Shown here one piece after another: positions 1-64,000 of a DNA stretch of 64,000 bases; positions within the stretch are counted from its first letter, which is position 1, and the number at the start of each line of letters is the position of its first letter. A model generated the notes under the pieces. The model was not told the DNA's origin and ran no database searches. It saw only the letters and a list, made by a program, of their open reading frames with translations. The translations under genes were made by a program, and so were the position numbers. This DNA is from Solirubrobacteraceae bacterium. Its GTDB lineage: Bacteria > Actinomycetota > Thermoleophilia > Solirubrobacterales > Solirubrobacteraceae. Location of the stretch: the NCBI GenBank assembly GCA_030447785.1, contig JAUJOF010000008.1:98582-162581 (forward strand). Direction: 5' to 3'.

Positions 1-296
1 ACGGCCAGCGCGAAAGCGCCGGTGTCCAGGGTCCTCGAGGGCACGGCGTAGCAGGCGCGCCACCCGGGCGCCTCGGGCCCCGCCGTGGCATCCCCGCCCG
101 CGACGGGCAGCACCTCCGCGACCGCCCCGGCGGGATCCTCGACCACCAGGCGCGGACGGCCGATGCCCCGCTCACTCGTGCTCGCGAAGCGCCCCTCGAG
201 CTCGAGCACCGCGACGTCCTCGCCCGCGGGCACCGCGCGGAAGCACAGCAGCTCGAAGGCGGGCTGGGTGGAGGGGATCCCGGGCGCGACGTTCAT
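1..296 (-). CDS. Hypothetical protein, N-terminal part (runs off window)
   Basis: The minus strand is open from an ATG at 296 to the window edge, about 98 codons, beginning MNVAPGIPSTQPAFELLCFR. The visible part has no signal peptide or membrane segment and alternates hydrophobic and charged residues as a soluble beta-rich domain would (VAVLELEGRFA, PRLVVEDPAG). I do not recognise the family. It lies just downstream of the membrane protein at 309-950 on the same strand (12 bp gap) and probably shares its transcript. The C-terminus is outside the window, so function cannot be judged. Confidence 0.6.
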   Translation of the reverse strand, partial: MNVAPGIPSTQPAFELLCFRAVPAGEDVAVLELEGRFASTSERGIGRPRLVVEDPAGAVAEVLPVAGGDATAGPEAPGWRACYAVPSRTLDTGAFALA

Positions 297-308
297 ACGA
301 GGCTGGGG

Positions 309-950
309 CTACCCCGTCGCGGGCGGATCCGCGCGCCCGGGCCGATCGGCGCCCGGGACCTCGTCCTCGTCGGCCAGCGTGTCGAAGGCTTCGGTGCGGT
401 CGCCCTCGTCCTCGTCGGCGGGCGCGATGGGCTCGGTCGGGGAGCCCTCGGGCTCGCGCTCGCCCCCCGGCAGCGTCGGCGGCTGCGCGGCGGGATCGGC
501 CGTGGGTTCACGCTGGTCGGGGGCATCGCGGCGGTCGACCGCCGGCACGCGCTGGCGGCGGTCGCGGCCACCGAAGTCGACGGTCACCGAGATGCTCGCC
601 GCGGCGAGGGCGCTTCCGGCGGCCATGGCCAGCGTGGCCGCCAGCGCCAGCCATGCGCCGATCTGGCGGGTGTCGCCCCCGGCGCCGGGCGGCGGGTCGA
701 TGAGCTGGCTGCCCACCAGCACCAGAGCGGCCACGCTCGCGAGCGGTGCCCAGCGCGCGGGCCCGCCGCCGGGTGGGCGCACGGAGCCCACGAGCGCCGC
801 GATCGCCAGCCCGGCGAGGGCGAGGTCGATCGCCTCGAAGGCCGACCAGGCGGGGGCGCCGGGGCTGTACCAATCGAGGAAGAGGCTGACGAGCAACAGC
901 GCGGCGCCTGCCGCGACCAGGCCGTCGTCCGCGTCGATCTTCTGGCGCAA
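309..950 (-). CDS. Membrane protein with disordered acidic tail
   Basis: 213 residues. The first half has about four hydrophobic segments (roughly 12-30, 42-60, 67-82, 100-118) with the phrase LFLDWYSPG after the first. The second half is a Pro/Glu/Asp-rich tail that looks disordered and cytoplasmic. The start is TTG at 950 because GGAGG lies four bases upstream. It resembles the protein at 28109-28831 in layout (LFLDWYSP versus MFLPWYQL, then three more helices and a charged tail), so the two look like paralogs. The function is unknown; membrane location is the only firm inference. Confidence 0.7.
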   Translation of the reverse strand: MRQKIDADDGLVAAGAALLLVSLFLDWYSPGAPAWSAFEAIDLALAGLAIAALVGSVRPPGGGPARWAPLASVAALVLVGSQLIDPPPGAGGDTRQIGAWLALAATLAMAAGSALAAASISVTVDFGGRDRRQRVPAVDRRDAPDQREPTADPAAQPPTLPGGEREPEGSPTEPIAPADEDEGDRTEAFDTLADEDEVPGADRPGRADPPATG

Positions 951-1026
951 CGATCCTCCGGTTCTCTGCGTGCGAACGGCCCCCAGCCTATCCGCGGCAC
1001 CATGAGCGCCGGTGCGGGCGGAGCTC

Positions 1027-1692
1027 TTAGCGTTCGCCCTCCGAGTCGAAGCCCAAGCGCTCGCGCTCGTCCTCCGGCGTGCGATCGGGCGCGGACGGGC
1101 GGTTTTCGAGCACCTCGCCCGTGTCGGGGTCGACCCGCGCGTCGGCGGGCTCGTCGACCACCCTCACGCGCAGGCTGCCCTCGGGCACGCTGCCGTCGGC
1201 CAGCCGCGCCTTGGCGCGTCCGTCCAGCCCCGCCGAGACCCGGTAGCGCAGATCCCACGTGCCCGCCTGGATCGCGGTGACGTCCCACTCGAAGGTCTCG
1301 CTCTGGCCGGGGCTCAGGGTGCCCAGCGCCCAGGTATCGGCGTAGGCGGTGATGCCCCCGGTCGGCTCGTCGTCGATGATCCACACCGGCCTGGAGGTGT
1401 CGGCGGTGTCGCTGCGCTCGCGCTCCTGCTCGAAGCCCCTGAGGGTGACCGCGACGTCGGGGATCGTGCGCGGGCCGGTGTTGCGCACCTCGAGGCGCAG
1501 GGTGGAGCGCTCGGCCAGCCGCTGGCGCTCGGGGAACTCGGGCTCGGAGACCTCCACCTCGAAGGTGGCCATGGGCTCCTTGGCGTCCTGGCGCTCGCTG
1601 GCGCCACAGCCCGCGAGGGTGGAGGCCGCGAGCGCCGCGAGCAGGACAAGGACCCTGGCCCGGTGGCCGCCAGACTCCGAGGACCCCCACAA
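1027..1692 (-). CDS. Secreted lipoprotein with CARDB-like domain
   Basis: 221 residues. The N-terminus is a lipoprotein signal ending in the lipobox LAGC (Cys about residue 29), so the mature protein should be lipid-anchored outside the membrane. The body reads like an immunoglobulin-type CARDB/DUF11 domain: LRLEVRNTGPRTIPDVAVTL, then SPGQSETFEWDVTAIQAG. The C-terminal 50 residues are acidic and low in complexity. The TTG at 1692 is the farthest in-frame start; a shorter start is possible. The gene lies 76 bp upstream of the membrane protein at 309-950 on the same strand. Ligand or partner unknown. Confidence 0.65.
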   Translation of the reverse strand: MWGSSESGGHRARVLVLLAALAASTLAGCGASERQDAKEPMATFEVEVSEPEFPERQRLAERSTLRLEVRNTGPRTIPDVAVTLRGFEQERERSDTADTSRPVWIIDDEPTGGITAYADTWALGTLSPGQSETFEWDVTAIQAGTWDLRYRVSAGLDGRAKARLADGSVPEGSLRVRVVDEPADARVDPDTGEVLENRPSAPDRTPEDERERLGFDSEGER

Positions 1693-1821
1693 AGCGGCGC
1701 GAACCTACCACACAGGACCCCGTGCGCCTGCCGGTTGGCGCACCGCATGACGGTCGCCTACGCTTGGCTGCCCTGTGGGCGTCCGGGGCGCCCCACGGTA
1801 GGCATCGAGGAGAGACTGACA

Positions 1822-2631
1822 GTGGCCGTCCGCAGCATCGCCGATCGGGCGTTCCTCCCGACCAAGAGCGCTCTCGAGGAGGTGGGGGACATGATGATCC
1901 TCACCGGCAAGACGGTCATGTCCGCGCTGCGCCCGCCGTACCCCTACGGCGGCGAGTTCGTCAACCAGTTCCTCTTCGCGCTGAAGCTGTGCTGGTTTCC
2001 GCTGCTGGTCTCCACGATCGCCTTCGGCTACGGCGCGCCCGGTCTGCAGGCCGCCAACTTCCTGGTCCTGTTTGGGGCGCTCGACCGCCTGGGCGGCTTC
2101 TTCGTCCTGGCCTCCATCCGCGAGTTCGCCCCCTTCGTCACCGCGATCGTGCTCGCGGGCGTCGCCGGCACCGCGATCACCGCGGATCTCGGCGCGCGCA
2201 AGATCCGCGAGGAGCTCGACGCGCTGCAGGTGCTCGGCGTCGACCCGGTCAAGAACCTCGTCGTCCCGCGCTTCCTCGCGCTCATGCTCGTCACGGGCCT
2301 GTTCAACATCTACGCGCTGCTGTTCGGCATCTTCGGCGGCATCGTCGCCACGCTGGTCAACGGCGCGCCGCTCGGCCCGTTCTGGGCGACCTTCTTCACC
2401 AACGCGTCCGTCACCGACCTCTGGGGCTCCGTGCTCAAGACGACGATGTTCGGCGCGATCATCGCGATCGTCTGCTGCTACAAGGGCATGACGGCCTCCG
2501 GCGGGGCGGAGGGGGTGGGGCGCGCGGTCAACCAGGCCGTGGTCATCGCCTTCCTCGGCGCGTTCGCCTTCAACTACGTCTTCACGCAGACGCTGCTGGC
2601 CACGCATCCCGAGCTGACGGTGATCCGCTGA
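1822..2631 (+). CDS. MlaE/YrbE-family ABC transporter permease (first copy)
   Basis: 269-residue integral membrane protein of the MlaE/YrbE family, the permease part of Mce-type lipid ABC transporters. Family marks are FAPFVTAIVLAGVAGTAITAD, then the coupling helix with LGARKIREELDALQVLGVDP, which contacts the ATPase, followed by four more hydrophobic stretches. The GTG at 1822 is chosen because GAGGAGAG ends seven bases before it. The stop overlaps the next ATG by one base (TGATG), so the two permeases are co-translated, as yrbE1A-yrbE1B are in other actinobacteria. The expected Mce substrate-binding proteins are not next to it. Confidence 0.88.
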   Translation: MAVRSIADRAFLPTKSALEEVGDMMILTGKTVMSALRPPYPYGGEFVNQFLFALKLCWFPLLVSTIAFGYGAPGLQAANFLVLFGALDRLGGFFVLASIREFAPFVTAIVLAGVAGTAITADLGARKIREELDALQVLGVDPVKNLVVPRFLALMLVTGLFNIYALLFGIFGGIVATLVNGAPLGPFWATFFTNASVTDLWGSVLKTTMFGAIIAIVCCYKGMTASGGAEGVGRAVNQAVVIAFLGAFAFNYVFTQTLLATHPELTVIR

Positions 2632-3425
2632 TGGGCTGGCTGGCCGCCCCCCGGGAGTGGCTGGAGAGCTTCGGCGTCATCGCCAAGTTCTGCGGGCGCG
2701 TCGTCGGGCAGGTCTACTCGCTGCGCGTCCTCAAGTTCTTCGGTGAGGCCCTGCGCCAGGCCGGCGTGCTCATCGTCTCCTCGGCCATCGTCATCTGGGG
2801 CCTGGTGTTCATCATCGGCCTGCAGTGCGGGATCGAGGGCGCCTACTTCAACCGCTCGGTGGGCGCGCCGGCCTACGCCGGGGTGTTCTCGGCGTGGTGC
2901 GACCTGCGCGAGCTGATCCCCTACGCGTTCGGCTACATGATGGCCGCCAAGGTGGGAACGGGGTTCGTGGCCGAGCTTGGCTCCATGCGGATCTCCGACG
3001 AGATCGACGCGCTCGAGGTCATGGGCATCGACTCCATGCTGTTCCTGTGCGCCACTCGCCTGCTGGCCGCGTGGATGGTCCTGCCCTTCCTGTACATCGT
3101 CGCCGTCGGCGCCGGGTTCTTCGCCTCCTACCTGGCGGTGGTCCAGCAGATAGGCGAGGTCTCATCCGGGGGATACTTCCTCATCTTCTGGATGTTCCAG
3201 AATCCGCCCGACCTGCTCTACAGCCTCATCAAGGGCATGGCCATGGCCACGGTCATCGTGCTGGTGGGCTGCTACTACGGCTACAACGCCGGCGGCGGAC
3301 CCGTGGGCGTGGGCACGGCGACGGCCAAGTCGATGGTGGTGAACATCGTGCTCGTGCATCTCATCGGCATGCTCGGCACGGCAGTCTTCTGGGGGGCCAA
3401 CCCCCGAGCCCCGATCGGAGGTTGA
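2631..3425 (+). CDS. MlaE/YrbE-family ABC transporter permease (second copy)
   Basis: 264 residues, paralogous to the upstream permease. It keeps the family phrase MMAAKVGTGFVAELGSMRIS followed by DEIDALEVMGIDS, equivalent to the coupling helix, and has five to six hydrophobic stretches including VLIVSSAIVIWGLVFIIGLQ. The ATG at 2631 overlaps the preceding stop. Together with 1822-2631 it should form the heterodimeric membrane part of a lipid/sterol-type importer or exporter. The ATPase gene follows after two bases. The substrate cannot be read from the sequence. Confidence 0.88.
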   Translation: MGWLAAPREWLESFGVIAKFCGRVVGQVYSLRVLKFFGEALRQAGVLIVSSAIVIWGLVFIIGLQCGIEGAYFNRSVGAPAYAGVFSAWCDLRELIPYAFGYMMAAKVGTGFVAELGSMRISDEIDALEVMGIDSMLFLCATRLLAAWMVLPFLYIVAVGAGFFASYLAVVQQIGEVSSGGYFLIFWMFQNPPDLLYSLIKGMAMATVIVLVGCYYGYNAGGGPVGVGTATAKSMVVNIVLVHLIGMLGTAVFWGANPRAPIGG

Positions 3426-3427
3426 CC

Positions 3428-4609
3428 TTGCCGCCGATCTCCCCCTTCGGCCGACGGGACGACGACGCCCCCGAGCCACGCGAGCAGGCGACCAACGGCA
3501 GCGACGAGGAGCGCCGGGCCACCGAGCCGTTGCGGCCCGAGGAGCTGGAGACGATGCCCCACGCCGGCGGCGGCCGGGCGCACCCCGAGGAGGAGCCGCT
3601 GGAGTTCGACGACCCGCGCACGCAGGATGACCTGTGGGGGACCGAGCCCGCGCCCTTCGCCGACGAGGAGCCCACCGCGGGGCACGACGGGGACGACGAG
3701 GGGGGCGCGCGCCAGCAGGAGGACGACATCCCGCGCGTGTCGGTCATCTCGGAGCGGGAGCCCCACGGGGACGGCGAGGACGGCGAGTACCAGTGGCACA
3801 CCGGCACAAAGCGTCCCACCGGCGCCCAGGACGCGGTCGAGTTCGTCGACACCCACAAGGCCTTCGGGCGCAACCGCATCCTGCGTGGCCTGAACCTGGG
3901 TCTGCCCGAGGGCAAGATCTCGATGATCCTGGGCCCGTCGGGCACCGGCAAGTCGGTGTGCATCAAGCACATGGTCGGCCTGCTGTATCCCGACGAGGGC
4001 GACGTGCTCGTGCACGGCGAGTCGGTGCCCAACATGCCCGACGACGACCTGTTCGAGATGCGCAAGAAGTTCGGTGTGCTCTTCCAGGACGGCGCGCTGT
4101 TCGGTTCGATGAACGTGTTCGACAACACCGCCTTCCCGCTGCGCCAGCACACGGAGAAGGGCGAGGACGAGGTCGCCGACATCGTCAACCGCCGCCTGGC
4201 CGAGGTGGGCCTGGGCAACGCCTACGACAAGATGCCCAACGAGCTGTCGGGCGGGATGCGCAAGCGCGCCGGCTTCGCCCGCGCGCTCGTGCTCGAGCCC
4301 GACATCGTGCTCTTCGACGAGCCCGACTCGGGCCTGGACCCCGTGCGCACCGCCCTGCTGGGCGAGCTCATCCAGGAGATCCACGCGGACATGATGAGCG
4401 ACGCGGAGCGCAACGGCACCAGGCCGCCCGCGTTCACCCTCATCACCCACGACATCATGACCGCCCGTCGCGTGGCCGAGCACATCTCGGTGCTCTGGAA
4501 GGGGCGGATCGTGGAGTCGGGCCCGGCCGAGGAGCTGTTCAACTCCGACAACGCCTTCGTGCGCCAGTTCCTCTCCGGCGAGTCGCAGGGCCCGCTGGGT
4601 ATGGAGTAG
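3428..4609 (+). CDS. MlaF-type ABC transporter ATPase with long acidic N-terminal extension
   Basis: 393 residues. The ATPase domain starts near residue 138: Walker A GPSGTGKS (about 168-175), signature LSGGMRKR (about 273), Walker B IVLFDEPDSGLDP (about 294) and switch His in LITHD. MRKR after the signature is typical of MlaF/Mkl ATPases. The first 125 residues are acidic and apparently disordered, unusual for the family. TTG 3428 is preferred because GGAGG (3418-3422) lies five bases upstream; the ATG at 3554 would remove part of the extension. It energises the two permeases encoded immediately upstream. Confidence 0.87.
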   Translation: MPPISPFGRRDDDAPEPREQATNGSDEERRATEPLRPEELETMPHAGGGRAHPEEEPLEFDDPRTQDDLWGTEPAPFADEEPTAGHDGDDEGGARQQEDDIPRVSVISEREPHGDGEDGEYQWHTGTKRPTGAQDAVEFVDTHKAFGRNRILRGLNLGLPEGKISMILGPSGTGKSVCIKHMVGLLYPDEGDVLVHGESVPNMPDDDLFEMRKKFGVLFQDGALFGSMNVFDNTAFPLRQHTEKGEDEVADIVNRRLAEVGLGNAYDKMPNELSGGMRKRAGFARALVLEPDIVLFDEPDSGLDPVRTALLGELIQEIHADMMSDAERNGTRPPAFTLITHDIMTARRVAEHISVLWKGRIVESGPAEELFNSDNAFVRQFLSGESQGPLGME

Positions 4610-4655
4610 GGCCGTATCCCATCAGGCCCTGATCAAGGTCGTATCTCAGTAGACG

Positions 4656-4745
4656 GGATCGACATCCCTGTCGATCCTTCGAGAGAAGATCGCTTCGCCG
4701 TTCCGGCGGCGAGCCCCGGGCAGATCGCTACGCGATCCACCCGGG
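4656..4745. terminator. Two hairpins in the gap after the MlaF gene
   Basis: A perfect 9-bp stem with TCCC loop occupies 4656-4677 (GGATCGACA / TGTCGATCC). A second structure at 4715-4745 has nested arms CCCGGG...ATCGC-TAC-GCGAT...CCCGGG. Neither is followed by a clear T-run, so factor-independent termination of the ABC operon is plausible but not proven. The whole gap 4610-4874 holds no recognisable gene. Confidence 0.45.
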
Positions 4746-4874
4746 ACGGTCGGCCTACCGAGAGAGGCCATGGGGTGGCGAAGGCGGGCGACGTGCCCGG
4801 CTGAGAGTTCCAGGTGTTCTCCCGGTTAAGCGCTGACGCGCGCCCACGCGGCGGGCGCTACCTTCGGCCGGGAG

Positions 4875-7811
4875 ATGAGAGGGAGCAGGCTTCGGGCGGC
4901 CCTCGCCGGGCGGCGTCCGCTGGACGTGCTGGTCGGCCTGGCGACCCGGCGACCGATCCTCGTGCTGGCGGTCACCGTGCTGGCCGCGCTGGCGGGTGCC
5001 GTGGGCGCCACGCGGCTGGACGTGGCCGCGGGCACCGACACGCTGGTCGGCGGGGGCAGCGACGTCGCGCGCTCCACCGAACGCTGGCGCGAGCGCTTCG
5101 GGGACGACGCCGTCTACGTCATGGTGCGCGGCGACCTGGCGCGCAACTTCCTGGACGAGCGCAACCTCGGGCGCATCGTCGGGCTGGAGGGTTGCCTGGC
5201 CGGCAACCCGCCCCAGGGCACGCCGCCCTCCGCCGGTGGGGACGACAGTGCGGGCGGGCCGTGCTCCCGTCTGGCCGCCGACCGGTCCGTGATGGCCGTC
5301 CTCGGCCCGGGCACCTTCATCAGCCAGTCCTTCCGCCAGCTGCAGACGCAGTTCGCCGCCCGCCAGGGCGCGGCCCGGCAGCGCGCCGACGCGGCCGCCG
5401 AGCGGGCCAACGAGCAGGCGCGCGAGGCCGGCGCCTCGCGCAGGCAGGCCGAGGCGGTGGGCGAGCAGGCCCGCGCAGCGGTCGGGCAGCAGTTCACCGG
5501 CGAGCTGATCCAGCTCGGGGTGCGCTACGGCCTCGGTCCGCGGGACCTGCAGGGCCCGCAGCTCATCAGCCGCATCATCTGTGACGCGACCCGGTCGCTG
5601 TGCACGCCCAAGCAGCGCTTCTCCTATCTGTTTCCCAACGCCGACGGCGGCACGGGGGAGACCGCGCTGATCCAGGTGCGCCTCAGGCCGGACCTGGGCG
5701 ACGCTCGGCGCCGCGCGGCAATCGAAGACGTGCGAGCGGCGGTGGGCATGCCCCAGTGGAACCTGGAGGGCGGCAGCTATCTGGTCAGCGGGGCGCCCGT
5801 GGTGGTCGCCGACCTCACGGAGTCGATCACCGGGTCCATCGTGGTGCTGCTCATCGCCGCCGGGCTGGTCATGGCCGCCACGCTGGCCCTCGTCTTTCGC
5901 ACGCGCCTGCGCCTGCTGCCCCTGGCCGTGGCCCTGGCCGCCGCGGGCCTGACCTTCGGGGGCCTGTCGCTGGCCGGCGCCTCGCTGACCATGGGCTCCA
6001 TCGCGGTGCTCCCGGTGCTGATCGGCCTGGCGGTCGACTACGCCATCCAGCTGCAATCGCGCGTGGAGGAGGCGCGGGTGGGGCGGCCGATGCGCGGTGA
6101 GGCCGGCGTGGGCGGTGAGCCGCCGGACGAGGTCCCCGCCGGGGCGGGTGCACGGGAGGGCTCCGCCTCCGGCGCAGCGCGCCGGGTCGCGCGCGTGGGC
6201 GCCCCCACGGTGGTCACTGCGGCGGCGGCGACGGCGGCCGGCTTCCTGGTGCTCCTCCTCTCGCCCGTGCCCATGGTGGCGGGCTTCGGCGGGCTGCTCG
6301 TGGTGGGGGTGCTCTGCGCGCTGGCGCTCGCGCTGAGCGCCGGCGTCGCGGCCCTGGTGCTGGTCCACGACGGGGGGGCCCGCGCGCCGGCGCGTCTGGC
6401 GCCTTCGCTGCGCGGGGCGCGCGACGTCGTCCGCCCGGTCGCACGCGCAGGCCACGCCGCCGGCCGGCGGGTGGCGCGCTCGGCGCGCGGGGCCGCGCAG
6501 CTCACGCGGGCCGAGCGTCTCGCCGGTCCCGCGCGGCGCCTGGGCCGCGCGATCGGGGCCTGCGCGCGCACGGGCGCGCGCGCCACGCTGGACGCCGCGC
6601 TGCGTCGCCCCGTGCGCATCCTCGGCGTGGCCCTGGTCCTGGCGCTGGCCGGGTGGGCGCTCGACACGCAGCTCGAGGTCGAGTCCGACATCCAGCGCCT
6701 CGCGCCCGCCTCACTGCCCGCCCTGGCCGACCTGGAGGCGCTGCAGCGGGCCTCGGGCGTGGGCGGCACCATCGACGTGCTGGTGGAGAGCGACGACCTG
6801 ACCGACCCGCGCGTGGTGGGCTGGATGGCCGACTTCCAGGACCGCGTCCTGGCCCGCGCCGGCCCCAGCGCGGATCGCGGCTGCGGCGCGGCGACGCTGT
6901 GCCCGGCGTTCTCGCTCACGGACCTGCTGGGCGGCGGCCAGGACGGCGCCTCCGCCGCGCCGCCCGACCGCGCCCAGATCGAGGCGCTGCTGGGCGCCGT
7001 GCCGGCGTACTTCACCCGAAGCGTGATCAGCGAGGATCGCCGCGCGGCCACGTTGAGCTTCGGCATCCGCCTCATGCCCCTCGACCGCCAGCAGGAGGTC
7101 GTGGAGGCGATGCGCGCGCAGCTCGATCCGCCCGAGGGCGTGGATGCGCAGCTGGTCGGGCTTCCGGTGCTGGCCGCCCAGGCCAACGCGGAGATCTCCT
7201 CGCATCCGCGCCGCGTGCTGACGCTGGTGGCCGGCCTGCTCGCTGTCGCGCTGGTGCTGCTGGTGGCGCTGCGCGCGCCGCGCCGCGCGCTGGTGCCCCT
7301 GGCGCCGATCGTGCTGGCCACCGGTTGGTCGGCGCTCGTGCTCTACCTGCTGCGCGTGCCGCTCAACCCCATGTCGGTCACGCTCGGCGCGCTGGTCATC
7401 GCGATCTCCACCGAGTTCAGCGTGCTGCTCAGCGAGCGCTACCGCGCCGAGCGCGCCAAGGGCCTGCCGACGTCGGTGGCGCTGCGCGCCACCTATGCCT
7501 CGACGGGGACGGCCGTGCTGGCCTCGGGGTTGACCGCGATCGCCGGCTTCGCGGTGCTCGTGGTGTCGGACATCCGCATGCTGCGCGACTTCGGGGCGGT
7601 CACCGTGGTCGACCTCGGCGTGTCCCTGCTCGGCGTGCTCGTCGTGCTCCCCGCGGTCCTGGTGGTGGCCGAGCGGCCGCAGCTGCTGCGCGACGGGGTG
7701 GCCGGCGCGGGCGCCACCGTGGCCCGCCTGCGACCTCGCCGCCCGCGGCTGGGCCGGCCCTCCCTGCCGCGCCCGCGCCTGCGCCGTCCGCGCCCGCGGC
7801 AGCCGGCGTGA
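4875..7811 (+). CDS. MMPL/RND-type membrane transporter
   Basis: 978 residues in the MMPL/HpnN-like RND layout: one helix near residue 24-42, a large extracytoplasmic domain, about five helices (311-490), a basic linker, a second single helix (about 580), a second outer domain, and a last group of helices (775-940). Transporters of this superfamily move lipids or hydrophobic molecules using the proton gradient. The repeated pseudo-symmetric motifs VLIGLAVDYAIQLQSRVEEA and LVIAISTEFSVLLSERYR match the conserved regions after TM5 and TM11. Its stop overlaps the next GTG (GTGA). Substrate unknown; a lipid is the usual expectation. Confidence 0.85.
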   Translation: MRGSRLRAALAGRRPLDVLVGLATRRPILVLAVTVLAALAGAVGATRLDVAAGTDTLVGGGSDVARSTERWRERFGDDAVYVMVRGDLARNFLDERNLGRIVGLEGCLAGNPPQGTPPSAGGDDSAGGPCSRLAADRSVMAVLGPGTFISQSFRQLQTQFAARQGAARQRADAAAERANEQAREAGASRRQAEAVGEQARAAVGQQFTGELIQLGVRYGLGPRDLQGPQLISRIICDATRSLCTPKQRFSYLFPNADGGTGETALIQVRLRPDLGDARRRAAIEDVRAAVGMPQWNLEGGSYLVSGAPVVVADLTESITGSIVVLLIAAGLVMAATLALVFRTRLRLLPLAVALAAAGLTFGGLSLAGASLTMGSIAVLPVLIGLAVDYAIQLQSRVEEARVGRPMRGEAGVGGEPPDEVPAGAGAREGSASGAARRVARVGAPTVVTAAAATAAGFLVLLLSPVPMVAGFGGLLVVGVLCALALALSAGVAALVLVHDGGARAPARLAPSLRGARDVVRPVARAGHAAGRRVARSARGAAQLTRAERLAGPARRLGRAIGACARTGARATLDAALRRPVRILGVALVLALAGWALDTQLEVESDIQRLAPASLPALADLEALQRASGVGGTIDVLVESDDLTDPRVVGWMADFQDRVLARAGPSADRGCGAATLCPAFSLTDLLGGGQDGASAAPPDRAQIEALLGAVPAYFTRSVISEDRRAATLSFGIRLMPLDRQQEVVEAMRAQLDPPEGVDAQLVGLPVLAAQANAEISSHPRRVLTLVAGLLAVALVLLVALRAPRRALVPLAPIVLATGWSALVLYLLRVPLNPMSVTLGALVIAISTEFSVLLSERYRAERAKGLPTSVALRATYASTGTAVLASGLTAIAGFAVLVVSDIRMLRDFGAVTVVDLGVSLLGVLVVLPAVLVVAERPQLLRDGVAGAGATVARLRPRRPRLGRPSLPRPRLRRPRPRQPA

Positions 7812-8503
7812 GCGCGCCCACGCCGCCGCCGGGCGTCGCCAGGACGCTGTCCTCCTCGCGTCCCCGCCCGTCGCGGGGCTCGTGGCTCGTGGGGATCGCG
7901 GCCATCGTGGTGTTGACCTACATCGCGGTGAACACCTTGACCTCCGCCGGCGGCGTGGGCGCCCGTGGGCTGACGGCGGGCACGCCCCTGCCGGCGTTCG
8001 CTGTCCCGCTCGTGCGCTCGTCGCTGGAGGGCGACGCCAACGTCAACCCCGGGCCGGGGGAGGGGGCCGACGGCGAGCCCCCGGCCTGCACGGTGCAGGG
8101 CCGGCAGGTGCTCACGGTCTGTCCCCGCGACCGGGGCGCGCCTCTGGTTCTGGCCTTCCTGGCCACGCGCGGGGCGGACTGCACCGGGGTCCTGGAGCGC
8201 ATGGAGGCCGCGCGTGAGGACTTCCCCGGCGTGCGCTTCGCGGCGGTCGCCATCCGTGGCGAGCGCGACGAGCTGCGCGAGCTGGTGCGCCAGCGGGGTT
8301 GGTCGTTCCCCGTGGGCTTCGACCGCGACGGCGTGCTGGCCAACCTCTACGGCGTGGCCGTCTGCCCCTACCTCACCTTCGCCACGCCGGACGGCGTGGT
8401 GCGGGCCACGACCCTGGGCGACCTCGACCAGGCCGTCTTCGAACAGCGCGTGGCCCGGATCGTGGAGCGCGCGCGCTCGCAGGGCTGGAAGCCACCGCGA
8501 TGA
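7808..8503 (+). CDS. Membrane-anchored redoxin (thioredoxin-fold) protein
   Basis: 231 residues: Pro/Arg-rich N-terminus, one membrane anchor (WLVGIAAIVVLTYIAVNTL, about 21-40), then a thioredoxin-fold domain. Recognisable are PLVLAFLATRGADC with one peroxidatic-type Cys, a cis-Pro region CPYLTF, and TPDGVV. There is no CxxC, so it looks more like a 1-Cys peroxiredoxin or scavenger than a disulfide oxidoreductase, although the Cys before the cis-Pro could serve as partner. GTG 7808 overlaps the transporter stop and the stop overlaps the next ATG, placing it in one translationally coupled operon. Confidence 0.75.
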   Translation: MSAPTPPPGVARTLSSSRPRPSRGSWLVGIAAIVVLTYIAVNTLTSAGGVGARGLTAGTPLPAFAVPLVRSSLEGDANVNPGPGEGADGEPPACTVQGRQVLTVCPRDRGAPLVLAFLATRGADCTGVLERMEAAREDFPGVRFAAVAIRGERDELRELVRQRGWSFPVGFDRDGVLANLYGVAVCPYLTFATPDGVVRATTLGDLDQAVFEQRVARIVERARSQGWKPPR

Positions 8504-9144
8504 CCGTCTCAGCGCCCCGCGAAGGCTGGGTCGATCCCGAGCTGGCCGAGGAGTTCCCCCAGCTGCGCCTGGTCGAGGTGACCGCCGACCACATGGGCGG
8601 GCGCTCCACGCCGGGCGCCCGGCGCTGGCTGCGCCGCCTCTCCAGCCGCTTGGGCGGCCCCCAGGCCATCGCCCTGCGCCAGAACCCGATCCCGCACGCC
8701 TACCGCGTCTTCCACCGCCACGTCGGCCTGGATCCCGACGTGGAGCGCACGCCGATCGAGGCCGCGGCCATGGACCGCCTCGTGCACGGCGGCTTCCGCG
8801 CCCGCGGGCGCCTGGAGGATGCGCTGCTCATCGCGCTGGTGGAGACGGGTGTGCCCGTGTGGGCGCTGGACGACGGGGCGCTCCAAGGCGCGCTTGGCCT
8901 GCGCCCCGCCCGCGAGCGCGAGCGGCTGGGCAGCGGCGACCTGGCCCCCGACCTGGTGCGCGGGCGCCTGGTCGTGGCCGATGAACACGAGGCGGTCGCC
9001 GTGCTGTTCGGCTCGGTGGCCGGTGGGCGCGAGGTCACGCGGGCCACCGAGCGCTTGCGTCTCTACAGCGTCGCCGTCGACGGAGTGCCGGCCATCCACG
9101 TCGAGGAGGCTCTCGACCTGTCCCTCGACGCGCTCGCCGACTGA
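8500..9144 (+). CDS. B3/B4 (PheRS beta-like) domain protein
   Basis: 214 residues matching the free-standing B3/4 domain family (COG3382), related to the tRNA-binding/editing module of phenylalanyl-tRNA synthetase beta. Typical segments are ALRQNPIPHAYRVFHRHVGLDPD, then ALLIALVETGVPVWALDDG, and a C-terminal VAVLFGSVAGGREVTRAT. Members are thought to be trans-editing or amino-acid-binding proteins; activity here is inferred from family only. ATG 8500 overlaps the previous stop (ATGA). Confidence 0.75.
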   Translation: MTVSAPREGWVDPELAEEFPQLRLVEVTADHMGGRSTPGARRWLRRLSSRLGGPQAIALRQNPIPHAYRVFHRHVGLDPDVERTPIEAAAMDRLVHGGFRARGRLEDALLIALVETGVPVWALDDGALQGALGLRPARERERLGSGDLAPDLVRGRLVVADEHEAVAVLFGSVAGGREVTRATERLRLYSVAVDGVPAIHVEEALDLSLDALAD

Positions 9145-9152
9145 GCCTGGAC

Positions 9153-9815
9153 GTGCTCGATAGCCTCGAGGCCGCTGTACCCTCTGCGCGGCACGAGCGG
9201 CAGCTGATGGTCGTCCTCGACGAGACCCACCAAACCACCCTCCGTTGGCCCTCCGGTGCAGATAGGCCTGTCGCTGCGGTCGCTCCCGACCAGCGCGCCG
9301 CACGGCGCTCGTTGCGCGACCAGATCGCCCGCCTCGAGCATGACCTGGGCGCCTGCGTGGTCGCCGCCTTCCCCGGCCAGGCCCTCGACGTGTCCGTCAC
9401 GCGCACCGGCGGTCCGCGGGTGCTGGGCCTAGGCGAGCTCGAAACCCTGCGCGACGATCTCTCGCTACGCCTGCGCGACGCGCGCGCGACCCTGGCCCGC
9501 CGCGGCGAGCTCCAGCAGCGCAACCGGGTCCTGCTGGAGAAGATGCGTCTGGATCCGCGCCGGTACAAGTTCGTGCGCCTCGAGCGCGAGGATCTCGGGG
9601 TGCCCGGCTGCGGCGCCTGGGAGGTCCGTCCCCGCCTGGGCCTCATCGGCATGCTGATGGGGTGGTGGCAGGTCAAGCTCTCATCGGGCTGTCCCTTACG
9701 GGTGCCTCGGGCGGCCGACGTGGCCGACCGAGGCGGGCCCCGAGAGGATCTCCCGGTGCCTCGGGCGGCGGACGGGGCCGACCGAGGCGGGCCCCGAGAG
9801 ACGCTCGTCAACTGA
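9153..9815 (+). CDS. Hypothetical protein whose C-terminus is built from a DNA repeat
   Basis: 220 residues from GTG 9153; the ATG at 9228 is an alternative. The core has a helical segment (about 95-130, LRDDLSLRLRDARATLARRG) and a conserved-looking end RYKFVRLEREDLGVPGCG...GLIGMLMGWWQVKLSSGC. I do not recognise a named family. The last 36 residues (two copies of VPRAAD..ADRGGPRE) are encoded by the tandem repeat at 9701-9800, so the natural stop was probably lost and the reading frame now runs through repeat DNA. It lies 8 bp behind the B3/4 gene and 9 bp before the next. Confidence 0.65.
   Translation: MLDSLEAAVPSARHERQLMVVLDETHQTTLRWPSGADRPVAAVAPDQRAARRSLRDQIARLEHDLGACVVAAFPGQALDVSVTRTGGPRVLGLGELETLRDDLSLRLRDARATLARRGELQQRNRVLLEKMRLDPRRYKFVRLEREDLGVPGCGAWEVRPRLGLIGMLMGWWQVKLSSGCPLRVPRAADVADRGGPREDLPVPRAADGADRGGPRETLVN
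9701..9800. repeat. Two-unit GC-rich tandem repeat (54-bp period)
   Basis: Unit 1 spans 9701-9754 and unit 2 9755-9800. Each begins GGTGCCTCGGGCGGC and ends GAGGCGGGCCCCGAGAG. The order of blocks (GGTGCC, GGCGGCC, GTGGCCG, AGGCGGGyCCC) is the same as in the arrays at 28917 and 33182, suggesting one dispersed repeat family. It lies inside the 3' end of a coding sequence. Confidence 0.8.
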
Positions 9816-9824
9816 CCCTGTCTG

Positions 9825-10301
9825 ATGGGTCGCCGCAGCCGCAAGCGGGGTGGACCGGGCGTGCCGCGTGCCCAGCCGGCTGCGCCGGCGTCGCCGCGCA
9901 CCGGACCACCGCGCCGACGCGCTCGGCTCGACGAGGCACCCAAGCCGCCGTGGGCCCCGTTCCCGCTGGTGGAGTTGTGCATCCTCGTGGGCCTGGTGCT
10001 CATCGTGGTGGGCTTCTTCGCCACCGGCCGGCGCGCCGTCACGCTGCTGGCCTTCGGCTTGGCGCTCGTCGGCCTGGCCACGCTCGACCTGTCCATCCGC
10101 GAGCACTTCGCGGGCTTTCGTTCCCACACCACCCTGCTGGCGGGCGCGGCGGGCGTGGGCAGCGGGACGGTCCTCTTCGCGCTCGGACTCCTCGGGCCCG
10201 TCGCGCCGCTGGTCCTGGCCGTCGTGGTCTTCGCCCTGGCCTGGTGGGGGCTGCGGAGAACCTTCCGCCGCCGTGCCGGCGGCCTGTCCTTCCGTGCCTG
10301 A
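9825..10301 (+). CDS. Small membrane protein with basic N-terminus
   Basis: 158 residues from ATG 9825. The first 45 residues are Arg/Pro-rich; four hydrophobic stretches follow (about 48-63, 67-85, 97-113 and 117-137), then a basic tail. By the positive-inside rule both ends would be cytoplasmic. No family is recognised. It starts 9 bp after the preceding gene and is probably co-transcribed with it. Confidence 0.7.
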   Translation: MGRRSRKRGGPGVPRAQPAAPASPRTGPPRRRARLDEAPKPPWAPFPLVELCILVGLVLIVVGFFATGRRAVTLLAFGLALVGLATLDLSIREHFAGFRSHTTLLAGAAGVGSGTVLFALGLLGPVAPLVLAVVVFALAWWGLRRTFRRRAGGLSFRA

Positions 10302-10344
10302 GCGCGCGGGTCGATCGGTCTCGTGCTTCTCATAGGCTTGCGCC

Positions 10345-10782
10345 GTGGCCGACGAGCCCAAGCGGATGGCCCTGCGCGGCCTGCACCACGTCACCGCGAT
10401 CTGCCGCGACCTGGAGCGCACGACCGCCTTCTACCGCGACACGCTGGGAATGGCCCTGGTCCAGCGCCAGGCCAACGACGACGACCCCGACGCCCGCCAC
10501 TTCTGGTTCGGCGATGCGACCGGCACGCCGGGCACCCTGATCTCCTTTCTCGAGTACGCCGACATGGCCGACGGCTCGGTGGGGGTGGGCTCCACCCATC
10601 ACGTCGCCTTCGTCGTGGACAGCGCCGAGGAGCAGGAGGCGTGGCGCGACTACCTGCGCGGGCGCGGCGTGGAGTGCACCGACGTCTTCGACCGCGGGGG
10701 CTTTCGCTCGATCTACCTGCGCGACCCCGACGGGCACATCCTCGAGATCGCCACCCGGGGACCCGGCTTCGCCCTCGCCTAG
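10345..10782 (+). CDS. VOC/glyoxalase-fold dioxygenase-like protein
   Basis: 145 residues, one vicinal-oxygen-chelate domain with both beta-alpha-beta-beta-beta modules: GLHHVTAICRDLERTTAFYRDTLGM and THHVAFVVDSAEEQ. The metal ligands expected from ring-cleaving members are visible: His in LHHVT, His in THHVAF and Glu in DGHILEIAT. This resembles the hydroquinone-type dioxygenase branch (HHVT start), but the substrate is not readable. GTG 10345 is the only sensible start. Confidence 0.82.
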   Translation: MADEPKRMALRGLHHVTAICRDLERTTAFYRDTLGMALVQRQANDDDPDARHFWFGDATGTPGTLISFLEYADMADGSVGVGSTHHVAFVVDSAEEQEAWRDYLRGRGVECTDVFDRGGFRSIYLRDPDGHILEIATRGPGFALA

Positions 10783-10886
10783 GGCGACAGAGGCGGACCC
10801 GCGGGTGGCGGAGCGGTCAGTTGGCCGCGGCGCCGAGTCCCGCGCGAGGTCACCCGCCGGCGGCGGGCCCCCGGGTCGCGAAAGCG

Positions 10887-12380
10887 TTACTCGCGACGCC
10901 GGCCCGCGAACATCCGCAGCAGCGACCCGCCGACGACCAGCCACAGTCCGCCGGCGGCGATGGGCGCGAGCGCGAGGCCCGTGAAGGGCAGCTCCTCCGG
11001 CTCCTCCTGGCGCTCCTCCCTCGCCTCCCTCGCGGGCTCCTTCTCCTCGGGTTCCTCCTCCTCGCGCTCCTCCTCCTCCTCGGGCTCCGGCTCGGGGGAC
11101 GGCGAGGCGGCGGCAACCGGGTTGGTGAAGATGGTCTCGGCCGGCGTGGCCTCGCGCACAGGCGTGAAGTCGACCGCGTCGGCCCGCACGGCGTTGACCG
11201 CCGAGGTCGCGTGGCAGACGACCGCGCTGGTGATCGGGCTGTTGGCGAGCCCGACGTCGAGGGGGATGACGTTGATGAAGCCGCTTGCGAAGGTGCCGTC
11301 GCCGTCAATCGAGTTTCCCTCGCCGAGGATCAGCTCCGTGCCGTCGAGCGCCCCACCGTCACCGAAGAGTGGCGTGAGCACCGGATCCAGCACCTCGATG
11401 ATCTGGCCGAGCGGGACGTCGGCGCCCCCGGTGGCCGGCTGGGGGAAGTTCCGCGGATCGAGAAGGTTCACGCCACGCGGCAGGTCGGCCGTGAGCACCT
11501 CCCCGCCGGCGAGCCTCACCGTCACCCTCACGAAGTTGGGGTCGGGAGCGGGCACCGCGTCGATCGTGATGCCCTCCGCGCCGGCGATGGCCAGCCCGAG
11601 GACCCGGAAGTCCGTCGTGTTGTTCGACGTCGTGCCGTTGGCGGTGCTCTCGCTGGAGGCCGTGATGGCCTGGGCGGTGATCAGCGCCTCACCCGTGGCC
11701 GGGTCGGCCAGGAGGGTGGTCGGCGCGTCCACCGCACAGTCGGAGAAGCCGCGGATGGCGCCGTCGGCCGTGCGCGCCACGTCGGAACTGGACCTGCCGG
11801 CCGGCAGCGTCAGTGCGCCCTCGAGCACCGCGTTGGCGATCACGACGTCGTTCTGGGTCGCTGCGGTCGAGGCGTCCAGAGCGGCCTGGCTCTGGGTCTC
11901 CGCGCGCGTGACCTGCAGCGTCAGCGGCGGCTCGTTGATGTCCAGCAGGGCCCTGCTGCCCCCGGCGTCGGCCGGAGCCGAGGACTGGACGGAGAAGGGC
12001 TGGGCGAGTGTCTCCCCGCCGGCCGCCAGGCGCAGCGGGGTCGCCGTGCCCACGGAGAAGTCCTCCGCCTCGTTCTCGGGGCTGCCCGGGGAGTCGGGGA
12101 TGATGTTGGCCGCGGAGTTCACCGCGCCGGTGGTCTCGCCGACGGTGGCCTCGACCGCGGCGGGCTGGGTCGGGCTGGGCGCGAGCAGCGCCTGGGTCAC
12201 GTAGGCATCGGCGACGCCGCTGTAGGCGAACGTCGGCGTGGCGGTCTGTCCGAGCGCGCTCCACGGCGCCAGCGCGAAAACGAGGCAGAGGCAGGCGCCG
12301 AGCAGCAGCACCCAGCTCGCGCGCCTCGATCCGGCGGGCAAAACCGCCACGGCTCGCGTCCCCCGTTCGCTCGTCCTCAC
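10887..12380 (-). CDS. Secreted cell-surface protein with LPFTG sorting-type tail
   Basis: 497 residues from GTG 12380, chosen because GGAGGGGC is directly upstream. An N-terminal signal peptide (WVLLLGACLCLVFALAPWSALG) is followed by a long beta-rich, Ala/Thr-rich region with no Cys clusters, an acidic Pro/Glu spacer (about 425-465), and a tail ELPFTG, hydrophobic stretch, RRRE. That tail is a class C/LPxTG-type sorting signal with Phe at the third position, so it is likely anchored to peptidoglycan by a sortase. No sortase gene is in the window. The body family is unknown; an adhesin or coat role is only a guess. Confidence 0.75.
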   Translation of the reverse strand: MRTSERGTRAVAVLPAGSRRASWVLLLGACLCLVFALAPWSALGQTATPTFAYSGVADAYVTQALLAPSPTQPAAVEATVGETTGAVNSAANIIPDSPGSPENEAEDFSVGTATPLRLAAGGETLAQPFSVQSSAPADAGGSRALLDINEPPLTLQVTRAETQSQAALDASTAATQNDVVIANAVLEGALTLPAGRSSSDVARTADGAIRGFSDCAVDAPTTLLADPATGEALITAQAITASSESTANGTTSNNTTDFRVLGLAIAGAEGITIDAVPAPDPNFVRVTVRLAGGEVLTADLPRGVNLLDPRNFPQPATGGADVPLGQIIEVLDPVLTPLFGDGGALDGTELILGEGNSIDGDGTFASGFINVIPLDVGLANSPITSAVVCHATSAVNAVRADAVDFTPVREATPAETIFTNPVAAASPSPEPEPEEEEEREEEEPEEKEPAREAREERQEEPEELPFTGLALAPIAAGGLWLVVGGSLLRMFAGRRRE

Positions 12381-12481
12381 ACGCCCCTCCAGATATTTGT
12401 TGTCGGCCGCGCTGACCCTAACCGATGCGGGCGGCGGATGGCGCACTTCTGGTAGGGAGCGGCACGTCGCGCAGGTACTCG

Positions 12482-12615
12482 TGCGCACTTCTTTGCGGCT
12501 CTCTCCATGGCGCAAGCGTCGCCGCCGCCGCGCGGGCCGCTCAGGACGATGCCGCCCTCACCTGGCTTGGGGTCGGGCACGTCGACCCCCTGCCTGCGCA
12601 TGCATTCGGCATCCC
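12482..12615 (-). pseudogene. Fragment of a small actinobacterial lipoprotein-type gene
   Basis: An in-frame stretch on the minus strand reads ECMRRQGVDVPDPKPGEGG and later ACAMERAAKKCA. This resembles the conserved C-terminal pattern (CMR.NGVD.PDP ... CAKL) of small secreted proteins common in actinobacteria. The signal peptide and the beginning are absent, and the frame continues into unrelated sequence. I read it as a remnant between the LPFTG gene and the SDR gene. Confidence 0.4.
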
Positions 12616-12626
12616 CGCGGACGCGC

Positions 12627-13709
12627 TCACGCCGTGGTCTTCGGCCTGAGCGCCTCGTCGTGCTCGTGACTGCGAAAGAACTCAACCATCCGGTCCACGT
12701 AGTCGTGGAACTTCGGCGGCGCCAGCCCATGCCTCGCGAGCACGTTCATCGCGCGGCGGGTGTCGAAGCGCACCGGGTGGTTGAGGTAGGCGATCGACTC
12801 GCGCGGCGTGCCACCGAAGCGCGTGCGGACCACCGGAAGGCGCAGCGACGCCTCGACGAGCGAGGCGGGGATGCGGCCCTGGGGCGGGCGTCCGGCATAG
12901 CGCTCCGAGAGCAGGGTCACGAGCTGACCGCTCGTCAGTGGCTCGGGATCGACGAGGTGGAGCGTCTGGTCAAGCGCCTCAGGCTCCGCGGCCGCCGCGG
13001 CGATAGCGGCGACCACGTAATCGACCGGCACCACGTTGAACGTGGCCTCGAGGCGGCCGAACTGGGGGATCGCCCTCCGGGCGCGCTGTGCCTGCGAGAT
13101 GGCTCGGAGGAGGTAGTAGGGCCCGTCGAACTTCTGGGTCTCGCCCGTGCGCGAGTCGCCGACGACGATCGCCGGCCTCACGATGGTGGTGGGAACGCGG
13201 TCCATCGCCTCGCGCACCCAGACCTCGGCCTGGAACTTGGTCGATTCGTAGTGGTTCTTGAACCCCTGCCCCATCACCAGCTCGTGCTCGTAGACGACCC
13301 CGCGGCGCCAACCAGCCACGTACGCGGTGCTCACGTAGGCGAGCCGCTCGAGCGCCGTCGCGGCGATGCAGAACTCGAGGACGTTGCCCGTGCCGTCGAC
13401 GTTCACCCGCTGGGCGAGCTCGACCGGCACGGCGAGGTCGTAGATCGCGGCCAGGTGGAAGACCCGCCTCACGTCGGCGGTGAGGCGGTCGTAGTCCCCG
13501 TCCTCGAGGCCGAGCCGGCGGTCGGCGATGTCCCCCGACAGCACCTGGATGCGCTCGGGGTCCATCTCCGCCGCTACGTCGCGGCCGGCCGCCAGCATGC
13601 GCGGCTCGACGAGCGCCACCACGGTGGCGTCGGCATCGTCGTCGAGCAGGTGCTTCGCCAGCCGGCGGCCGATGAAGCCCGGAAAGCCTGTCAGGAGGGA
13701 GAGGGCCAT
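12627..13709 (-). CDS. NAD(P)-dependent extended SDR, thioester-reductase-like
   Basis: 360 residues with an N-terminal Rossmann motif TGFPGFIGRRLAKHLL (TGxxGxxG, residues 7-14), HLAAIYDL, and an active-site Tyr-Lys pair in NHYESTKFQAE (YxxxK). The second half (FNVVPVDYVV, TLHLVDPEP) matches the NAD_binding_4/fatty acyl-CoA reductase branch of extended SDRs. These enzymes reduce acyl thioesters or keto groups. It lies two genes downstream of a serine-palmitoyltransferase-like gene, so ketosphinganine reduction is one possibility, fatty-aldehyde formation another. Neither is shown by sequence. Confidence 0.8.
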   Translation of the reverse strand: MALSLLTGFPGFIGRRLAKHLLDDDADATVVALVEPRMLAAGRDVAAEMDPERIQVLSGDIADRRLGLEDGDYDRLTADVRRVFHLAAIYDLAVPVELAQRVNVDGTGNVLEFCIAATALERLAYVSTAYVAGWRRGVVYEHELVMGQGFKNHYESTKFQAEVWVREAMDRVPTTIVRPAIVVGDSRTGETQKFDGPYYLLRAISQAQRARRAIPQFGRLEATFNVVPVDYVVAAIAAAAAEPEALDQTLHLVDPEPLTSGQLVTLLSERYAGRPPQGRIPASLVEASLRLPVVRTRFGGTPRESIAYLNHPVRFDTRRAMNVLARHGLAPPKFHDYVDRMVEFFRSHEHDEALRPKTTA

Positions 13710-13763
13710 CCCCTCTTCCTAGCGGATCTGGACCGCCCGAGTCCTCCGGCGGTGGCGGACCGA

Positions 13764-14084
13764 TCACCGGGTCCTTTGCAGTCCGGCGACCACGGCGTCA
13801 CGCTGGCGCTCGGTCAGCGCCCCTAGCCGCTTGGTCTCGGGGACCTCCGTGCGGGTCAGGAAGCTCCGCGAGCGGGTGCTCCCCCAGCGGCGCTGGCTCA
13901 TGAGCAGCTCGAAGACGGTCATGGTGCGCGCCTCCCAGGGGCATGCGCGGACCACCTCAGCGGCGCGCACCTCACCGTCGGCGACCCGGCGCTTGAGCTC
14001 GGCACGGGCGAGGCGCACCTCGTTGGCCTGGCGAAGGGCGTTCATGTGCTGCGGCGCAGGGGGAATCGTCGCTGTCGCGTTCAT
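13764..14084 (-). CDS. mIHF-like nucleoid/integration host factor homologue
   Basis: 106 residues from ATG 14084 (GGGAG five bases upstream). The pattern ARAELKRRVADGEV...ACPWEARTMTVFELLMSQRRWGSTRSRSFLTRTEVPETKRLGALTERQRDAVV matches actinobacterial integration host factor in length and register (there: RAELKDRLK, MKVSALLEALPKVG, LGDRQRKAL). The helix-two-turn-helix G-x-G region (RWGSTRS) is altered compared with the usual KVGKVKA, so this is probably a diverged paralog that binds DNA with different preference. Similar MIHF-like proteins are often encoded as extra copies. Confidence 0.72.
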   Translation of the reverse strand: MNATATIPPAPQHMNALRQANEVRLARAELKRRVADGEVRAAEVVRACPWEARTMTVFELLMSQRRWGSTRSRSFLTRTEVPETKRLGALTERQRDAVVAGLQRTR

Positions 14085-14209
14085 CTGTTCTCCCACCGCC
14101 CGCTGGTTGCGGACGGCACTCGTTTCGGTTTGCTCGTGCAAGCGCGCAGCCGGTGTCCATCACCCTCGTCTCCTCCTCCCGGGAGGCGCCGCGGCGCGCT
14201 GAGATCGAA

Positions 14210-14238
14210 GCTATGCCAGCCGGGCAGCCCTGGGTCAA
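14210..14238 (-). promoter_or_regulatory. Candidate promoter for the mIHF-like gene
   Basis: Read on the minus strand: -35 TTGACC (14238-14233), a 17-base spacer and -10 CATAGC followed by T (14215-14210). It lies 126 bases before the chosen ATG 14084. A short hairpin (arms CTCGCT/AGCGAG, 14258-14272) just upstream may separate it from the preceding gene. Confidence 0.4.
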
Positions 14239-14329
14239 TGACCAAACGTCCAACTCACTCGCTCAGAGCGAGCTTTTCGCGTTCACGCGTTCTTCACGGG
14301 AGGGTGACCCGAGTGGACTCGCTGGATCC

Positions 14330-15574
14330 TCACCGGGGGAGCGGACCGTGCGCTGCCTCGAAGCGCTCTCGGACCGCGGCGAAGGCGTCGAGGGCGCGGT
14401 CCAGCACCTCGGGGGTGTGGGTGGCCATCACGCTCGTGCGCAGCAGCGCGCCGGCCGGCGGGACCGCGGGGTGGATGGCCACGTTGACGTAGACGCCCGC
14501 GTCATAGAGGGCGCGCCACAGCAGCACGGCCTTCCAGTCGTCCTCCACCAGGACGGGGATGATCGGGGTGTCGATTCCCGACGGATCGTCGATCACCTTG
14601 AAGCCCCGCTCGCGCAGCCCCGCGCGCAGGTGGCGTGCGGCGTCGAGCACCGCGTCGAGCAGGCCGGGGCCCTCCGAGGAGCGCACGATGCGCAGCGCGG
14701 CCAGCGCGGCGCCCACCGCGGCGGGCACCGAGGAGGCGGTGAACAGGAAGGCGCGGTTGGACACGCGCAGGAAGTCCACGACCTCCTCCGAGCCGGCGAT
14801 GAACCCGCCGCAGGAGGCCAGCGACTTGGAGAAGGTTCCCATGCGCAGGTCGACGCGGTCCTCGACGTCCAGCAGTTCGGCGGCGCCGGCGCCGCGGGCG
14901 CCCAGCACTCCGGCGCCGTGGGCCTCGTCGACCATGAGCCGCGCGCCGTGGCGTTCGCAGAGGTCGGCGATCTCCCCCAGCGGCGCGACGTCGCCCTCCA
15001 TGGAGAACACGCCGTCGACCACCGCGAGCACGCCCCCGCCGTCGCCCCGGGCGCGCTCGAGCGCGCGCTCCAGCTTGTCCATGCGGTTGTGGCGGTACGG
15101 GCGCAGCTTGGCCCGCGAGAGCAGGCAGCCGTCGAGGATCGAGGCGTGGTCGCCCGAGTCGGCCACCACCGTGTCGCCGGGGTCCAGCAGCGTGCCCAGC
15201 GTGCCCACGTTGGCCTGGTGGCCGGTGGTGAACACGATGGCCGCCTCGGTGCCCATCCAGGCGGCCAGCTCGGCCTCGAGGTCGAGGTGCAGCGGGGTAG
15301 TCCCGTTGAGCAGCCGAGAGCCGGTCAGCCCGGTGCCGTAGCGCTCGAGGGCGTCGCGTGCGCCTGCGACCACGCGCCGGTCCCCCGTGAGGCCCAGGTA
15401 GTTGTTGGAGCCCAGCATGATGCGCGGGGCGCCCTCCATCTCCACCTCGGGGCCGGCCGGGCCCTCGAGCACGCGGAAGTAGGGCAGCACGTCCGCCTCG
15501 CGGGCGGCACGCAGCTGCTCGGCGCGCTCGTGCCCGCGAACCTTGGCGAAGACGTCGGTGGAGGTGCTGGGCAT
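14330..15574 (-). CDS. Alpha-oxoamine synthase, serine palmitoyltransferase-like
   Basis: 414 residues, PLP-dependent alpha-oxoamine synthase (fold type I). Visible are LGSNNYLGLTGD (57-64), YGTGLTGSRLLNGT (79-92), GDHASILDGC with the ring-stacking His 143, VDEAHG with Asp 216, and the PLP lysine in MGTFSKS (Lys 250). GTFSKS is the serine palmitoyltransferase form; KBL and AONS normally have TLGKA. SPT condenses serine with an acyl thioester to 3-ketosphinganine, the first step of sphingolipid synthesis. It is divergent from a YghO/bCerS-type acyltransferase 33 bp away, which supports this reading. Confidence is high for the family, moderate for the substrate. Confidence 0.8.
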   Translation of the reverse strand: MPSTSTDVFAKVRGHERAEQLRAAREADVLPYFRVLEGPAGPEVEMEGAPRIMLGSNNYLGLTGDRRVVAGARDALERYGTGLTGSRLLNGTTPLHLDLEAELAAWMGTEAAIVFTTGHQANVGTLGTLLDPGDTVVADSGDHASILDGCLLSRAKLRPYRHNRMDKLERALERARGDGGGVLAVVDGVFSMEGDVAPLGEIADLCERHGARLMVDEAHGAGVLGARGAGAAELLDVEDRVDLRMGTFSKSLASCGGFIAGSEEVVDFLRVSNRAFLFTASSVPAAVGAALAALRIVRSSEGPGLLDAVLDAARHLRAGLRERGFKVIDDPSGIDTPIIPVLVEDDWKAVLLWRALYDAGVYVNVAIHPAVPPAGALLRTSVMATHTPEVLDRALDAFAAVRERFEAAHGPLPR

Positions 15575-15607
15575 GTAGGGTGGCGCGCCGTGCTGGAGGT
15601 GAGCCCG

Positions 15608-16708
15608 GTGACGACGCGGGCGGAGCTGCGCGAGTTCGTCGAGCTCCCGTTCCGTCTGCACTCTACCTCGCCGCAGTGGGTGCCGCCGCTGCGCCTGGAG
15701 CGCCACGCTTTCCTGTCCCGGAGACTGAACGCCTACTTCCGCCACGGCGAGGCCCGCTACTTCCTGGCCTGGCGCGACGGCCGGGTGGTCGGGCGCATCT
15801 CCGCCCAGATCGACCGCAACTTCAACGCCTTCCACGCCAACGCCTGGGGCCACTTCGGGTTCCTGGAGCTGGAGGACGACCCGGAGGTGGCCCCCGCGCT
15901 GCTGGACGCCGCGGCCGCGTGGCTGCGCGCCCGCGGGCGCGATCGCATGGTCGGTCCGTTTGACCTGACCATGAACGACGAGGCCGGGGTGCTCATCGAG
16001 GGCTTCGAACTGGTTCCCATGATCAAGCAGCCCTGGCACCCGCCCTACTACGCCCAGCGCTGTGAGGAGGCCGGTCTGGCCAAGGCGGTGGACCTGTTCA
16101 TGTGGAACCTCGAGCTCTCCGACCGCGCGAGGATGCTGCCGGTCCTCTTCGAGCTGGCCGAGCAGCTGCAGCCCAGGCACGGCATCACGCTGCGGCGCAT
16201 GTCGCGGCGCACGCTGCGCCGCGACCTCGACGCCTTCGCCGAGGTCTACAACGCCGCCTGGACGGAGAACTGGGGCTTCGTGCCCTATGCGAAGGAGGAC
16301 CTCGACGCCTACGCCCAGGAGCTGCAGCTGGTCTTCGACCGCAACTGGTTCATGGTGGCCGAGCGCGACGGCGAGACGGTCGGGGTGGCCATCACCGTGC
16401 CCGACATCAACCAGGTGCTGCGCCGGATGAACGGGCGCCTGCTGCCCCTGGGCTGGTGGCACTACCTGCGCCGGCGGGCGATCGTCGACCGCGTGCGCGT
16501 GGGCTTCCTGGGCGTCAAGCCCGAGTTTCAGCACACCGGGATAGCCGCGGCCTTCTACGTCGAGCACTTCGACACCGCCGCGCGCACCCCGCAGCATGGC
16601 GGCGAGATGGGCTGGATCCTGGAGACCAACCGCGCCATGAACCGCGGGATGGAGGCCATGGGCGGGCGGATCGTCAAGCGTTACCGCGTGTACGACCGGG
16701 CGCTGTAG
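15608..16708 (+). CDS. GNAT-superfamily acyltransferase, YghO / bacterial ceramide synthase-like
   Basis: 366 residues. The arrangement FVELPFRLHSTSPQWVPPLR, YFLAWRDGRVVGRISAQIDR, NAFHANAWGHFGFLELEDD, GPFDLTMNDEAGVLIEGF, PWHPPYYAQ and a C-terminal GFLGVKPEFQHTGIAAAFY is that of the YghO family, to which the bacterial ceramide synthase of Caulobacter belongs. Such enzymes N-acylate a sphingoid base. GTG 15608 is chosen over upstream GTGs because GGAGG (15595-15599) lies eight bases before it. The divergent neighbour is serine-palmitoyltransferase-like, so the pair could make N-acyl-ketosphinganine or a related amide lipid. Confidence 0.78.
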   Translation: MTTRAELREFVELPFRLHSTSPQWVPPLRLERHAFLSRRLNAYFRHGEARYFLAWRDGRVVGRISAQIDRNFNAFHANAWGHFGFLELEDDPEVAPALLDAAAAWLRARGRDRMVGPFDLTMNDEAGVLIEGFELVPMIKQPWHPPYYAQRCEEAGLAKAVDLFMWNLELSDRARMLPVLFELAEQLQPRHGITLRRMSRRTLRRDLDAFAEVYNAAWTENWGFVPYAKEDLDAYAQELQLVFDRNWFMVAERDGETVGVAITVPDINQVLRRMNGRLLPLGWWHYLRRRAIVDRVRVGFLGVKPEFQHTGIAAAFYVEHFDTAARTPQHGGEMGWILETNRAMNRGMEAMGGRIVKRYRVYDRAL

Positions 16709-16724
16709 GTAAGCTGGCCCGCGC

Positions 16725-17015
16725 ATGAGCGCCAACGGTGATCGCCTGCCCGTCGCGGCCGCCGAGGAGGTCGACGGCGAGCTGGCCGGTCCCGACGATG
16801 GCGCGCACATCCCGGCGCTGGCCCAGCCGACCGTGCAGGCTGCCGCCGTCGCGGCGACGAGCTTCCTGGCCGGGCTGGTCACCGTGGCCGCCTTCCGCGG
16901 TCGCCACGCGCGCCGCGCCCGCCGCGCTGCGCGCCGGCGCGGACGGGCGATCGGCCCGGTGGCCGGGACGCGGTCGTTCCTCATCGACGTTCACGTGCTG
17001 GGCGAGCGGCGGTAG
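16725..17015 (+). CDS. Small protein with one membrane segment
   Basis: 96 residues from ATG 16725, 16 bp after the acyltransferase. One hydrophobic stretch (VQAAAVAATSFLAGLVTVAAF, about 37-57) is followed by a strongly basic run of Arg and Ala, then FLIDVHVLGE. The acidic N-terminus would lie outside and the basic part inside. Family not recognised. Its position suggests co-transcription with the ceramide-synthase-like gene. Confidence 0.6.
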   Translation: MSANGDRLPVAAAEEVDGELAGPDDGAHIPALAQPTVQAAAVAATSFLAGLVTVAAFRGRHARRARRAARRRGRAIGPVAGTRSFLIDVHVLGERR

Positions 17016-17138
17016 CCCGCCGTCGAGTGGCCTTCCCCAGTCGCGTCGCGGGTTCTGGCGGACTGCTCATCGGGCCGCGCGGCACCCTCCTCCGCACGAC
17101 GAGCCGCCCGCCGCCCCCGCCGGTACGGTGCCCGCCCC

Positions 17139-18164
17139 GTGCCAGCGCCGCCTCCCGCCTCCGTCGCCGACCTGAGCGCCGCTCTGCCCGCCCACGTCCG
17201 TGGCGAGGTCCGCCCCGCCTGGGCCTTCCGCCTGCCGGGGGGGACCATGGACGGGTTGTGGCGCCGGCGCGGCGGCGTGCTCGAGCGCCTCGTGGTCGTC
17301 GACAGCGCCACGGCGGTGGTCCGCGCCGCCCAGCCCGCGCGCGAGCGGGTGGTGCTGGGCGCCTGGGCGCACGAGCGGGCGGTGGCCGACCACGCGCTGG
17401 GCTGGGTGCGCTGGGCGCTGGGCGTCGACGAGGACCTGCGTGCCTTTCACGACGCGTACCGATGGGATCCGTGGATCGGGCCCGCGGTGCGCCGGCGCCC
17501 GTGGCTGCGGGTCACCCGCCGCTCGCCCTTCGAGGCGCTGGCCTGGGCCGTATGCGAGCAGCTCATCGAGCTGGTGCACGCCGCGGCCATCGAGCGGCGC
17601 ATCGTCGCCGCGCTGGGACGGCGGTGCGCGACCAGCGGCCTGCGGGCGGCGCCCTCGGCGGCGGCGCTGGCGGGCTGTGCCCCGGCGCGGCTGGAGAGCT
17701 GGGATCTCGCGCCCCGCCGGGCGCTCACGCTGGTGCGCGTGGCGCGCGAGGTGGCGCACGGGCGGATCGATCTCGACGCGCCCGAGCACGAGCGCGCCTG
17801 GGCGCGCCTGCGCGCGATCCCGGGCGTGGGCACGTGGACGGTCGACTGCCTGGCCCTGCACGGTCAGGGCCGCTACGACGTGGTCCCCGCCGGCGACCTG
17901 AACTTCCGCAAGCTGCTGGGCCGCGCGCGCAGTGGGGGCCACCCCGCAGCGCGTGTGTCAGAGGAGGAGGTGCTCGAGGCCTTCGCCCCCTACGGGCGCT
18001 GGGCGGGCCTGGCCGGCGCCCACGTCATGGCCGCCGCCCCCCCGGCGCCCGAGCGCGCCCGCAGGCCCGTCGCCGTCAGCCGCCCGGGCGCTCGCTCGGC
18101 GCCAGGCCCAGGCCCGGGAGGAACTCGTTGGTCAGCGCCTCCCGTGCCTCGGGCGGCTGCCTGA
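17139..18164 (+). CDS. DNA-3-methyladenine glycosylase II (AlkA)-like
   Basis: 341 residues. The HhH-GPD glycosylase core is clear: FEALAWAVCEQLIEL, then the helix-hairpin-helix LRAIPGVGTWTVDCLAL and the catalytic Asp in PAGDLNFRKLLG. This removes alkylated purines in base excision repair. The N-terminal 130 residues are the AlkA-type beta domain. After AGAHVMAAAPPAPERARR the tail is low-complexity and runs 89 bp into the convergent gene 18076-19179, so the original stop may have been lost. Confidence 0.78.
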   Translation: MPAPPPASVADLSAALPAHVRGEVRPAWAFRLPGGTMDGLWRRRGGVLERLVVVDSATAVVRAAQPARERVVLGAWAHERAVADHALGWVRWALGVDEDLRAFHDAYRWDPWIGPAVRRRPWLRVTRRSPFEALAWAVCEQLIELVHAAAIERRIVAALGRRCATSGLRAAPSAAALAGCAPARLESWDLAPRRALTLVRVAREVAHGRIDLDAPEHERAWARLRAIPGVGTWTVDCLALHGQGRYDVVPAGDLNFRKLLGRARSGGHPAARVSEEEVLEAFAPYGRWAGLAGAHVMAAAPPAPERARRPVAVSRPGARSAPGPGPGGTRWSAPPVPRAAA

Positions 18165-19179
18165 GCAGGCGGTTGTCGACCATCCAGGACGCGAAGCGCT
18201 GCCACCTGCGGGTGTCCTGGTGGCCGAAGGGCAACTCCTCGTCGTCGGGGGCGAAGAGGGGCAGGGTCTCGTTCACGGTGAAGGGCAGGACGCGCGGGTC
18301 CAGCCGGGGCCGGGCTGCGCGCAGGGCCTCCACACCCCGCCGGGGATCCTCGCGCAGCGCGCGGTGGCCGCGGGCGGCGGCCTGCAGGAAGCGGCGCAGC
18401 ACCGGGCCGCGCTCGCGCGCGTCGCGGGCGCGCACGACGAAGACCAGCTCGGCGTAGGCGGGCACGTCCAGCGCCTCGTCCACGCGCAGCACGACCGGAT
18501 CGCGGTCGCGGCGGCGCAGGGCGACGCCGTCGGTGCTCCAGAAGGCGCCGAAGGCACCGGCCACGCGGTCGGAGACCGTGGCGGGCAGGAGGCCGAAGCC
18601 CGCGTCGGCGATGGCCACCTCGCGGGGCGGCACCTGCGCCTCCTGCAGCGCTCCGCGCAGCAGCGCCTGCTGGTGGGGCAGGCCGCCCGTGGCCACCCGC
18701 TCCCCGGCCACGGCGCGCAGGTCGCGCACCGCGTCGGCGCCGGTGGAGATCAGCGAGGTCAGCGGCTCCTGGACCAGCGCACCGACGGCCACGAGGTCCG
18801 CGCCGCGGTCGCGCGCCAGCAGCAGCTCGGGCTCGTGGAGGATGGCCATGTCGACCTCCCCGGCCTCCAGCGCGCGCAGGGGGGCGGCGGGGTCGGGCGG
18901 GGTGCGCAGGTCGACCGCCAGCCCGGCGGCCGTGAAGTTCCCCTGCTCGCGGGCGGTGAAGAGCCCGGCGTGGGTGGCGTCGGGCAGGCGGTTGAGGGCC
19001 AGCGTGAAGGGCGTCGGGTCACGCTCGGTCAGCGACCCCGGCTCCAGCGGCTCGCCGCGCTCGCCGCAGGCGGTCAGCGTGAGGGTGGCGAGGAGCGCGA
19101 CGAGGGCCCCGCCGGCCGATCGTCGTGGCCGGCGGGGAGGGGCGCCGCGAGGCGCTGTGGGGGAATGGGGGCGGGTCAA
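18076..19179 (-). CDS. ABC transporter substrate-binding lipoprotein, NMT1/THI5-like
   Basis: 367 residues from TTG 19179, overlapping the permease stop (TTGA). A lipoprotein signal ends in LTAC. The mature part follows the NMT1/SsuA-like periplasmic fold: FTLALNRLPDATHAGLFTAREQGNF, then DLRTPPDP, VDMAILHEPELLLA and ATGGLPHQQALLRGALQ. Family members bind thiamine precursors, pyrimidines, taurine or nitrate. ThiY-like HMP binding is the nearest guess because HAGLFTAREQG resembles those proteins. It is the last gene of a three-gene ABC operon. Confidence 0.78.
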   Translation of the reverse strand: MTRPHSPTAPRGAPPRRPRRSAGGALVALLATLTLTACGERGEPLEPGSLTERDPTPFTLALNRLPDATHAGLFTAREQGNFTAAGLAVDLRTPPDPAAPLRALEAGEVDMAILHEPELLLARDRGADLVAVGALVQEPLTSLISTGADAVRDLRAVAGERVATGGLPHQQALLRGALQEAQVPPREVAIADAGFGLLPATVSDRVAGAFGAFWSTDGVALRRRDRDPVVLRVDEALDVPAYAELVFVVRARDARERGPVLRRFLQAAARGHRALREDPRRGVEALRAARPRLDPRVLPFTVNETLPLFAPDDEELPFGHQDTRRWQRFASWMVDNRLLRQPPEAREALTNEFLPGLGLAPSERPGG

Positions 19180-19934
19180 GGCGTTCGGGCTCGTGGATCG
19201 GGGGTCAGGCGGCGCTCCAGGGCGCCCAGGGCGGTGAACAGGGTGACGGAGAAGGCGGCGAGCACCACCACGGCCGCCCACGCCCGGGGTGTCTCCAGGC
19301 GGGGCACAGCTTGCCCCATCAGGAAGCCCAGCCCCTCGCTGGAGCCCGCGTACTCGGCGAACACCGCGCCGATCACCGCCACCGCCACGGCGATCCGCGC
19401 GCCGCTGAGCGCCGCGGGCAGGGCGGCGGGCAGCTCCACGAAGCGCAGCACCGCTCCTCGCGGGGCGTCCAGGGTGCGCATGACCTTGAGCAAGTCGCGG
19501 TCGACGGCGCGCAGGCCGTCGAGCGTGGTCACCACCACGGGGAAGAAGCAGACCAGCGCGATGATGGCCAGCTTGGGCGCCAGCCCGAAGCCGAACCACA
19601 CGACCACCAGCGGCGCCACGATCACGATGGGAATGGCCTGGCTGGCCACCAGCACGGGATAGAGCGCTCCGCGCAGCACACCGCTGAGGTGCAGGGCGAC
19701 GCCCAGCACACCGCCGAGCGCGAGGCCGACCGCCAGGCCGCCCGCCACCTCGATGGCGGTGACCAGGAAGTTGGCCCACAGCAGCGCGCGGTCGTTCCAC
19801 AGCGCGATGGCGATGGCGGTGGGCGCGGGAAGGACGAGCGCATCGACGCCCCCGGTTCGGGCGTAGAGCTCCCAGGCGGCCAGGAGGGCGAGGACGAGCG
19901 CGAGCGCAGGCAGCGCCCGGCGGGGCCCGCTCAC
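19176..19934 (-). CDS. ABC transporter permease (SsuC/ThiX/TauC type)
   Basis: 252 residues with six hydrophobic segments and the EAA-loop region RTLDAPRGAVLRFVELPAALPAALSGARIA, typical of BPD_transp_1 permeases for sulfonate, nitrate or thiamine-precursor uptake. GTG 19934 overlaps the ATPase stop by four bases (GTGA). It should pair as a homodimer with the ATPase encoded upstream and receive substrate from the lipoprotein encoded downstream. Confidence 0.83.
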   Translation of the reverse strand: MSGPRRALPALALVLALLAAWELYARTGGVDALVLPAPTAIAIALWNDRALLWANFLVTAIEVAGGLAVGLALGGVLGVALHLSGVLRGALYPVLVASQAIPIVIVAPLVVVWFGFGLAPKLAIIALVCFFPVVVTTLDGLRAVDRDLLKVMRTLDAPRGAVLRFVELPAALPAALSGARIAVAVAVIGAVFAEYAGSSEGLGFLMGQAVPRLETPRAWAAVVVLAAFSVTLFTALGALERRLTPDPRARTP

Positions 19935-20686
19935 GTGCCCACCGCTTCCCCCAACGCCTCCAGGGCGCGCTCGCGCAACGCTCCCAGCGCGGGATCCGTG
20001 CGCCGGCGCGGATGGGGCGAGTCGACGTCGAGCTCGGCCACCACCCGGCCCGGCCGGGGGGAGAGGATCGCCACGCGGTCGGCCAGCACCAGAGCCTCCT
20101 CGACATCGTGGGTGACCACCAGCACCGTGCGCGCCTCGCGGGCCAGGGCCTCGGCCAGCCACGCCTGCATCCCCGCGCGGGTCAGCGCGTCCAGGGCGCC
20201 GAAGGGCTCGTCGAGGCACAGCACCGGCTTGCCGGCCAGCAGCGTGCGCAGGAAGGCCACCCGCTGGCGCATCCCCGCGCTGAGCGCCCCCGGCCGCGCG
20301 GCCTCGAAGCCCTCCAGGCCGAAGGTGGCGAAGAGGGGGCGCGCGGCAGCGCGGGCCTCCTCCCGTCCCGCGCCGGTCACCCGGAGGGCCAGGGCGGCGT
20401 TGTCCAGCGCGCCCAGCCAGGGAAGCAGCCCGTCGCGCTGGGGCATGAGCACGGCGGGCCGGGCCTCCACCCGCCCCGCGTCGGGGGCCTGCAGACCGCA
20501 CACCAGCTCCAGCAGCGTCGTCTTGCCGCAGCCCGAGGGCCCCACGACGCCGACCACCTCGCCGTCGCCGACCTGCAGCGAGAGGCCTTCCAGCGCCGCG
20601 ACCGGTCCGCCGCCCCGGCGCGGGTAGGAGCGGCCCACGCCCTCCAGCGCGACGGCCGCCGGCCGCGCGCGCTCAGCCGCCTCCAC
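19931..20686 (-). CDS. ABC transporter ATPase (SsuB/ThiZ/TauB type)
   Basis: 251 residues. Walker A is GPSGCGKTT (about 49-57), signature ALSAGMRQRVA (LSAGM instead of LSGGM), Walker B VLCLDEPFGALD, switch VVTHDVEEAL. The Q-loop VLMPQRDGLLPWLGALDN matches nitrate/sulfonate/thiamine-precursor importers (QRxxLLPW). GTG 20686 lies inside the end of the VWA gene (14-bp overlap), so translation is probably coupled. Confidence 0.83.
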   Translation of the reverse strand: MEAAERARPAAVALEGVGRSYPRRGGGPVAALEGLSLQVGDGEVVGVVGPSGCGKTTLLELVCGLQAPDAGRVEARPAVLMPQRDGLLPWLGALDNAALALRVTGAGREEARAAARPLFATFGLEGFEAARPGALSAGMRQRVAFLRTLLAGKPVLCLDEPFGALDALTRAGMQAWLAEALAREARTVLVVTHDVEEALVLADRVAILSPRPGRVVAELDVDSPHPRRRTDPALGALRERALEALGEAVGT

Positions 20687-22103
20687 GCCGGGGGGTGGTC
20701 AGTGCCTTGACGAAGTCCTCGAGCTGGCCGGTGGTCCAGCACTCGAAGGCCTCGCAGTGCGGCTCGTAGGCGGAGATCACCGAGTCGCCGTAGTTCCAGT
20801 ACAGGCGCGGCTCGGGGTTGAGCCAGAAGGTCCGCCCGGCCTCGCGGGCGATGACCGCGAAGAGGTCGGCGCGCGGGTCGCGGCCGTTCGTGCGCGCATC
20901 GCCCAGCACGATCACCGTCGCGCGCCGGTGCAGGTCGTCCTCCACCTGCTGGCGGAACTCCTTCCACACGCGCCCGTAGTCGGTGTAGCCCGACACGTCG
21001 GCCACACCCGCGTCGCGGGCGATGGCCTCGCTCACGGCGCGGAAGTCGCGCTCGCGCTCGAAGACGCCGGTCACCTCGCTGATGCGCTCGATGAACACGA
21101 AGGAGCGCATCTTGCGAAAGGCGTCGTGCAGCGCGTGCAGCACCGACAGGAAGAAGACCGAGGCGCTGGTCACCGAGGTCGACACGTCGCACAGCACGTA
21201 GATCTCGGGCCGTCGCGGGCGCACCGGGCGCTCCTTGACCACGATGGGCACGCCGCCGGTCTGCAGCGAGGCGCGCATGGTGCGCCGGATGTCCACATGC
21301 GTGCGCCGCCGTGCGCCGCGGTGCTCCTGGCCCTGGGTCTTCAGGCGCCGCTTGAGCTGGGCCACCACGCGGTGCACGGCTGCGAGGTCCTGGGCCGGCC
21401 CGGAGGGCAGCGCGCGGTCGAGCTCGTTGAGGGGGCGGGAGGCGGGCAGCGTTTCGGTGCGCTCGATCTGCGCGCGCTCGAGCTCGCGGCGCAGCAGCGC
21501 CTCGAAGCGGCGCAGTCCCTCCCGGGGCAGCCCGTCGCGGCGGGGGTCGGCCGGCGACAGGTCGGGGTGGGGCTCGGGGCGCAGGCCCAGCCGGCGGCGG
21601 ATGCGCTGCACGTCCACGCCGATCACGCCCGAGCCCTCGTCCGGGCGCCCGAAGGCGGCGATGGCCAGGCGGGCCAGGTCGCGCATGGCGCCCTCCCGGC
21701 CGTCGCGCAGCGCACGGGCGATCTCCTGGCGCAGCATCTCGACGTCGAAGTCCCCCGCCTGCTCCTGGAAGCCGTCACCGTCGCCGCCGGGGGTGGACGG
21801 GCCGGATTCGCGCACGTCCTCGCGCACCGCGGCGGCCTCGGCGGCGTGAAAGAAGAAGCGCTCGAAGATCAGCTCGAAGACGCGGCGGTCCTCCGGGGAC
21901 TTGGCCAGCGTGGCGGCCAGCGTCTCGCGAAAGGCATCGGGATCGGTCCAGGAGATCTCGCCCAGCGCCTGGAGGGCGTCGAGCAGCTCGCTGGTGCCGG
22001 TGGCCACGCCCTCGACGCGCAGCTCGCGCGCGAAGTCGGTCAGTCGCGCGGCCATGCCCTCCTCGCCCGGCGGCGGCGTCCGGCCGTGGAGGGCCTCGGA
22101 CAC
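20673..22103 (-). CDS. CoxE-like VWA-domain protein
   Basis: 476 residues. The C-terminal half is a von Willebrand A-type domain of the CoxE family: YVLCDVSTSVTSAS supplies the MIDAS DxSxS, with SGYTDYGRVW and VIVLGDARTN later. The N-terminal half is helical (DFARELRVEGVATGTSELLDAL). CoxE-type proteins work with MoxR AAA ATPases in maturation or metal insertion of large enzymes. The start could also be the ATG at 22055, which has a better AGGAGG; 22103 leaves six bases after the MoxR stop. Confidence 0.82.
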   Translation of the reverse strand: MSEALHGRTPPPGEEGMAARLTDFARELRVEGVATGTSELLDALQALGEISWTDPDAFRETLAATLAKSPEDRRVFELIFERFFFHAAEAAAVREDVRESGPSTPGGDGDGFQEQAGDFDVEMLRQEIARALRDGREGAMRDLARLAIAAFGRPDEGSGVIGVDVQRIRRRLGLRPEPHPDLSPADPRRDGLPREGLRRFEALLRRELERAQIERTETLPASRPLNELDRALPSGPAQDLAAVHRVVAQLKRRLKTQGQEHRGARRRTHVDIRRTMRASLQTGGVPIVVKERPVRPRRPEIYVLCDVSTSVTSASVFFLSVLHALHDAFRKMRSFVFIERISEVTGVFERERDFRAVSEAIARDAGVADVSGYTDYGRVWKEFRQQVEDDLHRRATVIVLGDARTNGRDPRADLFAVIAREAGRTFWLNPEPRLYWNYGDSVISAYEPHCEAFECWTTGQLEDFVKALTTPRRGGG

Positions 22104-22109
22104 GGAACC

Positions 22110-23036
<927 letters not shown>

Positions 23037-23147
23037 GATGGCCATCGTGACAGGCGGGCCTCGTGGTCCCAACCACCAGGGCGCTCGGGGCAGGTGGATG
23101 GCCGGGCGCGTGTCCTTGGCCTCCCGCACGCCTGCCAGGATGGCCGG

Positions 23148-23360
23148 GTGGCCGTGGCCATGCTCGCGCTCACCCAGTTGGAGGACAACCCCTCCTTCGG
23201 GGCCAACCCCGTGCCCTTCGTGATCATGATGCTCGCGGGCTTTCTCATCGGCACGGCCGGCCACCTCGTGCGCTCCAGGTCGCTCGTCGTGCTGGGCATC
23301 GGGCTGATCGCCCTGGCCGCGTTCCTGCTGCCGCTGGCCGCGAACCTCACGCAGCGATAG
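23148..23360 (+). CDS. Small two-helix membrane protein
   Basis: 70 residues from GTG 23148, with AGGA seven bases upstream; the ATG at 23160 is an alternative. Two hydrophobic segments (PVPFVIMMLAGFLIGTAGHL and LVVLGIGLIALAAFLLPLAA) are joined by VRSRS. No family recognised. It is divergent from the MoxR gene (111 bp between starts) and 9 bp upstream of the methyltransferase. Confidence 0.6.
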   Translation: MAVAMLALTQLEDNPSFGANPVPFVIMMLAGFLIGTAGHLVRSRSLVVLGIGLIALAAFLLPLAANLTQR

Positions 23361-23369
23361 AACTCCAGG

Positions 23370-24278
23370 GTGGCCGACCGCCGGGACCTCGAGTTCAGCT
23401 ACTCCCTGACCGACCGGATCCTCCGGCTGAGCCTCGGCGAGCTGGCCGACTTCAGCGGAGCCAAGTTCGACGGCGACTTCGACCTGAGCCTGGAGGAGGC
23501 TCAGCGGCGCAAGCACGAGTACGTGGCCGAGCAGATCGGGATCGGGCCGAGCCGGCGCGTGCTCGATCTGGGGTGCGGGTGGGGAGGTCTGTTGGACTTC
23601 ATCCGCCGCCGGGGTGCCACCGGCGTCGGCGTCACCCTGTCCTCAGCCCAGGCGGCGGCCTGCCGCCGCCACGGGCTCGACGTCCGCCTGCACGACGCGC
23701 GGGAGGTGACCCGCGAGACCTTCGGGTCCTTCGACGCGGTGGCCAGCCTGGGCGCCTTCGAGCACTTCTGCTCGCCCGAGGACCACGCCGCCGGACGCCA
23801 GGAGGCGATCTACCGCCAGCTGTTCGCCAACATCGCGGAGATGCTGCCCGAGGGCGGGCGCCTCTACCTGCAGACGATGGTCTTCGGCCCCCGCATGATC
23901 CCCTACGAGCAGGTCGACATCGACGCGCCGCGCGACTCCGACGCGTGGCACCTCGCGCTGATGCAGCGCATGTTCCCGGGATCGTGGCTGCCCGAGGGGG
24001 CCGAGCAGGTCATCCGCTGCGCGCAACCGGGCTTCGCGCTGGTGTCCAACGTGAGCGGCCGCCTGGACTACATCGAGACGATCCGCCGCTGGCGCGAGCG
24101 CTTCGCGGAGCCCAGCCTGCGCAAGACCGCGCTGAAGGTCAGCCTCGTGCCGCGCTGGCTGACCAGTCGCGACTTCCGCCTCGCCTTCACCCCGGGCACG
24201 AGCCCCAACCGCGTGTGCTTCGAACGCGAGTTGCTCGAGCACCACCGGCTCGTCTTCGAGAAGTCGGGCGCGGCCTGA
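23370..24278 (+). CDS. CFA-synthase-like SAM-dependent methyltransferase
   Basis: 302 residues, class I methyltransferase of the cyclopropane-fatty-acid synthase/mycolic-acid cyclopropane family. The SAM motif is VLDLGCGWGGLLDFIRRRG, followed by GVTLSSAQ and a conserved SLGAFEHF. The N-terminus SYSLTDRILRLSLGELADFSGAKFDG is the short CMAS-type entry. Expected activity is methylene or methyl transfer to unsaturated lipid chains. The acyl-CoA ligase gene follows at 44 bp, in keeping with lipid metabolism. Confidence 0.78.
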   Translation: MADRRDLEFSYSLTDRILRLSLGELADFSGAKFDGDFDLSLEEAQRRKHEYVAEQIGIGPSRRVLDLGCGWGGLLDFIRRRGATGVGVTLSSAQAAACRRHGLDVRLHDAREVTRETFGSFDAVASLGAFEHFCSPEDHAAGRQEAIYRQLFANIAEMLPEGGRLYLQTMVFGPRMIPYEQVDIDAPRDSDAWHLALMQRMFPGSWLPEGAEQVIRCAQPGFALVSNVSGRLDYIETIRRWRERFAEPSLRKTALKVSLVPRWLTSRDFRLAFTPGTSPNRVCFERELLEHHRLVFEKSGAA

Positions 24279-24322
24279 GGACGGGTAGGACCCCGGCAGT
24301 CGAAGGAGGAGAGGAGCCCCGC

Positions 24323-25942
24323 ATGGCCACCACGCCGGCGCTGACCTACGAGGAGGCCCGTGCCCGGCACCGCTGGGAGGTGCCCGAGCGCTACAACATC
24401 GCCCAGGACGTGTGCGACAAGCATCCCCGCGACAAGCTCGCGATGGTCCACGAGGACCCCGACGAGCGGGTTCGCGAGGTCACCTGGGGGGAGCTGCAGG
24501 ACCGCTCAGACCAGCTCGCGCACCTGCTGCGCGCCCACGGCGTGCAGCGCGGCGATCGCGTCGCCATGCTGCTGCCGCCCACGCCCGAGACCGCGGCGGC
24601 CTTCTTCGCCACCTGGAAGTGCGGGGCGATCCTGCTGTCGATGTCGGTGCTCTACGGCGACGACGGCATCCGACACCGCGTGCAGGACGCGGCGCCCAGG
24701 GTGCTGATCACCGACGCGGCCAACGCCGGGCGGCTCGACCCCTCCCACGTGGAGGCGGTCATCGTCCTGGACGAGGTCGACCTCTCCGCGCAGCCCACCG
24801 ACTTCGATCGCGTCGACACCTCCGCCGACGACCCCGCCCAGCTCTACTACTCCAGCGGCACCACGGGGATGGCCAAGGGCATCCTGCATGCCCACCGCTA
24901 CATCCTGGGCCACGAGGAGTTCGCCCTCTGCCACGACGTGCGCGACGGCGAGCGCTTCCACGGGATGGGCGAGTGGGCCTGGGCGGCGGGCATCGCGCCG
25001 CTGCTGGGCCCCTGGCGCCTGGGGGCCGTGCAGGTGGTCATCCAGCGCAGGGGCGGGTTCGATCCGGAGCGCCAGCTGGCCTTCATGACCCGCCACCGGC
25101 CGACCAACGTGTTCACCACGCCGACGGCCATGCGCTCCATGATGGCCGTCCCCGACGCCGGCGCGCGCTATCCGCAGGACCTGCGCATCGTCTGCTCGGC
25201 GGGCGAGCCGCTGAACCCCGAGGCCATCCGGTGGTTCCGCGAGCAGTACGGCGTGACGGTGCTCGACTACTACGGGTTGACCGAGTCCTATCCGCTCGTG
25301 GCCAACTTCCCTTTCATGGAGGTGCGCGAGGGCTCGATGGGCAAGCCCATGCCCGGCTGGGACGTGCAGCTGCTCGACGAGGACGAGCGCCCCGTCGCCC
25401 AGGGCCAGAAGGGCGAGATCTGCCTGCGCGCGCGCTCCAACCCGCACTATCCGCTGGGCTACTGGCCAGGGGGATGGCCTCCGCCTCCACCCGCGCCTGA
25501 CGGCTCTGAGCACCCCCTGGTCAGGGCCTCGCGCGAGGACTTCGGGGGCGAGTGGTTCCACACCAGGGACGCCGCCTGCGAGGACGCGGACGGCTACGTC
25601 TGGTACGAGGGTCGCGCCGACGACGTGATCATCGCCGCGGGCTACCGGATCGGACCCTTCGAGGTCGAGTCGGCGTGCCTGGAGCATCCCGCGGTGGCCG
25701 AGGCCGCCGCGGTGGCCAGCCCCGATGAGCGGCGGGGCAACGTGGTCAAGGCGTTCATCGTGATCGTCCGGGGCCACGAGCCCTCCGAGGCGTGCGCCCG
25801 GGAGATCCAGGCCCACGTGCGCGAGCGCCTCTCGGCCTACGCCTACCCGCGCAGGATCGAGTTCGTGGACTCGCTGCCCAAGACGCTGACGGGCAAGATC
25901 CGGCGCATGGAGCTGCGTGACCGCGAGGCGAAGGGCGGGTAG
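24323..25942 (+). CDS. Acyl-CoA synthetase (AMP-forming), medium-chain/acetyl-CoA-ligase type
   Basis: 539 residues from ATG 24323 after GGAGAGGAG. The ANL motifs are in order: YYSSGTTGMAKG (A3), IVCSAGEPLNPE, VLDYYGLTES (A5), EGRADDVIIAAGYRIGPFEVE (A8) and the catalytic Lys in LPKTLTGKIRR (A10). Just before A7 there is a Pro-rich insert (GGWPPPPPAPDGSEHP), and A7 reads WFHTRDA rather than WFHTGD, a change at a conserved Gly. Probably activates a short or medium-chain acid for lipid or catabolic use. Confidence 0.82.
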   Translation: MATTPALTYEEARARHRWEVPERYNIAQDVCDKHPRDKLAMVHEDPDERVREVTWGELQDRSDQLAHLLRAHGVQRGDRVAMLLPPTPETAAAFFATWKCGAILLSMSVLYGDDGIRHRVQDAAPRVLITDAANAGRLDPSHVEAVIVLDEVDLSAQPTDFDRVDTSADDPAQLYYSSGTTGMAKGILHAHRYILGHEEFALCHDVRDGERFHGMGEWAWAAGIAPLLGPWRLGAVQVVIQRRGGFDPERQLAFMTRHRPTNVFTTPTAMRSMMAVPDAGARYPQDLRIVCSAGEPLNPEAIRWFREQYGVTVLDYYGLTESYPLVANFPFMEVREGSMGKPMPGWDVQLLDEDERPVAQGQKGEICLRARSNPHYPLGYWPGGWPPPPPAPDGSEHPLVRASREDFGGEWFHTRDAACEDADGYVWYEGRADDVIIAAGYRIGPFEVESACLEHPAVAEAAAVASPDERRGNVVKAFIVIVRGHEPSEACAREIQAHVRERLSAYAYPRRIEFVDSLPKTLTGKIRRMELRDREAKGG

Positions 25943-25944
25943 GC

Positions 25945-26631
25945 GTGACGGCGATGACTGGCGGCAGCGACGAGTGGCGGCTCGAGGTGACCCTCGACGA
26001 CGAGCAGCACGGCTACGCGCTGGCCGAGCGGCTGCGCTCGCTGGAGGTCGGCGACGAGGCGCGGGCGCGCCTGGGACGCGACGTGGTGGTCAGCGCCGAC
26101 GGGCCCGTCGTCCACCTGTACGCGGAGTCGCTGGATGGCGTGCGCGAGGCCGAGCGCATCGTGCGCGAGCTGCTCGCGAGCGAGCGGCTGCCCGGTGCCG
26201 TGGAGCTGACCCGCTGGCACCCCGTCGAGGAGGCGTGGCGCCCGCCCGGCGAGCCGCTGCCCGCAGACGGCGCCGCCCGCGCGGCCGAGGAGGCGCGCCA
26301 TCTGGCCGCCGAGCGCGAGGAGGCGCTGGCCGAAGGGGAGTACGACTGGGCCGTGCGCGCGCATCTGCCCGAGCGCGCCGACGCGGAGGCGCTGGGCGCG
26401 GACCTCGAGGCGGAGGGTGTCGACGTGCGCCGCCGCGGCCACTGGGTGTTGATCGGCGCGCTGACCGAAGAGCGCGCCGATGCCCTGGTCGCCGCGCTGC
26501 GCCGTGATCTGCCCGCGGGCAGCGAGGTCCACGCGCAGGCCAACGTCTCGAGCCTCCCCTCGCCGCTGGTCGTGCTGGCCGGCGCGACGCTGGATCGCCT
26601 GCGCGGGGCCGACCGCCCCGGTCGCGGCTAG
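25945..26631 (+). CDS. Hypothetical protein with two related alpha-beta halves
   Basis: 228 residues from GTG 25945, two bases after the ligase stop. The halves EWRLEVTLDDEQHGYALAER and DWAVRAHLPERADAEALGAD look like duplicated ferredoxin-like units, each followed by a beta strand with VVVSADGPVVHLYAE or RRRGHWVLIGALTEE. A helical acidic linker separates them. No membrane segment. Function unknown; the C-terminus overlaps the convergent protease stop region by four bases. Confidence 0.65.
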   Translation: MTAMTGGSDEWRLEVTLDDEQHGYALAERLRSLEVGDEARARLGRDVVVSADGPVVHLYAESLDGVREAERIVRELLASERLPGAVELTRWHPVEEAWRPPGEPLPADGAARAAEEARHLAAEREEALAEGEYDWAVRAHLPERADAEALGADLEAEGVDVRRRGHWVLIGALTEERADALVAALRRDLPAGSEVHAQANVSSLPSPLVVLAGATLDRLRGADRPGRG

Positions 26632-28070
26632 CGGGCTCCGAGCACCCGGAAGGCCCGCGCCTCGCCGCGCAGGCGCTCGCGCAGGTAGCCCGTGAAGGCG
26701 GTGGTGGACTGCACCGTGCCGGTGCGGGCGCCGATGCGGGCCACATCCTCGGCAGGCAGGCGGACGTTCAGGCGCCAGCGCCCGTCCTTGATGCGCGCGT
26801 TGCGCTCGACGACGCGGGTGGTGCCCTGGTGGACGTAGCTGAGGCCCACGCGGACCAGCCCGCGGGCGCGGGAGGTGATGGTGCCCTTGGCGCGCAGCCG
26901 GCCGCCGGAGCTCAGCGTGGGCCGGTCGAGGTCCAGCCGCGCGCCGCGGGGGGCGGCGCGCAGGCGCAGCTCCTGCGGGCGGGTGTCGCCGTCGCCGGGA
27001 TAGCTGATGGTGAGGATGCCGCTGCCCTTGCGCGCCTGCTCGGCGGGGATGCGCTCGGTGAAGCGGATGCGCCGGTTCGCGCTGTCCACGGGCGCGGTGA
27101 AGCGGTGGGTGCGCCCGGCCGCGCGCAGCGCGACGGTCACCTCGCCCGAGGCCCGCCCGGTGATGGGCGCCAGCACGTCCAGTTCGCGGTCGGAGCGGTC
27201 GATGCGCGCCCGGGCGATCGCGAGCTTGGCGGGGTGGATCAGGTTGCCGGAGGCGGAAGCGCCGTCTCCACCGCCGCCCGCCTGGGCGCCCAGCGGCACG
27301 CGCGCGGCGATCCAGCTGTGAAGCGGGGTGTCGGCGACGCGGGCGTAGACGCCCGGCGCGCCCGGAAAGCCGCAGCCGAAGCCAAAGGAGACCACGCCGA
27401 TCTGGCGCGGGCGGCGCGTGTCGGCGTCCAGCGTCATGAGCGGCCCGCCGGAGTCGCCCTGGCAGGCGTCCCGCCCGGTGCGCCCGGCGCAGACCATGGT
27501 CCGCGCGTCGAAGTCCGAGCCGTAGGCGTTCGCACAGCCGGGGTCGGAGACCACGGGGACATGGGCTTCCTGGAGCTGATTGGTGGCCAGCAGGCCGATG
27601 GGCAGCCTCGCGCCCCATCCGATGACCTTGACCTCGGTGCCCGGCGACCAGCGCGCCCGCTGGTCGGGCGGCAGGATCCCCATGGGCTCCTGGCCGGAGC
27701 GCTGGGTCAGGCGCACCAGCGCGACGTCGTTGCTGTTGGGAGCGGGCTTGCCGTAGGACTCGTGCACGGTGACCTGGGCGCCGCGGCGCACCTCACCCGC
27801 GCTGTCGTCGTCGAGCAAGCGCCGGCCGATCAGGAACGTGAGGCGCTGGGCCGCCACCGGGTCGTCGCCCTCCAGCACGCAGTGCGCGGCGGTGAGGACG
27901 ACCTCGGGGTGGATCAGCGTCGCGCCACAGCGAAAGGAGCCGTCGAGCTCGAGCGCGGTCATGGCCGGAAAGTCCTGCGTGGCGGCCCGCCCGCCGTTGA
28001 CCGCCTGCGCGGCGGGGGCCGCGACGAGCAGGGCGAGCAGGACGGGCGCGGACAACAGCGAGCGACGCAT
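26628..28070 (-). CDS. Secreted trypsin-like (S1) serine protease with C-terminal beta domains
   Basis: 480 residues with a signal peptide (LLSAPVLLALLVAAPAAQAV) and the mature start VNGGRAATQDFPAMTALELD. The S1 triad is His in LTAAHCV, Asp in NSNDVALVRL and Ser in CQGDSGGPLM. Cysteines at CGATLIHPE/AAHC, CANAYG, MVCAGRTGRDAC and GCGFPG fit the chymotrypsin disulfides. After residue 265 come two extracellular beta domains without a sorting signal. It is exported, likely a digestive protease. Confidence 0.88.
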   Translation of the reverse strand: MRRSLLSAPVLLALLVAAPAAQAVNGGRAATQDFPAMTALELDGSFRCGATLIHPEVVLTAAHCVLEGDDPVAAQRLTFLIGRRLLDDDSAGEVRRGAQVTVHESYGKPAPNSNDVALVRLTQRSGQEPMGILPPDQRARWSPGTEVKVIGWGARLPIGLLATNQLQEAHVPVVSDPGCANAYGSDFDARTMVCAGRTGRDACQGDSGGPLMTLDADTRRPRQIGVVSFGFGCGFPGAPGVYARVADTPLHSWIAARVPLGAQAGGGGDGASASGNLIHPAKLAIARARIDRSDRELDVLAPITGRASGEVTVALRAAGRTHRFTAPVDSANRRIRFTERIPAEQARKGSGILTISYPGDGDTRPQELRLRAAPRGARLDLDRPTLSSGGRLRAKGTITSRARGLVRVGLSYVHQGTTRVVERNARIKDGRWRLNVRLPAEDVARIGARTGTVQSTTAFTGYLRERLRGEARAFRVLGAR

Positions 28071-28108
28071 GCGGCCAGTGTGGCAGGCCGCAGCGGCCGG
28101 CTCGCCGA

Positions 28109-28831
28109 TCAGCGGTCGCGCGCGGGGGGTACCTCGCCCGGGCGCAGCGGCTCCGGCTCCTCGGGGGCGTCGTCGAAGGACAGCTGGCCGTCGGTGCGCG
28201 TGCCGTGGGAGGGGACCACCTCGGTGCGCGCGGTGGGCGGCTCCGAGTCGTTCCCGGCCGGGCCTCCGGAACGCCGGCGGGTGGCGGGCGGCTCGCGCTC
28301 GCCCGCGGTCGCCGCGCGCATGCGTACCCCCGCGGCGGTCAGCACCAGCGCGGCCAGGAAGGCCAGGAAGATGCCCCAGTTGACTCCGACCGTGGCCGCG
28401 GCCTGCGCGCCGGCGGTGGGCTCGGGCTGGTCGAGCTGGCGGTAGAAGATCAGCAGGCAGACCCACACGCCCGCGGCCGCCAGGAGCGTGCCGTCGCGCG
28501 CGGGCAGGTGGAAGTCGCGCCGCTCGGCGCGCGCGAAGAGCAGCGCCACTACCGCGGCAACCACGAGCAGGGTCGCCGCTTCGACGAAGGTGAACACCTG
28601 GAAGGCGCTCAGGCTCTGGCCCCCGCTGACCGGCCGCCCGCCGGGTACCGCCAACGTGGTCAGCTGATACCAGGGCAGGAACATCGTGGCCAGGAGCGCC
28701 AGTGCCGCCAGCGCGGCCACCCGCTGATCGGCTCCCGACCTCTGCCACGCGCGGCCCACCCGACGCGCGCCGCCCCCGGCGGCGGTCGCCACCCTGGTGA
28801 TCGCCGAGCGTCCCTGGTCGGAGCGTGCCAT
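28109..28831 (-). CDS. Membrane protein, paralog of 309-950
   Basis: 240 residues: a basic N-terminus, four hydrophobic segments (about 38-55, 82-100, 115-130 and 147-167) and a long charged disordered tail. LLATMFLPWYQLTTL after the first helix corresponds to LFLDWYSPG in the protein at 309-950, and FVEAATLLVVAAVVALLFARAERR to its second helix. The function is unknown. It lies between the protease gene and the repeat array and is read on the same strand. Confidence 0.68.
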   Translation of the reverse strand: MARSDQGRSAITRVATAAGGGARRVGRAWQRSGADQRVAALAALALLATMFLPWYQLTTLAVPGGRPVSGGQSLSAFQVFTFVEAATLLVVAAVVALLFARAERRDFHLPARDGTLLAAAGVWVCLLIFYRQLDQPEPTAGAQAAATVGVNWGIFLAFLAALVLTAAGVRMRAATAGEREPPATRRRSGGPAGNDSEPPTARTEVVPSHGTRTDGQLSFDDAPEEPEPLRPGEVPPARDR

Positions 28832-28916
28832 GGCCTACCAGCCCGGCTGGGCGGCCACGCCGGCCGTCGCCTGCAGGCGCTCGGTGAGGACCCAGGTGAC
28901 CATGGGCGCGATCATA

Positions 28917-29095
28917 GGGGTGCCGGAGGCGGCCATGTGGCCGCCGCAGGCGGGTCCCCAGGTCGCGATAGCGACACATGCTCCTAGGGGTGCCGGAGGC
29001 GGCCATGTGGCCGCCGCAGGCGGGTCCCCAGGTCGCGATAGCGACACGTGCTCCTAGGGTGCCGGAGGCGGCCATGTGGCCGCGGCACGCGGGTC
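28917..29095. repeat. Tandem repeat array, 70-bp units with two hairpins each
   Basis: Unit 1 is 28917-28986, unit 2 28987-29056 (one difference, A to G, position 28978 versus 29048), and a partial unit 3 starts at 29057. Each complete unit contains GGCGGCCATGTGGCCGCC (perfect arms, two-base centre; 28928-28945 in unit 1) and GTCGC-GATA-GCGAC (28962-28975). The array lies between two minus-strand genes and shares its block order with the repeats at 9701 and 33182. Confidence 0.92.
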
Positions 29096-30596
29096 AGCGC
29101 CTCACGCGAATTGGCCCGCGCCCGGTCGTGCGGTTGCCGGCCGGGTCCGTGGCGGTCAGCGTGACCGTGTACGTGCCGGCGCGGCGGGGCTCGTCCCAGA
29201 TCAGCCGGGCGCGCCCGGCGCGCACGTCGCGCGTCACCCGCTCGACCACCTCGCCACCGCGGGCGACGGTCATGGTGACCGTGGCGGGCTTGTCGATCGT
29301 GAAGATCACCGCCTTGGCGCGCCCGGCGGTGGCCGAGCGCGAGCGCAGGTCGGCCACCGGGGCGCGGCGCAGATCATCGGTGAAGCGCTGGGCCAGCGAG
29401 CAGTAGGGCGCCGGGTCGGCGGGCAGGCGGCCCTCGCCGAGGCGCTCGCACAGCCCGCGTAGGAAGTCGCGCAGCAGCTGGTGGTAGTGCAGCGTGCTGT
29501 CGCGCTCGTTGGAGTAGCGCGACCACCCGCCGGTGTCCATGCGCTGCAGCTCGCGGCGCAGCTGCGCCTCGCCGCGCAGGAACAGCGCCCGCGCCGAATC
29601 GTCGTTGGCCAACTTGGCGAAGTCGTACAACCCGTTGAGCGCCTGCACGAAGCCGTTGTAGATGCGCAGGTCGCCGGCCCACGAGTACTGCAGGTAGTGC
29701 GCCCGCGCGGTGGTCCCCGACCAGACGCCCTCGGGCGCGCGGCGAGTGAAGATGCCAAGCGCGCTGCGCGCTGTGCCCAGGTAGTGACCGCGGCCGAGGC
29801 GGATCCCCGCGCGCGACAGCGCCTGCAGCGCCGTGCCCTGGCTCAGGCCGCTCACCCAGGGGGCGCGCCCGTCGCCGAAGGCGAACAGGCTCTCCCAGGC
29901 GATGCCCCCGGCCCGGCGGGTGGCCAGCGGGATCGCCTCCTCCAGCAAGGCGCCGAGCTCCTCGTCGTGCTCGCGGGTGGAGAACAACGCGTTGGCGCGG
30001 CCGAACGTACCCAGCCACTGGATCTGAAGCCCCTGGCCGGAGTAATGCTCCCAGATGAGCTGGCTGCCGGCGAAGCGCACCCGCTCGCCGGCGCGCAGCA
30101 GGCGGCCCTCGCTCCACCATTCGCGGTTGCGTCGCAGGGTGAGGAACGTCGCGGGTGCGCGTGTGGCGGTCAGCCGATCGCGCGCGGCCAGCTCCTCCAC
30201 GGTGGCGATCACCGCGTCGAGCGCGAGGCGCCGGGCACCCCGCAGATCGCGCCGCGTGTCCAGCGCCTGGTGGTACTGGAAGCGCCAGGCGTCGTGCTGG
30301 GCCGGGGTGATCGCGCCCGTGGCGAGCAGGCCACGCAGCGCGCCGCGCACCGTGCCCCGCGCGGCCGCGCGCCCGGCCGTGCGGTCACGCCTCGGGGCGG
30401 GGGCGACCGGCTGCGCAGCGGCGGGCGGCAGGAACGGGTCGTCGACCACCTCGACCCCGCCGTCACCGAGGACGAGGAGAGCTCGCGAGGGGCCGCCTCC
30501 GCCACCGCGATGCTCAGCCCGCGCGGCGGCCGGCGCGAGGGCGAGCGCGAGCGCAAGCGCGGCGAGCGGAGCGGCGAGAACCAGCGTGGCGCGCAC
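29094..30596 (-). CDS. Secreted D-glucuronyl C5-epimerase-family protein
   Basis: 500 residues. A signal peptide (ATLVLAAPLAALALALALAP) follows GTG 30596. The region about 170-400 follows the C-terminal domain of D-glucuronyl C5-epimerases: LIWEHYSGQGLQIQWLGTFG, GGIAWESLFAFGD, PWVSGLSQGTALQALSRA, IYNGFVQALNGLYDFAKL and DTGGWSRYSNERDSTLHYHQL. A final fibronectin-like beta domain (ATVTMTVARGG, AGTYTVTLTATDPAGN) ends the protein. Family members epimerise GlcA to IdoA in polysaccharides; here an exported polysaccharide would be the substrate, by inference. It is divergent from the lipoprotein gene at 30672. Confidence 0.75.
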   Translation of the reverse strand: MRATLVLAAPLAALALALALAPAAARAEHRGGGGGPSRALLVLGDGGVEVVDDPFLPPAAAQPVAPAPRRDRTAGRAAARGTVRGALRGLLATGAITPAQHDAWRFQYHQALDTRRDLRGARRLALDAVIATVEELAARDRLTATRAPATFLTLRRNREWWSEGRLLRAGERVRFAGSQLIWEHYSGQGLQIQWLGTFGRANALFSTREHDEELGALLEEAIPLATRRAGGIAWESLFAFGDGRAPWVSGLSQGTALQALSRAGIRLGRGHYLGTARSALGIFTRRAPEGVWSGTTARAHYLQYSWAGDLRIYNGFVQALNGLYDFAKLANDDSARALFLRGEAQLRRELQRMDTGGWSRYSNERDSTLHYHQLLRDFLRGLCERLGEGRLPADPAPYCSLAQRFTDDLRRAPVADLRSRSATAGRAKAVIFTIDKPATVTMTVARGGEVVERVTRDVRAGRARLIWDEPRRAGTYTVTLTATDPAGNRTTGRGPIRVRR

Positions 30597-30671
30597 CGGC
30601 GCGACGCTACCGTGGCCGTCAACCGCGCCGGAGCATCCGCGGGTCCCGCCCCAGCCTTTCACCTCCTCCAT

Positions 30672-31682
30672 ATGCCTCGTCTCAGTCGCCTCCTCGCCGT
30701 GCTCTGCCTCGCCCTTCTGTCCGTCGGCGGCCTCGCCGCATGCGGGAAGGAGGACGAGAGCGTCGCCGAGATCCTCGAGCAGACCTTCGCCGGCCAGGAG
30801 GAGCAGTTCACGAGCGGCCGGCTGGCCGTCGGCCTGCGCCTCACCCCCACCGGCGGCCGGCAGGAGGGCGCCACCGGCTCCCTGTCGGCCCGTCTGGAGG
30901 GGCCGTTCGTGGCGGCCGAGGGCGACGACGGGGTGCCCCGCTTCGACGTGGCGCTCTCGCTCGACGCTGGGCCCGCCAGCCAGAGCGCCGGCCTGGTCTC
31001 CACCGGGGACGCCCTCTTCGTGCGTGCCCAGGGGCAGACGGTCCAGCTGCCCGACGCGCAGTTCCAGGAGTTCGCGCGCAGCACGCGGGAGTCGCGCAAC
31101 CGGGGCGGCGAGGAGGGCGGCGCCCCGACGTTTGCCTCGCTGGGCATCGATCCGCGCGGCTGGCTGACCGACCCCCGGCGGGTGGGCAGCGAGGAGATCG
31201 CCGGTACGCAGACGATCCACATCCGCGCGGGCATCGATGTCCCCCGCTTTCTGGCCGACCTCGACCGCCTGCTGGCCCAGGCCGGCCGGCTGGGCGTGGG
31301 CGAAGGCCAAGCGCCCCGGTCGCTCACGCCCCAGCAGCGCGAGCTGATCACCCAGGCGGTGCGCTCGGCACGCATGGAGGTATGGACGGGCGAGGACGAC
31401 AAGGTCCTGCGCCGGTTGCGCGTGGAGGTCGGCTACGCGGTGCCCGAGCAGGCCCGCGAGCAGACCGGCCTGGGGCAGGGCACGCTCGCGCTCGAGCTCA
31501 CCGTCTCGGAGCTCAACGAGGACCAGGAGATCGAGGCCCCCCAGAACGCCACGCGGGCACCGGCCGCACCCGGCGGGGGCACCGGGGGCGAGCAGCTCGG
31601 CTCACCCGAGTACAACCGCTGCCTGCAGCAGGCCGGCGACGACATCGCCGCCGTTCAGCAGTGCGCGCAGCTGCTGGACTAG
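30672..31682 (+). CDS. Lipoprotein, LppX/LprG-like length
   Basis: 336 residues from ATG 30672. The lipobox is LAAC (Cys about 25). The mature part is soluble and beta-rich with repeated strands (LAVGLRLTPTG, FDVALSLDAG, DALFVRAQGQTVQLPDAQF, AGTQTIHIRAGID) and a conserved-looking C-terminal pair of Cys (YNRCLQQAGDD, VQQCAQLLD). The arrangement recalls outer-surface lipid-binding lipoproteins of actinobacteria, but I cannot assign a family firmly. TerC follows 17 bp later. Confidence 0.7.
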   Translation: MPRLSRLLAVLCLALLSVGGLAACGKEDESVAEILEQTFAGQEEQFTSGRLAVGLRLTPTGGRQEGATGSLSARLEGPFVAAEGDDGVPRFDVALSLDAGPASQSAGLVSTGDALFVRAQGQTVQLPDAQFQEFARSTRESRNRGGEEGGAPTFASLGIDPRGWLTDPRRVGSEEIAGTQTIHIRAGIDVPRFLADLDRLLAQAGRLGVGEGQAPRSLTPQQRELITQAVRSARMEVWTGEDDKVLRRLRVEVGYAVPEQAREQTGLGQGTLALELTVSELNEDQEIEAPQNATRAPAAPGGGTGGEQLGSPEYNRCLQQAGDDIAAVQQCAQLLD

Positions 31683-31699
31683 CCCTAGGCTGACCCACC

Positions 31700-32734
31700 G
31701 TGACAGCGGTCCTTGCCTTTGTGCCCGGCGTGCCCGGGGCGGTCCCCTGGATCGGGCTCGTGGTCGTCCTCGTCGGACTGCTGTGGGTCGACCTGCATTT
31801 CTTCGCGCGCAGGCGGGAGCCGAGCTTCCGCGAGAGCGTGGTGTGGAGCGTGGGCTGGCTCGTGCTCGGCCTGGCCATGGCCGGCGTCGTCTTCGCGGTG
31901 GGCAGCGGCGAGGATGCCGTCAACTACGTCACGGTGTACCTCATCGAGCGCTCGCTGTCGCTCGACAACCTCTTCGTCTTCATCCTCCTGTTCGCGTACT
32001 TCGGCGTGCCGCATGCCCACCGGGCGCGGCTGCTGTTCTTCGGCATCGTCGCCGCGCTGGCGCTGCGCGGGCTGGCCATCCTGGGCGGCGTCGCGCTCAT
32101 CGAGCAGTTCGACTTCGTCATCTACGTCCTCGGCGTGCTGCTGCTGGTGCTGGCCTACCGCATCCTGCGCGGGGTGGACGAGAACGTCGACCCCGACCGC
32201 AACCTCGTCGTTCGCGGGGTGCGCAAGCTCTTCCCGGTGACCAGCGGCTTCCGCGGCGGCCAGTGGTTCGTGCGCGAGGACGGCCGGCGCTTCGTCACCC
32301 CACTGTTCCTCTGCCTGGCCGCCATCGTCGCCGCGGACCTCGCCTTTGCAGTGGACTCCATCCCCGCCGCGTTTGCCATCACGCGCGACTCGTTCATCAT
32401 CTGGATGGGCAACGTGTTCGCGCTCGTGGGGCTTCGCGCGCTGTTCGTGCTGGTGGAGGGGCTCATCAGCCGCTTTCGCTACCTCGACGAGACGATCGCC
32501 GTGGTGCTGGGCCTGGTCGCGGTGAAGCTGCTCATCGAGGACCTGGTGAAGATCGGCCCCGGTCTCTCGCTGGCCGGAGTGGCCACGGCCTTCGCCGTCG
32601 GCATGATCGCCTCGCTGGTGGGCGACCGCCTCGACCCCGAGGGCGCCCGGCGCCGGCGCGAGGAGGCTCACGAGCGCGCCCAGGAGCAGCGCCGCCAGGC
32701 CGAGGAGCACCGCGAGCCGGTGGCCACGGGCTGA
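31700..32734 (+). CDS. TerC-family integral membrane protein (Alx-like)
   Basis: 344 residues with seven to eight hydrophobic segments. The TerC signatures ERSLSLDNLFVFILLFAYFGVP and FAVDSIPAAFAITRDSFIIWMGNVFALVGLRALF are both present, with the acidic DN and D residues that bind divalent metal. The C-terminal 40 residues are a charged helix. TerC/Alx proteins are linked to Mn2+ export and metal loading of exported enzymes. No yybP-ykoY riboswitch fits in the 17-bp gap upstream. GTG 31700 is the only start giving the full first helix. Confidence 0.87.
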   Translation: MTAVLAFVPGVPGAVPWIGLVVVLVGLLWVDLHFFARRREPSFRESVVWSVGWLVLGLAMAGVVFAVGSGEDAVNYVTVYLIERSLSLDNLFVFILLFAYFGVPHAHRARLLFFGIVAALALRGLAILGGVALIEQFDFVIYVLGVLLLVLAYRILRGVDENVDPDRNLVVRGVRKLFPVTSGFRGGQWFVREDGRRFVTPLFLCLAAIVAADLAFAVDSIPAAFAITRDSFIIWMGNVFALVGLRALFVLVEGLISRFRYLDETIAVVLGLVAVKLLIEDLVKIGPGLSLAGVATAFAVGMIASLVGDRLDPEGARRRREEAHERAQEQRRQAEEHREPVATG

Positions 32735-32738
32735 GCGC

Positions 32739-33161
32739 TCAGCCCAGGTCGCGCAGCTGGCGCTCCATCTCGACCTCCACGTCCAGCGGCGGCTGGCCGC
32801 GACGCGCGCGGCGGGCGTTGCGCGCGCGGACCATCTCGCGCACCTCCTCGCGCAGGGCCGGATCGACCTCGGCCCGGCCGCGCGCGGAGGTGAGCCTGGC
32901 GACCTCGGCGTCGACGTCGAGAGGCGCATGCCCGCGACGTGCGCGGCGCTCGTTGCGCGCCTGGAGCATCTGGCGGATCTCCGCGTCGCGCTCGGCGGGG
33001 CTGGAGGGCGCCGCAGGGGCGCTGGGCCGCCGACGCTCCATGTCCAGCCCGCCGCGGCCGATCTCGCGGTAGGCGTCGCGGGACATGGCCAAGGTGACCA
33101 CCGCGACCACGCTCGCGACGATCACCACGGCGAACAGGACGGTCCCGAAGACCTCCTCCAT
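32739..33161 (-). CDS. Membrane-anchored protein with duplicated ARNxRRARRGxxPLDVxxE motif
   Basis: 140 residues from ATG 33161. One N-terminal membrane segment (VFGTVLFAVVIVASVVAVVTL) precedes two copies of a 27-residue motif: QMLQARNERRARRGHAPLDV and EMVRARNARRARRGQPPLDV, each followed by an acidic helix (EVARL, EMERQ). The duplicated motif resembles SHOCT-type short helical modules in position and length, though I cannot assign it. It is convergent with TerC, four bases apart. Confidence 0.7.
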   Translation of the reverse strand: MEEVFGTVLFAVVIVASVVAVVTLAMSRDAYREIGRGGLDMERRRPSAPAAPSSPAERDAEIRQMLQARNERRARRGHAPLDVDAEVARLTSARGRAEVDPALREEVREMVRARNARRARRGQPPLDVEVEMERQLRDLG

Positions 33162-33181
33162 GGCGAGATTGTGCCCCACGG

Positions 33182-33317
33182 GTGCCGGGGCCATGTGGTC
33201 CCGGAGGCGGGCCCCGTGCGATCTCACGTGCGGGAGGGGCCGTGTGGCCCCGGAGGCGGCCCCGTGCGATCTCACGTGCCGGAGGGCCATGTGGCCCGGA
33301 GTGCGTGTCCCGGAGGC
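33182..33317. repeat. Three-unit GC-rich repeat array (46-48 bp units)
   Basis: Units begin near 33182, 33228 and 33276. Units 1 and 2 share GGAGGCGG(G)CCCCGTGCG and the ending ATCTCAC; all three contain an inverted core of the type GGGCCATGTGGCCC (33285-33298 in unit 3). The array lies between the start of the gene 32739-33161 and the acyl-CoA dehydrogenase, in a divergent intergenic region. It is related in block order to the arrays at 9701 and 28917. Confidence 0.88.
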
Positions 33318-33348
33318 TCCCGCCCCGGAGCGGTTACCCTTCGCTCAG

Positions 33349-33364
33349 TTGACTGACGAGTCAA
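33349..33364 (+). promoter_or_regulatory. Inverted repeat, TetR-type operator candidate
   Basis: TTGACTGACGAGTCAA is a perfect 6-bp inverted repeat with a 4-base centre, 38 bases before the acyl-CoA dehydrogenase ATG. TetR-family regulators of acyl-CoA genes often bind such TGACT(N)AGTCA sites. TTGACT could also be a -35 element, so binding would block transcription. No TetR gene is in the window. Confidence 0.5.
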
Positions 33365-33401
33365 TCGCCTCTACGGACATCAAGGAGAATCACGCGTCCC
33401 G

Positions 33402-34573
33402 ATGGTCGACTTCACCCTCACCGACGAGCAGAAGAACCTGCGCGAGCTCGCCCACGACTTCGCCGAGAAGGAGATCCGCCCGGTCGCGTGGGAGTACGAC
33501 AAGGACGGCACCTGGCCGCAGGACATCATCGACAAAGCGCACGAGATCGGCCTCATGAACACGCACGTGCCCGAGGAGTACGGAGGGGCCGGCCTGAACT
33601 ACTTCGAGGGATGCCTCATCGAGGAGGAGCTGTCGTGGGGCTGCTCGGGCATCCAGACCTCGCTGGGCGCCAACGGCCTGGCGGCCGCTCCCGTGAGCCT
33701 GGGGGCCTCCGACGAGGTCAAGCGCGAGTACTTCGCCGAGCTCATCGAGTCGCCCAGGTTGGCCTCCTTCTGCCTCACCGAGCCCGACGCCGGGTCGGAC
33801 GTCTCGGGCATGCGCACGCGTGCGGTGCGCAAGGGCGACAAGTTCGTCCTCAACGGCTCCAAGTGCTTCATCACCAACGGCGGCTACGCCGACTGGTTCA
33901 CGGTGTATGCCAAGACCGATCCCGACGCCGGCCACCGCGGCATCTCCGCCTTCCTGGTGCGCAAGGACGACACCGTCCTCGTGGACAAGAAGGAGGACAA
34001 GATGGGCCAGCGGGCCTCCAACACCGCGACGATCACCTTCAACGACACCGAGGTCGACGCGAGGTACATGCTCGGTGACGAGAACAAGGGCTTCAAGCTG
34101 GCGATGATGACCCTGGACCGCACGCGCCCCGGCGTCGCGGCCATGGCCACCGGCATCGCGCGCGCGGCCTTCGAGTTCGCCACGGAGTACTCCAAGGAGC
34201 GCGTGCAGTTCGGCGTGCCGATCGCCATGCACCAGGGGATCCAGTTCATGATCGCCGACATGGCCACCAAGGTGCACCTCTCGCGCCTGGCCACCTGGAA
34301 CAGCGCCGTGCTGCTCGACCAGGGCAGGCGCAATACCCTGGAGTCCTCCCACGCCAGCGCTTCGCCGCGGACACGGCGATGGAGGTGTCGACCGACGCCG
34401 TGCAGGTCTACGGGGGCTACGGCTTCATCAAGGAGTACCCCGTGGAGAAGCTCATGCGTGATGCCAAGATCATGCAGCTCTACGAGGGCACCTCGCAGAT
34501 TCAGCGTCTGGTGATCGCCCGTGAGACGCTGCTGCCCCGCCGGACCAGCGAGCCCGCCGCGGCCCCCGCGTAG
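33402..34573 (+). pseudogene. Acyl-CoA dehydrogenase, interrupted by a one-base deletion
   Basis: From ATG 33402 the product follows the ACAD family closely: FTLTDEQKNLRELAHDFAEKE, FCLTEPDAGSDVSGMRTRA (FAD/substrate loop), FITNGGYADW and [22 protein letters not shown]. At about 34356 the frame breaks. The continuation in the next frame (from about 34357) reads [56 protein letters not shown], the normal C-terminus with the catalytic Glu in YEGTSQ. Restoring one A (GCCAAGCGC for GCCAGCGC) gives a complete protein of about 390 residues. Either a real frameshift or a sequencing error. Confidence 0.9.
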
Positions 34574-34652
34574 CCGGCGCCGAGCGCGTCGCGCTCGCCC
34601 CGCGGGCGGGCGGGGCCGCCGGCCGTCCGGATGAAACCGGCCGCGAGCGCCT

Positions 34653-35072
34653 TCAGGGAAGCCTGACGCCGCCGTCCGCGGTGAGCGTCCAGTGCGGGTT
34701 GTGGGCGATCTCCCAGGGGTGGCCCTCAGGATCGATGAAGACCGAGCTGTAGCCGCCCCAGAACGTCTCGTCGGGCTCGCGGCCGATCGTGGCGCCCGCG
34801 GCGCGCGCCTCCTCGGTGACGGCATCGACCTCCGCTCGAGAGCCCAGGCATAGCGCCGGGGTCACGCCACCCCAGCCCGGAGCGTCCTCGACGCAGCTGT
34901 CCTCGGCGAGCTTGGCGCGGTCCCAGAGCGCCAACACCATGTCGCCGGCCTGGAAGAAGACGACGTCGTCGTCGGGCGAAGCGCCCGTCTCCCAGCCCAG
35001 TGCCTCGTAGAAGCGGCGCGCCTGATCGAGCTCGCGCACGCCCAGAGTGATCACGCTGACGCGCTGTCGCAT
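34653..35072 (-). CDS. VOC/glyoxalase-like protein
   Basis: 139 residues from ATG 35072; the in-frame ATG at 35105 would add 11 residues. The start RVSVITLGVRELDQARRFYEALGWE and the end WGGYSSVFIDPEGHPWEIAHNP are the usual small VOC (glyoxalase/bleomycin-resistance/extradiol) pattern. One metal-ligand position is unclear, so enzymatic activity is uncertain. It lies convergent to the interrupted acyl-CoA dehydrogenase. Confidence 0.78.
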   Translation of the reverse strand: MRQRVSVITLGVRELDQARRFYEALGWETGASPDDDVVFFQAGDMVLALWDRAKLAEDSCVEDAPGWGGVTPALCLGSRAEVDAVTEEARAAGATIGREPDETFWGGYSSVFIDPEGHPWEIAHNPHWTLTADGGVRLP

Positions 35073-35101
35073 GCCCGCAGTCTGTCGGATCTTCGCGGTC
35101 G

Positions 35102-35526
35102 TCATCGGACCCGCACCTGCAGGTGCCGTTCGGGGCCGGTCTGGTGGTCCGATCCGGGGGCGCAGGTCTTTGCCGATTGGACGCGCACGGCGATCGTGTA
35201 GCGACCCGGCTTGCGGTAGGTGTGGGGAATCTTCAGGACGGCGCGCTGTCCCAGCCGGCGACCCTGGACGCAAAGGTGTCGGCTTGGGTAAAGCTGCGAT
35301 CACCCCAGGGGACCTGGACGTGCACGATCTTTCCGTCGTTGTCGTGGCTGACCACCTGAAGCCAGGCTTCCTTGCGGGGATGGACCGCCTCGGTGAAGCG
35401 CAAGGTTGTGATGCGGGGAGAGCGGTGACCGCGATCTGCGCTTGCGGGCACGGCGAGTACCGCGGATACCAGCAGGCCCCAGAAGGCCGGCGTGTACCGC
35501 CTGGCGATAACCCGCGTGGGCGGCAA
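35102..35526 (-). pseudogene. Small secreted protein gene, frameshifted
   Basis: Minus strand, TTG 35526 with AGGA eight bases upstream. A signal peptide (TPAFWGLLVSAVLAVPASA) is followed by a beta domain (ITTLRFTEAVHPRKEAWLQVV, KIVHVQVPWGDR). The frame ends at 35233, but the next frame continues sensibly with CVQGRRLGQRAVLKIPHTYR, PGRYTIAVRVQSAKTCAPGS and HLQVRVR to a stop at 35102. The two Cys and the fold fit one PKD-like domain, so a one-base slip near 35270 has split the gene. The 5' end overlaps the plus-strand gene that starts at 35492. Confidence 0.6.
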
Positions 35527-36385
35527 GCCGCAGATCCTGCCGGTGGCTCCGCGCCCCGTCGCCTTTGACGCGGACGTCGGTCCGGACGGCAAGGGCGACC
35601 CGGCGATCGTCTACTCGCGGTGCGAGACCGAGGCTCCCAACCGCCGCGACTGCGACATCTTCCGTTACTCGATCACCCGCAACGTCGAGTCGAAGATCAC
35701 CGGCGCCGACAGCGACAGCGCCTCGGAGTTCAATCCCACGATCTGGGGAGGACGGGTGGCCTGGGTTCGCACCTATGACGGGCGCGCCGACGCGACGCGC
35801 TACGTCTACACGCGGACGCTCACCGCGCCGCGCACGCGCCGCTCCCAGCGCCTGCCCGGCCTGCCCCGCCGGCGCTGCAGCGAGATCAGCGATCGCTGCA
35901 GCGCCACCAAGGGCGCGGTGGAGGGCCTCGAGCTCTACCGGCGCTGGGTGGCGCTCAACGTCAGCTACACCTACGAGGGGGCTCCCGGGTTCGCTCGCAA
36001 GGAGATCCGCCTGGACACGCTGGACGGTGAGGTCCTTCCGATCGCCGACCAGACGACGGGGCTGGGCGGACAGAGCTACGTCGGGCTGTCCTTCGACCAG
36101 GGGGCGCTGTACTGGGCGCGCTACTGCGCAGGCGACGAATCAGCATGCACCAAGGGCAACGCCGGCACCTTCCGTTACCGGCTTGGCACGCGCGATTACG
36201 CCCTCGCCGGCCACACCCGCAAGCTGACCGGGTTCTCCTACGTCGATGACAACCGCGTCTACGAGGTCCGCGGAGAGCGCGAGTGCGGCATCCGGGTCGG
36301 CGACCCGCCGTCCGCCGGATTCCCCGCCTGCAAGGTGGTCTACACCGATCCGCTCAACTTCGCCTCCACGAAAGCTCCGCGCTGA
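35492..36385 (+). CDS. Beta-propeller-like secreted protein missing its signal peptide
   Basis: 297 residues from GTG 35492 with AGAAGG five bases upstream. Repeated blade-like phrases occur: YRLAITRVGGKPQILPVAPR, GRVAWVRTYDG, RYVYTRTL, GLELYRRWVALNVSY and DDNRVYEVRGE, as in TolB/WD-type propellers of Solirubrobacterales-like secreted proteins. It contains several Cys (YSRCETEAPNRRDC, RRRCSEISDRCS) usual for exported proteins, yet has no signal peptide. The beginning appears to have been lost where it now abuts the gene on the other strand. Confidence 0.6.
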   Translation: MYRLAITRVGGKPQILPVAPRPVAFDADVGPDGKGDPAIVYSRCETEAPNRRDCDIFRYSITRNVESKITGADSDSASEFNPTIWGGRVAWVRTYDGRADATRYVYTRTLTAPRTRRSQRLPGLPRRRCSEISDRCSATKGAVEGLELYRRWVALNVSYTYEGAPGFARKEIRLDTLDGEVLPIADQTTGLGGQSYVGLSFDQGALYWARYCAGDESACTKGNAGTFRYRLGTRDYALAGHTRKLTGFSYVDDNRVYEVRGERECGIRVGDPPSAGFPACKVVYTDPLNFASTKAPR

Positions 36386-36754
36386 TCGACCCAGCCGCCG
36401 CCCCGGCGAGCCCAGGCTCGCCGGGGCGGTGAGTTCGCCTTCCGCGCGACCCGCTGGCGTCGAGGCCTTCCGCCGCACCGACGCCGTCGCGACCATGCTC
36501 GACGAGCCCGGTGGCTGAGTGCGTTTCACATAGCCATCGGCTTGCGGGAATGGCATGCGCGCCACGTGCTGGCGCCATCCCAAGCGCGCCGTATGACCTC
36601 AGTGCCCGCGCGACCTCGGCGGAAGCTGCTACCGGCCTGTTGACGTGCGCTGGCGTTGAGGTCGCGACTCCAGGGCATGAGTCAGGCTGTTGCTTCTTAA
36701 GCGTGACCCGGCTTTCCAGGTCGCCGGAGGGGTCAAGATAGGACGGTCCCGGGC
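36386..36754. other. Gene-free stretch before the GH88 gene
   Basis: 369 bp. It begins with the strong hairpin at 36398-36429. The rest has no open frame with coding character. AGATAGGAC about 20 bases before the GH88 ATG could act as a -10 or as a ribosome site, but no matching -35 is visible. Confidence 0.5.
36398..36429. terminator. Hairpin terminator candidate
   Basis: A perfect 14-bp stem (CCGCCCCGGCGAGC / GCTCGCCGGGGCGG) with loop CCAG begins 13 bases after the stop at 36385. There is no T-run, as is common for GC-rich actinobacterial terminators. Confidence 0.65.
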
Positions 36755-37885
36755 ATGACCAACATCCCGTCCTTGGAACATGCCGTCGCCGCGGTCCTCC
36801 AGCGCGTCGAGGCGACGGCGGCCGAGTCGGCGACAGGCTTCCCAGTCCACGCCGATCCCGCCACGGGCGACTGGGTCCGCTCCGCGGACGGCTTCTGGAC
36901 GGGGGGCTTTTGGGCCGGACTGCTCTGGCTGGCGGGCGAGGCGACTGGCGAGAGTCGTCATCGGGTCCAGGCAGTCGCCTGGGCAAATCGCTTGCGGGCG
37001 AGGGCCGACTCCGACACGGCCCTGCGCGGCTTTCTCTTCTGGTACGGGGCGGCGATCGGCGACGTGCTGGCCGGCGACGCTCGAGCACGCGAGATCGCGC
37101 TCGTCGGCGCGAGAGGGCTAGCGCGGTCTTACCACTCAGCTGCCCGTCTCATCCCGCTCGGGAACGCCTTCGGCGAGTCGACCGAAGTTGCGCAGCTTGA
37201 GACGAACATCGACGGTGTCCCCGGCGGCGCCCCGCTCCTGATGTGGGCGCATCATCGCGGCGGCGATCGCTCGCTCGAGGCGATTGCTCGCGCTCATGTC
37301 GCGCGTGCGGTGGAATTGTTCGTGCGCGCCGACGGCTCTGTGTGCCAGGCGGCTTCGATTGCTCCCGAGACCGGCGAGGTCCTGCGGCGCTACACGCAGA
37401 AGGGGCTTCACGACGGCAGCACCTGGGCGCGTGCGCAAGCTTGGGCGATGCTGGGATTCACCCAAGCCGCGCGGTCCGTCGATGAGTTCGGCGAGGCGGC
37501 GCTGCGGGTGAGCGACTGGTGGGTCGACCATCTTCCTGAGTGCGGGGTGGCCCCCTGGGACTTCGACGACTCGAGGACAACCAGGCCGGTCTTGGACACC
37601 TCGGCCACGGCGATCGCGGCGGCCGCACTACTGAAGCTCGCCGCTCTGGCCCCCGGTCGTGCCGAGCGATACCGAGCAGCGGCTCTCGCGATGACCCAGG
37701 CACTGCTCTCTCGCCATCTCACACCAGTCTCCCCCGAGGACCCGCGGCCGTGCGGGATGCTTCTGGACGGCTGCTACGACCGCCGGACTGGACGCGCGCC
37801 GCAGCATGAGCTCGTTTGGGGCGACTACTTTTTCTTCGAGGCCCTGCTCGCGCTAACCGGTCGCCTCGACCCCATCGCGCTCTGA
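36755..37885 (+). CDS. Glycoside hydrolase family 88-like (unsaturated glucuronyl hydrolase)
   Basis: 376 residues, (alpha/alpha)6 barrel. Typical GH88 segments are WTGGFWAGLLWLAGEAT, ETNIDGVPGGAPLLMWAHHRGGD (containing the Asp expected to be catalytic), YTQKGLHDGSTWARAQAWAMLGFTQAA, PWDFDDSRTTRPVLDTSATAIAAAALLKLA and a final HELVWGDYFFFEALL. The family hydrates unsaturated glucuronides left by polysaccharide lyases. No signal peptide, so cytoplasmic. No lyase is next to it. Codon use is slightly less GC-biased than in flanking genes. Confidence 0.87.
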   Translation: MTNIPSLEHAVAAVLQRVEATAAESATGFPVHADPATGDWVRSADGFWTGGFWAGLLWLAGEATGESRHRVQAVAWANRLRARADSDTALRGFLFWYGAAIGDVLAGDARAREIALVGARGLARSYHSAARLIPLGNAFGESTEVAQLETNIDGVPGGAPLLMWAHHRGGDRSLEAIARAHVARAVELFVRADGSVCQAASIAPETGEVLRRYTQKGLHDGSTWARAQAWAMLGFTQAARSVDEFGEAALRVSDWWVDHLPECGVAPWDFDDSRTTRPVLDTSATAIAAAALLKLAALAPGRAERYRAAALAMTQALLSRHLTPVSPEDPRPCGMLLDGCYDRRTGRAPQHELVWGDYFFFEALLALTGRLDPIAL

Positions 37886-38214
37886 ACCGCCCGTCAGCAG
37901 GGGAGGCGTGGCCACCGCTGTCACCCTCTGTGTACGGCAGGCCGACGAGGTCGACGTTCGCCCCCATAGTCCGGTCGTTAGGAGACGCTGAAAAGTCGGG
38001 TTCGCCTGGATCGCCGCCCACACCCACCGTGGTGCTCACCACCACGATCGCGTGCCGCGGGGTCACCGTGACCACCACGTACCTCGGCGCTGGCACGGCG
38101 CCACGCTGGTCGGCGAGCTCCAGCCGCCTGTCCCACGGCGTAGCATCGACCACCGTTGGAGCAGCGCGCTGCGCTGCCGGTTACCCACGCGCGGGGTGCG
38201 GCCAGGCCGCACCG
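37886..38214. other. Gene-free stretch, possible remnant
   Basis: 329 bp between the GH88 gene and a GNAT gene. A minus-strand reading frame (37719-38153) contains a segment RYVVVTVTPRHAIVVVSTTVG that looks protein-like, but most of the frame lies over GH88 and is not coding in character. I see no complete gene. Confidence 0.4.
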
Positions 38215-38772
38215 TCAGGCTGGCTGCGGGGGGTCGGTGAGGTCCATGGTCATGTTCTGGCCGATCAGGTCGTGGCCGAAGCTGTGGTGGGCCTGCTCGT
38301 CGGTCAGCTCAACGCCGGCCGCGTCGTAGTTGCGGCGAGCCGAGGCGAGCGGGTCGTTGGTCCACAGCGTGCGGCGGTGGTAGCCGGCCTGACGGGCGAA
38401 GCGCACGCACTCGTCGACCAGGCGGGCGCCGACGCCGAGCCCTCGGGCGCTGGGCTCGACGAGCAGGATGCGCAGCTGCGCTGTCTGGTCGTCTTTGGCC
38501 ATGCAGAAAACGCACCCGATCGGCGCGCCGTCGAGCTCGGCGATCCACGCCTGTTCGCGCTGGGGATCGTGGTTGTCGGCGTAGTCGGCGACGATGCGGG
38601 CCACCAGCGCCTCGAAGGTGGCGTGCCAGCCGTACTCGTGCGCGTACAGCACCCCATGGCGGTAGACGACCCAGCCAAGATCGCCGGGGCGGCCCAGCGG
38701 GCGGATCGCGCAGCGAGCCGGCGACGCGGCGCGTGCGGCGGGCAAGTCCTGAGGCTGGGCGTCGTCGGTCAT
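38215..38772 (-). CDS. GNAT acetyltransferase, MarR-GNAT-type domain without the MarR half
   Basis: 185 residues from ATG 38772. The text IRPLGRPGDLGWVVYRHGVLYAHEYGW, CVFCMAKDDQTAQLRILLVEPSARGLGVGARLVDECVRFARQAGY and SFGHDLIGQNMTMDL matches the acetyltransferase half of MarR-GNAT fusion proteins. The acetyl-CoA pyrophosphate loop is ARGLGVGARL (R/QxxGxG/A). No MarR domain precedes it. Substrate unknown. A short hypothetical gene lies immediately upstream. Confidence 0.82.
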   Translation of the reverse strand: MTDDAQPQDLPAARAASPARCAIRPLGRPGDLGWVVYRHGVLYAHEYGWHATFEALVARIVADYADNHDPQREQAWIAELDGAPIGCVFCMAKDDQTAQLRILLVEPSARGLGVGARLVDECVRFARQAGYHRRTLWTNDPLASARRNYDAAGVELTDEQAHHSFGHDLIGQNMTMDLTDPPQPA

Positions 38773-38778
38773 CAACGC

Positions 38779-39072
38779 TCACGTCGCCGGGGACGCCGCC
38801 ACTGGCGGCGGTGCTTCAGCACGCTGCCGCGGTCGCGAGGTGACCGGTCGCTGGCATTGGCGGCGTGGGGTCTTCGAGGCGGCGTTGAGCGCGCGGGCGT
38901 GCAGCTCGAGCAGTTCCAGGAGGTGCGCCGTGGGAAAGAAGGGGTCGGCGATCGTGCGGGCCCGCTGTAGCGAGCAGGCCGCGCGCGGGAGGCCGCGCAC
39001 TTCGGCCAGCAGCGCGGGAAGCGGCAACGGTTGGGCGCAGTCGCGTTGGGCCAGCCGCTCGAGGGCCTGCAT
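38779..39072 (-). CDS. Hypothetical small protein, doubtful
   Basis: 97 codons from ATG 39072, MQALERLAQRDCAQPLPLPALL, with helical LLELLELHARALNAASK and a basic tail. It lies between two GNAT genes on the same strand and ends six bases before the downstream ATG, which supports translation. No family is recognised and composition is only weakly protein-like. It may be a remnant. Confidence 0.4.
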   Translation of the reverse strand: MQALERLAQRDCAQPLPLPALLAEVRGLPRAACSLQRARTIADPFFPTAHLLELLELHARALNAASKTPRRQCQRPVTSRPRQRAEAPPPVAASPAT

Positions 39073-39111
39073 CCGCAGGTTCGGCTAGGCGCAGCGTCAC
39101 GTTCGCCGCCG

Positions 39112-39591
39112 TCATGACCCGTCCAGGCGTCGCTCGCCCCACCAGCTCGCGTAGGGATTGTCGTTGTAGGCGGGCACCTGCTCGTAGCCCGCAGAGGCAT
39201 AGAGAGCGCGGGCATGAGGCTGGCGCGCGCCGGTGTCCAGACGCGCGACCCGGTAGCCCAGCCCACGGGCGGCGTCCTCGAGCTTGGCCAGCAGCCGCCG
39301 GGCCACCCCGCGGCCACGCATCGGCGGGGCGACGTACATCCGCTTGATCTCGGCCACCTCCGCCTCCAGCCGCTTGACGCCCCCGCAGGCCACGGGGCGT
39401 CCGTCGACGAAGCCCAACAGGAAAGCGCCGCTCGGCCGATCGAAGTCGCGCGGCGTGGCGCTCGGCGAGCGGGCCACGAACCCAGCTCCGTACAGGTTCT
39501 CGATCTCCGCGACGAACGCCGAGACCAGCTGGGCGCCGACACCAACATCAGGCCGGCCGGGACGGAAGAGCACCTCGGACCCCACGTGCAC
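39112..39591 (-). CDS. GNAT acetyltransferase
   Basis: 159 residues. The GNAT core is visible as PVACGGVKRLEAEVAEIKRMYVAPPMRGRGVARRLLAKLEDAARGLGYRVARLDTG followed by ARALYASAGYEQVPAYN. The acetyl-CoA loop is MRGRGVARRL. This is the common small-molecule GNAT type (RimI/YjgM-like); substrate unknown. It is divergent from the LysR-type gene, which starts at 39662. Confidence 0.82.
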   Translation of the reverse strand: MHVGSEVLFRPGRPDVGVGAQLVSAFVAEIENLYGAGFVARSPSATPRDFDRPSGAFLLGFVDGRPVACGGVKRLEAEVAEIKRMYVAPPMRGRGVARRLLAKLEDAARGLGYRVARLDTGARQPHARALYASAGYEQVPAYNDNPYASWWGERRLDGS

Positions 39592-39661
39592 GGACCTCAG
39601 AGTGACCCAACTCGTCGATCGTTGCCAGAGGTCTTCGCGACTGACACCATCGCGAAGGCCG

Positions 39662-40559
39662 ATGGATCTTCGCCAGCTGCGCTACCTCATCGCCGTCGCA
39701 CATCACGGCGGCTTCACCCGTGCCGCCCTCGAGCTGCACGTCGCCCAGTCGGCGCTGTCCGAACAGGTTCGAGGCCTCGAGCGCGAGCTCGGTGAGCAGC
39801 TGCTCGTCCGCGACCGCCGGGGCGTGCATCCCACCCCGCCGGGCGAAACCGTGCTCGCGCGCGCCCAGCGGATCATGGCCGAGGTCGACGCGCTCGCCGA
39901 TGAGATGGCCAGCGCGCGCGGCCGCACCCGCGGGACCCTGCGCCTGGGGACGCTGCCACCGCTCGCGCCCCTTGACGTGCCCGCCCTGCTCGAAGCCTTC
40001 CACGACCGCTACCCCGAGGTGGAGCTGCGCCTGTGGGAAGGCACTGCATCGGAGACCATCCAGCGACTGCGTGGCGACGACCTGGACGCAGCCTTCATGG
40101 CCGTAGACGTCGCACAGCTGCCCGCCTCGCTGGCCGGTCTGCCCGCCGGGCGCGATGAGCTGGTTCTCGCCTGCGCACCCGACCACCCGCTGGCCACGAT
40201 GGACGACGTCGACCTGGGTCTGCTGGCCGACGAGCCGCTGGTGACCTCGCCCCCTGGCTCGTCCCTGCGCGCCGTCGCCGCCGATGCCCTCCAAGCCGCC
40301 GGCGTCACGCCTCACGCCGCCTTCGAAAGCAACCACCTGGGCACCATCCGTGCGCTCATCGCCCGCGGCCTGGGCGTTGGGCTGCTGCCACGCACGCTGA
40401 CCGCCGACCCCGGCCCAACAGTTGTCGCCCGCCCCCTGCACGGCCCAGCTCGCGCGTTTTCCCGTCACGCTGAGCTGGCGAGCGGCCCGCCACCTCCCGC
40501 CCGCGACCGCCCGCTTCCTCGACTTCGCCGGCCAGACCTTGCCAAGCGAAGGCAGGTAG
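39662..40559 (+). pseudogene. LysR-family regulator with C-terminal frameshift
   Basis: ATG 39662 begins MDLRQLRYLIAVAHHGGFTRAA, the LysR helix-turn-helix (AALELHVAQSALSEQVRGLE), and continues through the substrate-binding domain (LRLGTLPPLAPLDVPALLEAF, ALIARGLGVGLLPRTL). At the T-run 40457-40460 the frame goes wrong. With one T fewer the sequence continues FPVTLSWRAARHLPPATARFLDFAGQTL to a stop at 40557-40559, the expected end. The DNA-binding part is intact, so the truncated protein may still bind DNA. Divergent GNAT at 39591 is a likely target. Confidence 0.85.
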
Positions 40560-40848
40560 GCCCTTCCCCCACGACACCGTCTCCTCGCAAGACGATCGCT
40601 CAGTGGGATCGTCGCTCGGGCGTGACAGATCGAGGAGGTGGCCTCGTGGGGTCGTCATGGGCCAGGGGTGCTGCGTCTCCCCTCCGGGCGACTGGTGCGC
40701 GGACGTGCCGGGATAGCGATGCTGAGCGGGGCAGCCCGCGCGTCGTAGCAGTCCACAGGCAACCACCAGTCCGGGCAGCGCACCCAGCGCGACTCCCACG
40801 CCACCGCAGGTGGCGCCCTGCGCAGCAGAGACAGCCCGAGCTGGGGCG

Positions 40849-41386
40849 GAAGCCCTCGTTCCCGGCATCCCAGGCGCCAAGCGACTACGACATGGCCAGC
40901 TGCTGACGATCGATGTCGCGGCAGAGCTTGATGGCTTCCATGCCGACTCGGCAACCACGATGATCGTCGGGCAGGTGCCCGGCGCGTCGCAACGGTTGCT
41001 GGCCGCCGGGCGTGCTGCGCTTCGAGTGGGGATCCGCGCCGCCCAGCCTGGCGCCACGCTGCGCGAGGTGGGAGCAGCGATCGAGCGCGTCACCAACGCG
41101 CGGGTTTCAGGTCGCCCGGCAGCTCACCGGGCACGGCATCGGCCTGGCCATGCACGAGCCGCCCACGGTGTTCAACTGGCCGGCGCCAGACCGCACGGCA
41201 CAGCGCGAGCTGACCGAGGGTCTTGTCTTCACCATCGAGCCGATGATCATGGCCGGATCTCCCAGCCTGTTCACACAGCGCGACGGCTGGACGGTCAGTG
41301 ACCGCAACGGCGCCCTGTCCACGCACGAAGAACACACCGTGATGGTCTGCCCTGACGGTCCGTTCGTGCTGACGGCACCCGCCTGA
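40849..41386 (+). pseudogene. Methionine aminopeptidase-like (M24) gene, truncated and frameshifted
   Basis: The first readable homology is VPGIPGAKRLRHGQLLTIDVAAELDGFHADSA, with the metal-binding Asp of the pita-bread fold. The frame slips near 41095-41102 and then reads GFQVARQLTGHGIGLAMHEPP (second His), TEGLVFTIEPMIM (Glu) and HEEHTVMV (last Glu region), ending at 41386. The N-terminal third of a normal type I aminopeptidase is missing. The gene is unlikely to make active enzyme. Confidence 0.8.
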
Positions 41387-41585
41387 ACTCGTGTCTCCGG
41401 CAAGCCGATCCCTCACCACGACGCACGCGGGTGCCATTCGGCTTGACAGTCGGCGACGGCGCCCGCGGTGGTTGAGGCGCGGTCACGAAGCTCGCACGGT
41501 CGGACGTGGCCGAGGGGTACGACTCATGCCCGGACGATGTACCGTCGCTGACGCTGTCCGAGCGCGTGCGCGACAGGAGACGTCG

Positions 41586-41861
41586 ATGGACGAGGATCTC
41601 AAGAACATGAGCCGGGACGCCCTAATCGCTGAAGCGAAGCGTCTGCGCGCCGGCGTTCGAGCGCATCGAGACAGCTCGGGGCACGATCTGTGCTGGCACC
41701 ATCCGCAGCTCTGGGACCTGCTGCCCGAACGGACCCATCCCGATGTGGCCGTTCCGCCCTGGCCCAAGTTCCTTCGCGGATGTCTCGCCTATCGTGAGGC
41801 GCTGGACCGCGAGCTCTCGGGTGCACCGGTCGCCGATGTGGACCACGACGCCAGCGAGTAG
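41586..41861 (+). CDS. Small conserved hypothetical protein
   Basis: 91 residues from ATG 41586, with GGAG about seven bases upstream. The sequence DLKNMSRDALIAEAKRLRAGVRAHRDSSGHDLCWHHPQLWDLLPE ... PPWPKFLRGCLAYREALDREL is a compact helical protein with a conserved-looking HDLCWHHP motif that could bind metal. I believe similar small proteins are widespread in bacteria but know no function. It stands alone in a gene-poor stretch. Confidence 0.72.
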   Translation: MDEDLKNMSRDALIAEAKRLRAGVRAHRDSSGHDLCWHHPQLWDLLPERTHPDVAVPPWPKFLRGCLAYREALDRELSGAPVADVDHDASE

Positions 41862-42177
41862 GAGGTCCCCGTAAGGCGAAACCCACTGGACAGGACGCCG
41901 GCGCCGACCGCCTCGAGCGTCGGGCCGCGTGGCGTCACGTAAAACCCACCCGGTGAAACGCCCGCTGAACGTCCGGCATACCGGGCCCTCGAGCGCGCCC
42001 GAGACACAACCTCCGCTGCTTGCCTAACGACGGGAAAGTGGGGCGAGCGCCGGTGCGAAGAGGCGCTGCCCGGTCGACTGGGCATCGAGCTGGCGGCCCA
42101 CTCAGAACGGTGCGGCCGAGGGTCCGTACCCTGTCATATGGTTCTGTTCCTGGTGACGTTGCTCGCCTCGTCGGCCA
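41862..42177. other. Gene-free stretch
   Basis: 316 bp without a convincing reading frame on either strand. It separates the small plus-strand gene from the minus-strand sigma-factor block. I see no repeat, tRNA or clear terminator in it. Confidence 0.5.
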
Positions 42178-42306
42178 TCATGTAGGCGGGCAGCTTCGTG
42201 CCTCGGCCTCCCCTCGCGCCTCGGCCTCCTGCTCGGCGTGCTCCGCGCGCTCGTCCTCGACGACGAAGCTGTCGTCGTCCTTGACCTTGACTCGGCGCGG
42301 CCTAGC
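42178..42306 (-). pseudogene. Remnant of a small acidic protein gene
   Basis: A 42-codon minus-strand frame reads RRVKVKDDDSFVVEDERAEHAEQEAEARGEAE and then a stop at 42178. The composition is strikingly protein-like, but there is no start codon; the codon at the expected beginning is GCT, directly after a stop. It lies 12 bases after the anti-sigma gene and may once have been the fourth gene of that operon. Confidence 0.4.
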
Positions 42307-42318
42307 TCAACCTCGGCA

Positions 42319-42591
42319 TCATCGGGGACCGTCAGGGGGACGCGCCGACGTCCCGGCGACGAGGTCGCGCAGGCTCTCGTGGTCTTCATGACACGCTGGG
42401 CAGCCTTCGAGGTGCGCGCGCATGCCCGGCAGCTGCGCGTCGGCGTCGGCGCCGGTGAGCTCCAGGTCGACATACTGGTCGAGCAGTTCGAAGCACCGCT
42501 CGCAGGTGACCTCGGGCCCGACGGGGCCGAGGACGCGAGTCACCACCTCCGTCAGCTTGGGCTCGGGCTCGTGCGGGTGGCGTGCGCTCAT
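42319..42591 (-). CDS. Zinc-type anti-sigma factor (zf-HC2/ZAS)
   Basis: 90 residues from ATG 42591, with GAGG eight bases upstream. The motif MRAHLEGCPACHEDHESL supplies the H-x3-C-x2-C signature of ZAS anti-sigma factors, preceded by VTCERCFELLDQYVDLEL with a further CxxC. There is no membrane segment, so it is soluble, like the redox-responsive RsrA. It starts one base after the stop of the sigma-factor gene, the standard pairing. It should hold the sigma factor inactive until the cysteines are oxidised; that role is inferred from the family. Confidence 0.82.
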   Translation of the reverse strand: MSARHPHEPEPKLTEVVTRVLGPVGPEVTCERCFELLDQYVDLELTGADADAQLPGMRAHLEGCPACHEDHESLRDLVAGTSARPPDGPR

Positions 42592-42592
42592 A

Positions 42593-43300
42593 TCACTGAC
42601 CTCCCTCTTGGCCGCGCTGATGTCCAATCGAAAAACCGCGGTCCGCTAGGTCGCAGCGAAGCTTTCGGCGGGCGTCGTGCAGCGTCTTGTACAGCGCGCC
42701 GCGGGTCGTGCCGAGCCGCTCGGCGAGGACGTCGACCGGCACGCCGTTGATCGCCAGCGCGACGAGCACGTTGCGCTGGTGAGCGGTCAGGCGATCGGCG
42801 ATCGCCTGCCGCAGCGCGTCGACCAGCTCGCCGCCTTCGACCGCGGCTTGGGGCGTCAGTGCTTGGTCGGCAAGGAGGTCCCACGCGTCGGGCTCGAGCG
42901 GGACCTCGCGGTCGCGCCAAGCACGGCGGCGGACCTTGACGGCGGCCTCGAGCAACGCGAACTTGTACACCCACGTGGTGAACCGGCTCTCGCCGCGGTA
43001 CTGCCAGAGCTTCGCGAGCACGGCCATGAGCGCGTCGTCGGCTGCCTGCATCGCGAGGTCGTCGAGCTCTTCGCCGCGAACTTGACTGAGCGCCGAACGG
43101 CGTCGCACGATCTCGAAGCGCGCCGCGCGCAGCAGCATCGCGTGCAAATGGGCGATCGCCTCGTCGCGCTGCGCGCCGTCGCCGTCAAGTGCGGCCAGCC
43201 AAGCGATCGAATCGGCGTCCAGGCCGTGCCGCGGCGCGACCGGCGCCTCGCGTTCGGTGGGAGGCATCGCCGGCACCGTACCGGCCGCGCTCGGGGTCAT
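42593..43300 (-). CDS. ECF RNA polymerase sigma factor
   Basis: 235 residues from ATG 43300, which overlaps the stop of the 73-residue gene (ATGA). Region 2 is LDDLAMQAADDALMAVLAKLWQYRGESRFTTWVYKFALLEAAVKVRRR; region 4 is LTAHQRNVLVALAINGVPVDVLAERLGTTRGALYKTLHDARRKLR. There is a long linker and a 40-residue N-terminal extension. It is the middle gene of a three-gene operon with a CPPC small protein and a ZAS anti-sigma. The operon is preceded by the motif also found at three other units nearby, so it probably activates itself and them. Confidence 0.87.
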   Translation of the reverse strand: MTPSAAGTVPAMPPTEREAPVAPRHGLDADSIAWLAALDGDGAQRDEAIAHLHAMLLRAARFEIVRRRSALSQVRGEELDDLAMQAADDALMAVLAKLWQYRGESRFTTWVYKFALLEAAVKVRRRAWRDREVPLEPDAWDLLADQALTPQAAVEGGELVDALRQAIADRLTAHQRNVLVALAINGVPVDVLAERLGTTRGALYKTLHDARRKLRCDLADRGFSIGHQRGQEGGQ

Positions 43301-43518
43301 GCGGTGGACTCCCAGTCGGGGTCGAGCGGTGCGAGGATCCGGCCCGCGAGGCACGGCGGGCAACCGCCGTCGACGAGCTCGAGGAGCGCATGCAGGTCAA
43401 AGCGCCGGTCGGTGGCAAGCCGAGCGGCGAACGGGGCGTCGAAGCCAGCCGCGACCAGCGTTCCCTGACGCCAGCTGACGACCTCCGTGCGCTGGATGTC
43501 CTGGATGTCGCGGCCCAT
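43297..43518 (-). CDS. Small protein with CPPC motif, first gene of the sigma-factor operon
   Basis: 73 residues from ATG 43518: VSWRQGTLVAAGFDAPFAARLATDRRFDLHALLELVDGGCPPCLAGRILAPLD. The end CPPC is a possible redox or metal site. The protein is small, soluble and ends in an ATGA overlap with the sigma gene. The ATG lies only four bases after the shared promoter-like motif, so the mRNA would be near-leaderless. No named family known to me; association with the sigma and anti-sigma genes suggests a sensor or co-regulator. Confidence 0.72.
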   Translation of the reverse strand: MGRDIQDIQRTEVVSWRQGTLVAAGFDAPFAARLATDRRFDLHALLELVDGGCPPCLAGRILAPLDPDWESTA

Positions 43519-43522
43519 GTCT

Positions 43523-43552
43523 GGTTCGCGTCGGCGCCCGTGTCGTTCTTAC
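43523..43552 (-). promoter_or_regulatory. Shared ECF-type promoter motif, site 1 (sigma operon)
   Basis: Minus strand: GTAAGAAC, ten bases, CCGACGCGAACC, then four bases to the ATG of the CPPC gene. The same layout occurs at 45347, 47989 and 50197. Presence in front of the sigma operon itself suggests autoregulation. Confidence 0.8.
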
Positions 43553-43633
43553 GCCGGGTCGGCTATGAGCCTCCGGAGGCGAAGGCGCCGAGGTCCGCTC
43601 GGTGCGCCGGCGCCAGACCTTCGCCTGTTAGCG

Positions 43634-44134
43634 TCAACGCATTGGTGACCTTACCGCGCCCTGGGCGGGTGACGAAGGTCGTCTCCAGAACGTTGGTGTG
43701 GGCACGTGGGGCCGGGCGACCACAAACGGGGCCGCGGTCGTCGGGCTCGCCGCGCCGGCGCCCAGGCCGGCAAGCGCGATCAGCAGGTGCAGCACGCTGT
43801 CCTCCGTGTTGATCGGCAGGAGGTTGAGCATGACCTCGCCGTCGCCGAGGATGAAGCCCCAGATCGCCACGACGAGGTATACGGCGCCGAATCCGAGCGC
43901 GTACGCGCGGGCGCTGGCCGCGCGGGCGAAGGCGGCGAGGCCGAGCGCGCCCGTGGCGATGTGGACGAGGTTGTGCCACGCGTTGACGTCGAGGATCCCC
44001 AGCACGGCATCGCGAGGGACGTTGTCGCCCGTATCGAAGCTCGTGCTGTAGAAGAAGCCCAGGATCCCCGCGCCGACCAGGACGGCGCCGACCAGCAGCG
44101 CGTAGAGCTGGTCGGGGGTGCGGTCTTTGGTCAT
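43634..44134 (-). CDS. DUF4383-like membrane protein
   Basis: 166 residues, four hydrophobic segments: LYALLVGAVLVGAGILGFF, NAWHNLVHIATGALGLAAF, AYALGFGAVYLVVAIWGFIL and SVLHLLIALAGLGAG. The phrase VNAWHNLVHIATGALGL and the long hydrophobic third helix are typical of DUF4383. The function is unknown. GGAG precedes ATG 44134 and the gene follows the DUF2231 gene by 12 bp, as third gene of the folE transcript. Confidence 0.8.
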   Translation of the reverse strand: MTKDRTPDQLYALLVGAVLVGAGILGFFYSTSFDTGDNVPRDAVLGILDVNAWHNLVHIATGALGLAAFARAASARAYALGFGAVYLVVAIWGFILGDGEVMLNLLPINTEDSVLHLLIALAGLGAGAASPTTAAPFVVARPHVPTPTFWRRPSSPAQGAVRSPMR

Positions 44135-44146
44135 GCGGTGCTCCGG

Positions 44147-44716
44147 TCAGCGGCCCCGGGTAGTCGAGCGCGCGGATCGGTGCGGGCCGTTGGCACCGGG
44201 CTCGGGAAGGACGTCTTCGTTGTCGCCGGTGCGCCCGGGGACGAGGGCGTCGGCCATCGGGGTGTCGGGCTGCTTGAGGACGCGGACGCCGTAGACGTAG
44301 GCCAGCGCGCCGCCGAGGAAGCCGCCGGCCGTCAGCAGGCCCATGGCCGCGGCTCCCAGCACGACGGCGAGCGTCTCGACCTGGTCGTCGCGGTAGCCGT
44401 CGAGCTGCGCGACCCACGTCGCGGCGAACAGGACGGTGGCGGCGACCATCGCGATCAGGTGGACGGTGGCGACCCGGCGGACCGGCGCGCCCTTGGGAAG
44501 GCGCACCCAGTCGGCAAGTCCGGTCAGCGCGGTCGGAGCGGCGAGCAGCAGCCCGAACGACAGGGCGATCAGCGAGCCGTGCGCCATCTGCTCCTCCTCG
44601 AGATCGAGGGCTCCGGCGACGAGCATGACCACCGCGACGGCGTAGGTGCCGATGCTCGCATCGGTCAGCGGCGGGTGCGACGGCTTTCCGGGAAAGCCCT
44701 GAAGCAGGTTTCGCAT
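44147..44716 (-). CDS. DUF2231-like membrane protein
   Basis: 189 residues with four hydrophobic segments and the typical start FPGKPSHPPLTDASIGTYAVAVVMLVAG (HP.L...P.G of DUF2231) and ALTGLADWVRLPKGAPVRRVATVHLIAMV. The family includes predicted haem- or quinone-related membrane proteins of unknown role. AGGAG lies seven bases before ATG 44716, and the gene starts 10 bases after the folE stop. Confidence 0.8.
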   Translation of the reverse strand: MRNLLQGFPGKPSHPPLTDASIGTYAVAVVMLVAGALDLEEEQMAHGSLIALSFGLLLAAPTALTGLADWVRLPKGAPVRRVATVHLIAMVAATVLFAATWVAQLDGYRDDQVETLAVVLGAAAMGLLTAGGFLGGALAYVYGVRVLKQPDTPMADALVPGRTGDNEDVLPEPGANGPHRSARSTTRGR

Positions 44717-44726
44717 TACGTTGCTC

Positions 44727-45341
44727 CTAACGGGTGAGCTGGAGGAACTCCTGGCGGGTGCGCTGGTCTTCGCGCACGAGTCCGTGGAGAGCGGAGGTGA
44801 CCGTCTTCGAGCCGGTCTTCTGCACGCCGCGAAGCGACATGCACAGGTGCTCGGCCTCGAGCACCACGCCGACGCCCTTGGGCTGCAGGTGCTCCTCGAG
44901 CCAATTGGCGATCTGCTTGGTCAGGCGCTCCTGCACCTGGAGGTCGCGGGCGAACAGGTCGACGACGCGCGCGAGCTTGGACAGGCCGAGGATCCGCTCG
45001 CCGGGCAGGTAGCCGACGTGGGCGACGCCGAAGAAGGGCAGCAGGTGGTGCTCGCACAGCGAGTGGAACGAGATCGAGCGCGCGACGACGAGCTCGTCGT
45101 AGCCCTCGTCGTTGGGAAACGTCGTCGCCTCGAACGGCTGTGGCGTGAGCAACTCGGCATAGGCGGCGGCCATCCGCCGCGGGGTGTCGCGCAGGCTCGC
45201 GTCGGTCAGGTCGGCGCCCAGTGCCGCGAGGAGGTCCCGCGCAGCCTGCTCGACCGCATTTCGATCGATGCTCCGCGTGCCCAGCGCAGCGGACGGGAAG
45301 CCGACGAGACTCAGCGCAGCGCCTGCCGTGTCGATGGTCAT
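44727..45341 (-). CDS. folE: GTP cyclohydrolase I
   Basis: 204 residues from ATG 45341. The family fingerprints are SFHSLCEHHLLPFFGVAHVGYLP (zinc Cys and His), GLSKLARVVDLFARDLQVQERLT, and LEAEHLCMSLRGVQKTGSKTVTSA (second zinc Cys). It makes 7,8-dihydroneopterin triphosphate from GTP for folate or pterin cofactors. The N-terminal 25 residues are extra. It is transcribed from the shared ECF-type motif five bases before the ATG together with DUF2231 and DUF4383 genes, so this may be a stress-induced isoenzyme rather than the housekeeping copy. Confidence 0.9.
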   Translation of the reverse strand: MTIDTAGAALSLVGFPSAALGTRSIDRNAVEQAARDLLAALGADLTDASLRDTPRRMAAAYAELLTPQPFEATTFPNDEGYDELVVARSISFHSLCEHHLLPFFGVAHVGYLPGERILGLSKLARVVDLFARDLQVQERLTKQIANWLEEHLQPKGVGVVLEAEHLCMSLRGVQKTGSKTVTSALHGLVREDQRTRQEFLQLTR

Positions 45342-45346
45342 GCAAC

Positions 45347-45376
45347 GGTTGGCGTCGGCTGGGCGCTTGTTCTTAC
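45347..45376 (-). promoter_or_regulatory. Shared ECF-type promoter motif, site 2 (folE)
   Basis: Minus strand: GTAAGAAC, ten bases, CCGACGCCAACC, five bases to the folE ATG. It matches the site in front of the sigma operon at 19 of the 20 defined positions (G versus C in GCsAAC). Confidence 0.8.
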
Positions 45377-45507
45377 CGACGTTTGCGCCATCGGGGTTCG
45401 GGCACATGAGCTGGGCGTGGACGCGGTGCTGGTAGCCGGCGCGCGTGTCGTCGAGTTCCTGGTCTCAGACGCGTCCTCGGCGACGTCGGGCGCGGCAATT
45501 CCGGTCT

Positions 45508-45960
45508 ATGGCCGTGCTTGAGGCGACCGTCGTCGACGGTCTGGCCGCGGGCGGCGTCGCCGCGGTGCTCAGCGGCGCCCCGTCGACGGTGCACGCCGTG
45601 GTCACCGGCGCCAGTGTGCTGGAGGCCCCGCTTGCCGCCGGGACGCTCGTCCTGCCGTGCGAGCGCCGTCCGCTGGCGCTCCTGCTGGCTGCGGTCCCCG
45701 CGCACATCGCGATCTCGCTGGGGTGGGGCGTCGTGCTTGGGCTGGCCCTGCCGTCGCGGCGCACGGTCCTTGCCGGCGCCGTGGCCGGATTGGCAATTGC
45801 GTTGCTCGACCTCGGCGTTCTCGCCCGGCGCTACCCGCGTATTCGCGCGTTACCGACGTGGCCGCAGGTCGCCGACCACCTGGCCTATGGCGCGGTCGTC
45901 GGCGCCGTCGTGGCGGCGCGACGCGCCCGTCGGGGCGAGGCTAACGCGCACGGTGAGTAG
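45508..45960 (+). CDS. Small integral membrane protein
   Basis: 150 residues from ATG 45508 with four hydrophobic segments: VDGLAAGGVAAVLSG, PLALLLAAVPAHIAISLGWGVVLGLAL, TVLAGAVAGLAIALLDLGVLA and LAYGAVVGAVVAARRARR. No family recognised. It is the only plus-strand gene inside the minus-strand block, divergent from folE, and its last 111 bp overlap the 3' end of the DDN-type reductase gene. Confidence 0.65.
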   Translation: MAVLEATVVDGLAAGGVAAVLSGAPSTVHAVVTGASVLEAPLAAGTLVLPCERRPLALLLAAVPAHIAISLGWGVVLGLALPSRRTVLAGAVAGLAIALLDLGVLARRYPRIRALPTWPQVADHLAYGAVVGAVVAARRARRGEANAHGE

Positions 45961-46332
45961 GTCGGTGCCCATGGCGCGCACGACGGCGGCGTTGAAGCGC
46001 AGGCCGATCTTGCGCTGGCGCTCGCGCGGATCGTCGTCGGGCATGAGGTGCGCGACGCCCTCCCGCCAGCGTCCGCCGACCTTGACGCGTACCCGCGGGT
46101 CAGCCGCGATGTTGCGGACGTAGGCGGCGCGCCGGCCGTGCTCGGCGACGATCCAGAACGTGTCGCCGTCCAGGCCGTTGCCCACGGGGGTGCGCCGCGG
46201 CTGACCGGACCGGCGTCCGGTGGTCTCGAGGACCGCGTACGACGGCGGGGCGATCCCGCGCTCGACGAGGAACCGGACGACGGGGTTGATGATCCTGGTG
46301 CCCAGCGCGGTGGTGAACGTGCGCTTGTCCAT
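45850..46332 (-). CDS. DDN-type F420-dependent nitroreductase-family oxidoreductase
   Basis: 160 residues from ATG 46332. The order NPVVRFLVERG, YAVLETTGRRSGQPRRTPVG, DGDTFWIVAEHGRRAAYVRNIAADPRVRVKVGGRWREGVAHL matches the deazaflavin (F420)-dependent nitroreductase family. Members use reduced F420 to reduce quinones or nitro compounds and protect against oxidative stress. The normal family end is near LTVRVSL; the 25 extra residues lie over the convergent gene. It follows the FAD/Rieske reductase by 11 bp. Confidence 0.82.
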   Translation of the reverse strand: MDKRTFTTALGTRIINPVVRFLVERGIAPPSYAVLETTGRRSGQPRRTPVGNGLDGDTFWIVAEHGRRAAYVRNIAADPRVRVKVGGRWREGVAHLMPDDDPRERQRKIGLRFNAAVVRAMGTDLLTVRVSLAPTGASRRHDGADDRAIGQVVGDLRPRR

Positions 46333-46343
46333 GTGGCGTGTGC

Positions 46344-47954
46344 TCAGGCGGCGTGGTCGCCGCTGGGGGTGGCCTCGACGCTGACCTGCCTGGTCTCGAG
46401 CGGGCGCTTGGCCGGGCCGTGGAGGACGTCGCCGTCGACGCCGAAGCGCGAGCCGTGACAGGCGCAGTCCCACGTGCGGTCGCGACCGTTGAAGTCGACC
46501 AGGCAGCCCATGTGCGTGCACACCGGCGAGACGGCGTGCAGGGCGCCGTCCTCGTCGCGGTACACCGCGGTCTTTTCCCCGTCGACCTCGAGGACCTTGC
46601 CCTCCGCCGGCGCCAGGCGCGAGACCGGCGTGGGGTCGGCCTTTGCCAGTCGGTCGCCGATGACGCGCCGCGTGTAGTTGAGCCCCTGCGCGAACAAGCC
46701 CTTCACGGCTCCCTCGTTGGGGACGCTGCGCGCCTTGGCGATCTCCTCGAGCGGGACGTCGGGGTCGCGCAGACGGTCGCCATCGACGGGGACGCGCTCG
46801 CGGATCATCTCCTGGATCGGGTCGGTGACATCCCAGACGTTGACGTTCATGCCGGCGAGGATGCGGTCGCCGGACAGCCAGAAGGCGATGAACTGGCGGC
46901 TGGAGGGATCGCCGCGAAAGACGACCTCGTCCCAGGCGACGGCGTGGCCGGAGTACTCCATGCCAACGTCGTACTGGTCGGAGTAGAAGTAGGGCAGCCG
47001 GGCGTAGGGCTGGGCCTTGCCCAGCATGCTGCGCGCGGCGGCGGGGCCCTGGTTCAGCGCGTTGGCCCAGTGCTCGACGTGCACCCGGCCATCGTAGAGC
47101 GGGTGCGTGGCGTCCACGACGTCACCCGCGGCGAAGATCGCGGGATTGCTGGTGCGCTGAAGCTCGTCGACGAGGATGCCGCGCCCCAGCGCGAGGCCCG
47201 CCGACGCGGCCAGCTCGGTGCGCGGCACCACGCCGATGCCCACGACGACGAAGTCGCAGTCGACCTTCTGCCCGTCGGTGGTCACCGCCCGCTCGACGAC
47301 CCCGTCGCCCTCGAGCGCCGCCAGCCCCGTGCCGAGGCGCAGGTCGACGCCGTGCTCGCGGTGCAGGTCGGCGTAGATCCCGCCGACCTCGGGTCCGAGG
47401 ACGCGCTCGAGCGGGACCTGCGCCGGCTCGAGCACCGTCACCTCCAGCCCCGTCTCGCGCAACGACGCGGCGACCTCCGAGCCGATCCACCCCGCGCCGA
47501 CGACCAGCGCCTTGCCGCCCAGCGCCATCCGCTCGCGGATCTCCTCGACGTCGCTCAGGTCGCGCAGGTACAGCACCCCCTCGAGGTCCGCGCCCGGGAC
47601 GCTCAAACGCCGCGGCTCGGCGCCCGTCGTCAGCAGCAGCCGGTCGAAGCGCAGGCGCTCGCGCCCGTCGACGACGACCTCCGAGGCGCTCGCATCGACG
47701 GCGCTGACCGTCGTCCCAGTGCGCAGCTCGATGTCGTACTCGGCGTAGAAGCCCTCGCTGTGTACGTACAGCTTGTCGCGCTGGGACTTGCCCTGCAGGT
47801 GGTCCTTGGACAGCGCGGGGCGGTCGTACGGGCGCTCGGGCTCGGCGCCGACGAGCACGACACGCCCCTCGAAGCCCTCGCTGCGCAGCGTCTCCGCGGC
47901 CTTGGCGCCGGCCAGGCTGGCGCCGACGATGACGAACGTTGATCCAGCGGCCAT
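46344..47954 (-). CDS. FAD-dependent NAD(P)H reductase with C-terminal Rieske domain
   Basis: 536 residues. The N-terminal FAD motif is VIVGASLAGAKAAETLRSEGF; the NAD motif is ALVVGAGWIGSEVAASLRE; ATG-type GAEPRRLSVPG and IFAAGDVVDATHPLYDGRVHVEHW complete the ferredoxin-reductase fold. From about residue 430 a Rieske domain carries VCTHMGC and WDCACHGSRF, the C-x-H...C-x2-H ligands of a 2Fe-2S cluster. This is the AIFL-like arrangement. It probably moves electrons from NAD(P)H to a ferredoxin or quinone-type acceptor. AAGGAGG precedes the ATG by five bases, and the shared ECF motif lies upstream. Confidence 0.9.
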   Translation of the reverse strand: MAAGSTFVIVGASLAGAKAAETLRSEGFEGRVVLVGAEPERPYDRPALSKDHLQGKSQRDKLYVHSEGFYAEYDIELRTGTTVSAVDASASEVVVDGRERLRFDRLLLTTGAEPRRLSVPGADLEGVLYLRDLSDVEEIRERMALGGKALVVGAGWIGSEVAASLRETGLEVTVLEPAQVPLERVLGPEVGGIYADLHREHGVDLRLGTGLAALEGDGVVERAVTTDGQKVDCDFVVVGIGVVPRTELAASAGLALGRGILVDELQRTSNPAIFAAGDVVDATHPLYDGRVHVEHWANALNQGPAAARSMLGKAQPYARLPYFYSDQYDVGMEYSGHAVAWDEVVFRGDPSSRQFIAFWLSGDRILAGMNVNVWDVTDPIQEMIRERVPVDGDRLRDPDVPLEEIAKARSVPNEGAVKGLFAQGLNYTRRVIGDRLAKADPTPVSRLAPAEGKVLEVDGEKTAVYRDEDGALHAVSPVCTHMGCLVDFNGRDRTWDCACHGSRFGVDGDVLHGPAKRPLETRQVSVEATPSGDHAA

Positions 47955-47988
47955 GACGGCCTCCTTGTGCGACGCGAACGTGATGCTG

Positions 47989-48018
47989 GGTTGGCGTCGC
48001 CGGACGCCCGGGTCTTAC
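47989..48018 (-). promoter_or_regulatory. Shared ECF-type promoter motif, site 3 (FAD/Rieske operon)
   Basis: Minus strand: GTAAGACC, ten bases, GCGACGCCAACC, then a 34-base leader with AAGGAGG before the ATG 47954. This is the only one of the four sites with a conventional leader. Its first element overlaps the stop codon of the upstream pseudogene. Confidence 0.75.
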
Positions 48019-48277
48019 GAGGAGGCCAGCTGGTCGTCGAGCGCCCGCAGGGTCCCGTCGAAGCGCCGGCGCATCCACGCCATCCCACCGAGGGCGAGCA
48101 GAGGGCGGTCTCGCAGTCCCCGCGCGGCGGACGTTGGCGCCGAGGGTGACGGCGGTGGCGGTCGGCGATCAGCCAATGGTTCTCGAGGTCCGACAGGAAC
48201 CAGAAGACGTCGCCGCGATCGGCCGCCACAACGCGGGTTGCGAAGAGGTCGAACGCGTCGAGGGGCTCGTGACTCAT
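48015..48277 (-). pseudogene. SRPBCC (polyketide-cyclase-like) gene, decayed
   Basis: From ATG 48277 the start EPLDAFDLFATRVVAADRGDVFWFLSDLENHWLIAD is a good SRPBCC N-terminus. The frame then breaks near 48165; a middle piece (TAVTLGANVRRAG) lies in a second frame and the end (LGGMAWMRRRFDGTLRALDDQLASS) in a third, stopping at 48015. Two slips and a total of about 87 codons against the usual 140-150 show decay with internal loss. It follows the RibD-like gene on the same transcript. Confidence 0.72.
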
Positions 48278-48323
48278 CGAAGGCATCCTGCCCGGCAGGG
48301 CGGTGATGGCGGCCACGCCAGCG

Positions 48324-49070
48324 TCAGCGCAGCCGGTAGCGCAGGAACAGGTCGCTGCCCGCGCGCAGGACCCAGACGAGGTCCATGTCGACGACGCCGT
48401 CGACCGGCAGGCCGCGCACGGTCGGCAGCGCGTCCGGTCCCCCATCCAGCTTGGAGGCCAGCGAGAGGAACAGCTCGTCGACGAGCCGCTCGCGCAGCAG
48501 CGCCGCGTTGAGCGCCGGCCCGCCCTCGCACAGCACCGAGCGCACCCCATACTCGTCGCGCAGGCGGCGCAGCGCCGCTCCGAGATCGACGGTGGCGCCC
48601 TCGCCGCGCAGGTACTCGACCTGGGCGCGGCATCCCTCGAGACGGCCCTCGCTGCCGGTCACCACGACGACCTTCGAGTGCTCGTCCGCCAGCAGCGGCA
48701 CATCCGCCGGCAGGTCGAGCCGGCCGCTGACCACGACGGCGAGCGGATCGAGCGCGAGCCCCTCCTCGCGGCGCTTGTCACGCAGCGCCGGATCGCGCAC
48801 CAGCCGCCCGTAGCGCTCGATCGCGACGGTCCGCGCGCCCGCCATGACCGCGTCGGCCTGGGTGCGGAGGTGATGGAAGAGGTCGCGGTCGGCCTCGTTG
48901 CCGATCGGACCCGCCCGCCCGTCGACCGTCGCGCGGCCGTCGGCGGTGGCGACCATGTTCAGGATGACGTAGGGTCGCTCCGCGGGCGCGAGGTCGGCGA
49001 GGCGCAGCCCCCGGGCGACGTGGTCCGCGCCGAGCGGCGGGGGCGCCGGCTCGAGTCGCTGGAGGTCCAC
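48324..49070 (-). CDS. RibD C-terminal-type reductase (pyrimidine reductase family)
   Basis: 248 residues from GTG 49070. The dihydrofolate-reductase-like RibD C domain is shown by PYVILNMVATADGRATVDGRAGPIGNEADRDLFHHLRTQADAVMAGARTVAIERYG and by VRSVLCEGGPALNAALLRERLVDELFLSLASKL. It lacks the deaminase half. Members reduce pyrimidine or pterin-like substrates with NADPH. It starts 12 bases after transaldolase and shares its promoter motif, so with FolE it suggests pterin/flavin-related stress metabolism. Confidence 0.83.
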   Translation of the reverse strand: MDLQRLEPAPPPLGADHVARGLRLADLAPAERPYVILNMVATADGRATVDGRAGPIGNEADRDLFHHLRTQADAVMAGARTVAIERYGRLVRDPALRDKRREEGLALDPLAVVVSGRLDLPADVPLLADEHSKVVVVTGSEGRLEGCRAQVEYLRGEGATVDLGAALRRLRDEYGVRSVLCEGGPALNAALLRERLVDELFLSLASKLDGGPDALPTVRGLPVDGVVDMDLVWVLRAGSDLFLRYRLR

Positions 49071-49082
49071 GAAAGCCCGCCG

Positions 49083-50192
49083 CTACGCGCGCCGGCGGTC
49101 GATGCTTGCCAGCAGATTGCCCATCGCGACCTCGAACGCGTCGATGCCCTCGACGAGCAGCCGCTCGGTTACCTCGTCGAGGTCGATGCCGGCGTCGCGC
49201 AGCTCGGCGAGCGTCCGGCGGGCGTCCTCCTCGTGGCCGGTCAGCGCGTCACGCGCGTGGCCGTGGTCGGCGAACGCCTCGAGCGTCGCCAGCGGCATCG
49301 TGTCGACCGTGTCCGGTCCCGCCAGCTCCTCCACGTACATCACGTCGCGGTAGCGCTCATCCTTGACTCCGGTCGACGCCCACAGCGGCCGCTGCGCCCG
49401 CGCCCCGCGCTCGGCCAGCGCGGCAAACCGCTCGCCGGAGAACAGCTCGCCGAAGCGGGCGTACGCGACACGCGCGTTGGCGATCCCCGCGCGCCCGGCC
49501 AGGTCATCGCGGCCGCGCTGCGCCAGCGCTCGGTCGACCGCGGTGTCCACGCGCGAGACGAAGAAGCTCGCCACCGACACGACGTCGCGGATCGGCTCGC
49601 CGCGCGCGACCCTCTCCTCCAGCCCGGCGAGGTAGGCCTCGGCGACCTGCACGTAGGCATCGACGGAGAACAGCAGGGTCACGTTGACGTTCACGCCGGC
49701 GGCGGTCGCGCGGCTGATCGCCTCGACACCCGCGGGCGTGCCCGGGATCTTGATCATCACGTTGGGCCGTTCCAGCCGCCGCCACAGATCGAGCGCCGAG
49801 GCCAGCGTGGCCTCGGCGTCGTCAGCGAGGTCGGGCGCGACCTCCAGGCTGGCGTAGCCGTCGCGGTGCGCGGTGCGGTCGTACACGGGGCGCAGCAGGT
49901 CAGCAGCGGCGCGTACGTCCTCGACCGCCAGCGCCTCGTACGCGCCGACGACATCGAGGCCCCGCTCTGCCAGGGCCGTGAGCGGCTCGTCGTACTCGCT
50001 GCCCCCGGAGATCGCCTTCTCGAAGATCGCCGGGTTCGCCGTCACACCGACAACGCCCAGTTCGCGGACGAGCCGCCCGAACTTGCCGGAGTCAAGCATC
50101 GCCCGGCTCAAAGAGTCCAGCCAGACGCTCGTGCCCAGCTCGGCGAGGCCAGCAAGAGGACGGGAGAGGTGCGTCTGCTTCGTCGTGGTCAT
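49083..50192 (-). CDS. tal: Transaldolase
   Basis: 369 residues. TSVWLDSLSRAMLDSGKFGRLV, VVGVTANPAIFEKAIS, RPNVMIKIPGTPAGVEAI (catalytic Lys in IKIPGT), GVNVNVTLLFSVDAYVQVAEAY and RPLWASTGVKDERY are the fingerprints of the long actinobacterial/cyanobacterial transaldolase. It exchanges three-carbon units in the pentose phosphate pathway and thereby supports NADPH supply. Zwf, tkt and pgi are not adjacent, so this is not the usual pentose-phosphate operon; instead it is first in a transcript driven by the shared ECF motif. Confidence 0.9.
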   Translation of the reverse strand: MTTTKQTHLSRPLAGLAELGTSVWLDSLSRAMLDSGKFGRLVRELGVVGVTANPAIFEKAISGGSEYDEPLTALAERGLDVVGAYEALAVEDVRAAADLLRPVYDRTAHRDGYASLEVAPDLADDAEATLASALDLWRRLERPNVMIKIPGTPAGVEAISRATAAGVNVNVTLLFSVDAYVQVAEAYLAGLEERVARGEPIRDVVSVASFFVSRVDTAVDRALAQRGRDDLAGRAGIANARVAYARFGELFSGERFAALAERGARAQRPLWASTGVKDERYRDVMYVEELAGPDTVDTMPLATLEAFADHGHARDALTGHEEDARRTLAELRDAGIDLDEVTERLLVEGIDAFEVAMGNLLASIDRRRA

Positions 50193-50196
50193 AGCT

Positions 50197-50226
50197 CGTT
50201 CGCGTCGCTCCTTCGCTTGCTCTTAC
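50197..50226 (-). promoter_or_regulatory. Shared ECF-type promoter motif, site 4 (transaldolase)
   Basis: Minus strand: GTAAGAGC, ten bases, GCGACGCGAACG, four bases to the tal ATG. The spacing is identical to the other three sites. A near-leaderless start is predicted. Confidence 0.78.
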
Positions 50227-50280
50227 GTCATCCGCGAGACAGCGAACATCTTCGCGGTGGGCGCAGGCACAATCCGTGGG

Positions 50281-50511
50281 GTGGACTCTGTTGTCCGCGA
50301 GGTAGTCGAGGCACTTGAGCGCCGGGACTGGGGTCGCCTGACATCGCTGCTGCACCCCTACATGCACTGGAGCGATGTCACCGGCGTGCGGCGTGGGCGC
50401 AGGAACGTGTTCGCTCACCTGGCCACCGCGTCTCCGCCCTGGGCACCGGAAACCTACGAGCTGCGCGACGGCCAGATCTACCGCTGGACCGCTTCGGACC
50501 CAGGGCGATAG
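50281..50511 (+). CDS. Small SnoaL/NTF2-like protein
   Basis: 76 residues from GTG 50281: VVREVVEALERRDWGRLTSLLHPYMHWSDVTGVRRGRRNVFAHLA ... YELRDGQIYRWTA. The pattern of helix, LHPYMHW, G-x-x-x-V-x-x-x-L and a terminal ELRDGQIYRW strand is the SnoaL-like fold in a shortened form (normally about 110-130 residues). Role unknown. It is divergent from transaldolase and convergent with the ECF42-type gene. Confidence 0.65.
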   Translation: MDSVVREVVEALERRDWGRLTSLLHPYMHWSDVTGVRRGRRNVFAHLATASPPWAPETYELRDGQIYRWTASDPGR

Positions 50512-50539
50512 AAGTCGGGCGCTTGACCACGGACCGGGC

Positions 50540-51697
50540 TCATAGCTCGGCGAGGCGTCGCGTCAGGAAGCGACGCTCGGGCCCCGCCCGCGCGAGCTCG
50601 AGCGCGCGCTGGTAGGCGGCGCGCGCCTCCTCTACCTGGCCCAGCCGCCGCAGCAGCTCGGCGCGCGTGGAGTGCAGGTACTGGTAGTGGTGGAGGGGGA
50701 GCTGGTCGACGATCTTCAGCGCCGCCTCGGGGCCCTGGGTCTCGGCGATCGCGACGGCGCGGTTGAGCTGGACCACCGGCGAGCCCGTGACCCGCGCCAG
50801 CTCGTCGTAGAGCGCCGCGATCTGCGGCCAGTCGGGCTGCTCCTCGGCCTGAAGCGACGCGATCGCCGCCTGCAGGACGTAGGGGCCGCGCCCCCTCAGC
50901 GCGAGCGCACGGTCCAGCAGGGCGCGACCTTGGTCGATCTGGGCCGTGTCCCACAGCGAGCGATCCTGGTCTTGCAGCAGCACGAGGTCCTCACCGGAAA
51001 ACCTCGCCCGACGGCGGGCGTCGTGCAGGGCCATCAGGGCCAGCAGGCCGTGGACCTCGGGCTCGTCGGGCATCAGCGCCGCGAGCACGCGCCCCAGGCC
51101 GATCGCCTCCGCCGCCAGGTCGATGCGCCCGCCGTAGCCCTCGTTGAAGATCAGGTAGACGACCGCCAGCACTGCTGCGAGCCGCTCGGGCAGCAAGTGG
51201 TCGCGGGGAACGCTGAACGGGATGCCGGCCGCCTTGATCTTGGCCTTGGCTCGTGACAACCGCCGCTTCATCGTCTCGGGGGAGACGAGGAAGGCGCGCG
51301 CGATCTCGTCGGTGGCAAGCCCGCCGAGCGCGCGCAGGGTCAGCGCCACCTGCGCCTCGGTCGCCAGCGCGGGATGGCAGCAGGTGAAGATGAGCTCGAG
51401 GCGCTCGTCGGGGATCGTGGTGTCGTCTGGCTTCTGCTCCACGGCTCGGGGTACCTCGAGCATGTGTGTCTTCTCGGTGAGGGCGCGCTCGCGGCGCAGG
51501 CGGTCGATCGCCCGGTTTCGCGCCGTCGTCAGAAGCCAGGCGCCCGGGTTGGCGGGGACGCCGTCGCGCGGCCAGCGCTCGGCCGCGATCGCGAACGCCT
51601 CCTGAGCGGCCTCCTCGGCGAGGTCGAAGTCACCGAGGAAGCCGATCAGGGAGGCGAGGACGCGGCCCCACTCGTCGCGGAAGACCTGCTCGATCAG
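50540..51697 (-). CDS. ECF42-type sigma factor with DUF6596 domain, CTG start suggested
   Basis: About 385 residues. Region 2 is VFRDEWGRVLASLIGFLGDFDLAEEAAQEAFAIAAERWP and NPGAWLLTTARNRAIDRLRRER; region 4 is EAQVALTLRALGGLATDEIARAFLVSPETMKRRLSRAKAKI. The long C-terminal TPR-like DUF6596 part (LLALMALHDARR, QLNRAVAIAETQGP) defines the ECF42 group. No ATG, GTG or TTG exists before the ATG at 51463, which would cut off region 2. CTG at 51697, two bases after the YCII stop, restores full length; a lost base at the start is the alternative. Confidence 0.82.
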   Translation of the reverse strand: MIEQVFRDEWGRVLASLIGFLGDFDLAEEAAQEAFAIAAERWPRDGVPANPGAWLLTTARNRAIDRLRRERALTEKTHMLEVPRAVEQKPDDTTIPDERLELIFTCCHPALATEAQVALTLRALGGLATDEIARAFLVSPETMKRRLSRAKAKIKAAGIPFSVPRDHLLPERLAAVLAVVYLIFNEGYGGRIDLAAEAIGLGRVLAALMPDEPEVHGLLALMALHDARRRARFSGEDLVLLQDQDRSLWDTAQIDQGRALLDRALALRGRGPYVLQAAIASLQAEEQPDWPQIAALYDELARVTGSPVVQLNRAVAIAETQGPEAALKIVDQLPLHHYQYLHSTRAELLRRLGQVEEARAAYQRALELARAGPERRFLTRRLAEL

Positions 51698-51699
51698 CG

Positions 51700-52038
51700 C
51701 TAGCGCTCCACCACCGGGCGCACCTCGACCGAGCCGCCCAGGCGCGCCGCCGGGATCCGTGCGGCGATTTCCAGCGCCGCGTCGAGGTCATCGGCTTCGA
51801 CCATGTAGAAGCCGCCGAAGACCTCTTTGGTGTCGGCGAACGGACCGTCCGTGGTCAGCGTCTGTCCGTCGGCGACGCGGACGGTGGTCGCCGTCTCGAC
51901 GGGCTGAAGCTCAGCGCCGTCCACCACGCCAGGCGCGTCGCTGATCGCGAAGTACTCGCCGAAGACAGCCTCACGCTCGTCGTCGCTCAGCCTCTCGTAG
52001 GTGCCGGGGCGGTCGTAGATCAACAGTGCGTACTTCAT
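51700..52038 (-). CDS. YCII/DGPF-domain protein
   Basis: 112 residues from ATG 52038, with AGGAGGAGG five bases upstream. KYALLIYDRPGTYERLSDDEREAVFGEYFAISD, LTTDGPFADTKEVFGGFYMVEADDLDAALEIAARIPAA and VEVRPVVE are the full DGPF/YCII pattern. Such proteins are regular partners of ECF42 sigma factors, encoded directly upstream as here; a signalling role is assumed but unproven. Confidence 0.88.
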   Translation of the reverse strand: MKYALLIYDRPGTYERLSDDEREAVFGEYFAISDAPGVVDGAELQPVETATTVRVADGQTLTTDGPFADTKEVFGGFYMVEADDLDAALEIAARIPAARLGGSVEVRPVVER

Positions 52039-52917
52039 GTTGTCCTCCTCCTTGGAGCTTGCCTTCGTCCCCACGACGAACGACAGCGGGCCGAGGGGAC
52101 AGCCGCACTCGAAGTGCTTGAAATCGTCGATCTCTGGCGGTGGAGCGGGGAGCCGAATGATCGAGGTCGTCGCATCCAGAGCACGATGCTCGCTGCTGAG
52201 GGAAATGCGCGTCACCGACGAGATCGTCGAGGGCGACAAGGCTGTGGGCGCGATTACCGCCGGCTCGTCGGCTCGCTCGGCTGGGGGATCGGGCGAGGAC
52301 GTGGTCCGACGGTGCTCGTCCCCCGGGGGGCAGCTCCGTGCCCTCGCCGAGCGTGGTGGGCACCTCTTCGATCAGTTGCGCGCTGGTTCGCCACCCGACT
52401 ACCTCCCACGCAAACCCGGCGCGAGCGGCGTCTCAAGACCCCGTCTCACTTCGAACGTCTCAGCCGCGGGGGTACACGGAGATCGATACTTCGTGGCGTG
52501 AGCCGGCCGCTCGGCTACGCGCGCGTTTCGCCGCCCAGCGCACCGGCGCCTGGCGCGACGATCAGGTGTCTTGCCATGGCAAGGGAAGCCGGCGTCGCTC
52601 GGCGCGCCGGGGGAGGGGGGTCGTGGGCGGCGGCTGGCTGAACGGGGCGACCGCGCGGTCGCGAACGCGCAGACGGCGGGCCTCGTCGGTGACCTCTGGG
52701 GGTGGCGCGGGGGCTCGGCGTCGAGCGGGCGGCCGGTGCGGTCGCGAGCCGGGCCCTCGATCCACCCGGCGGGCAGGTCCCAGTGTGCGGGCACGGACCA
52801 GACATCGGGCCGGCAGCGTGTCGCCTCGACCACAGCGGGCGCGGGCATGGACGGCCGTCCTATGGTGGGCGATGGTCAGCGGGGACGGGGTTCGCCACGT
52901 CCGCGACAATGGGGGCT
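52039..52917. other. Gene-poor stretch between YCII and PadR genes
   Basis: 879 bp with many overlapping open frames but none of convincing coding character, apart from the protein-like remnant at 52634-52848. The end, close to 52918, should contain the PadR promoter; no clear -35/-10 pair is visible. No repeat or RNA gene was recognised. Confidence 0.45.
52634..52848 (-). pseudogene. Possible remnant of an unknown gene
   Basis: The minus strand reads DVWSVPAHWDLPAGWIEGPARDRTGRPLDAEPP in one frame and then PPEVTDEARRLRVRDRAVAPFSQ in another. Both pieces look protein-coding and would join with one slip near 52710. I do not recognise the family, and there is no clear stop or start. Could be chance in such GC-rich DNA. 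Confidence 0.25.
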
Positions 52918-53373
52918 ATGACGCAAGGACGTGGACGCACCCGGCAGGCGGTCGCCGGCGCGGTCTCCCTGGAGGAGGCGCGCGAGGCGGCGGGCGGCCG
53001 CGAGGCCGAAGGACCGGGGTCGGGCGACCCGCTGGTCAGCGGGCTGCGCCGGGCGGGCCTGCTGCCGTTGCTGGTCTTGCACCTGCTGGACGACGGGCCG
53101 TCCTACGGCAATCAGCTCATGGAGCGCGTGGCCGAGCTGACCGGCGGCTTGCTGTCGGTCAACCCCAACACCATGTACCCGCTGCTGCGCCGCCTGGAGG
53201 CCGAGGGCTCCGTCGCGGGGGAGTGGGAGCACCCCGAGCGGCGCAGCCGGCGCTTCTACCGGCTCACCCCCGCGGGCGCCGACGAGCGCGCGCGGCTGCT
53301 GCGCGACCTCCAGCCGCGCCTGACCGCGATGGCCGACGGGCTGGCCACCTTGCGCCGGGCACTCGCGGAGTAG
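52918..53373 (+). CDS. PadR-family transcriptional regulator
   Basis: 151 residues from ATG 52918. After a 35-residue variable start comes the PadR winged helix: LLPLLVLHLLDDGPSYGNQLMERVAELTGGLLSVNPNTMYPLLRRLEAEGSVAGEWEHPERRSRRFYRLTPAG. The C-terminal helix (about 130-150) would form the dimer. PadR proteins sense phenolics or other small molecules. It lies 43 bp upstream of the fatty-acid oxidation fusion and may control it. Confidence 0.87.
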   Translation: MTQGRGRTRQAVAGAVSLEEAREAAGGREAEGPGSGDPLVSGLRRAGLLPLLVLHLLDDGPSYGNQLMERVAELTGGLLSVNPNTMYPLLRRLEAEGSVAGEWEHPERRSRRFYRLTPAGADERARLLRDLQPRLTAMADGLATLRRALAE

Positions 53374-53416
53374 GGTCCACGACCCGCCTGACCCCGACAG
53401 AAGAGGTTCCCCAGAC

Positions 53417-55396
53417 GTGTTCGTGTTCAAGGCCGCCGTCGTCGGTGCCGGCACCATGGGTGGCGAGATCGCCCAGGTCATCGCGGCGGCCGGCATCCCG
53501 GTCGTCCTCAAGGACGTCCAGCAGGAGTTCTTGGACGCCGGGTGGGAGAAGGCCCGTGAGGTGACCGAGGGCCAGCTGGGCGGGCAGGTCCGCAAGGAGC
53601 GCATCACCCAGGAGGAGGCCGACGCCCGGGCCCACGAGATCCTCGGGCGCATCACCGCCACCACCAGCTACGACGGCTTCGGCGACGTCGATCTGGTGAT
53701 CGAGGCCGTCCCGGAGCGCATGGAGATCAAACGGGCCGTGTTCGCCGAGCTTGACGCGGTCACCCCCGGCCACGCGATCCTGGCCTCCAACACCTCCTCG
53801 CTGTCCATCACGGAGATGGCGCAGGCCACGAGCCGCCCCGACAAGGTCTGCGGGTTTCACTTCTTCTACCCCGCCTCGATGATGCGCCTGATCGAGGTCA
53901 TCGAGGGCGACGAGACCGCACCCGAGACGGTGCGGACCGCCTCGACCTTCGCGCAGACCACCCGCAAGATGCCGATCGTCTGCGTCCAGGTGCCGGGCTT
54001 CGTGGTCAACCGCGTGCTCAACTCCGCGGTCGGCGAGGTCTGGCGCGTGCAGGAGGAGCACGGCCTGTCGATCCAGGCCATCGACCAGGCCGTCTCCGAG
54101 GCCAAGGTCGCGCCCATGGGGCCGTTCTTCCTCACCGACCTGCTCGGCCTGGACACCGTGCTCCACGTGGCCGAGCACCTCAACGCCTCCTACGGCGACT
54201 CCTTCTACCTCCACGGCGGCATGCGCCGGCTCGTCGAGGCCGGCGACCTGGGCGCCAAGACGGGCCGGGGCTTCTACGAGAACGGCGAGCCGCGCAGCGA
54301 GGGCTCGACGCAGTTCGACGCGCAGGAGCTGACCGAGCGCTTCGTGCTCAAGGCCTTCGTGGAGGCCTGCCTGCTGCTCGAGGAGGGCGTGGCCACGGTC
54401 AAGGACATCGACCTGGGCATGATGGCCGGCGCCGGCCTGATCCCCGCGCCCTTCGCCCGCGCCGACGCCACGGGACTGGACGAGGTGCTGGAGGACCTGG
54501 AGCGCGCGGCCCAGAGGTGGGGAGAGCGCTACGAGCCGCCGCTCGTGCTGCGCCGGCTGGTCGCCCAGGGACGGCTGGGCAAGAAATCCGGCCAGGGCTT
54601 CTTCGCCTACGCGAACCCCGATGCGGACGCGGGCGAGGCGGTCAAGCTCGAGACCCGCGGCGAGGTGGCCATCGCATGGCTGGACCGTCCCCCGGCCAAC
54701 TCCATATCCCCGCAGGTCATCCAGGAGCTGCAGGCCGCGTGGGAGCGGGTGGAGAGCGACGAGGCGATCCGCGCGCTGGTCATCGCCTCGGCCAACCCGA
54801 TGCTCTTCTGCGCCGGCGCCGACATCAAGGCCTTCACCACCATGGACGAGGCACAGGGCCGCGAGCTCATCGAGGCCGGCCACGCGCTGCTGCGGCGCAT
54901 GGAGCGCTCCTCCACCGTGACGATCGCCGCGGTCAACGCGCTGGCCCTCGGCGGCGGCTGCGAGCTGGCCATGGCCTGCGACGTGCGCATCGCCGCGCGC
55001 TCGGCCACCTTCGGCCAGCCCGAGATCGACCTGGGGATCATCCCCGGCTTCGGCGGCACCCAGCGCCTTCCCCGCCTGGTGGGTGAGAGCAAGGCGCTGG
55101 AGATGAACCTCACCGGCGAGCCCATCGGCGCCGAGGAGGCCTGGGAGCACGGGCTGGTCAATCGCGTCGTGCCCGACCACGAGCTGCTGGACGCAGCCCT
55201 GGCCTGGGCGCGCAAGCTCGCCGGGAAGGCGCCGCTGGCCATGGGGTACATCAAGGTGGTCTCGGGCGCCAGCGACCTGGACGAGGGGATCGAGGCCGAG
55301 AAGGAGGCCTTCGCGACGGTGTTCGCCACGGGGGACGCCAGGGAGGGCGTCTCGGCGTTCCTGGGCAAGAGGCAGGCGCGGTGGCAGGGCCGGTAG
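53417..55396 (+). CDS. 3-hydroxyacyl-CoA dehydrogenase / enoyl-CoA hydratase fusion
   Basis: 659 residues. The dehydrogenase comes first: AAVVGAGTMGGEIAQVIAAAG (NAD, residues 6-26), SNTSSLSITEMAQATSRPDKVCGFHFFYPASMM (catalytic Ser and His), VPGFVVNRVL, and GLGAKTGRGFY-type repeats. The hydratase follows from about residue 408: LDRPPANSISPQVIQEL, FCAGADIKAF, ALGGGCELAMACDVRIAA, FGQPEIDLGIIPGFGGTQRLPRLVG with both catalytic Glu. This order is the reverse of FadB/FadJ. It would carry out two successive steps of beta-oxidation. GAAGAGG precedes GTG 53417. Confidence 0.9.
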   Translation: MFVFKAAVVGAGTMGGEIAQVIAAAGIPVVLKDVQQEFLDAGWEKAREVTEGQLGGQVRKERITQEEADARAHEILGRITATTSYDGFGDVDLVIEAVPERMEIKRAVFAELDAVTPGHAILASNTSSLSITEMAQATSRPDKVCGFHFFYPASMMRLIEVIEGDETAPETVRTASTFAQTTRKMPIVCVQVPGFVVNRVLNSAVGEVWRVQEEHGLSIQAIDQAVSEAKVAPMGPFFLTDLLGLDTVLHVAEHLNASYGDSFYLHGGMRRLVEAGDLGAKTGRGFYENGEPRSEGSTQFDAQELTERFVLKAFVEACLLLEEGVATVKDIDLGMMAGAGLIPAPFARADATGLDEVLEDLERAAQRWGERYEPPLVLRRLVAQGRLGKKSGQGFFAYANPDADAGEAVKLETRGEVAIAWLDRPPANSISPQVIQELQAAWERVESDEAIRALVIASANPMLFCAGADIKAFTTMDEAQGRELIEAGHALLRRMERSSTVTIAAVNALALGGGCELAMACDVRIAARSATFGQPEIDLGIIPGFGGTQRLPRLVGESKALEMNLTGEPIGAEEAWEHGLVNRVVPDHELLDAALAWARKLAGKAPLAMGYIKVVSGASDLDEGIEAEKEAFATVFATGDAREGVSAFLGKRQARWQGR

Positions 55397-56145
55397 GCAC
55401 CTCTCGGGGCGTGGCGGACCTGGCCGGGCTCATCCGGGAGGCTGATTCGGTCGTCGCGCTTACCGGCGCGGGGATCTCGGTGCCCTCCGGGATCCCCGAC
55501 TTTCGCTCGCCGGGCACCGGCCTGTGGACCGATGTCGACCCCATGGAGGTCGCCCACATCGACGCGTGGCGGGCCGACCCCGAGCGCTTCTGGAGCTTTT
55601 ACGGCGAGCGCTTCCAGACCCTGCGCGACAAGGAGCCCAACGGCGCCCACCGGGCCCTGGCCGAACTCGAGCGTCGCGGCAAGCTCGATGCCGTCATCAC
55701 CCAGAACATCGACATGCTGCACCGCAAGGCGGGGACGGCCGACCTGGTCGAGGTGCACGGCACGATCGAGTCCTCCTCCTGCCTGAGATGCCGCGCGCGC
55801 TGGGCCCTGGACGAGGTGCGCGAGCGCATGGCGGAGGACCCGGCCGGCGTGCCGCGCTGCGACTGCTCGCGCCCACTCAAGCCCGACGTCGTGCTGTTCG
55901 GCGAGTACCTGCCCGAGGAGGCGCTGGAGCGCGCGACGCAGCTGTGCGCCGGCACCGACGTGCTGCTTTGCGTGGGCTCCTCGCTCGAGGTCTACCCCGT
56001 CGCCCAGCTGCCCGGGGTGACCTGGCGCGCCGGCGGCGCGCTGGCCATCGTGACCATGGGCCCCACGCCGTGGGACACGAGGGCGACGGTGAAGCTCGAC
56101 GGCGACGTGGTCGGGGAGCTCGAGGCGCTGATCGGGGCGCTATAG
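55381..56145 (+). CDS. Sirtuin-type NAD-dependent protein deacylase
   Basis: 254 residues. Sir2 motifs: VALTGAGISVPSGIPDFRSPGTGLW, ITQNIDMLHRKAGTADLVEVHGTI (catalytic His), KPDVVLFGEYLPEEALERA, VGSSLEVYPVAQLPG. The zinc site is CLRC ... CDC, where the second pair is C-x-C instead of C-x-x-C, so zinc binding may be altered. GTG 55381 overlaps the fusion gene by 16 bases (GAGG eight bases upstream); GTG 55411 is the alternative. It may deacylate acyl-CoA enzymes encoded upstream. Confidence 0.9.
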   Translation: MAGPVGTSRGVADLAGLIREADSVVALTGAGISVPSGIPDFRSPGTGLWTDVDPMEVAHIDAWRADPERFWSFYGERFQTLRDKEPNGAHRALAELERRGKLDAVITQNIDMLHRKAGTADLVEVHGTIESSSCLRCRARWALDEVRERMAEDPAGVPRCDCSRPLKPDVVLFGEYLPEEALERATQLCAGTDVLLCVGSSLEVYPVAQLPGVTWRAGGALAIVTMGPTPWDTRATVKLDGDVVGELEALIGAL

Positions 56146-56185
56146 GCCCAGCGCGCACTCGGTCTCATCGCCGCCGTCGCGCCGT

Positions 56186-56644
56186 CTAGTCGCGTGTGCG
56201 CTCGACCTCGAGCCGCTCCTGACCGGAGGGCACCGGATCGGGGGCCTCGTCGGGCAACGCCTCTCGCATGGAGGCAAGCTCGCGCGTCAGCGTGCCCAGC
56301 GCCTCCTCGATCGCGCCGAGGCGCTCGTCGAGGCGGGAGGTGGCCGAGAGGCCGGCGAGGCGCTCGTCGAGGCGGTCGACGCCGTCCTCGATGCCCTCCA
56401 GACGCTGGGAGACCGAGCGCACCCGGCGCGTGAGACGCTCGACGTCGGCGGCCGAGGGGATGTTCAGCGCCCCAAAGGCAACCTCCTGGGCGGCGCTCGC
56501 CTTCTCGCGGGCCTCGAAGGCGCGGCCGATCGCACCGGACACGATCGGATTCTCGAGCAGATCCTGCGCGAGCTTGCCCAGCGCCTCCTCGCCCTGGCGG
56601 GAGAGCCGCGAGCGCAGGTCCTGGCGATCGTCTTCCTCGGCCAT
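56186..56644 (-). CDS. Coiled-coil protein
   Basis: 152 residues, largely helical. QGEEALGKLAQDLLENPIVSGAIGRAFEAREKASAAQEVAF is followed by a heptad region with repeated RLEGIEDGVDRLDERLAGL and RLDERLGAIEEALGTLTREL (about 75-125), a coiled coil. It resembles phasin-like small helical proteins and, loosely, the protein at 61072-61431. Function unknown. It is convergent with the sirtuin gene. Confidence 0.72.
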   Translation of the reverse strand: MAEEDDRQDLRSRLSRQGEEALGKLAQDLLENPIVSGAIGRAFEAREKASAAQEVAFGALNIPSAADVERLTRRVRSVSQRLEGIEDGVDRLDERLAGLSATSRLDERLGAIEEALGTLTRELASMREALPDEAPDPVPSGQERLEVERTRD

Positions 56645-56959
56645 CCTCGAAACCTACCCGCGCGCGACCCAGGGAGAACGCAGACAGCCCTTGCTCAGGC
56701 TCTAGTTCAGGTGCAGGCTGAGCTGGGTCGAGGTGCGTCGCGCGACCGCCAGGCCCGGCTCCCTCGGAGGACCCTGCAGGTCTCCCCGCAGAACGCCGAT
56801 GTCCCTGGCCATGGCCACCAGAAGCAGCCGGCTGGACCCCTCGGCGTACAGCGACCTATGTGAAAAGAGCACGTTGCAGCGCACGACCGCTTGTAGCACT
56901 GGTACTGTGCCGCTCGCTCGAAGCGGGAAGGCCGTTCGGCGGGGAGAGTCCACAGACAG
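56645..56959. other. Intergenic region before the peptidoglycan hydrolase
   Basis: 315 bp. A minus-strand frame ending at 56702 contains SRLLLVAMARDIGVLRGDLQ and ends LSLHLN, which could be a small or broken gene. The plus-strand sequence 56870-56959 should contain the promoter of the hydrolase; it does not show the conserved blocks of a ydaO/c-di-AMP riboswitch. Confidence 0.4.
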
Positions 56960-59458
56960 ATGCCGGTGAACAAGCGCAAGCTCTTGACGTCCCTGGCCGT
57001 GGCCGGTGCCATCGCGGCCGGCCTCGGCGGCTCCGTGATCCCCGCGGGCGCAGCGCCGCGCACGTGCCTAGTCACGCTGGCCTCAGGGCAGCAGCTCACC
57101 GTCCAGCTCGAGGGCTCGTGCGTAGGGGGCCAGGTGGCGATCCCCGGCGTAGGCCCCGTGGCCTCGATCCAGGACATCACGCCCGCGGAGGGGCCCGCGC
57201 CCGAACCTGCGCCCGGGAGTCCCGACGGCACCCCGGCGACCCCCGGAAGCCCCGCGCCGGGCGCGGCGCCCGACCAGCAGGAGGGCGGCTCGACCGAGCC
57301 GGGCACGGAGGGCGCGGAGGGCGAGGACGGTGCCCCCGGCGAGCAGGGTCGCGGCGAGGGCGGTCGGGGCGAGGAGAGCGAGGAAGAGGAGGGGCGCACG
57401 TCCGACCCGCGCCGCAACCAGCCGCGCGAGCAACGCCCGCGCGGGCGCAACCGCTCTTCGCCGCCCCAGCGCGAGCCGGGCGGGGCGCCGACGCCCGCCA
57501 ACCCGTCCTTCTCGCTGGCCCAGCCCGGGCCGGCCCCGATCGGGGTCCCCAACTTCTTCATCGACAAGTTCCGCATCCCGCCCTTCCTGCTGCCGATCTA
57601 CCAGTCGGCGGGCATCGAGTACGGGGTCCGCTGGGAGGTGCTCGCGGCGATCAACGAGATCGAGACCGACTACGGGCGCAACCTCAACGTCTCGAGTGCG
57701 GGCGCCCTGGGCTGGATGCAGTTCATGCCCGCCACCTGGAAGCAGTACGGGCTCGACGCCAACGGCGACGGCAAGAAGGACCCCTACAACCCCGTCGACG
57801 CGATCTTCGCCGCGGCGCGCTACCTGAGGGCCGCCGGCGCCGACGACGATCTGCGCAAGGCGGTCTTCGCGTACAACCACGCCGACTGGTACGTCAACTC
57901 GGTGCTCATGCGCGCAAGGCTCATCGCCGGCCTGCCCCCCGCCTTCGTCGGCGCCCTCTCGGGCCTGACCGAGGGCATCTTCCCGGTGGCCGCCCAGGCG
58001 CGCTACGCCGACGACCTGTCCGAGGAGGCCACCAACCGCCGGGTGGCCCGCGGGCGCAACGCCGCGGTTCCCGTCGAGAGCGAGGTCGACCGCCGCGGAA
58101 TCCGCATCTACGCCAAGCCGGGCTCGCGCCTGACCGCGGTCCAGGACGGCGAGGTCGTCAAGGTCGGCGAGTCCGAGCGCCTGGGGCGCTTCGTCCAGCT
58201 GCGCGACGTCTTCGGCAACAGCTACATCTACGCGCACCTGGGCAAGGTCGCCGAGCAAGTCGCCGTGCCCAAGGCGCCGAAGGGCGGCGAGGACGACGTG
58301 GTGGACGACCCCGAGCCCCCCCGCGACCCGCGGCCGACCGCTCCGGCCTCGGCCGGCACCCAGAGGCCCGCCGCGCGCGAGCCTTCCGGCGATCCCACGC
58401 CGCGCGAGCCGGGGGCTGCCGGCGAGGGCTCCACACGCGAGCTGGCCAAGCAGCGCCTGTTCGCCAACCCTCAGCGTCGGCGCGCCTACGAGGCGGGCGG
58501 ACGCGAGCAGCTGCTCAACACGGCGACCGCGCTGCCCGGCAACGTCGAGCTCGACGAGTACTTCACCCTCAGGTACGGCCTGAGCCGCGAGGACGTCGAG
58601 CTGCGCCCGCTGCGCAAGGGCACGCGCGTCATCGCCGGCACGGTGCTGGGCCGCGTGGGCGAGGCGCCCGCCGGCGCAGACTCCAACATGCTGTTCGAGA
58701 TCCGCCCGGCCGGGCGCGGCGCCCCGCGCATCGACCCCAAGCCGATCCTGGACGGCTGGAAGCTGCTCGAGACCAGCGCGACCTACCGCGCCGAGGGGCG
58801 CAACCCGTTCTTCGGGCCCGACGCCAAGAAGGCCACCGTCGGGCAGATCCTGCTCATGAGCAAGACCCAGCTGCAGAGCCGGGTGCTGCGCGACCCGCGC
58901 ATCGACATCCACCCCTGCGGGCGCCAGGACGTGCGCGGCGGGCGGATCGACCGCCGCGTGCTGGCCTCGTTGGCGTTCCTGTCCGCCAGCGGCATGCGCC
59001 CGACGGTCACCAGCCTGCGCTGCGGTCGCGAGACGACCCTCACCGCAAGCGGCAACGTCTCGCATCACAGCTCGGGCAACGCGGTGGACATCGCGCGCGT
59101 CAACGGCAAGCCGATCCTGGGCAACCAGGGCAAGGGCTCGATCACCGACATCGCGGTGCGGCGCCTGCTCACGCTGCAGGGCACCATGAAGCCGGCCCAG
59201 ATCATCACGCTCATGCGCTACGAGGGCACGGACAACACCTACGCGATGGGCGACCACGCCGACCACATACACGTCGGCTTCCGGCCCCAGTACGACCCGA
59301 ACACGCCGGAGGGCCGGCGCATGGAGTCCGTGCTCAAGCCGGGACAGTGGATCAAGCTGCTCGACCGCCTCAACGACATCGACAACCCGACGGTCCGCAG
59401 GCGGCCGTCGAACGAGGCGATCGATGTCGGTCCCCGGCGCCGCGACGGCGACGACTAG
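56960..59458 (+). CDS. Secreted three-domain peptidoglycan hydrolase
   Basis: 832 residues with a signal peptide (LLTSLAVAGAIAAGLGGSVIPAGAA). An acidic, Pro-rich region (70-185) precedes a MltB-like lytic transglycosylase domain: YGVRWEVLAAINEIETDYGRN with catalytic Glu, SAGALGWMQFMPATWKQYG, NPVDAIFAAARYL. Then a LytM/M23-like domain in which the metal ligands are mostly lost (RGIRIYAKPGS, VFGNSYIYAHLG, NMLFEIRPAG) and which is split by about 200 residues of linker. A C-terminal M15-like domain follows with HHSSGNAVDIARVNG and MGDHADHIHVGF. It should cut glycan strands and possibly peptides in the wall. Confidence 0.85.
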   Translation: MPVNKRKLLTSLAVAGAIAAGLGGSVIPAGAAPRTCLVTLASGQQLTVQLEGSCVGGQVAIPGVGPVASIQDITPAEGPAPEPAPGSPDGTPATPGSPAPGAAPDQQEGGSTEPGTEGAEGEDGAPGEQGRGEGGRGEESEEEEGRTSDPRRNQPREQRPRGRNRSSPPQREPGGAPTPANPSFSLAQPGPAPIGVPNFFIDKFRIPPFLLPIYQSAGIEYGVRWEVLAAINEIETDYGRNLNVSSAGALGWMQFMPATWKQYGLDANGDGKKDPYNPVDAIFAAARYLRAAGADDDLRKAVFAYNHADWYVNSVLMRARLIAGLPPAFVGALSGLTEGIFPVAAQARYADDLSEEATNRRVARGRNAAVPVESEVDRRGIRIYAKPGSRLTAVQDGEVVKVGESERLGRFVQLRDVFGNSYIYAHLGKVAEQVAVPKAPKGGEDDVVDDPEPPRDPRPTAPASAGTQRPAAREPSGDPTPREPGAAGEGSTRELAKQRLFANPQRRRAYEAGGREQLLNTATALPGNVELDEYFTLRYGLSREDVELRPLRKGTRVIAGTVLGRVGEAPAGADSNMLFEIRPAGRGAPRIDPKPILDGWKLLETSATYRAEGRNPFFGPDAKKATVGQILLMSKTQLQSRVLRDPRIDIHPCGRQDVRGGRIDRRVLASLAFLSASGMRPTVTSLRCGRETTLTASGNVSHHSSGNAVDIARVNGKPILGNQGKGSITDIAVRRLLTLQGTMKPAQIITLMRYEGTDNTYAMGDHADHIHVGFRPQYDPNTPEGRRMESVLKPGQWIKLLDRLNDIDNPTVRRRPSNEAIDVGPRRRDGDD

Positions 59459-59468
59459 ATCCATCTAG

Positions 59469-60323
59469 CTGGCCCTCTTTCGCTTCTGCCAGTTCGAGCT
59501 CCCGTGGCTCCTGGGTCCCGAGCCGGGGCGTTACCTCCTCCGCGAGCGCCCGGGGGAGGAGGCGGGTCACGTCCTCGTGATCGCGGAGCTGGCCGCGCCT
59601 GAGCGTCGGCGCCTGCGCGACCGGCGCGCGCGGCGGACCGAGCCGGAGCCCGGACCCGCTGCGGTGGCCACCGGACGCGCCACGCTCGTGGACACGGTGG
59701 CGCTGGACGGCGACGAGGCGGCCGCCCGCTGGCTGGCGGGCGCCGACCTCGAGGCGCTGGCGGCCGAGTCGCTGGCGCGGCTGAACCGCGTGTTGCACGC
59801 CCACCGGCTGTCGGTGGCCGATCCAGGGGCGCACGAGGTCCTGCGCGAGCAGGCGCTCGTGGTCCGCGCCGGGTACGGGGGCGGCGAGCAGGTGGCCGAG
59901 GGACGCTGGACCGAAGCGCGCAGCCTGTCCGCCGCGCGCGGCCGGGGTCGCGGCGGGCGGCGGGCCCGTGTGACGCGTCCCCAGGAGCGCCTGGTCGCCC
60001 TGCTGGGCGGGCGCGACGCGCCGCTGGTCTGCGAGGAACTCGCGCTACGCGCCCGCACGGACGTGGACGCGGGGCGCGACCGCGAGGCCGCACTGCAGCT
60101 GCGCGCGGCGTTCGACGCGGCTCTGGCCGAGCTGCCCGCCTACGCCGACCGAACGCTGCTGGGCGAGCGCCTCGACGCGCTGGCCGCCGCCCGGAAGGGC
60201 GTCGACGACGCCGCCCTCGCCGCGCTGGGCGGAGGGCTCGACGAGTCCCGCACCCGGGAGGTCGAGCACGCCCTGCGCCGCCTCGAGGCCGCACTGCGCG
60301 CGCGGGTGGCCCAAGGGCTCTGA
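59469..60323 (+). CDS. Hypothetical protein with CTG start suggested
   Basis: The frame is open from 59469 (an in-frame TAG lies directly before) to 60323, 284 codons. The first part, LALFRFCQFELPWLLGPEPGRYLLRERPGEEAGHVLVIAEL, is clearly protein-like, but the first ordinary start is GTG 59577, which would remove it. CTG 59469 is therefore the likely start. Later: PQERLVALLGGRDAPLVCEELALRARTDVDAGRDREAALQLRAAFDAAL and a C-terminal helical repeat. No named function. It begins 10 bp after the hydrolase gene. Confidence 0.65.
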   Translation: MALFRFCQFELPWLLGPEPGRYLLRERPGEEAGHVLVIAELAAPERRRLRDRRARRTEPEPGPAAVATGRATLVDTVALDGDEAAARWLAGADLEALAAESLARLNRVLHAHRLSVADPGAHEVLREQALVVRAGYGGGEQVAEGRWTEARSLSAARGRGRGGRRARVTRPQERLVALLGGRDAPLVCEELALRARTDVDAGRDREAALQLRAAFDAALAELPAYADRTLLGERLDALAAARKGVDDAALAALGGGLDESRTREVEHALRRLEAALRARVAQGL

Positions 60324-60344
60324 GAGGAGCCCGACCCGCGTCTC

Positions 60345-61043
60345 TCAACCCGCGCCGTGCACGGCCTGCCAGGCCACCGCGCCCAGGCGCTCCTCGGCGG
60401 TCGTCAGCGCGTCCTCGTCGATGCGCTCGCGCCCGTCGGAGCCCAGCAGGTCGGTCACGGCGAGCAGCGTTGCCGCGCGCAGGCCGCGACGGTGGGAGAC
60501 CGCGAGCAGCGCGGCGGTCTCCATCTCCACGGCGAGCGCGCCCTGGCCCGCCCAGGCATTCCCCCGCTCGGACCGTGGATCGTAGAAGAGGTCGGTGGAG
60601 ACGATCAGTCCGGCGCGGGCGCCGGCGCCGGCCGCCGCGGCCAGGCCCTGGACCAGCGCGGGGTCCCCGGCGCGCAGCGGGCCGCCCTCGAAGGCCCGGC
60701 TCGCCCCGTCCTCGCCGAGGGCCTGCGTGGCCACCACCAGGTCGCCCAGCGCGAGATCCGCTGCCAGAGCCCCACACGTGCCCACGCGCACCACGACCTC
60801 CACGCCCACGTCGGCGAGCTCCTCGAGCACGATGGCGGCGCTCGGACCGCCCATGCCGGTGGCCTGGACCAGCAGCGGTGCGCCGTCGGCTGCCATGCCG
60901 GTGTAGCCCCACAACCCGCGGTGGTGGTTGAACATGCGCGGCCCGTCCAGCAGCGCCTGGGCCAGGCGCAGGGCGCGACCGGGATCGCCGGGTAGCAGGG
61001 CACGGGAGGCCGGCTCGGCGGTGGGGCGCAGGTGAATGCCCAT
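60345..61043 (-). CDS. deoD: Purine nucleoside phosphorylase, DeoD type
   Basis: 232 residues from ATG 61043. The nucleoside phosphorylase type 1 pattern is clear: ALLPGDPGRALRLAQALLDG, GTCGALAADLALGDLVVATQAL, and GALAVEMETAALLAVSHRRGLRAATLLAVTDLL (Glu-Met-Glu substrate site). It cleaves purine (or uridine-type) nucleosides with phosphate in nucleoside salvage. DeoD is favoured over uridine phosphorylase by GIHLRPTAEPASRALLPGDPG, but the distinction is not certain. It is divergent from the coiled-coil gene at 61072. Confidence 0.8.
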   Translation of the reverse strand: MGIHLRPTAEPASRALLPGDPGRALRLAQALLDGPRMFNHHRGLWGYTGMAADGAPLLVQATGMGGPSAAIVLEELADVGVEVVVRVGTCGALAADLALGDLVVATQALGEDGASRAFEGGPLRAGDPALVQGLAAAAGAGARAGLIVSTDLFYDPRSERGNAWAGQGALAVEMETAALLAVSHRRGLRAATLLAVTDLLGSDGRERIDEDALTTAEERLGAVAWQAVHGAG

Positions 61044-61071
61044 CGAGGCGCGCGAGGATAGAGTCCGCGCG

Positions 61072-61431
61072 ATGGCCAAGGGCTCCGACGAGGAGGACCG
61101 CCCGCCGCGCGCGTCGCGGGCCGACGCGGTGCGCGCCGCGGTGGACCAGGCCTTCCAGGCCGGGCAGGCCCAGGTGACCCGCGAGCGCGAGCGCGCCCAG
61201 CGTCAGGCCCACGGCGTCTTCGAGGAGCTCGCCCACGTCGCCGCGCGCGCGAGAGGGACGATCGACGACCTGCGCCCGCCCTCGGGCGAGGAGCTGCGCG
61301 AGCTGCGTGACGACCTGCGCGCGCTCGAAGGCCGCGTGGCGGCGCTGGAGCGCCCGGGCAAGGGCAGCACCAAGGGCCGGTCGTCGGGCGGCTCGTCGCG
61401 CGGGCGCCCATCGTCGGCGCGCGGCGCCTGA
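61072..61431 (+). CDS. Helical coiled-coil protein with basic Ser/Gly tail
   Basis: 119 residues from ATG 61072. RADAVRAAVDQAFQAGQAQVTRERERAQRQAHGVFEELAHVAAR is a long amphipathic helix; GEELRELRDDLRALEGRVAALERPGKG is a second, likely coiled coil. The tail is rich in Ser, Gly, Arg and Lys, as in phasins or histone-like tails. It may associate with granules or DNA; this is inference from composition. Confidence 0.7.
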   Translation: MAKGSDEEDRPPRASRADAVRAAVDQAFQAGQAQVTRERERAQRQAHGVFEELAHVAARARGTIDDLRPPSGEELRELRDDLRALEGRVAALERPGKGSTKGRSSGGSSRGRPSSARGA

Positions 61432-61442
61432 CCGGCGCGGCC

Positions 61443-61610
61443 GTGGCCGCCCGCCGCGTCCTCATCACGGGCGTCGCCAACTTCTGGGGTTCCGCCCTTG
61501 CCGCCCGGCTGGCCGTCGAACCCGCTGTGGAGGCGATCGTGGGCGATCGCGACCCCGCGTCCTCCGTGCGCGCCACGGTCGAGCTCATCCGCGGCGACCT
61601 GCGCGAGTGA
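61443..61610 (+). pseudogene. Truncated NAD-epimerase-like gene
   Basis: GTG 61443 begins VAARRVLITGVANFWGSALAARLAVEPAVEAIVGDRD, the N-terminal Rossmann unit of actinobacterial NAD-dependent epimerases (usually TGVANFWGxxLAxRL). After 55 codons the frame stops at 61610 with ELIRGDLRE. The remaining 250 or so residues of the usual protein are absent, so this is a remnant. It starts 11 bp after the preceding gene. Confidence 0.7.
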
Positions 61611-61671
61611 CCACCCTTCGTCCCGCTCGATTGGACGAGTTCGTCGTGGGCGCAAAAGGGGACACGGGGCG

Positions 61672-61700
61672 TTGACAGGGCAGCGTCCGAGGAGTAGGAC
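61672..61700 (+). promoter_or_regulatory. Candidate vegetative promoter before the cyclase
   Basis: TTGACA (61672-61677), a 17-base spacer, and TAGGAC followed by TAT (61695-61700): the best -35/-10 match I saw in the window. It would transcribe the adenylate cyclase and tilS. GAGGAG inside the spacer (61689-61694) could instead serve as a ribosome site for a small leader ORF. Confidence 0.6.
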
Positions 61701-61701
61701 T

Positions 61702-61878
61702 ATGGGCACGGACAAGGCATCAGGCCTAGGAGCGGGTGGCGTCGTCGGGGACGGCGAGGTGCCCGCCAGGTGCCGCCGCTTCGGCGACGAGCGCCGCCGG
61801 CCGAACGCAGCCGGGCGACTCCCCGGCGGGCGGCGGGACCACGGTCCCGCCGCTGTCATGTGCGGGGTCCGTCCGTGA
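61702..61878 (+). CDS. Possible 58-residue leader ORF
   Basis: ATG 61702 has GAGGAG seven bases upstream, and the frame's stop overlaps the cyclase GTG (GTGA). These are two marks of real translation. Against it: the product is Arg/Gly-rich and featureless (MGTDKASGLGAGGVVGDGEV), and if the -10 at 61695 is used the transcript would begin a few bases after the ATG. I keep it as a possible coupling ORF. Confidence 0.35.
   Translation: MGTDKASGLGAGGVVGDGEVPARCRRFGDERRRPNAAGRLPGGRRDHGPAAVMCGVRP
61830..61853 (+). promoter_or_regulatory. Hairpin upstream of the cyclase start
   Basis: GCGGCGGGACC-AC-GGTCCCGCCGC is a perfect 11-bp inverted repeat, 21 bases before the GTG 61875. It could hinder initiation or act as attenuator in the cyclase leader. 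Confidence 0.5.
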
Positions 61879-63044
61879 CCCGCGCCGACGCCGCCCGCCG
61901 GCTGGACATCGACCCCTCCACGCTGCGCCGCTGGGAAGCCGCCGGCGTGGTCCCGGCCACCGCGGACGCGGGCTGGAACGACGACGCGCTGGCCCAGGCC
62001 CGCGTGGTCGCCCGCCTGCGCGACCGCGGCCACACGCTGGCCCAGATCCGCCGCGCCACCGAGAGCGGGCGGCTGGCCTTCGCCTTCATCGAGGACCTCT
62101 TCCCGAGCGCCGGGCGCGGCTACACGCTGGAGGAGATGGCCGAGCAGTGCGACCTGGAGGTCGCGCTGGTGGAGCGGGTGATCACCACTCTGGGCTTCGG
62201 CACGCGCGAGCACTTCGACGGCGACGACCTGCAACTCCTGCGCTACGTCGCCGCGGTGCTGGCCGCCGGCTTCCCCCTCGTCGCGCTGCTGCAGCTCGTG
62301 CGGGTGTACGGCCAGGCGCTGGCCCAGGTGGCCGACGCCGAGGTGCGCCTCTTTCACCTCTACGTTCACGAGCCGCTCATCCGCGACGGCGTGCCCGGAG
62401 TGGAGATCGCCGAGGAGATGGAGGGCCTCGCGCGCGAGCTGCTGCCCCTCGCCTCGCCGGTGATGGATCACGTGCACCAGCGCTTCCTCAGCCACTTCCT
62501 CGAGCAGGACATCGTCGGGCACATGGAGGCGGAGCTGAGCGGCAGCCCGTCCGACCTGGGGCGCCTGCGGGTGGCGATCGCCTTCGCCGACCTGGCCGGC
62601 TACACGCGCATGACCGAGGAGCAGGGAGACGAGGAGGCCGTCGGCGCCGTCGAGCGCTTCGTCGAGAGCATCGAGAGCACGCTGCCCGACGACGCGCGCA
62701 TCATCAAGACGATCGGCGACGGCGTGATGGTGGTCGGCAGCGACCCCGGCGCCCTGACCGACTGGGCGGTGGGCTTCCAGGCGCGAAGGGTGGAGCGCCC
62801 GCTGCCGCGCATCGGCCTGCATCGCGGCGAGGCGCTCTATCGCGACGGCGACTACTTCGGGCGCGACGTCAATCAGGCCGCGCGCATCGCTGCCCGAGCG
62901 GCCGGCGGGGAGGTGCTGGTCACGCGCCAGGTCGTCGATGCCGCCGGACCCCACCTCGACTTCGAGCGCATCGGCGAGGTCCGCCTCAAGGGCTTCTCGG
63001 AGGTCACCGAGGTGTTCGCGGCCAGCCGGGCGGAGGACGACTGA
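61875..63044 (+). CDS. Class III adenylate cyclase with MerR-like N-terminus
   Basis: 389 residues from GTG 61875. The first 70 residues are a MerR-type winged helix: TRADAARRLDIDPSTLRRWEAAGVVPA and RDRGHTLAQIRRATESGR. A helical regulatory domain follows (about 75-225). The class III cyclase domain starts near 235: AIAFADLAGYTRMTEEQGDE (first metal Asp), IIKTIGDGVMVV (second metal Asp), RIGLHRGEALYRDGDYFGRDVNQAARIAARA. It makes cAMP (or cGMP) under control of the N-terminal part. This layout resembles Rv1264-type enzymes with autoinhibitory domains. tilS follows 7 bp later. Confidence 0.85.
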   Translation: MTRADAARRLDIDPSTLRRWEAAGVVPATADAGWNDDALAQARVVARLRDRGHTLAQIRRATESGRLAFAFIEDLFPSAGRGYTLEEMAEQCDLEVALVERVITTLGFGTREHFDGDDLQLLRYVAAVLAAGFPLVALLQLVRVYGQALAQVADAEVRLFHLYVHEPLIRDGVPGVEIAEEMEGLARELLPLASPVMDHVHQRFLSHFLEQDIVGHMEAELSGSPSDLGRLRVAIAFADLAGYTRMTEEQGDEEAVGAVERFVESIESTLPDDARIIKTIGDGVMVVGSDPGALTDWAVGFQARRVERPLPRIGLHRGEALYRDGDYFGRDVNQAARIAARAAGGEVLVTRQVVDAAGPHLDFERIGEVRLKGFSEVTEVFAASRAEDD

Positions 63045-63051
63045 GGCCTTC

Positions 63052-63984
63052 ATGGCCGACCTGCTCGGATGCGTGCGAGCCACCGGGCTGCTGCCCGGGG
63101 GCACGGCCGTCGTGGTGCTGCTGTCGGGCGGGCGCGACTCGGTCTGCCTGGTGGACTGCGCGGTGCGCCTGGCCGGCGCCGACGCGGTCCGCGCGCTGTA
63201 CGTGGACCACGGGCTGCGCGTTGAGGCGGCGGGCGACGAGGAGCACTGCCGCCGGCTCTGTGCACGCCTGGGCATCGACCTGATCGTCGAGCGCGCGCGC
63301 CGGCCGCAGGGGCCGGGCAACCTGCACGCCTGGGCGCGCGAGGCGCGCTACGCCGCCGCCTATCGGGTGGCGCAGGAAGACCGGGCGGTCGTGGCCACCG
63401 GCCACACCGCCTCCGACCAGGCCGAGACGGTGCTCTACCGCCTGGCCGCCTCCCCCGGACGCCGGGCGCTGCTGGGCATGGCCCCACGGGAGGACGCCCT
63501 GGTGCGTCCCCTGCTCGGCGTCACGCGCGCGCAGACGGCCGCCCATTGCACGGCCCGCGGGCTGAGCTGGCGCGAGGACGCCTCCAACGACGATCCGGCC
63601 TTCGCCCGCGCGCGGGTGCGTGGCGGGGTGCTGCCCGCCATGGCCACGATCCACCCCGCCGCCGAGGCCAACGTGGTGCGCACCGCGGCGTTGCTGCGCG
63701 AGGAGGCCGCGGTGCTCGACGGCCTGGTGGCGGAGGCGCTCGCTCCCCACGGCGACCGGATCACGCTGGAGCGCCTGGGGACCCTCCCCGCCGCGCTGGC
63801 GCGCCTGGTGCTGCGCCGCCTGGCCGAGGAGACCACCGGCCGGCTGTGCCCGCGCGCCCCCGGACGCCTCGAGGAGGTGCTCGCGCTGGGCGAGGGAGCC
63901 ATCGATCTCGGCGAGGGCGCCCGCGTCGCGGTGCGCGGCGGCGTGGTCACGGTCGGGCGCACCCCGCCGCGCCCTGTGCGGTGA
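63052..63984 (+). CDS. tilS: tRNA(Ile) lysidine synthetase
   Basis: 310 residues from ATG 63052. The PP-loop is VVVLLSGGRDSVCLVD (SGGxDS), followed by ALYVDHGLR, NLHAWAREARYAAAYRVAQ, VATGHTASDQAETVLYRLAASPGRRALLGMAPRE (HxxxDQ) and RPLLGVTRAQTAAHC. It modifies the anticodon C34 of tRNA-Ile2 to lysidine, allowing AUA decoding. The C-terminal domain is short. The stop overlaps a GTG (GTGA) that probably begins the next gene, as in the tilS-hpt order of other actinobacteria. Confidence 0.92.
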   Translation: MADLLGCVRATGLLPGGTAVVVLLSGGRDSVCLVDCAVRLAGADAVRALYVDHGLRVEAAGDEEHCRRLCARLGIDLIVERARRPQGPGNLHAWAREARYAAAYRVAQEDRAVVATGHTASDQAETVLYRLAASPGRRALLGMAPREDALVRPLLGVTRAQTAAHCTARGLSWREDASNDDPAFARARVRGGVLPAMATIHPAAEANVVRTAALLREEAAVLDGLVAEALAPHGDRITLERLGTLPAALARLVLRRLAEETTGRLCPRAPGRLEEVLALGEGAIDLGEGARVAVRGGVVTVGRTPPRPVR

Positions 63985-64000
63985 GGCCCTCGAGCGCTCA
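63981..64000 (+). CDS. Start of the next gene (only six codons visible)
   Basis: GTG 63981 overlaps the tilS stop as GTGA, the same coupling seen elsewhere in the window. Only MRPSSA is visible. Hypoxanthine phosphoribosyltransferase is the usual neighbour of tilS, but nothing in these bases shows it. Confidence 0.3.

What the first reader, a model, noticed from the sequence alone, without database searches (positions are those of the whole stretch)
28917..29095. 70-bp tandem array with two nested hairpins
Two units are identical except for one base and a third is partial. Each contains GGCGGCCATGTGGCCGCC and GTCGC-GATA-GCGAC. Near-perfect identity means recent amplification or gene conversion. 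The array separates two minus-strand genes and could form strong RNA structures.
Basis: seen in the sequence. Interest (0 to 1): 0.6.

Follow-up and report, generated by a model that had tools for sequence, protein, structure and literature searches.

The report
Dispersed hairpin repeat at gene stops
The 70-base tandem array is a local multiplication of a small hairpin-forming repeat that is scattered some fifty-odd times through this actinobacterial genome, usually sitting exactly on the stop codon of a gene, so it looks like a lineage-specific miniature mobile element of a broadly known kind with no identified enzyme to move it.

Summary
The array is real: two 70-bp units (one difference) plus a truncated third at 28915-29095. 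It is not unique. It is a tandemised copy of a dispersed 73-bp element, TAG-[hairpin A]-AG-[hairpin B]-NNNNCTCC-TAG, with about 55 well-scoring copies in this 3.3-Mb Solirubrobacterales-type MAG (86 matches at E<=0.01), including 89-bp and ~120-bp classes with another hairpin nested in the loop of hairpin A. Hairpin A belongs to a structure-conserved superfamily (9 of 16 pairs with compensatory changes) found in 8 of 146 genomes of the taxonomic family. In 29 of 56 copies the element's terminal TAG is exactly the stop codon of a flanking gene on one or both strands; orthologous sites in a same-genus genome are usually empty. Best reading: a REP/MIRU-like non-autonomous mobile repeat that inserts at TAG stop codons and leaves TAG at both ends, so genes on either strand keep a stop; here it then duplicated locally. 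No RAYT (Y1_Tnp) occurs in this genome or in the better relatives that carry it, and the GTAG tag is not met, so it is not filed as a GTAG-REP. How it moves is not shown. New, lineage-restricted variant of a known kind.

The parts
28915..28984 (+). Unit 1 of the dispersed element (TAG + hairpin A + hairpin B + CTCC); the next TAG at 28985-28987 is shared with unit 2
   Evidence: CM hit 94.5 bits
28985..29054 (+). Unit 2, full copy, one base different from unit 1; followed by TAG 29055-29057
   Evidence: 100.5 bits
29055..29095 (+). Unit 3, truncated: hairpin A partly degraded, no hairpin B; ends at the TGA stop (29094-29096) of the minus-strand gene
28917..28959 (+). Hairpin A of unit 1 (GGGGTGCC-GGA-GGCGGCC-ATGT-GGCCGCC-GCA-GGCGGGTCCCC); repeated at +70
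28962..28975 (+). Hairpin B of unit 1 (GTCGC-GATA-GCGAC); repeated at +70
28109..28831 (-). Neighbouring membrane-protein-like gene; no Pfam or NCBIfam match; its start lies about 80 bases beyond the array
29094..30620 (-). Neighbouring gene whose 3' end abuts the truncated unit; C5-epim_C (D-glucuronyl C5-epimerase C-terminus) domain; start approximate
33187..33301 (+). Second tandem array (48-bp period) of the same hairpin superfamily (GGTGCCGGGGCCATGTGG...GGAGGCGGGCCCC + GTGCGATCTCACG), between divergent genes
9697..9756 (+). Diverged copy of hairpin A (G000 C18:108278-108337, 37 bits)

Best explanation
The array is a locally duplicated copy of a small, non-autonomous mobile repeat (REP/MIRU-like). 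The full element is 73 bp: TAG, a structure-conserved stem-loop (A), a second stem-loop (B), CTCC, TAG. Shown: it is dispersed; its ends coincide with stop codons far more than chance; most orthologous sites examined in a sister species lack it; tandem units share one TAG. Inferred: it inserts at a TAG (usually CTAG) and ends up with TAG on both sides, probably as a 3-base target duplication; the terminal C of CTCC then rebuilds CTA, so a gene on the minus strand also keeps its TAG stop. Insertion in either orientation at a stop codon therefore does little harm, and insertions elsewhere are purged. Later slippage or unequal exchange between neighbouring copies or TAGs made the 70-bp array. The mobilising enzyme is unknown; the palindromes are probably its recognition structure. 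A secondary role in 3'-end mRNA stability or termination is possible but not shown.
For: Copies: 44 blastn matches and 86 CM matches in the own genome. Sharp boundaries with unrelated flanks. Stop-codon coincidence: of 56 copies at >=44 bits, 19 have an upstream gene ending exactly at the left TAG and 13 a convergent gene ending exactly at the right CTA, while every other offset has at most 2; 29 have at least one. A separate codon-score test gave 31 of 51. Background: in the window only 16 of 357 TAGs are predicted stops; in 0.85 Mb of sister genome G001, 72 of 285 CTAGs are at stops. Target fit: where the right end is used as a stop and the left TAG is intact, the base before TAG is C or T in 11 of 12, as needed if a CTA/TTA stop was there before (modest, roughly P 0.03 by my estimate). 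Empty orthologous sites in G001, several with the stop at the same codon. Tandem joint is CTCC-TAG-GGGTGCC, period 73-3. Hairpin A: 97.7% of cells paired, 9 of 16 pairs with double changes, 0/500 shuffles, slid controls 40-55%.
Against: No transposition was observed and no clean pre-insertion sequence was recovered on both sides. The G001 orthologous stop is TGA, not TAG, in 4-5 of about 11 readable left-stop sites, so either stops have interconverted or the element brings its own TAG. A few non-canonical copies hint at other, longer flanking repeats (C8:167422 GACC, C39:142804 TACTG). No RAYT was found. The two inspected DDE insertion sequence families have different ends. At two orthologous positions G001 carries a related element in the opposite orientation, which a purely random mobile element would not predict. 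The genome is an 88% complete MAG, and gene calls are from a simple codon-score finder.
Confidence: 0.68

Rival explanations
1. The repeats are functional, selected 3'-end signals (bidirectional transcription terminators or mRNA 3'-end stabilisers), kept at gene ends by selection rather than by target choice.
For: At least one flanking gene has its 3' end facing the element in 51 of 56 copies; 19 lie between convergent genes and only 4 between divergent ones. Structure is conserved with covariation. Two orthologous sites carry related elements in both species in opposite orientation, and at the window locus G001 carries a different tandem hairpin repeat.
Against: No T-run and no terminator-like site at the array. 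A terminator need not supply the stop codon itself, yet copies cluster at the exact base. Most genes lack it and most orthologous sites examined in G001 are empty. More than half of the copies have a neighbour's 5' end on one side.
Confidence: 0.17
2. It is a GTAG-REP/REPIN family moved by a RAYT (Y1 tyrosine transposase) that was lost or lies in the unassembled 12% of the genome.
For: Palindrome with a TAG-type tag at both ends in inverted orientation, like a REP doublet; REP termini are reported to provide TAG stop codons (PMC3733652); REP families without a dedicated transposase are reported (the CGTC type, same paper).
Against: No PF01797 in the own genome or in G001 (95% complete), G075 (98%), G028 (95%) or G137 (92%), all of which carry superfamily copies; the control search works. 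The base before TAG is C, G, T or A and follows the flank, so the tag is not GTAG.
Confidence: 0.1
3. A MITE cross-mobilised by a DDE insertion sequence of the genome that also targets CTAG (the IS982-family copies seen here).
For: The IS982-family element is bounded by CTAG at both ends in 3 of the 5 copies seen (a fourth has CTGG at one end, the fifth is cut off on the left), and one copy supplies a TAG stop codon.
Against: Its inverted repeat (ATGATCGATTCC) bears no likeness to the element's ends, the element has almost no terminal inverted repeat, and the model finds no element-like ends on the insertion sequences of the two families searched.
Confidence: 0.05

Closest known systems
GTAG-tagged REPs / BIMEs / REPINs (RAYT-associated)
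   Same: Short palindromic, mostly extragenic, dispersed, tandem or clustered arrays; TAG at the terminus often serving as the stop codon of a flanking gene (PMC3733652); inverted-doublet-like layout with a TAG tag at each end.
   Different: Tag is NTAG not GTAG; two unlike hairpins in a 73-bp unit; no Y1 transposase in carrier genomes of good quality; the 2013 survey (PMC3733652) lists GTAG repeats in Proteobacteria, Cyanobacteria, Chloroflexi and PVC, with no mention of Actinobacteria.
MIRUs (mycobacterial interspersed repetitive units)
   Same: Actinobacterial, about 50-77 bp, apparently mobile, inserted at codons of gene boundaries so as to spare the genes, tandem copies at a locus (PMC12548453, PMC4213456).
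   Different: MIRUs are reported to insert at start codons with an internal ORF coupled to the downstream gene; this element sits on TAG stop codons, puts a stop at each end, often lies between convergent genes, and is strongly palindromic.
CGTC-tagged REPs
   Same: Palindromic repeat families reported to lack a dedicated transposase (PMC3733652).
   Different: No CGTC tag at the ends; other taxa.
MITEs of IS5-type elements with CTAG-like targets
   Same: Short, non-coding, flanked by the same few bases on each side.
   Different: No usable terminal inverted repeat and no matching autonomous element found.

Membership tests
GTAG REP | Palindromic stem-loop repeated many times, mostly outside genes | tested here: met
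GTAG REP | Conserved GTAG tag at one end | tested here: not met
   Base before TAG is variable (mostly C) and depends on the flank
GTAG REP | RAYT (Y1 transposase, PF01797) in the genome | tested here: not met
   Absent from the own genome (88% complete MAG) and from the better carriers; present in 22 of 146 family genomes, of which only G065 also carries a copy of the element
GTAG REP | Terminus supplies TAG stop codons to flanking genes | tested here: met
   29 of 56 copies
MIRU | Insertion at start/stop overlap with an internal ORF coupled to the downstream gene | tested here: not met
   The element starts with an in-frame TAG stop for the upstream gene and many copies lie between convergent genes
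MIRU | Tandem copies varying in number between strains | not testable with these tools
   Tandem copies seen at three loci of the genome; no second strain held
MITE | Terminal inverted repeats matching an autonomous element | tested here: not met
   Ends GGGG/GGAG only; rve and DDE_Tnp_1 insertion sequences have other ends; other transposase families not searched
MITE | Target-site duplication | tested here: inconclusive
   TAG on both sides fits a 3-bp duplication; orthologous sites in G001 show TAG in about 6 of 11 and TGA in 4-5
Intrinsic terminator | G+C-rich hairpin followed by a T run | tested here: not met
Rfam RNA family | Match over the gathering score | tested here: not met
   (best chance matches far below cut-off)

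The most novel reading that the evidence does not exclude
A family of palindromic mini-elements in Solirubrobacterales that an unidentified, non-RAYT recombinase inserts specifically into TAG/CTAG stop codons, with ends shaped so that genes on both strands keep their stop; convergent genes overlapping at CTAG would be split apart without loss of either stop.
Probability: 0.3. Interest if true: 0.62.

Novelty: new variant of a known kind. Interest (0 to 1): 0.42.

Why it matters
It adds what appears to be an undescribed dispersed-repeat family in a lineage (Thermoleophilia, known largely from MAGs) where my limited literature searches found none described, and a clean example of a selfish repeat made nearly harmless by landing on stop codons. 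Because good carrier genomes lack the usual RAYT, it makes the open question of how transposase-less REP-like families spread testable. The tandem arrays are candidate strain-typing markers, as MIRUs are.

Tried and rejected
Rfam (none). Sigma-70 promoter / intrinsic terminator scan (none). Plasmid collection (none). RAYT search in own genome and 146 family genomes (no association). Composite-transposon idea: closely spaced inverted copies (C8:148945/150280, C34:118036/120540, C39:259669/260872) enclose ordinary-looking genes, not a recognisable transposase (judged by eye). IS-derived MITE: two transposase families searched, multi-copy insertion sequences used to find IS ends, no likeness. CRISPR was not considered likely: palindromic units, shared 3-base joint, no spacers. 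Literature searches for an earlier description in Solirubrobacter/Thermoleophilia gave nothing relevant; the original MIRU paper was not found in the library, so MIRU facts come from later papers.

Full report
OBSERVATION. The array is present as described: TRF places it at 28915-29095 with period 70, 2.6 copies and score 334. Units 28915-28984 and 28985-29054 differ at one base and the third is truncated. The two hairpins lie side by side rather than nested. Folding is better than in shuffled sequence (DNA z -3.85, RNA z -2.10 for one unit; RNA z -4.47 for the array).

IT IS A DISPERSED ELEMENT. blastn of the array against the window's own genome (G000, a 3.32-Mb, 41-contig, 88%-complete MAG) gives 44 matches. 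Reading them with flanks shows one sharp unit with unrelated surroundings: TAGGGGTGCCGGAGGCGGCCANNTGGCCGCCGGAGGYGGGYCCCCAGGTCGCGATAGCGACACATGCTCCTAG. A covariance model built from 23 copies finds 86 matches at E<=0.01, about 55 at 44 bits or more (E-values rough). Three size classes occur: about 73 bp; 89 bp, with a GGCGTAGCGAAGCGAGCCGTGG hairpin in the loop of A; and about 120 bp, in which a second hairpin of the same superfamily (GCGGGTGCCGGAGCGGCC...GGAGGCGGGTCCCGC) sits inside the loop of A. Tandem copies occur at three loci: the window array, C34:158790-158971 and C32:169243-169405.

SUPERFAMILY AND STRUCTURE. In 146 genomes of the same taxonomic family, 8 have matches to the model, with genome-specific versions (examples read). 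On 24 diverse cores, hairpin A keeps 97.7% of pairs, with double changes at 9 of 16 pairs; shuffles never reach this and slid structures pair 40-55%. The set was hand-chosen and the structure was derived from members of it, so the slid control leans in its favour, but the compensatory flips (for example GTGCC/GGCGG to GTGGC/GCCGG) are visible by eye.

WHERE IT SITS. I predicted genes with a simple codon-score finder. Among 56 copies at 44 bits or more, the 3' end of the upstream gene falls exactly at the left TAG in 19 and the 3' end of a convergent gene exactly at the right CTA in 13; no other offset has more than 2. A second test that asks only whether the frame ending at that TAG is open and coding-like gives 31 of 51. 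In the window, TAG is a predicted stop in 16 of 357 occurrences; CTAG occurs 20 times against about 156 expected from base composition. In 0.85 Mb of the same-genus genome G001, 285 CTAGs divide into 72 at stops, 164 intergenic and 49 inside genes. CTAG is thus rare inside genes and common at stops, so a CTAG/TAG target would by itself bias insertions to stops, and purging of gene-breaking insertions would sharpen this (inference). By arrangement, 19 copies lie between convergent genes, 32 have one 3' end facing them, 4 lie between divergent genes and 1 is in a predicted gene.

PRE-INSERTION SITES. Orthologous regions of G001 are about 70-89% identical. Most sites examined have no element there. 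At left-stop sites the G001 stop is TAG in about six (C36:2602, C34:158790, C39:306508, C8:16235, C32:133796, probably C20:28867) and TGA in four or five (C32:183884, C17:84482, C22:101527, C27:73278, C8:106340 unclear). G001 uses TAG in 225 of 749 predicted genes, so TAG is mildly but not significantly enriched. Where the right end serves as a stop and the left TAG is intact, the base before TAG is C or T in 11 of 12, as expected if a minus-strand CTA or TTA stop was present before insertion and TAG was duplicated. I regard a 3-bp TAG duplication as likely, not shown. Two copies with other ends show GACC and TACTG on both sides, which I cannot explain.

SHARED POSITIONS. At C39:142804 and C32:174515 G001 has a related element at the same place in the opposite orientation. 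At the window locus G001 instead has two units of a different hairpin-like repeat (CTTTCGCCTTCGGTCCTCTCAAGTTCGG...) after the orthologous gene. This may be recurrent insertion at a favoured site, inversion, or selection for some hairpin at these gene ends.

WHAT MOVES IT. No Y1_Tnp (RAYT) domain occurs in G000, and of the carriers of superfamily copies only G065, with a single copy, has one. DDE insertion sequences exist: a PF01609/IS982-family element mostly bounded by CTAG, one copy of which supplies a stop codon, and an rve-type one; neither has ends like the element. The enzyme remains unknown.

THE ARRAY ITSELF. Units 1 and 2 share a base not seen in the other aligned full copies, and the joints are CTCC-TAG-GGGTGCC (one G lost at the second joint), giving a period of 70 = 73 - 3. 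This fits local duplication across shared TAGs. The array lies about 80 bases before the start of a membrane-protein-like gene (28109-28831) and directly after a gene with a C5-epimerase C-terminal domain. Any effect on the expression of these genes is untested.

COMPARISON. GTAG-REP termini are already reported to 'often provide' TAG stop codons to flanking ORFs (PMC3733652), so the stop-codon placement has a precedent; but the GTAG tag and the RAYT, both tested, are not met. MIRUs are the closest actinobacterial analogue in behaviour (PMC12548453; PMC4213456), with start-codon rather than stop-codon placement. I therefore call it a new, lineage-restricted variant of a known kind: REP/MIRU-like non-autonomous repeats.

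Noticed in passing
window 33187-33301: A second tandem array (48-bp period, 2.4 copies) of the same hairpin superfamily with another tail, lying between divergently transcribed genes.
   Followed up: partly
L259 (G001 C70) about 1395-1480 and 2950-3060; also L185, L210, L215: The sister genome has its own 36-45-bp tandem repeat (CTTTCGCCTTCGGTCCTCTCAAGTTCGG...) absent from the G000 loci held; it occupies the orthologous place of the window array.
   Followed up: partly
L271 1096-2092, L272, L273, L274, L275: IS982-family insertion sequence, mostly bounded by CTAG on both sides; in L272 its left CTAG supplies the TAG stop codon of the upstream gene.
   Followed up: partly
L049 around 2500 (G000 C39:250760): An element lies where an ATPase-like gene is cut short and its neighbour is inverted relative to G001: recombination between copies or a misassembly.
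   Followed up: no
L133 (G000 C26:1-1257) and L053 (C39:259669-260938): The MAG holds the same stretch twice, on contigs C26 and C39, suggesting strain mixture or a redundant contig.
   Followed up: no
L012 1501-1529 (G003): A genome of another genus has GGGCCCCAGGTCGCGATAGCGACACA, nearly identical to the hairpin B end of the element, without a full copy.
   Followed up: no
window, whole: CTAG occurs 20 times against about 156 expected from base composition.
   Followed up: partly
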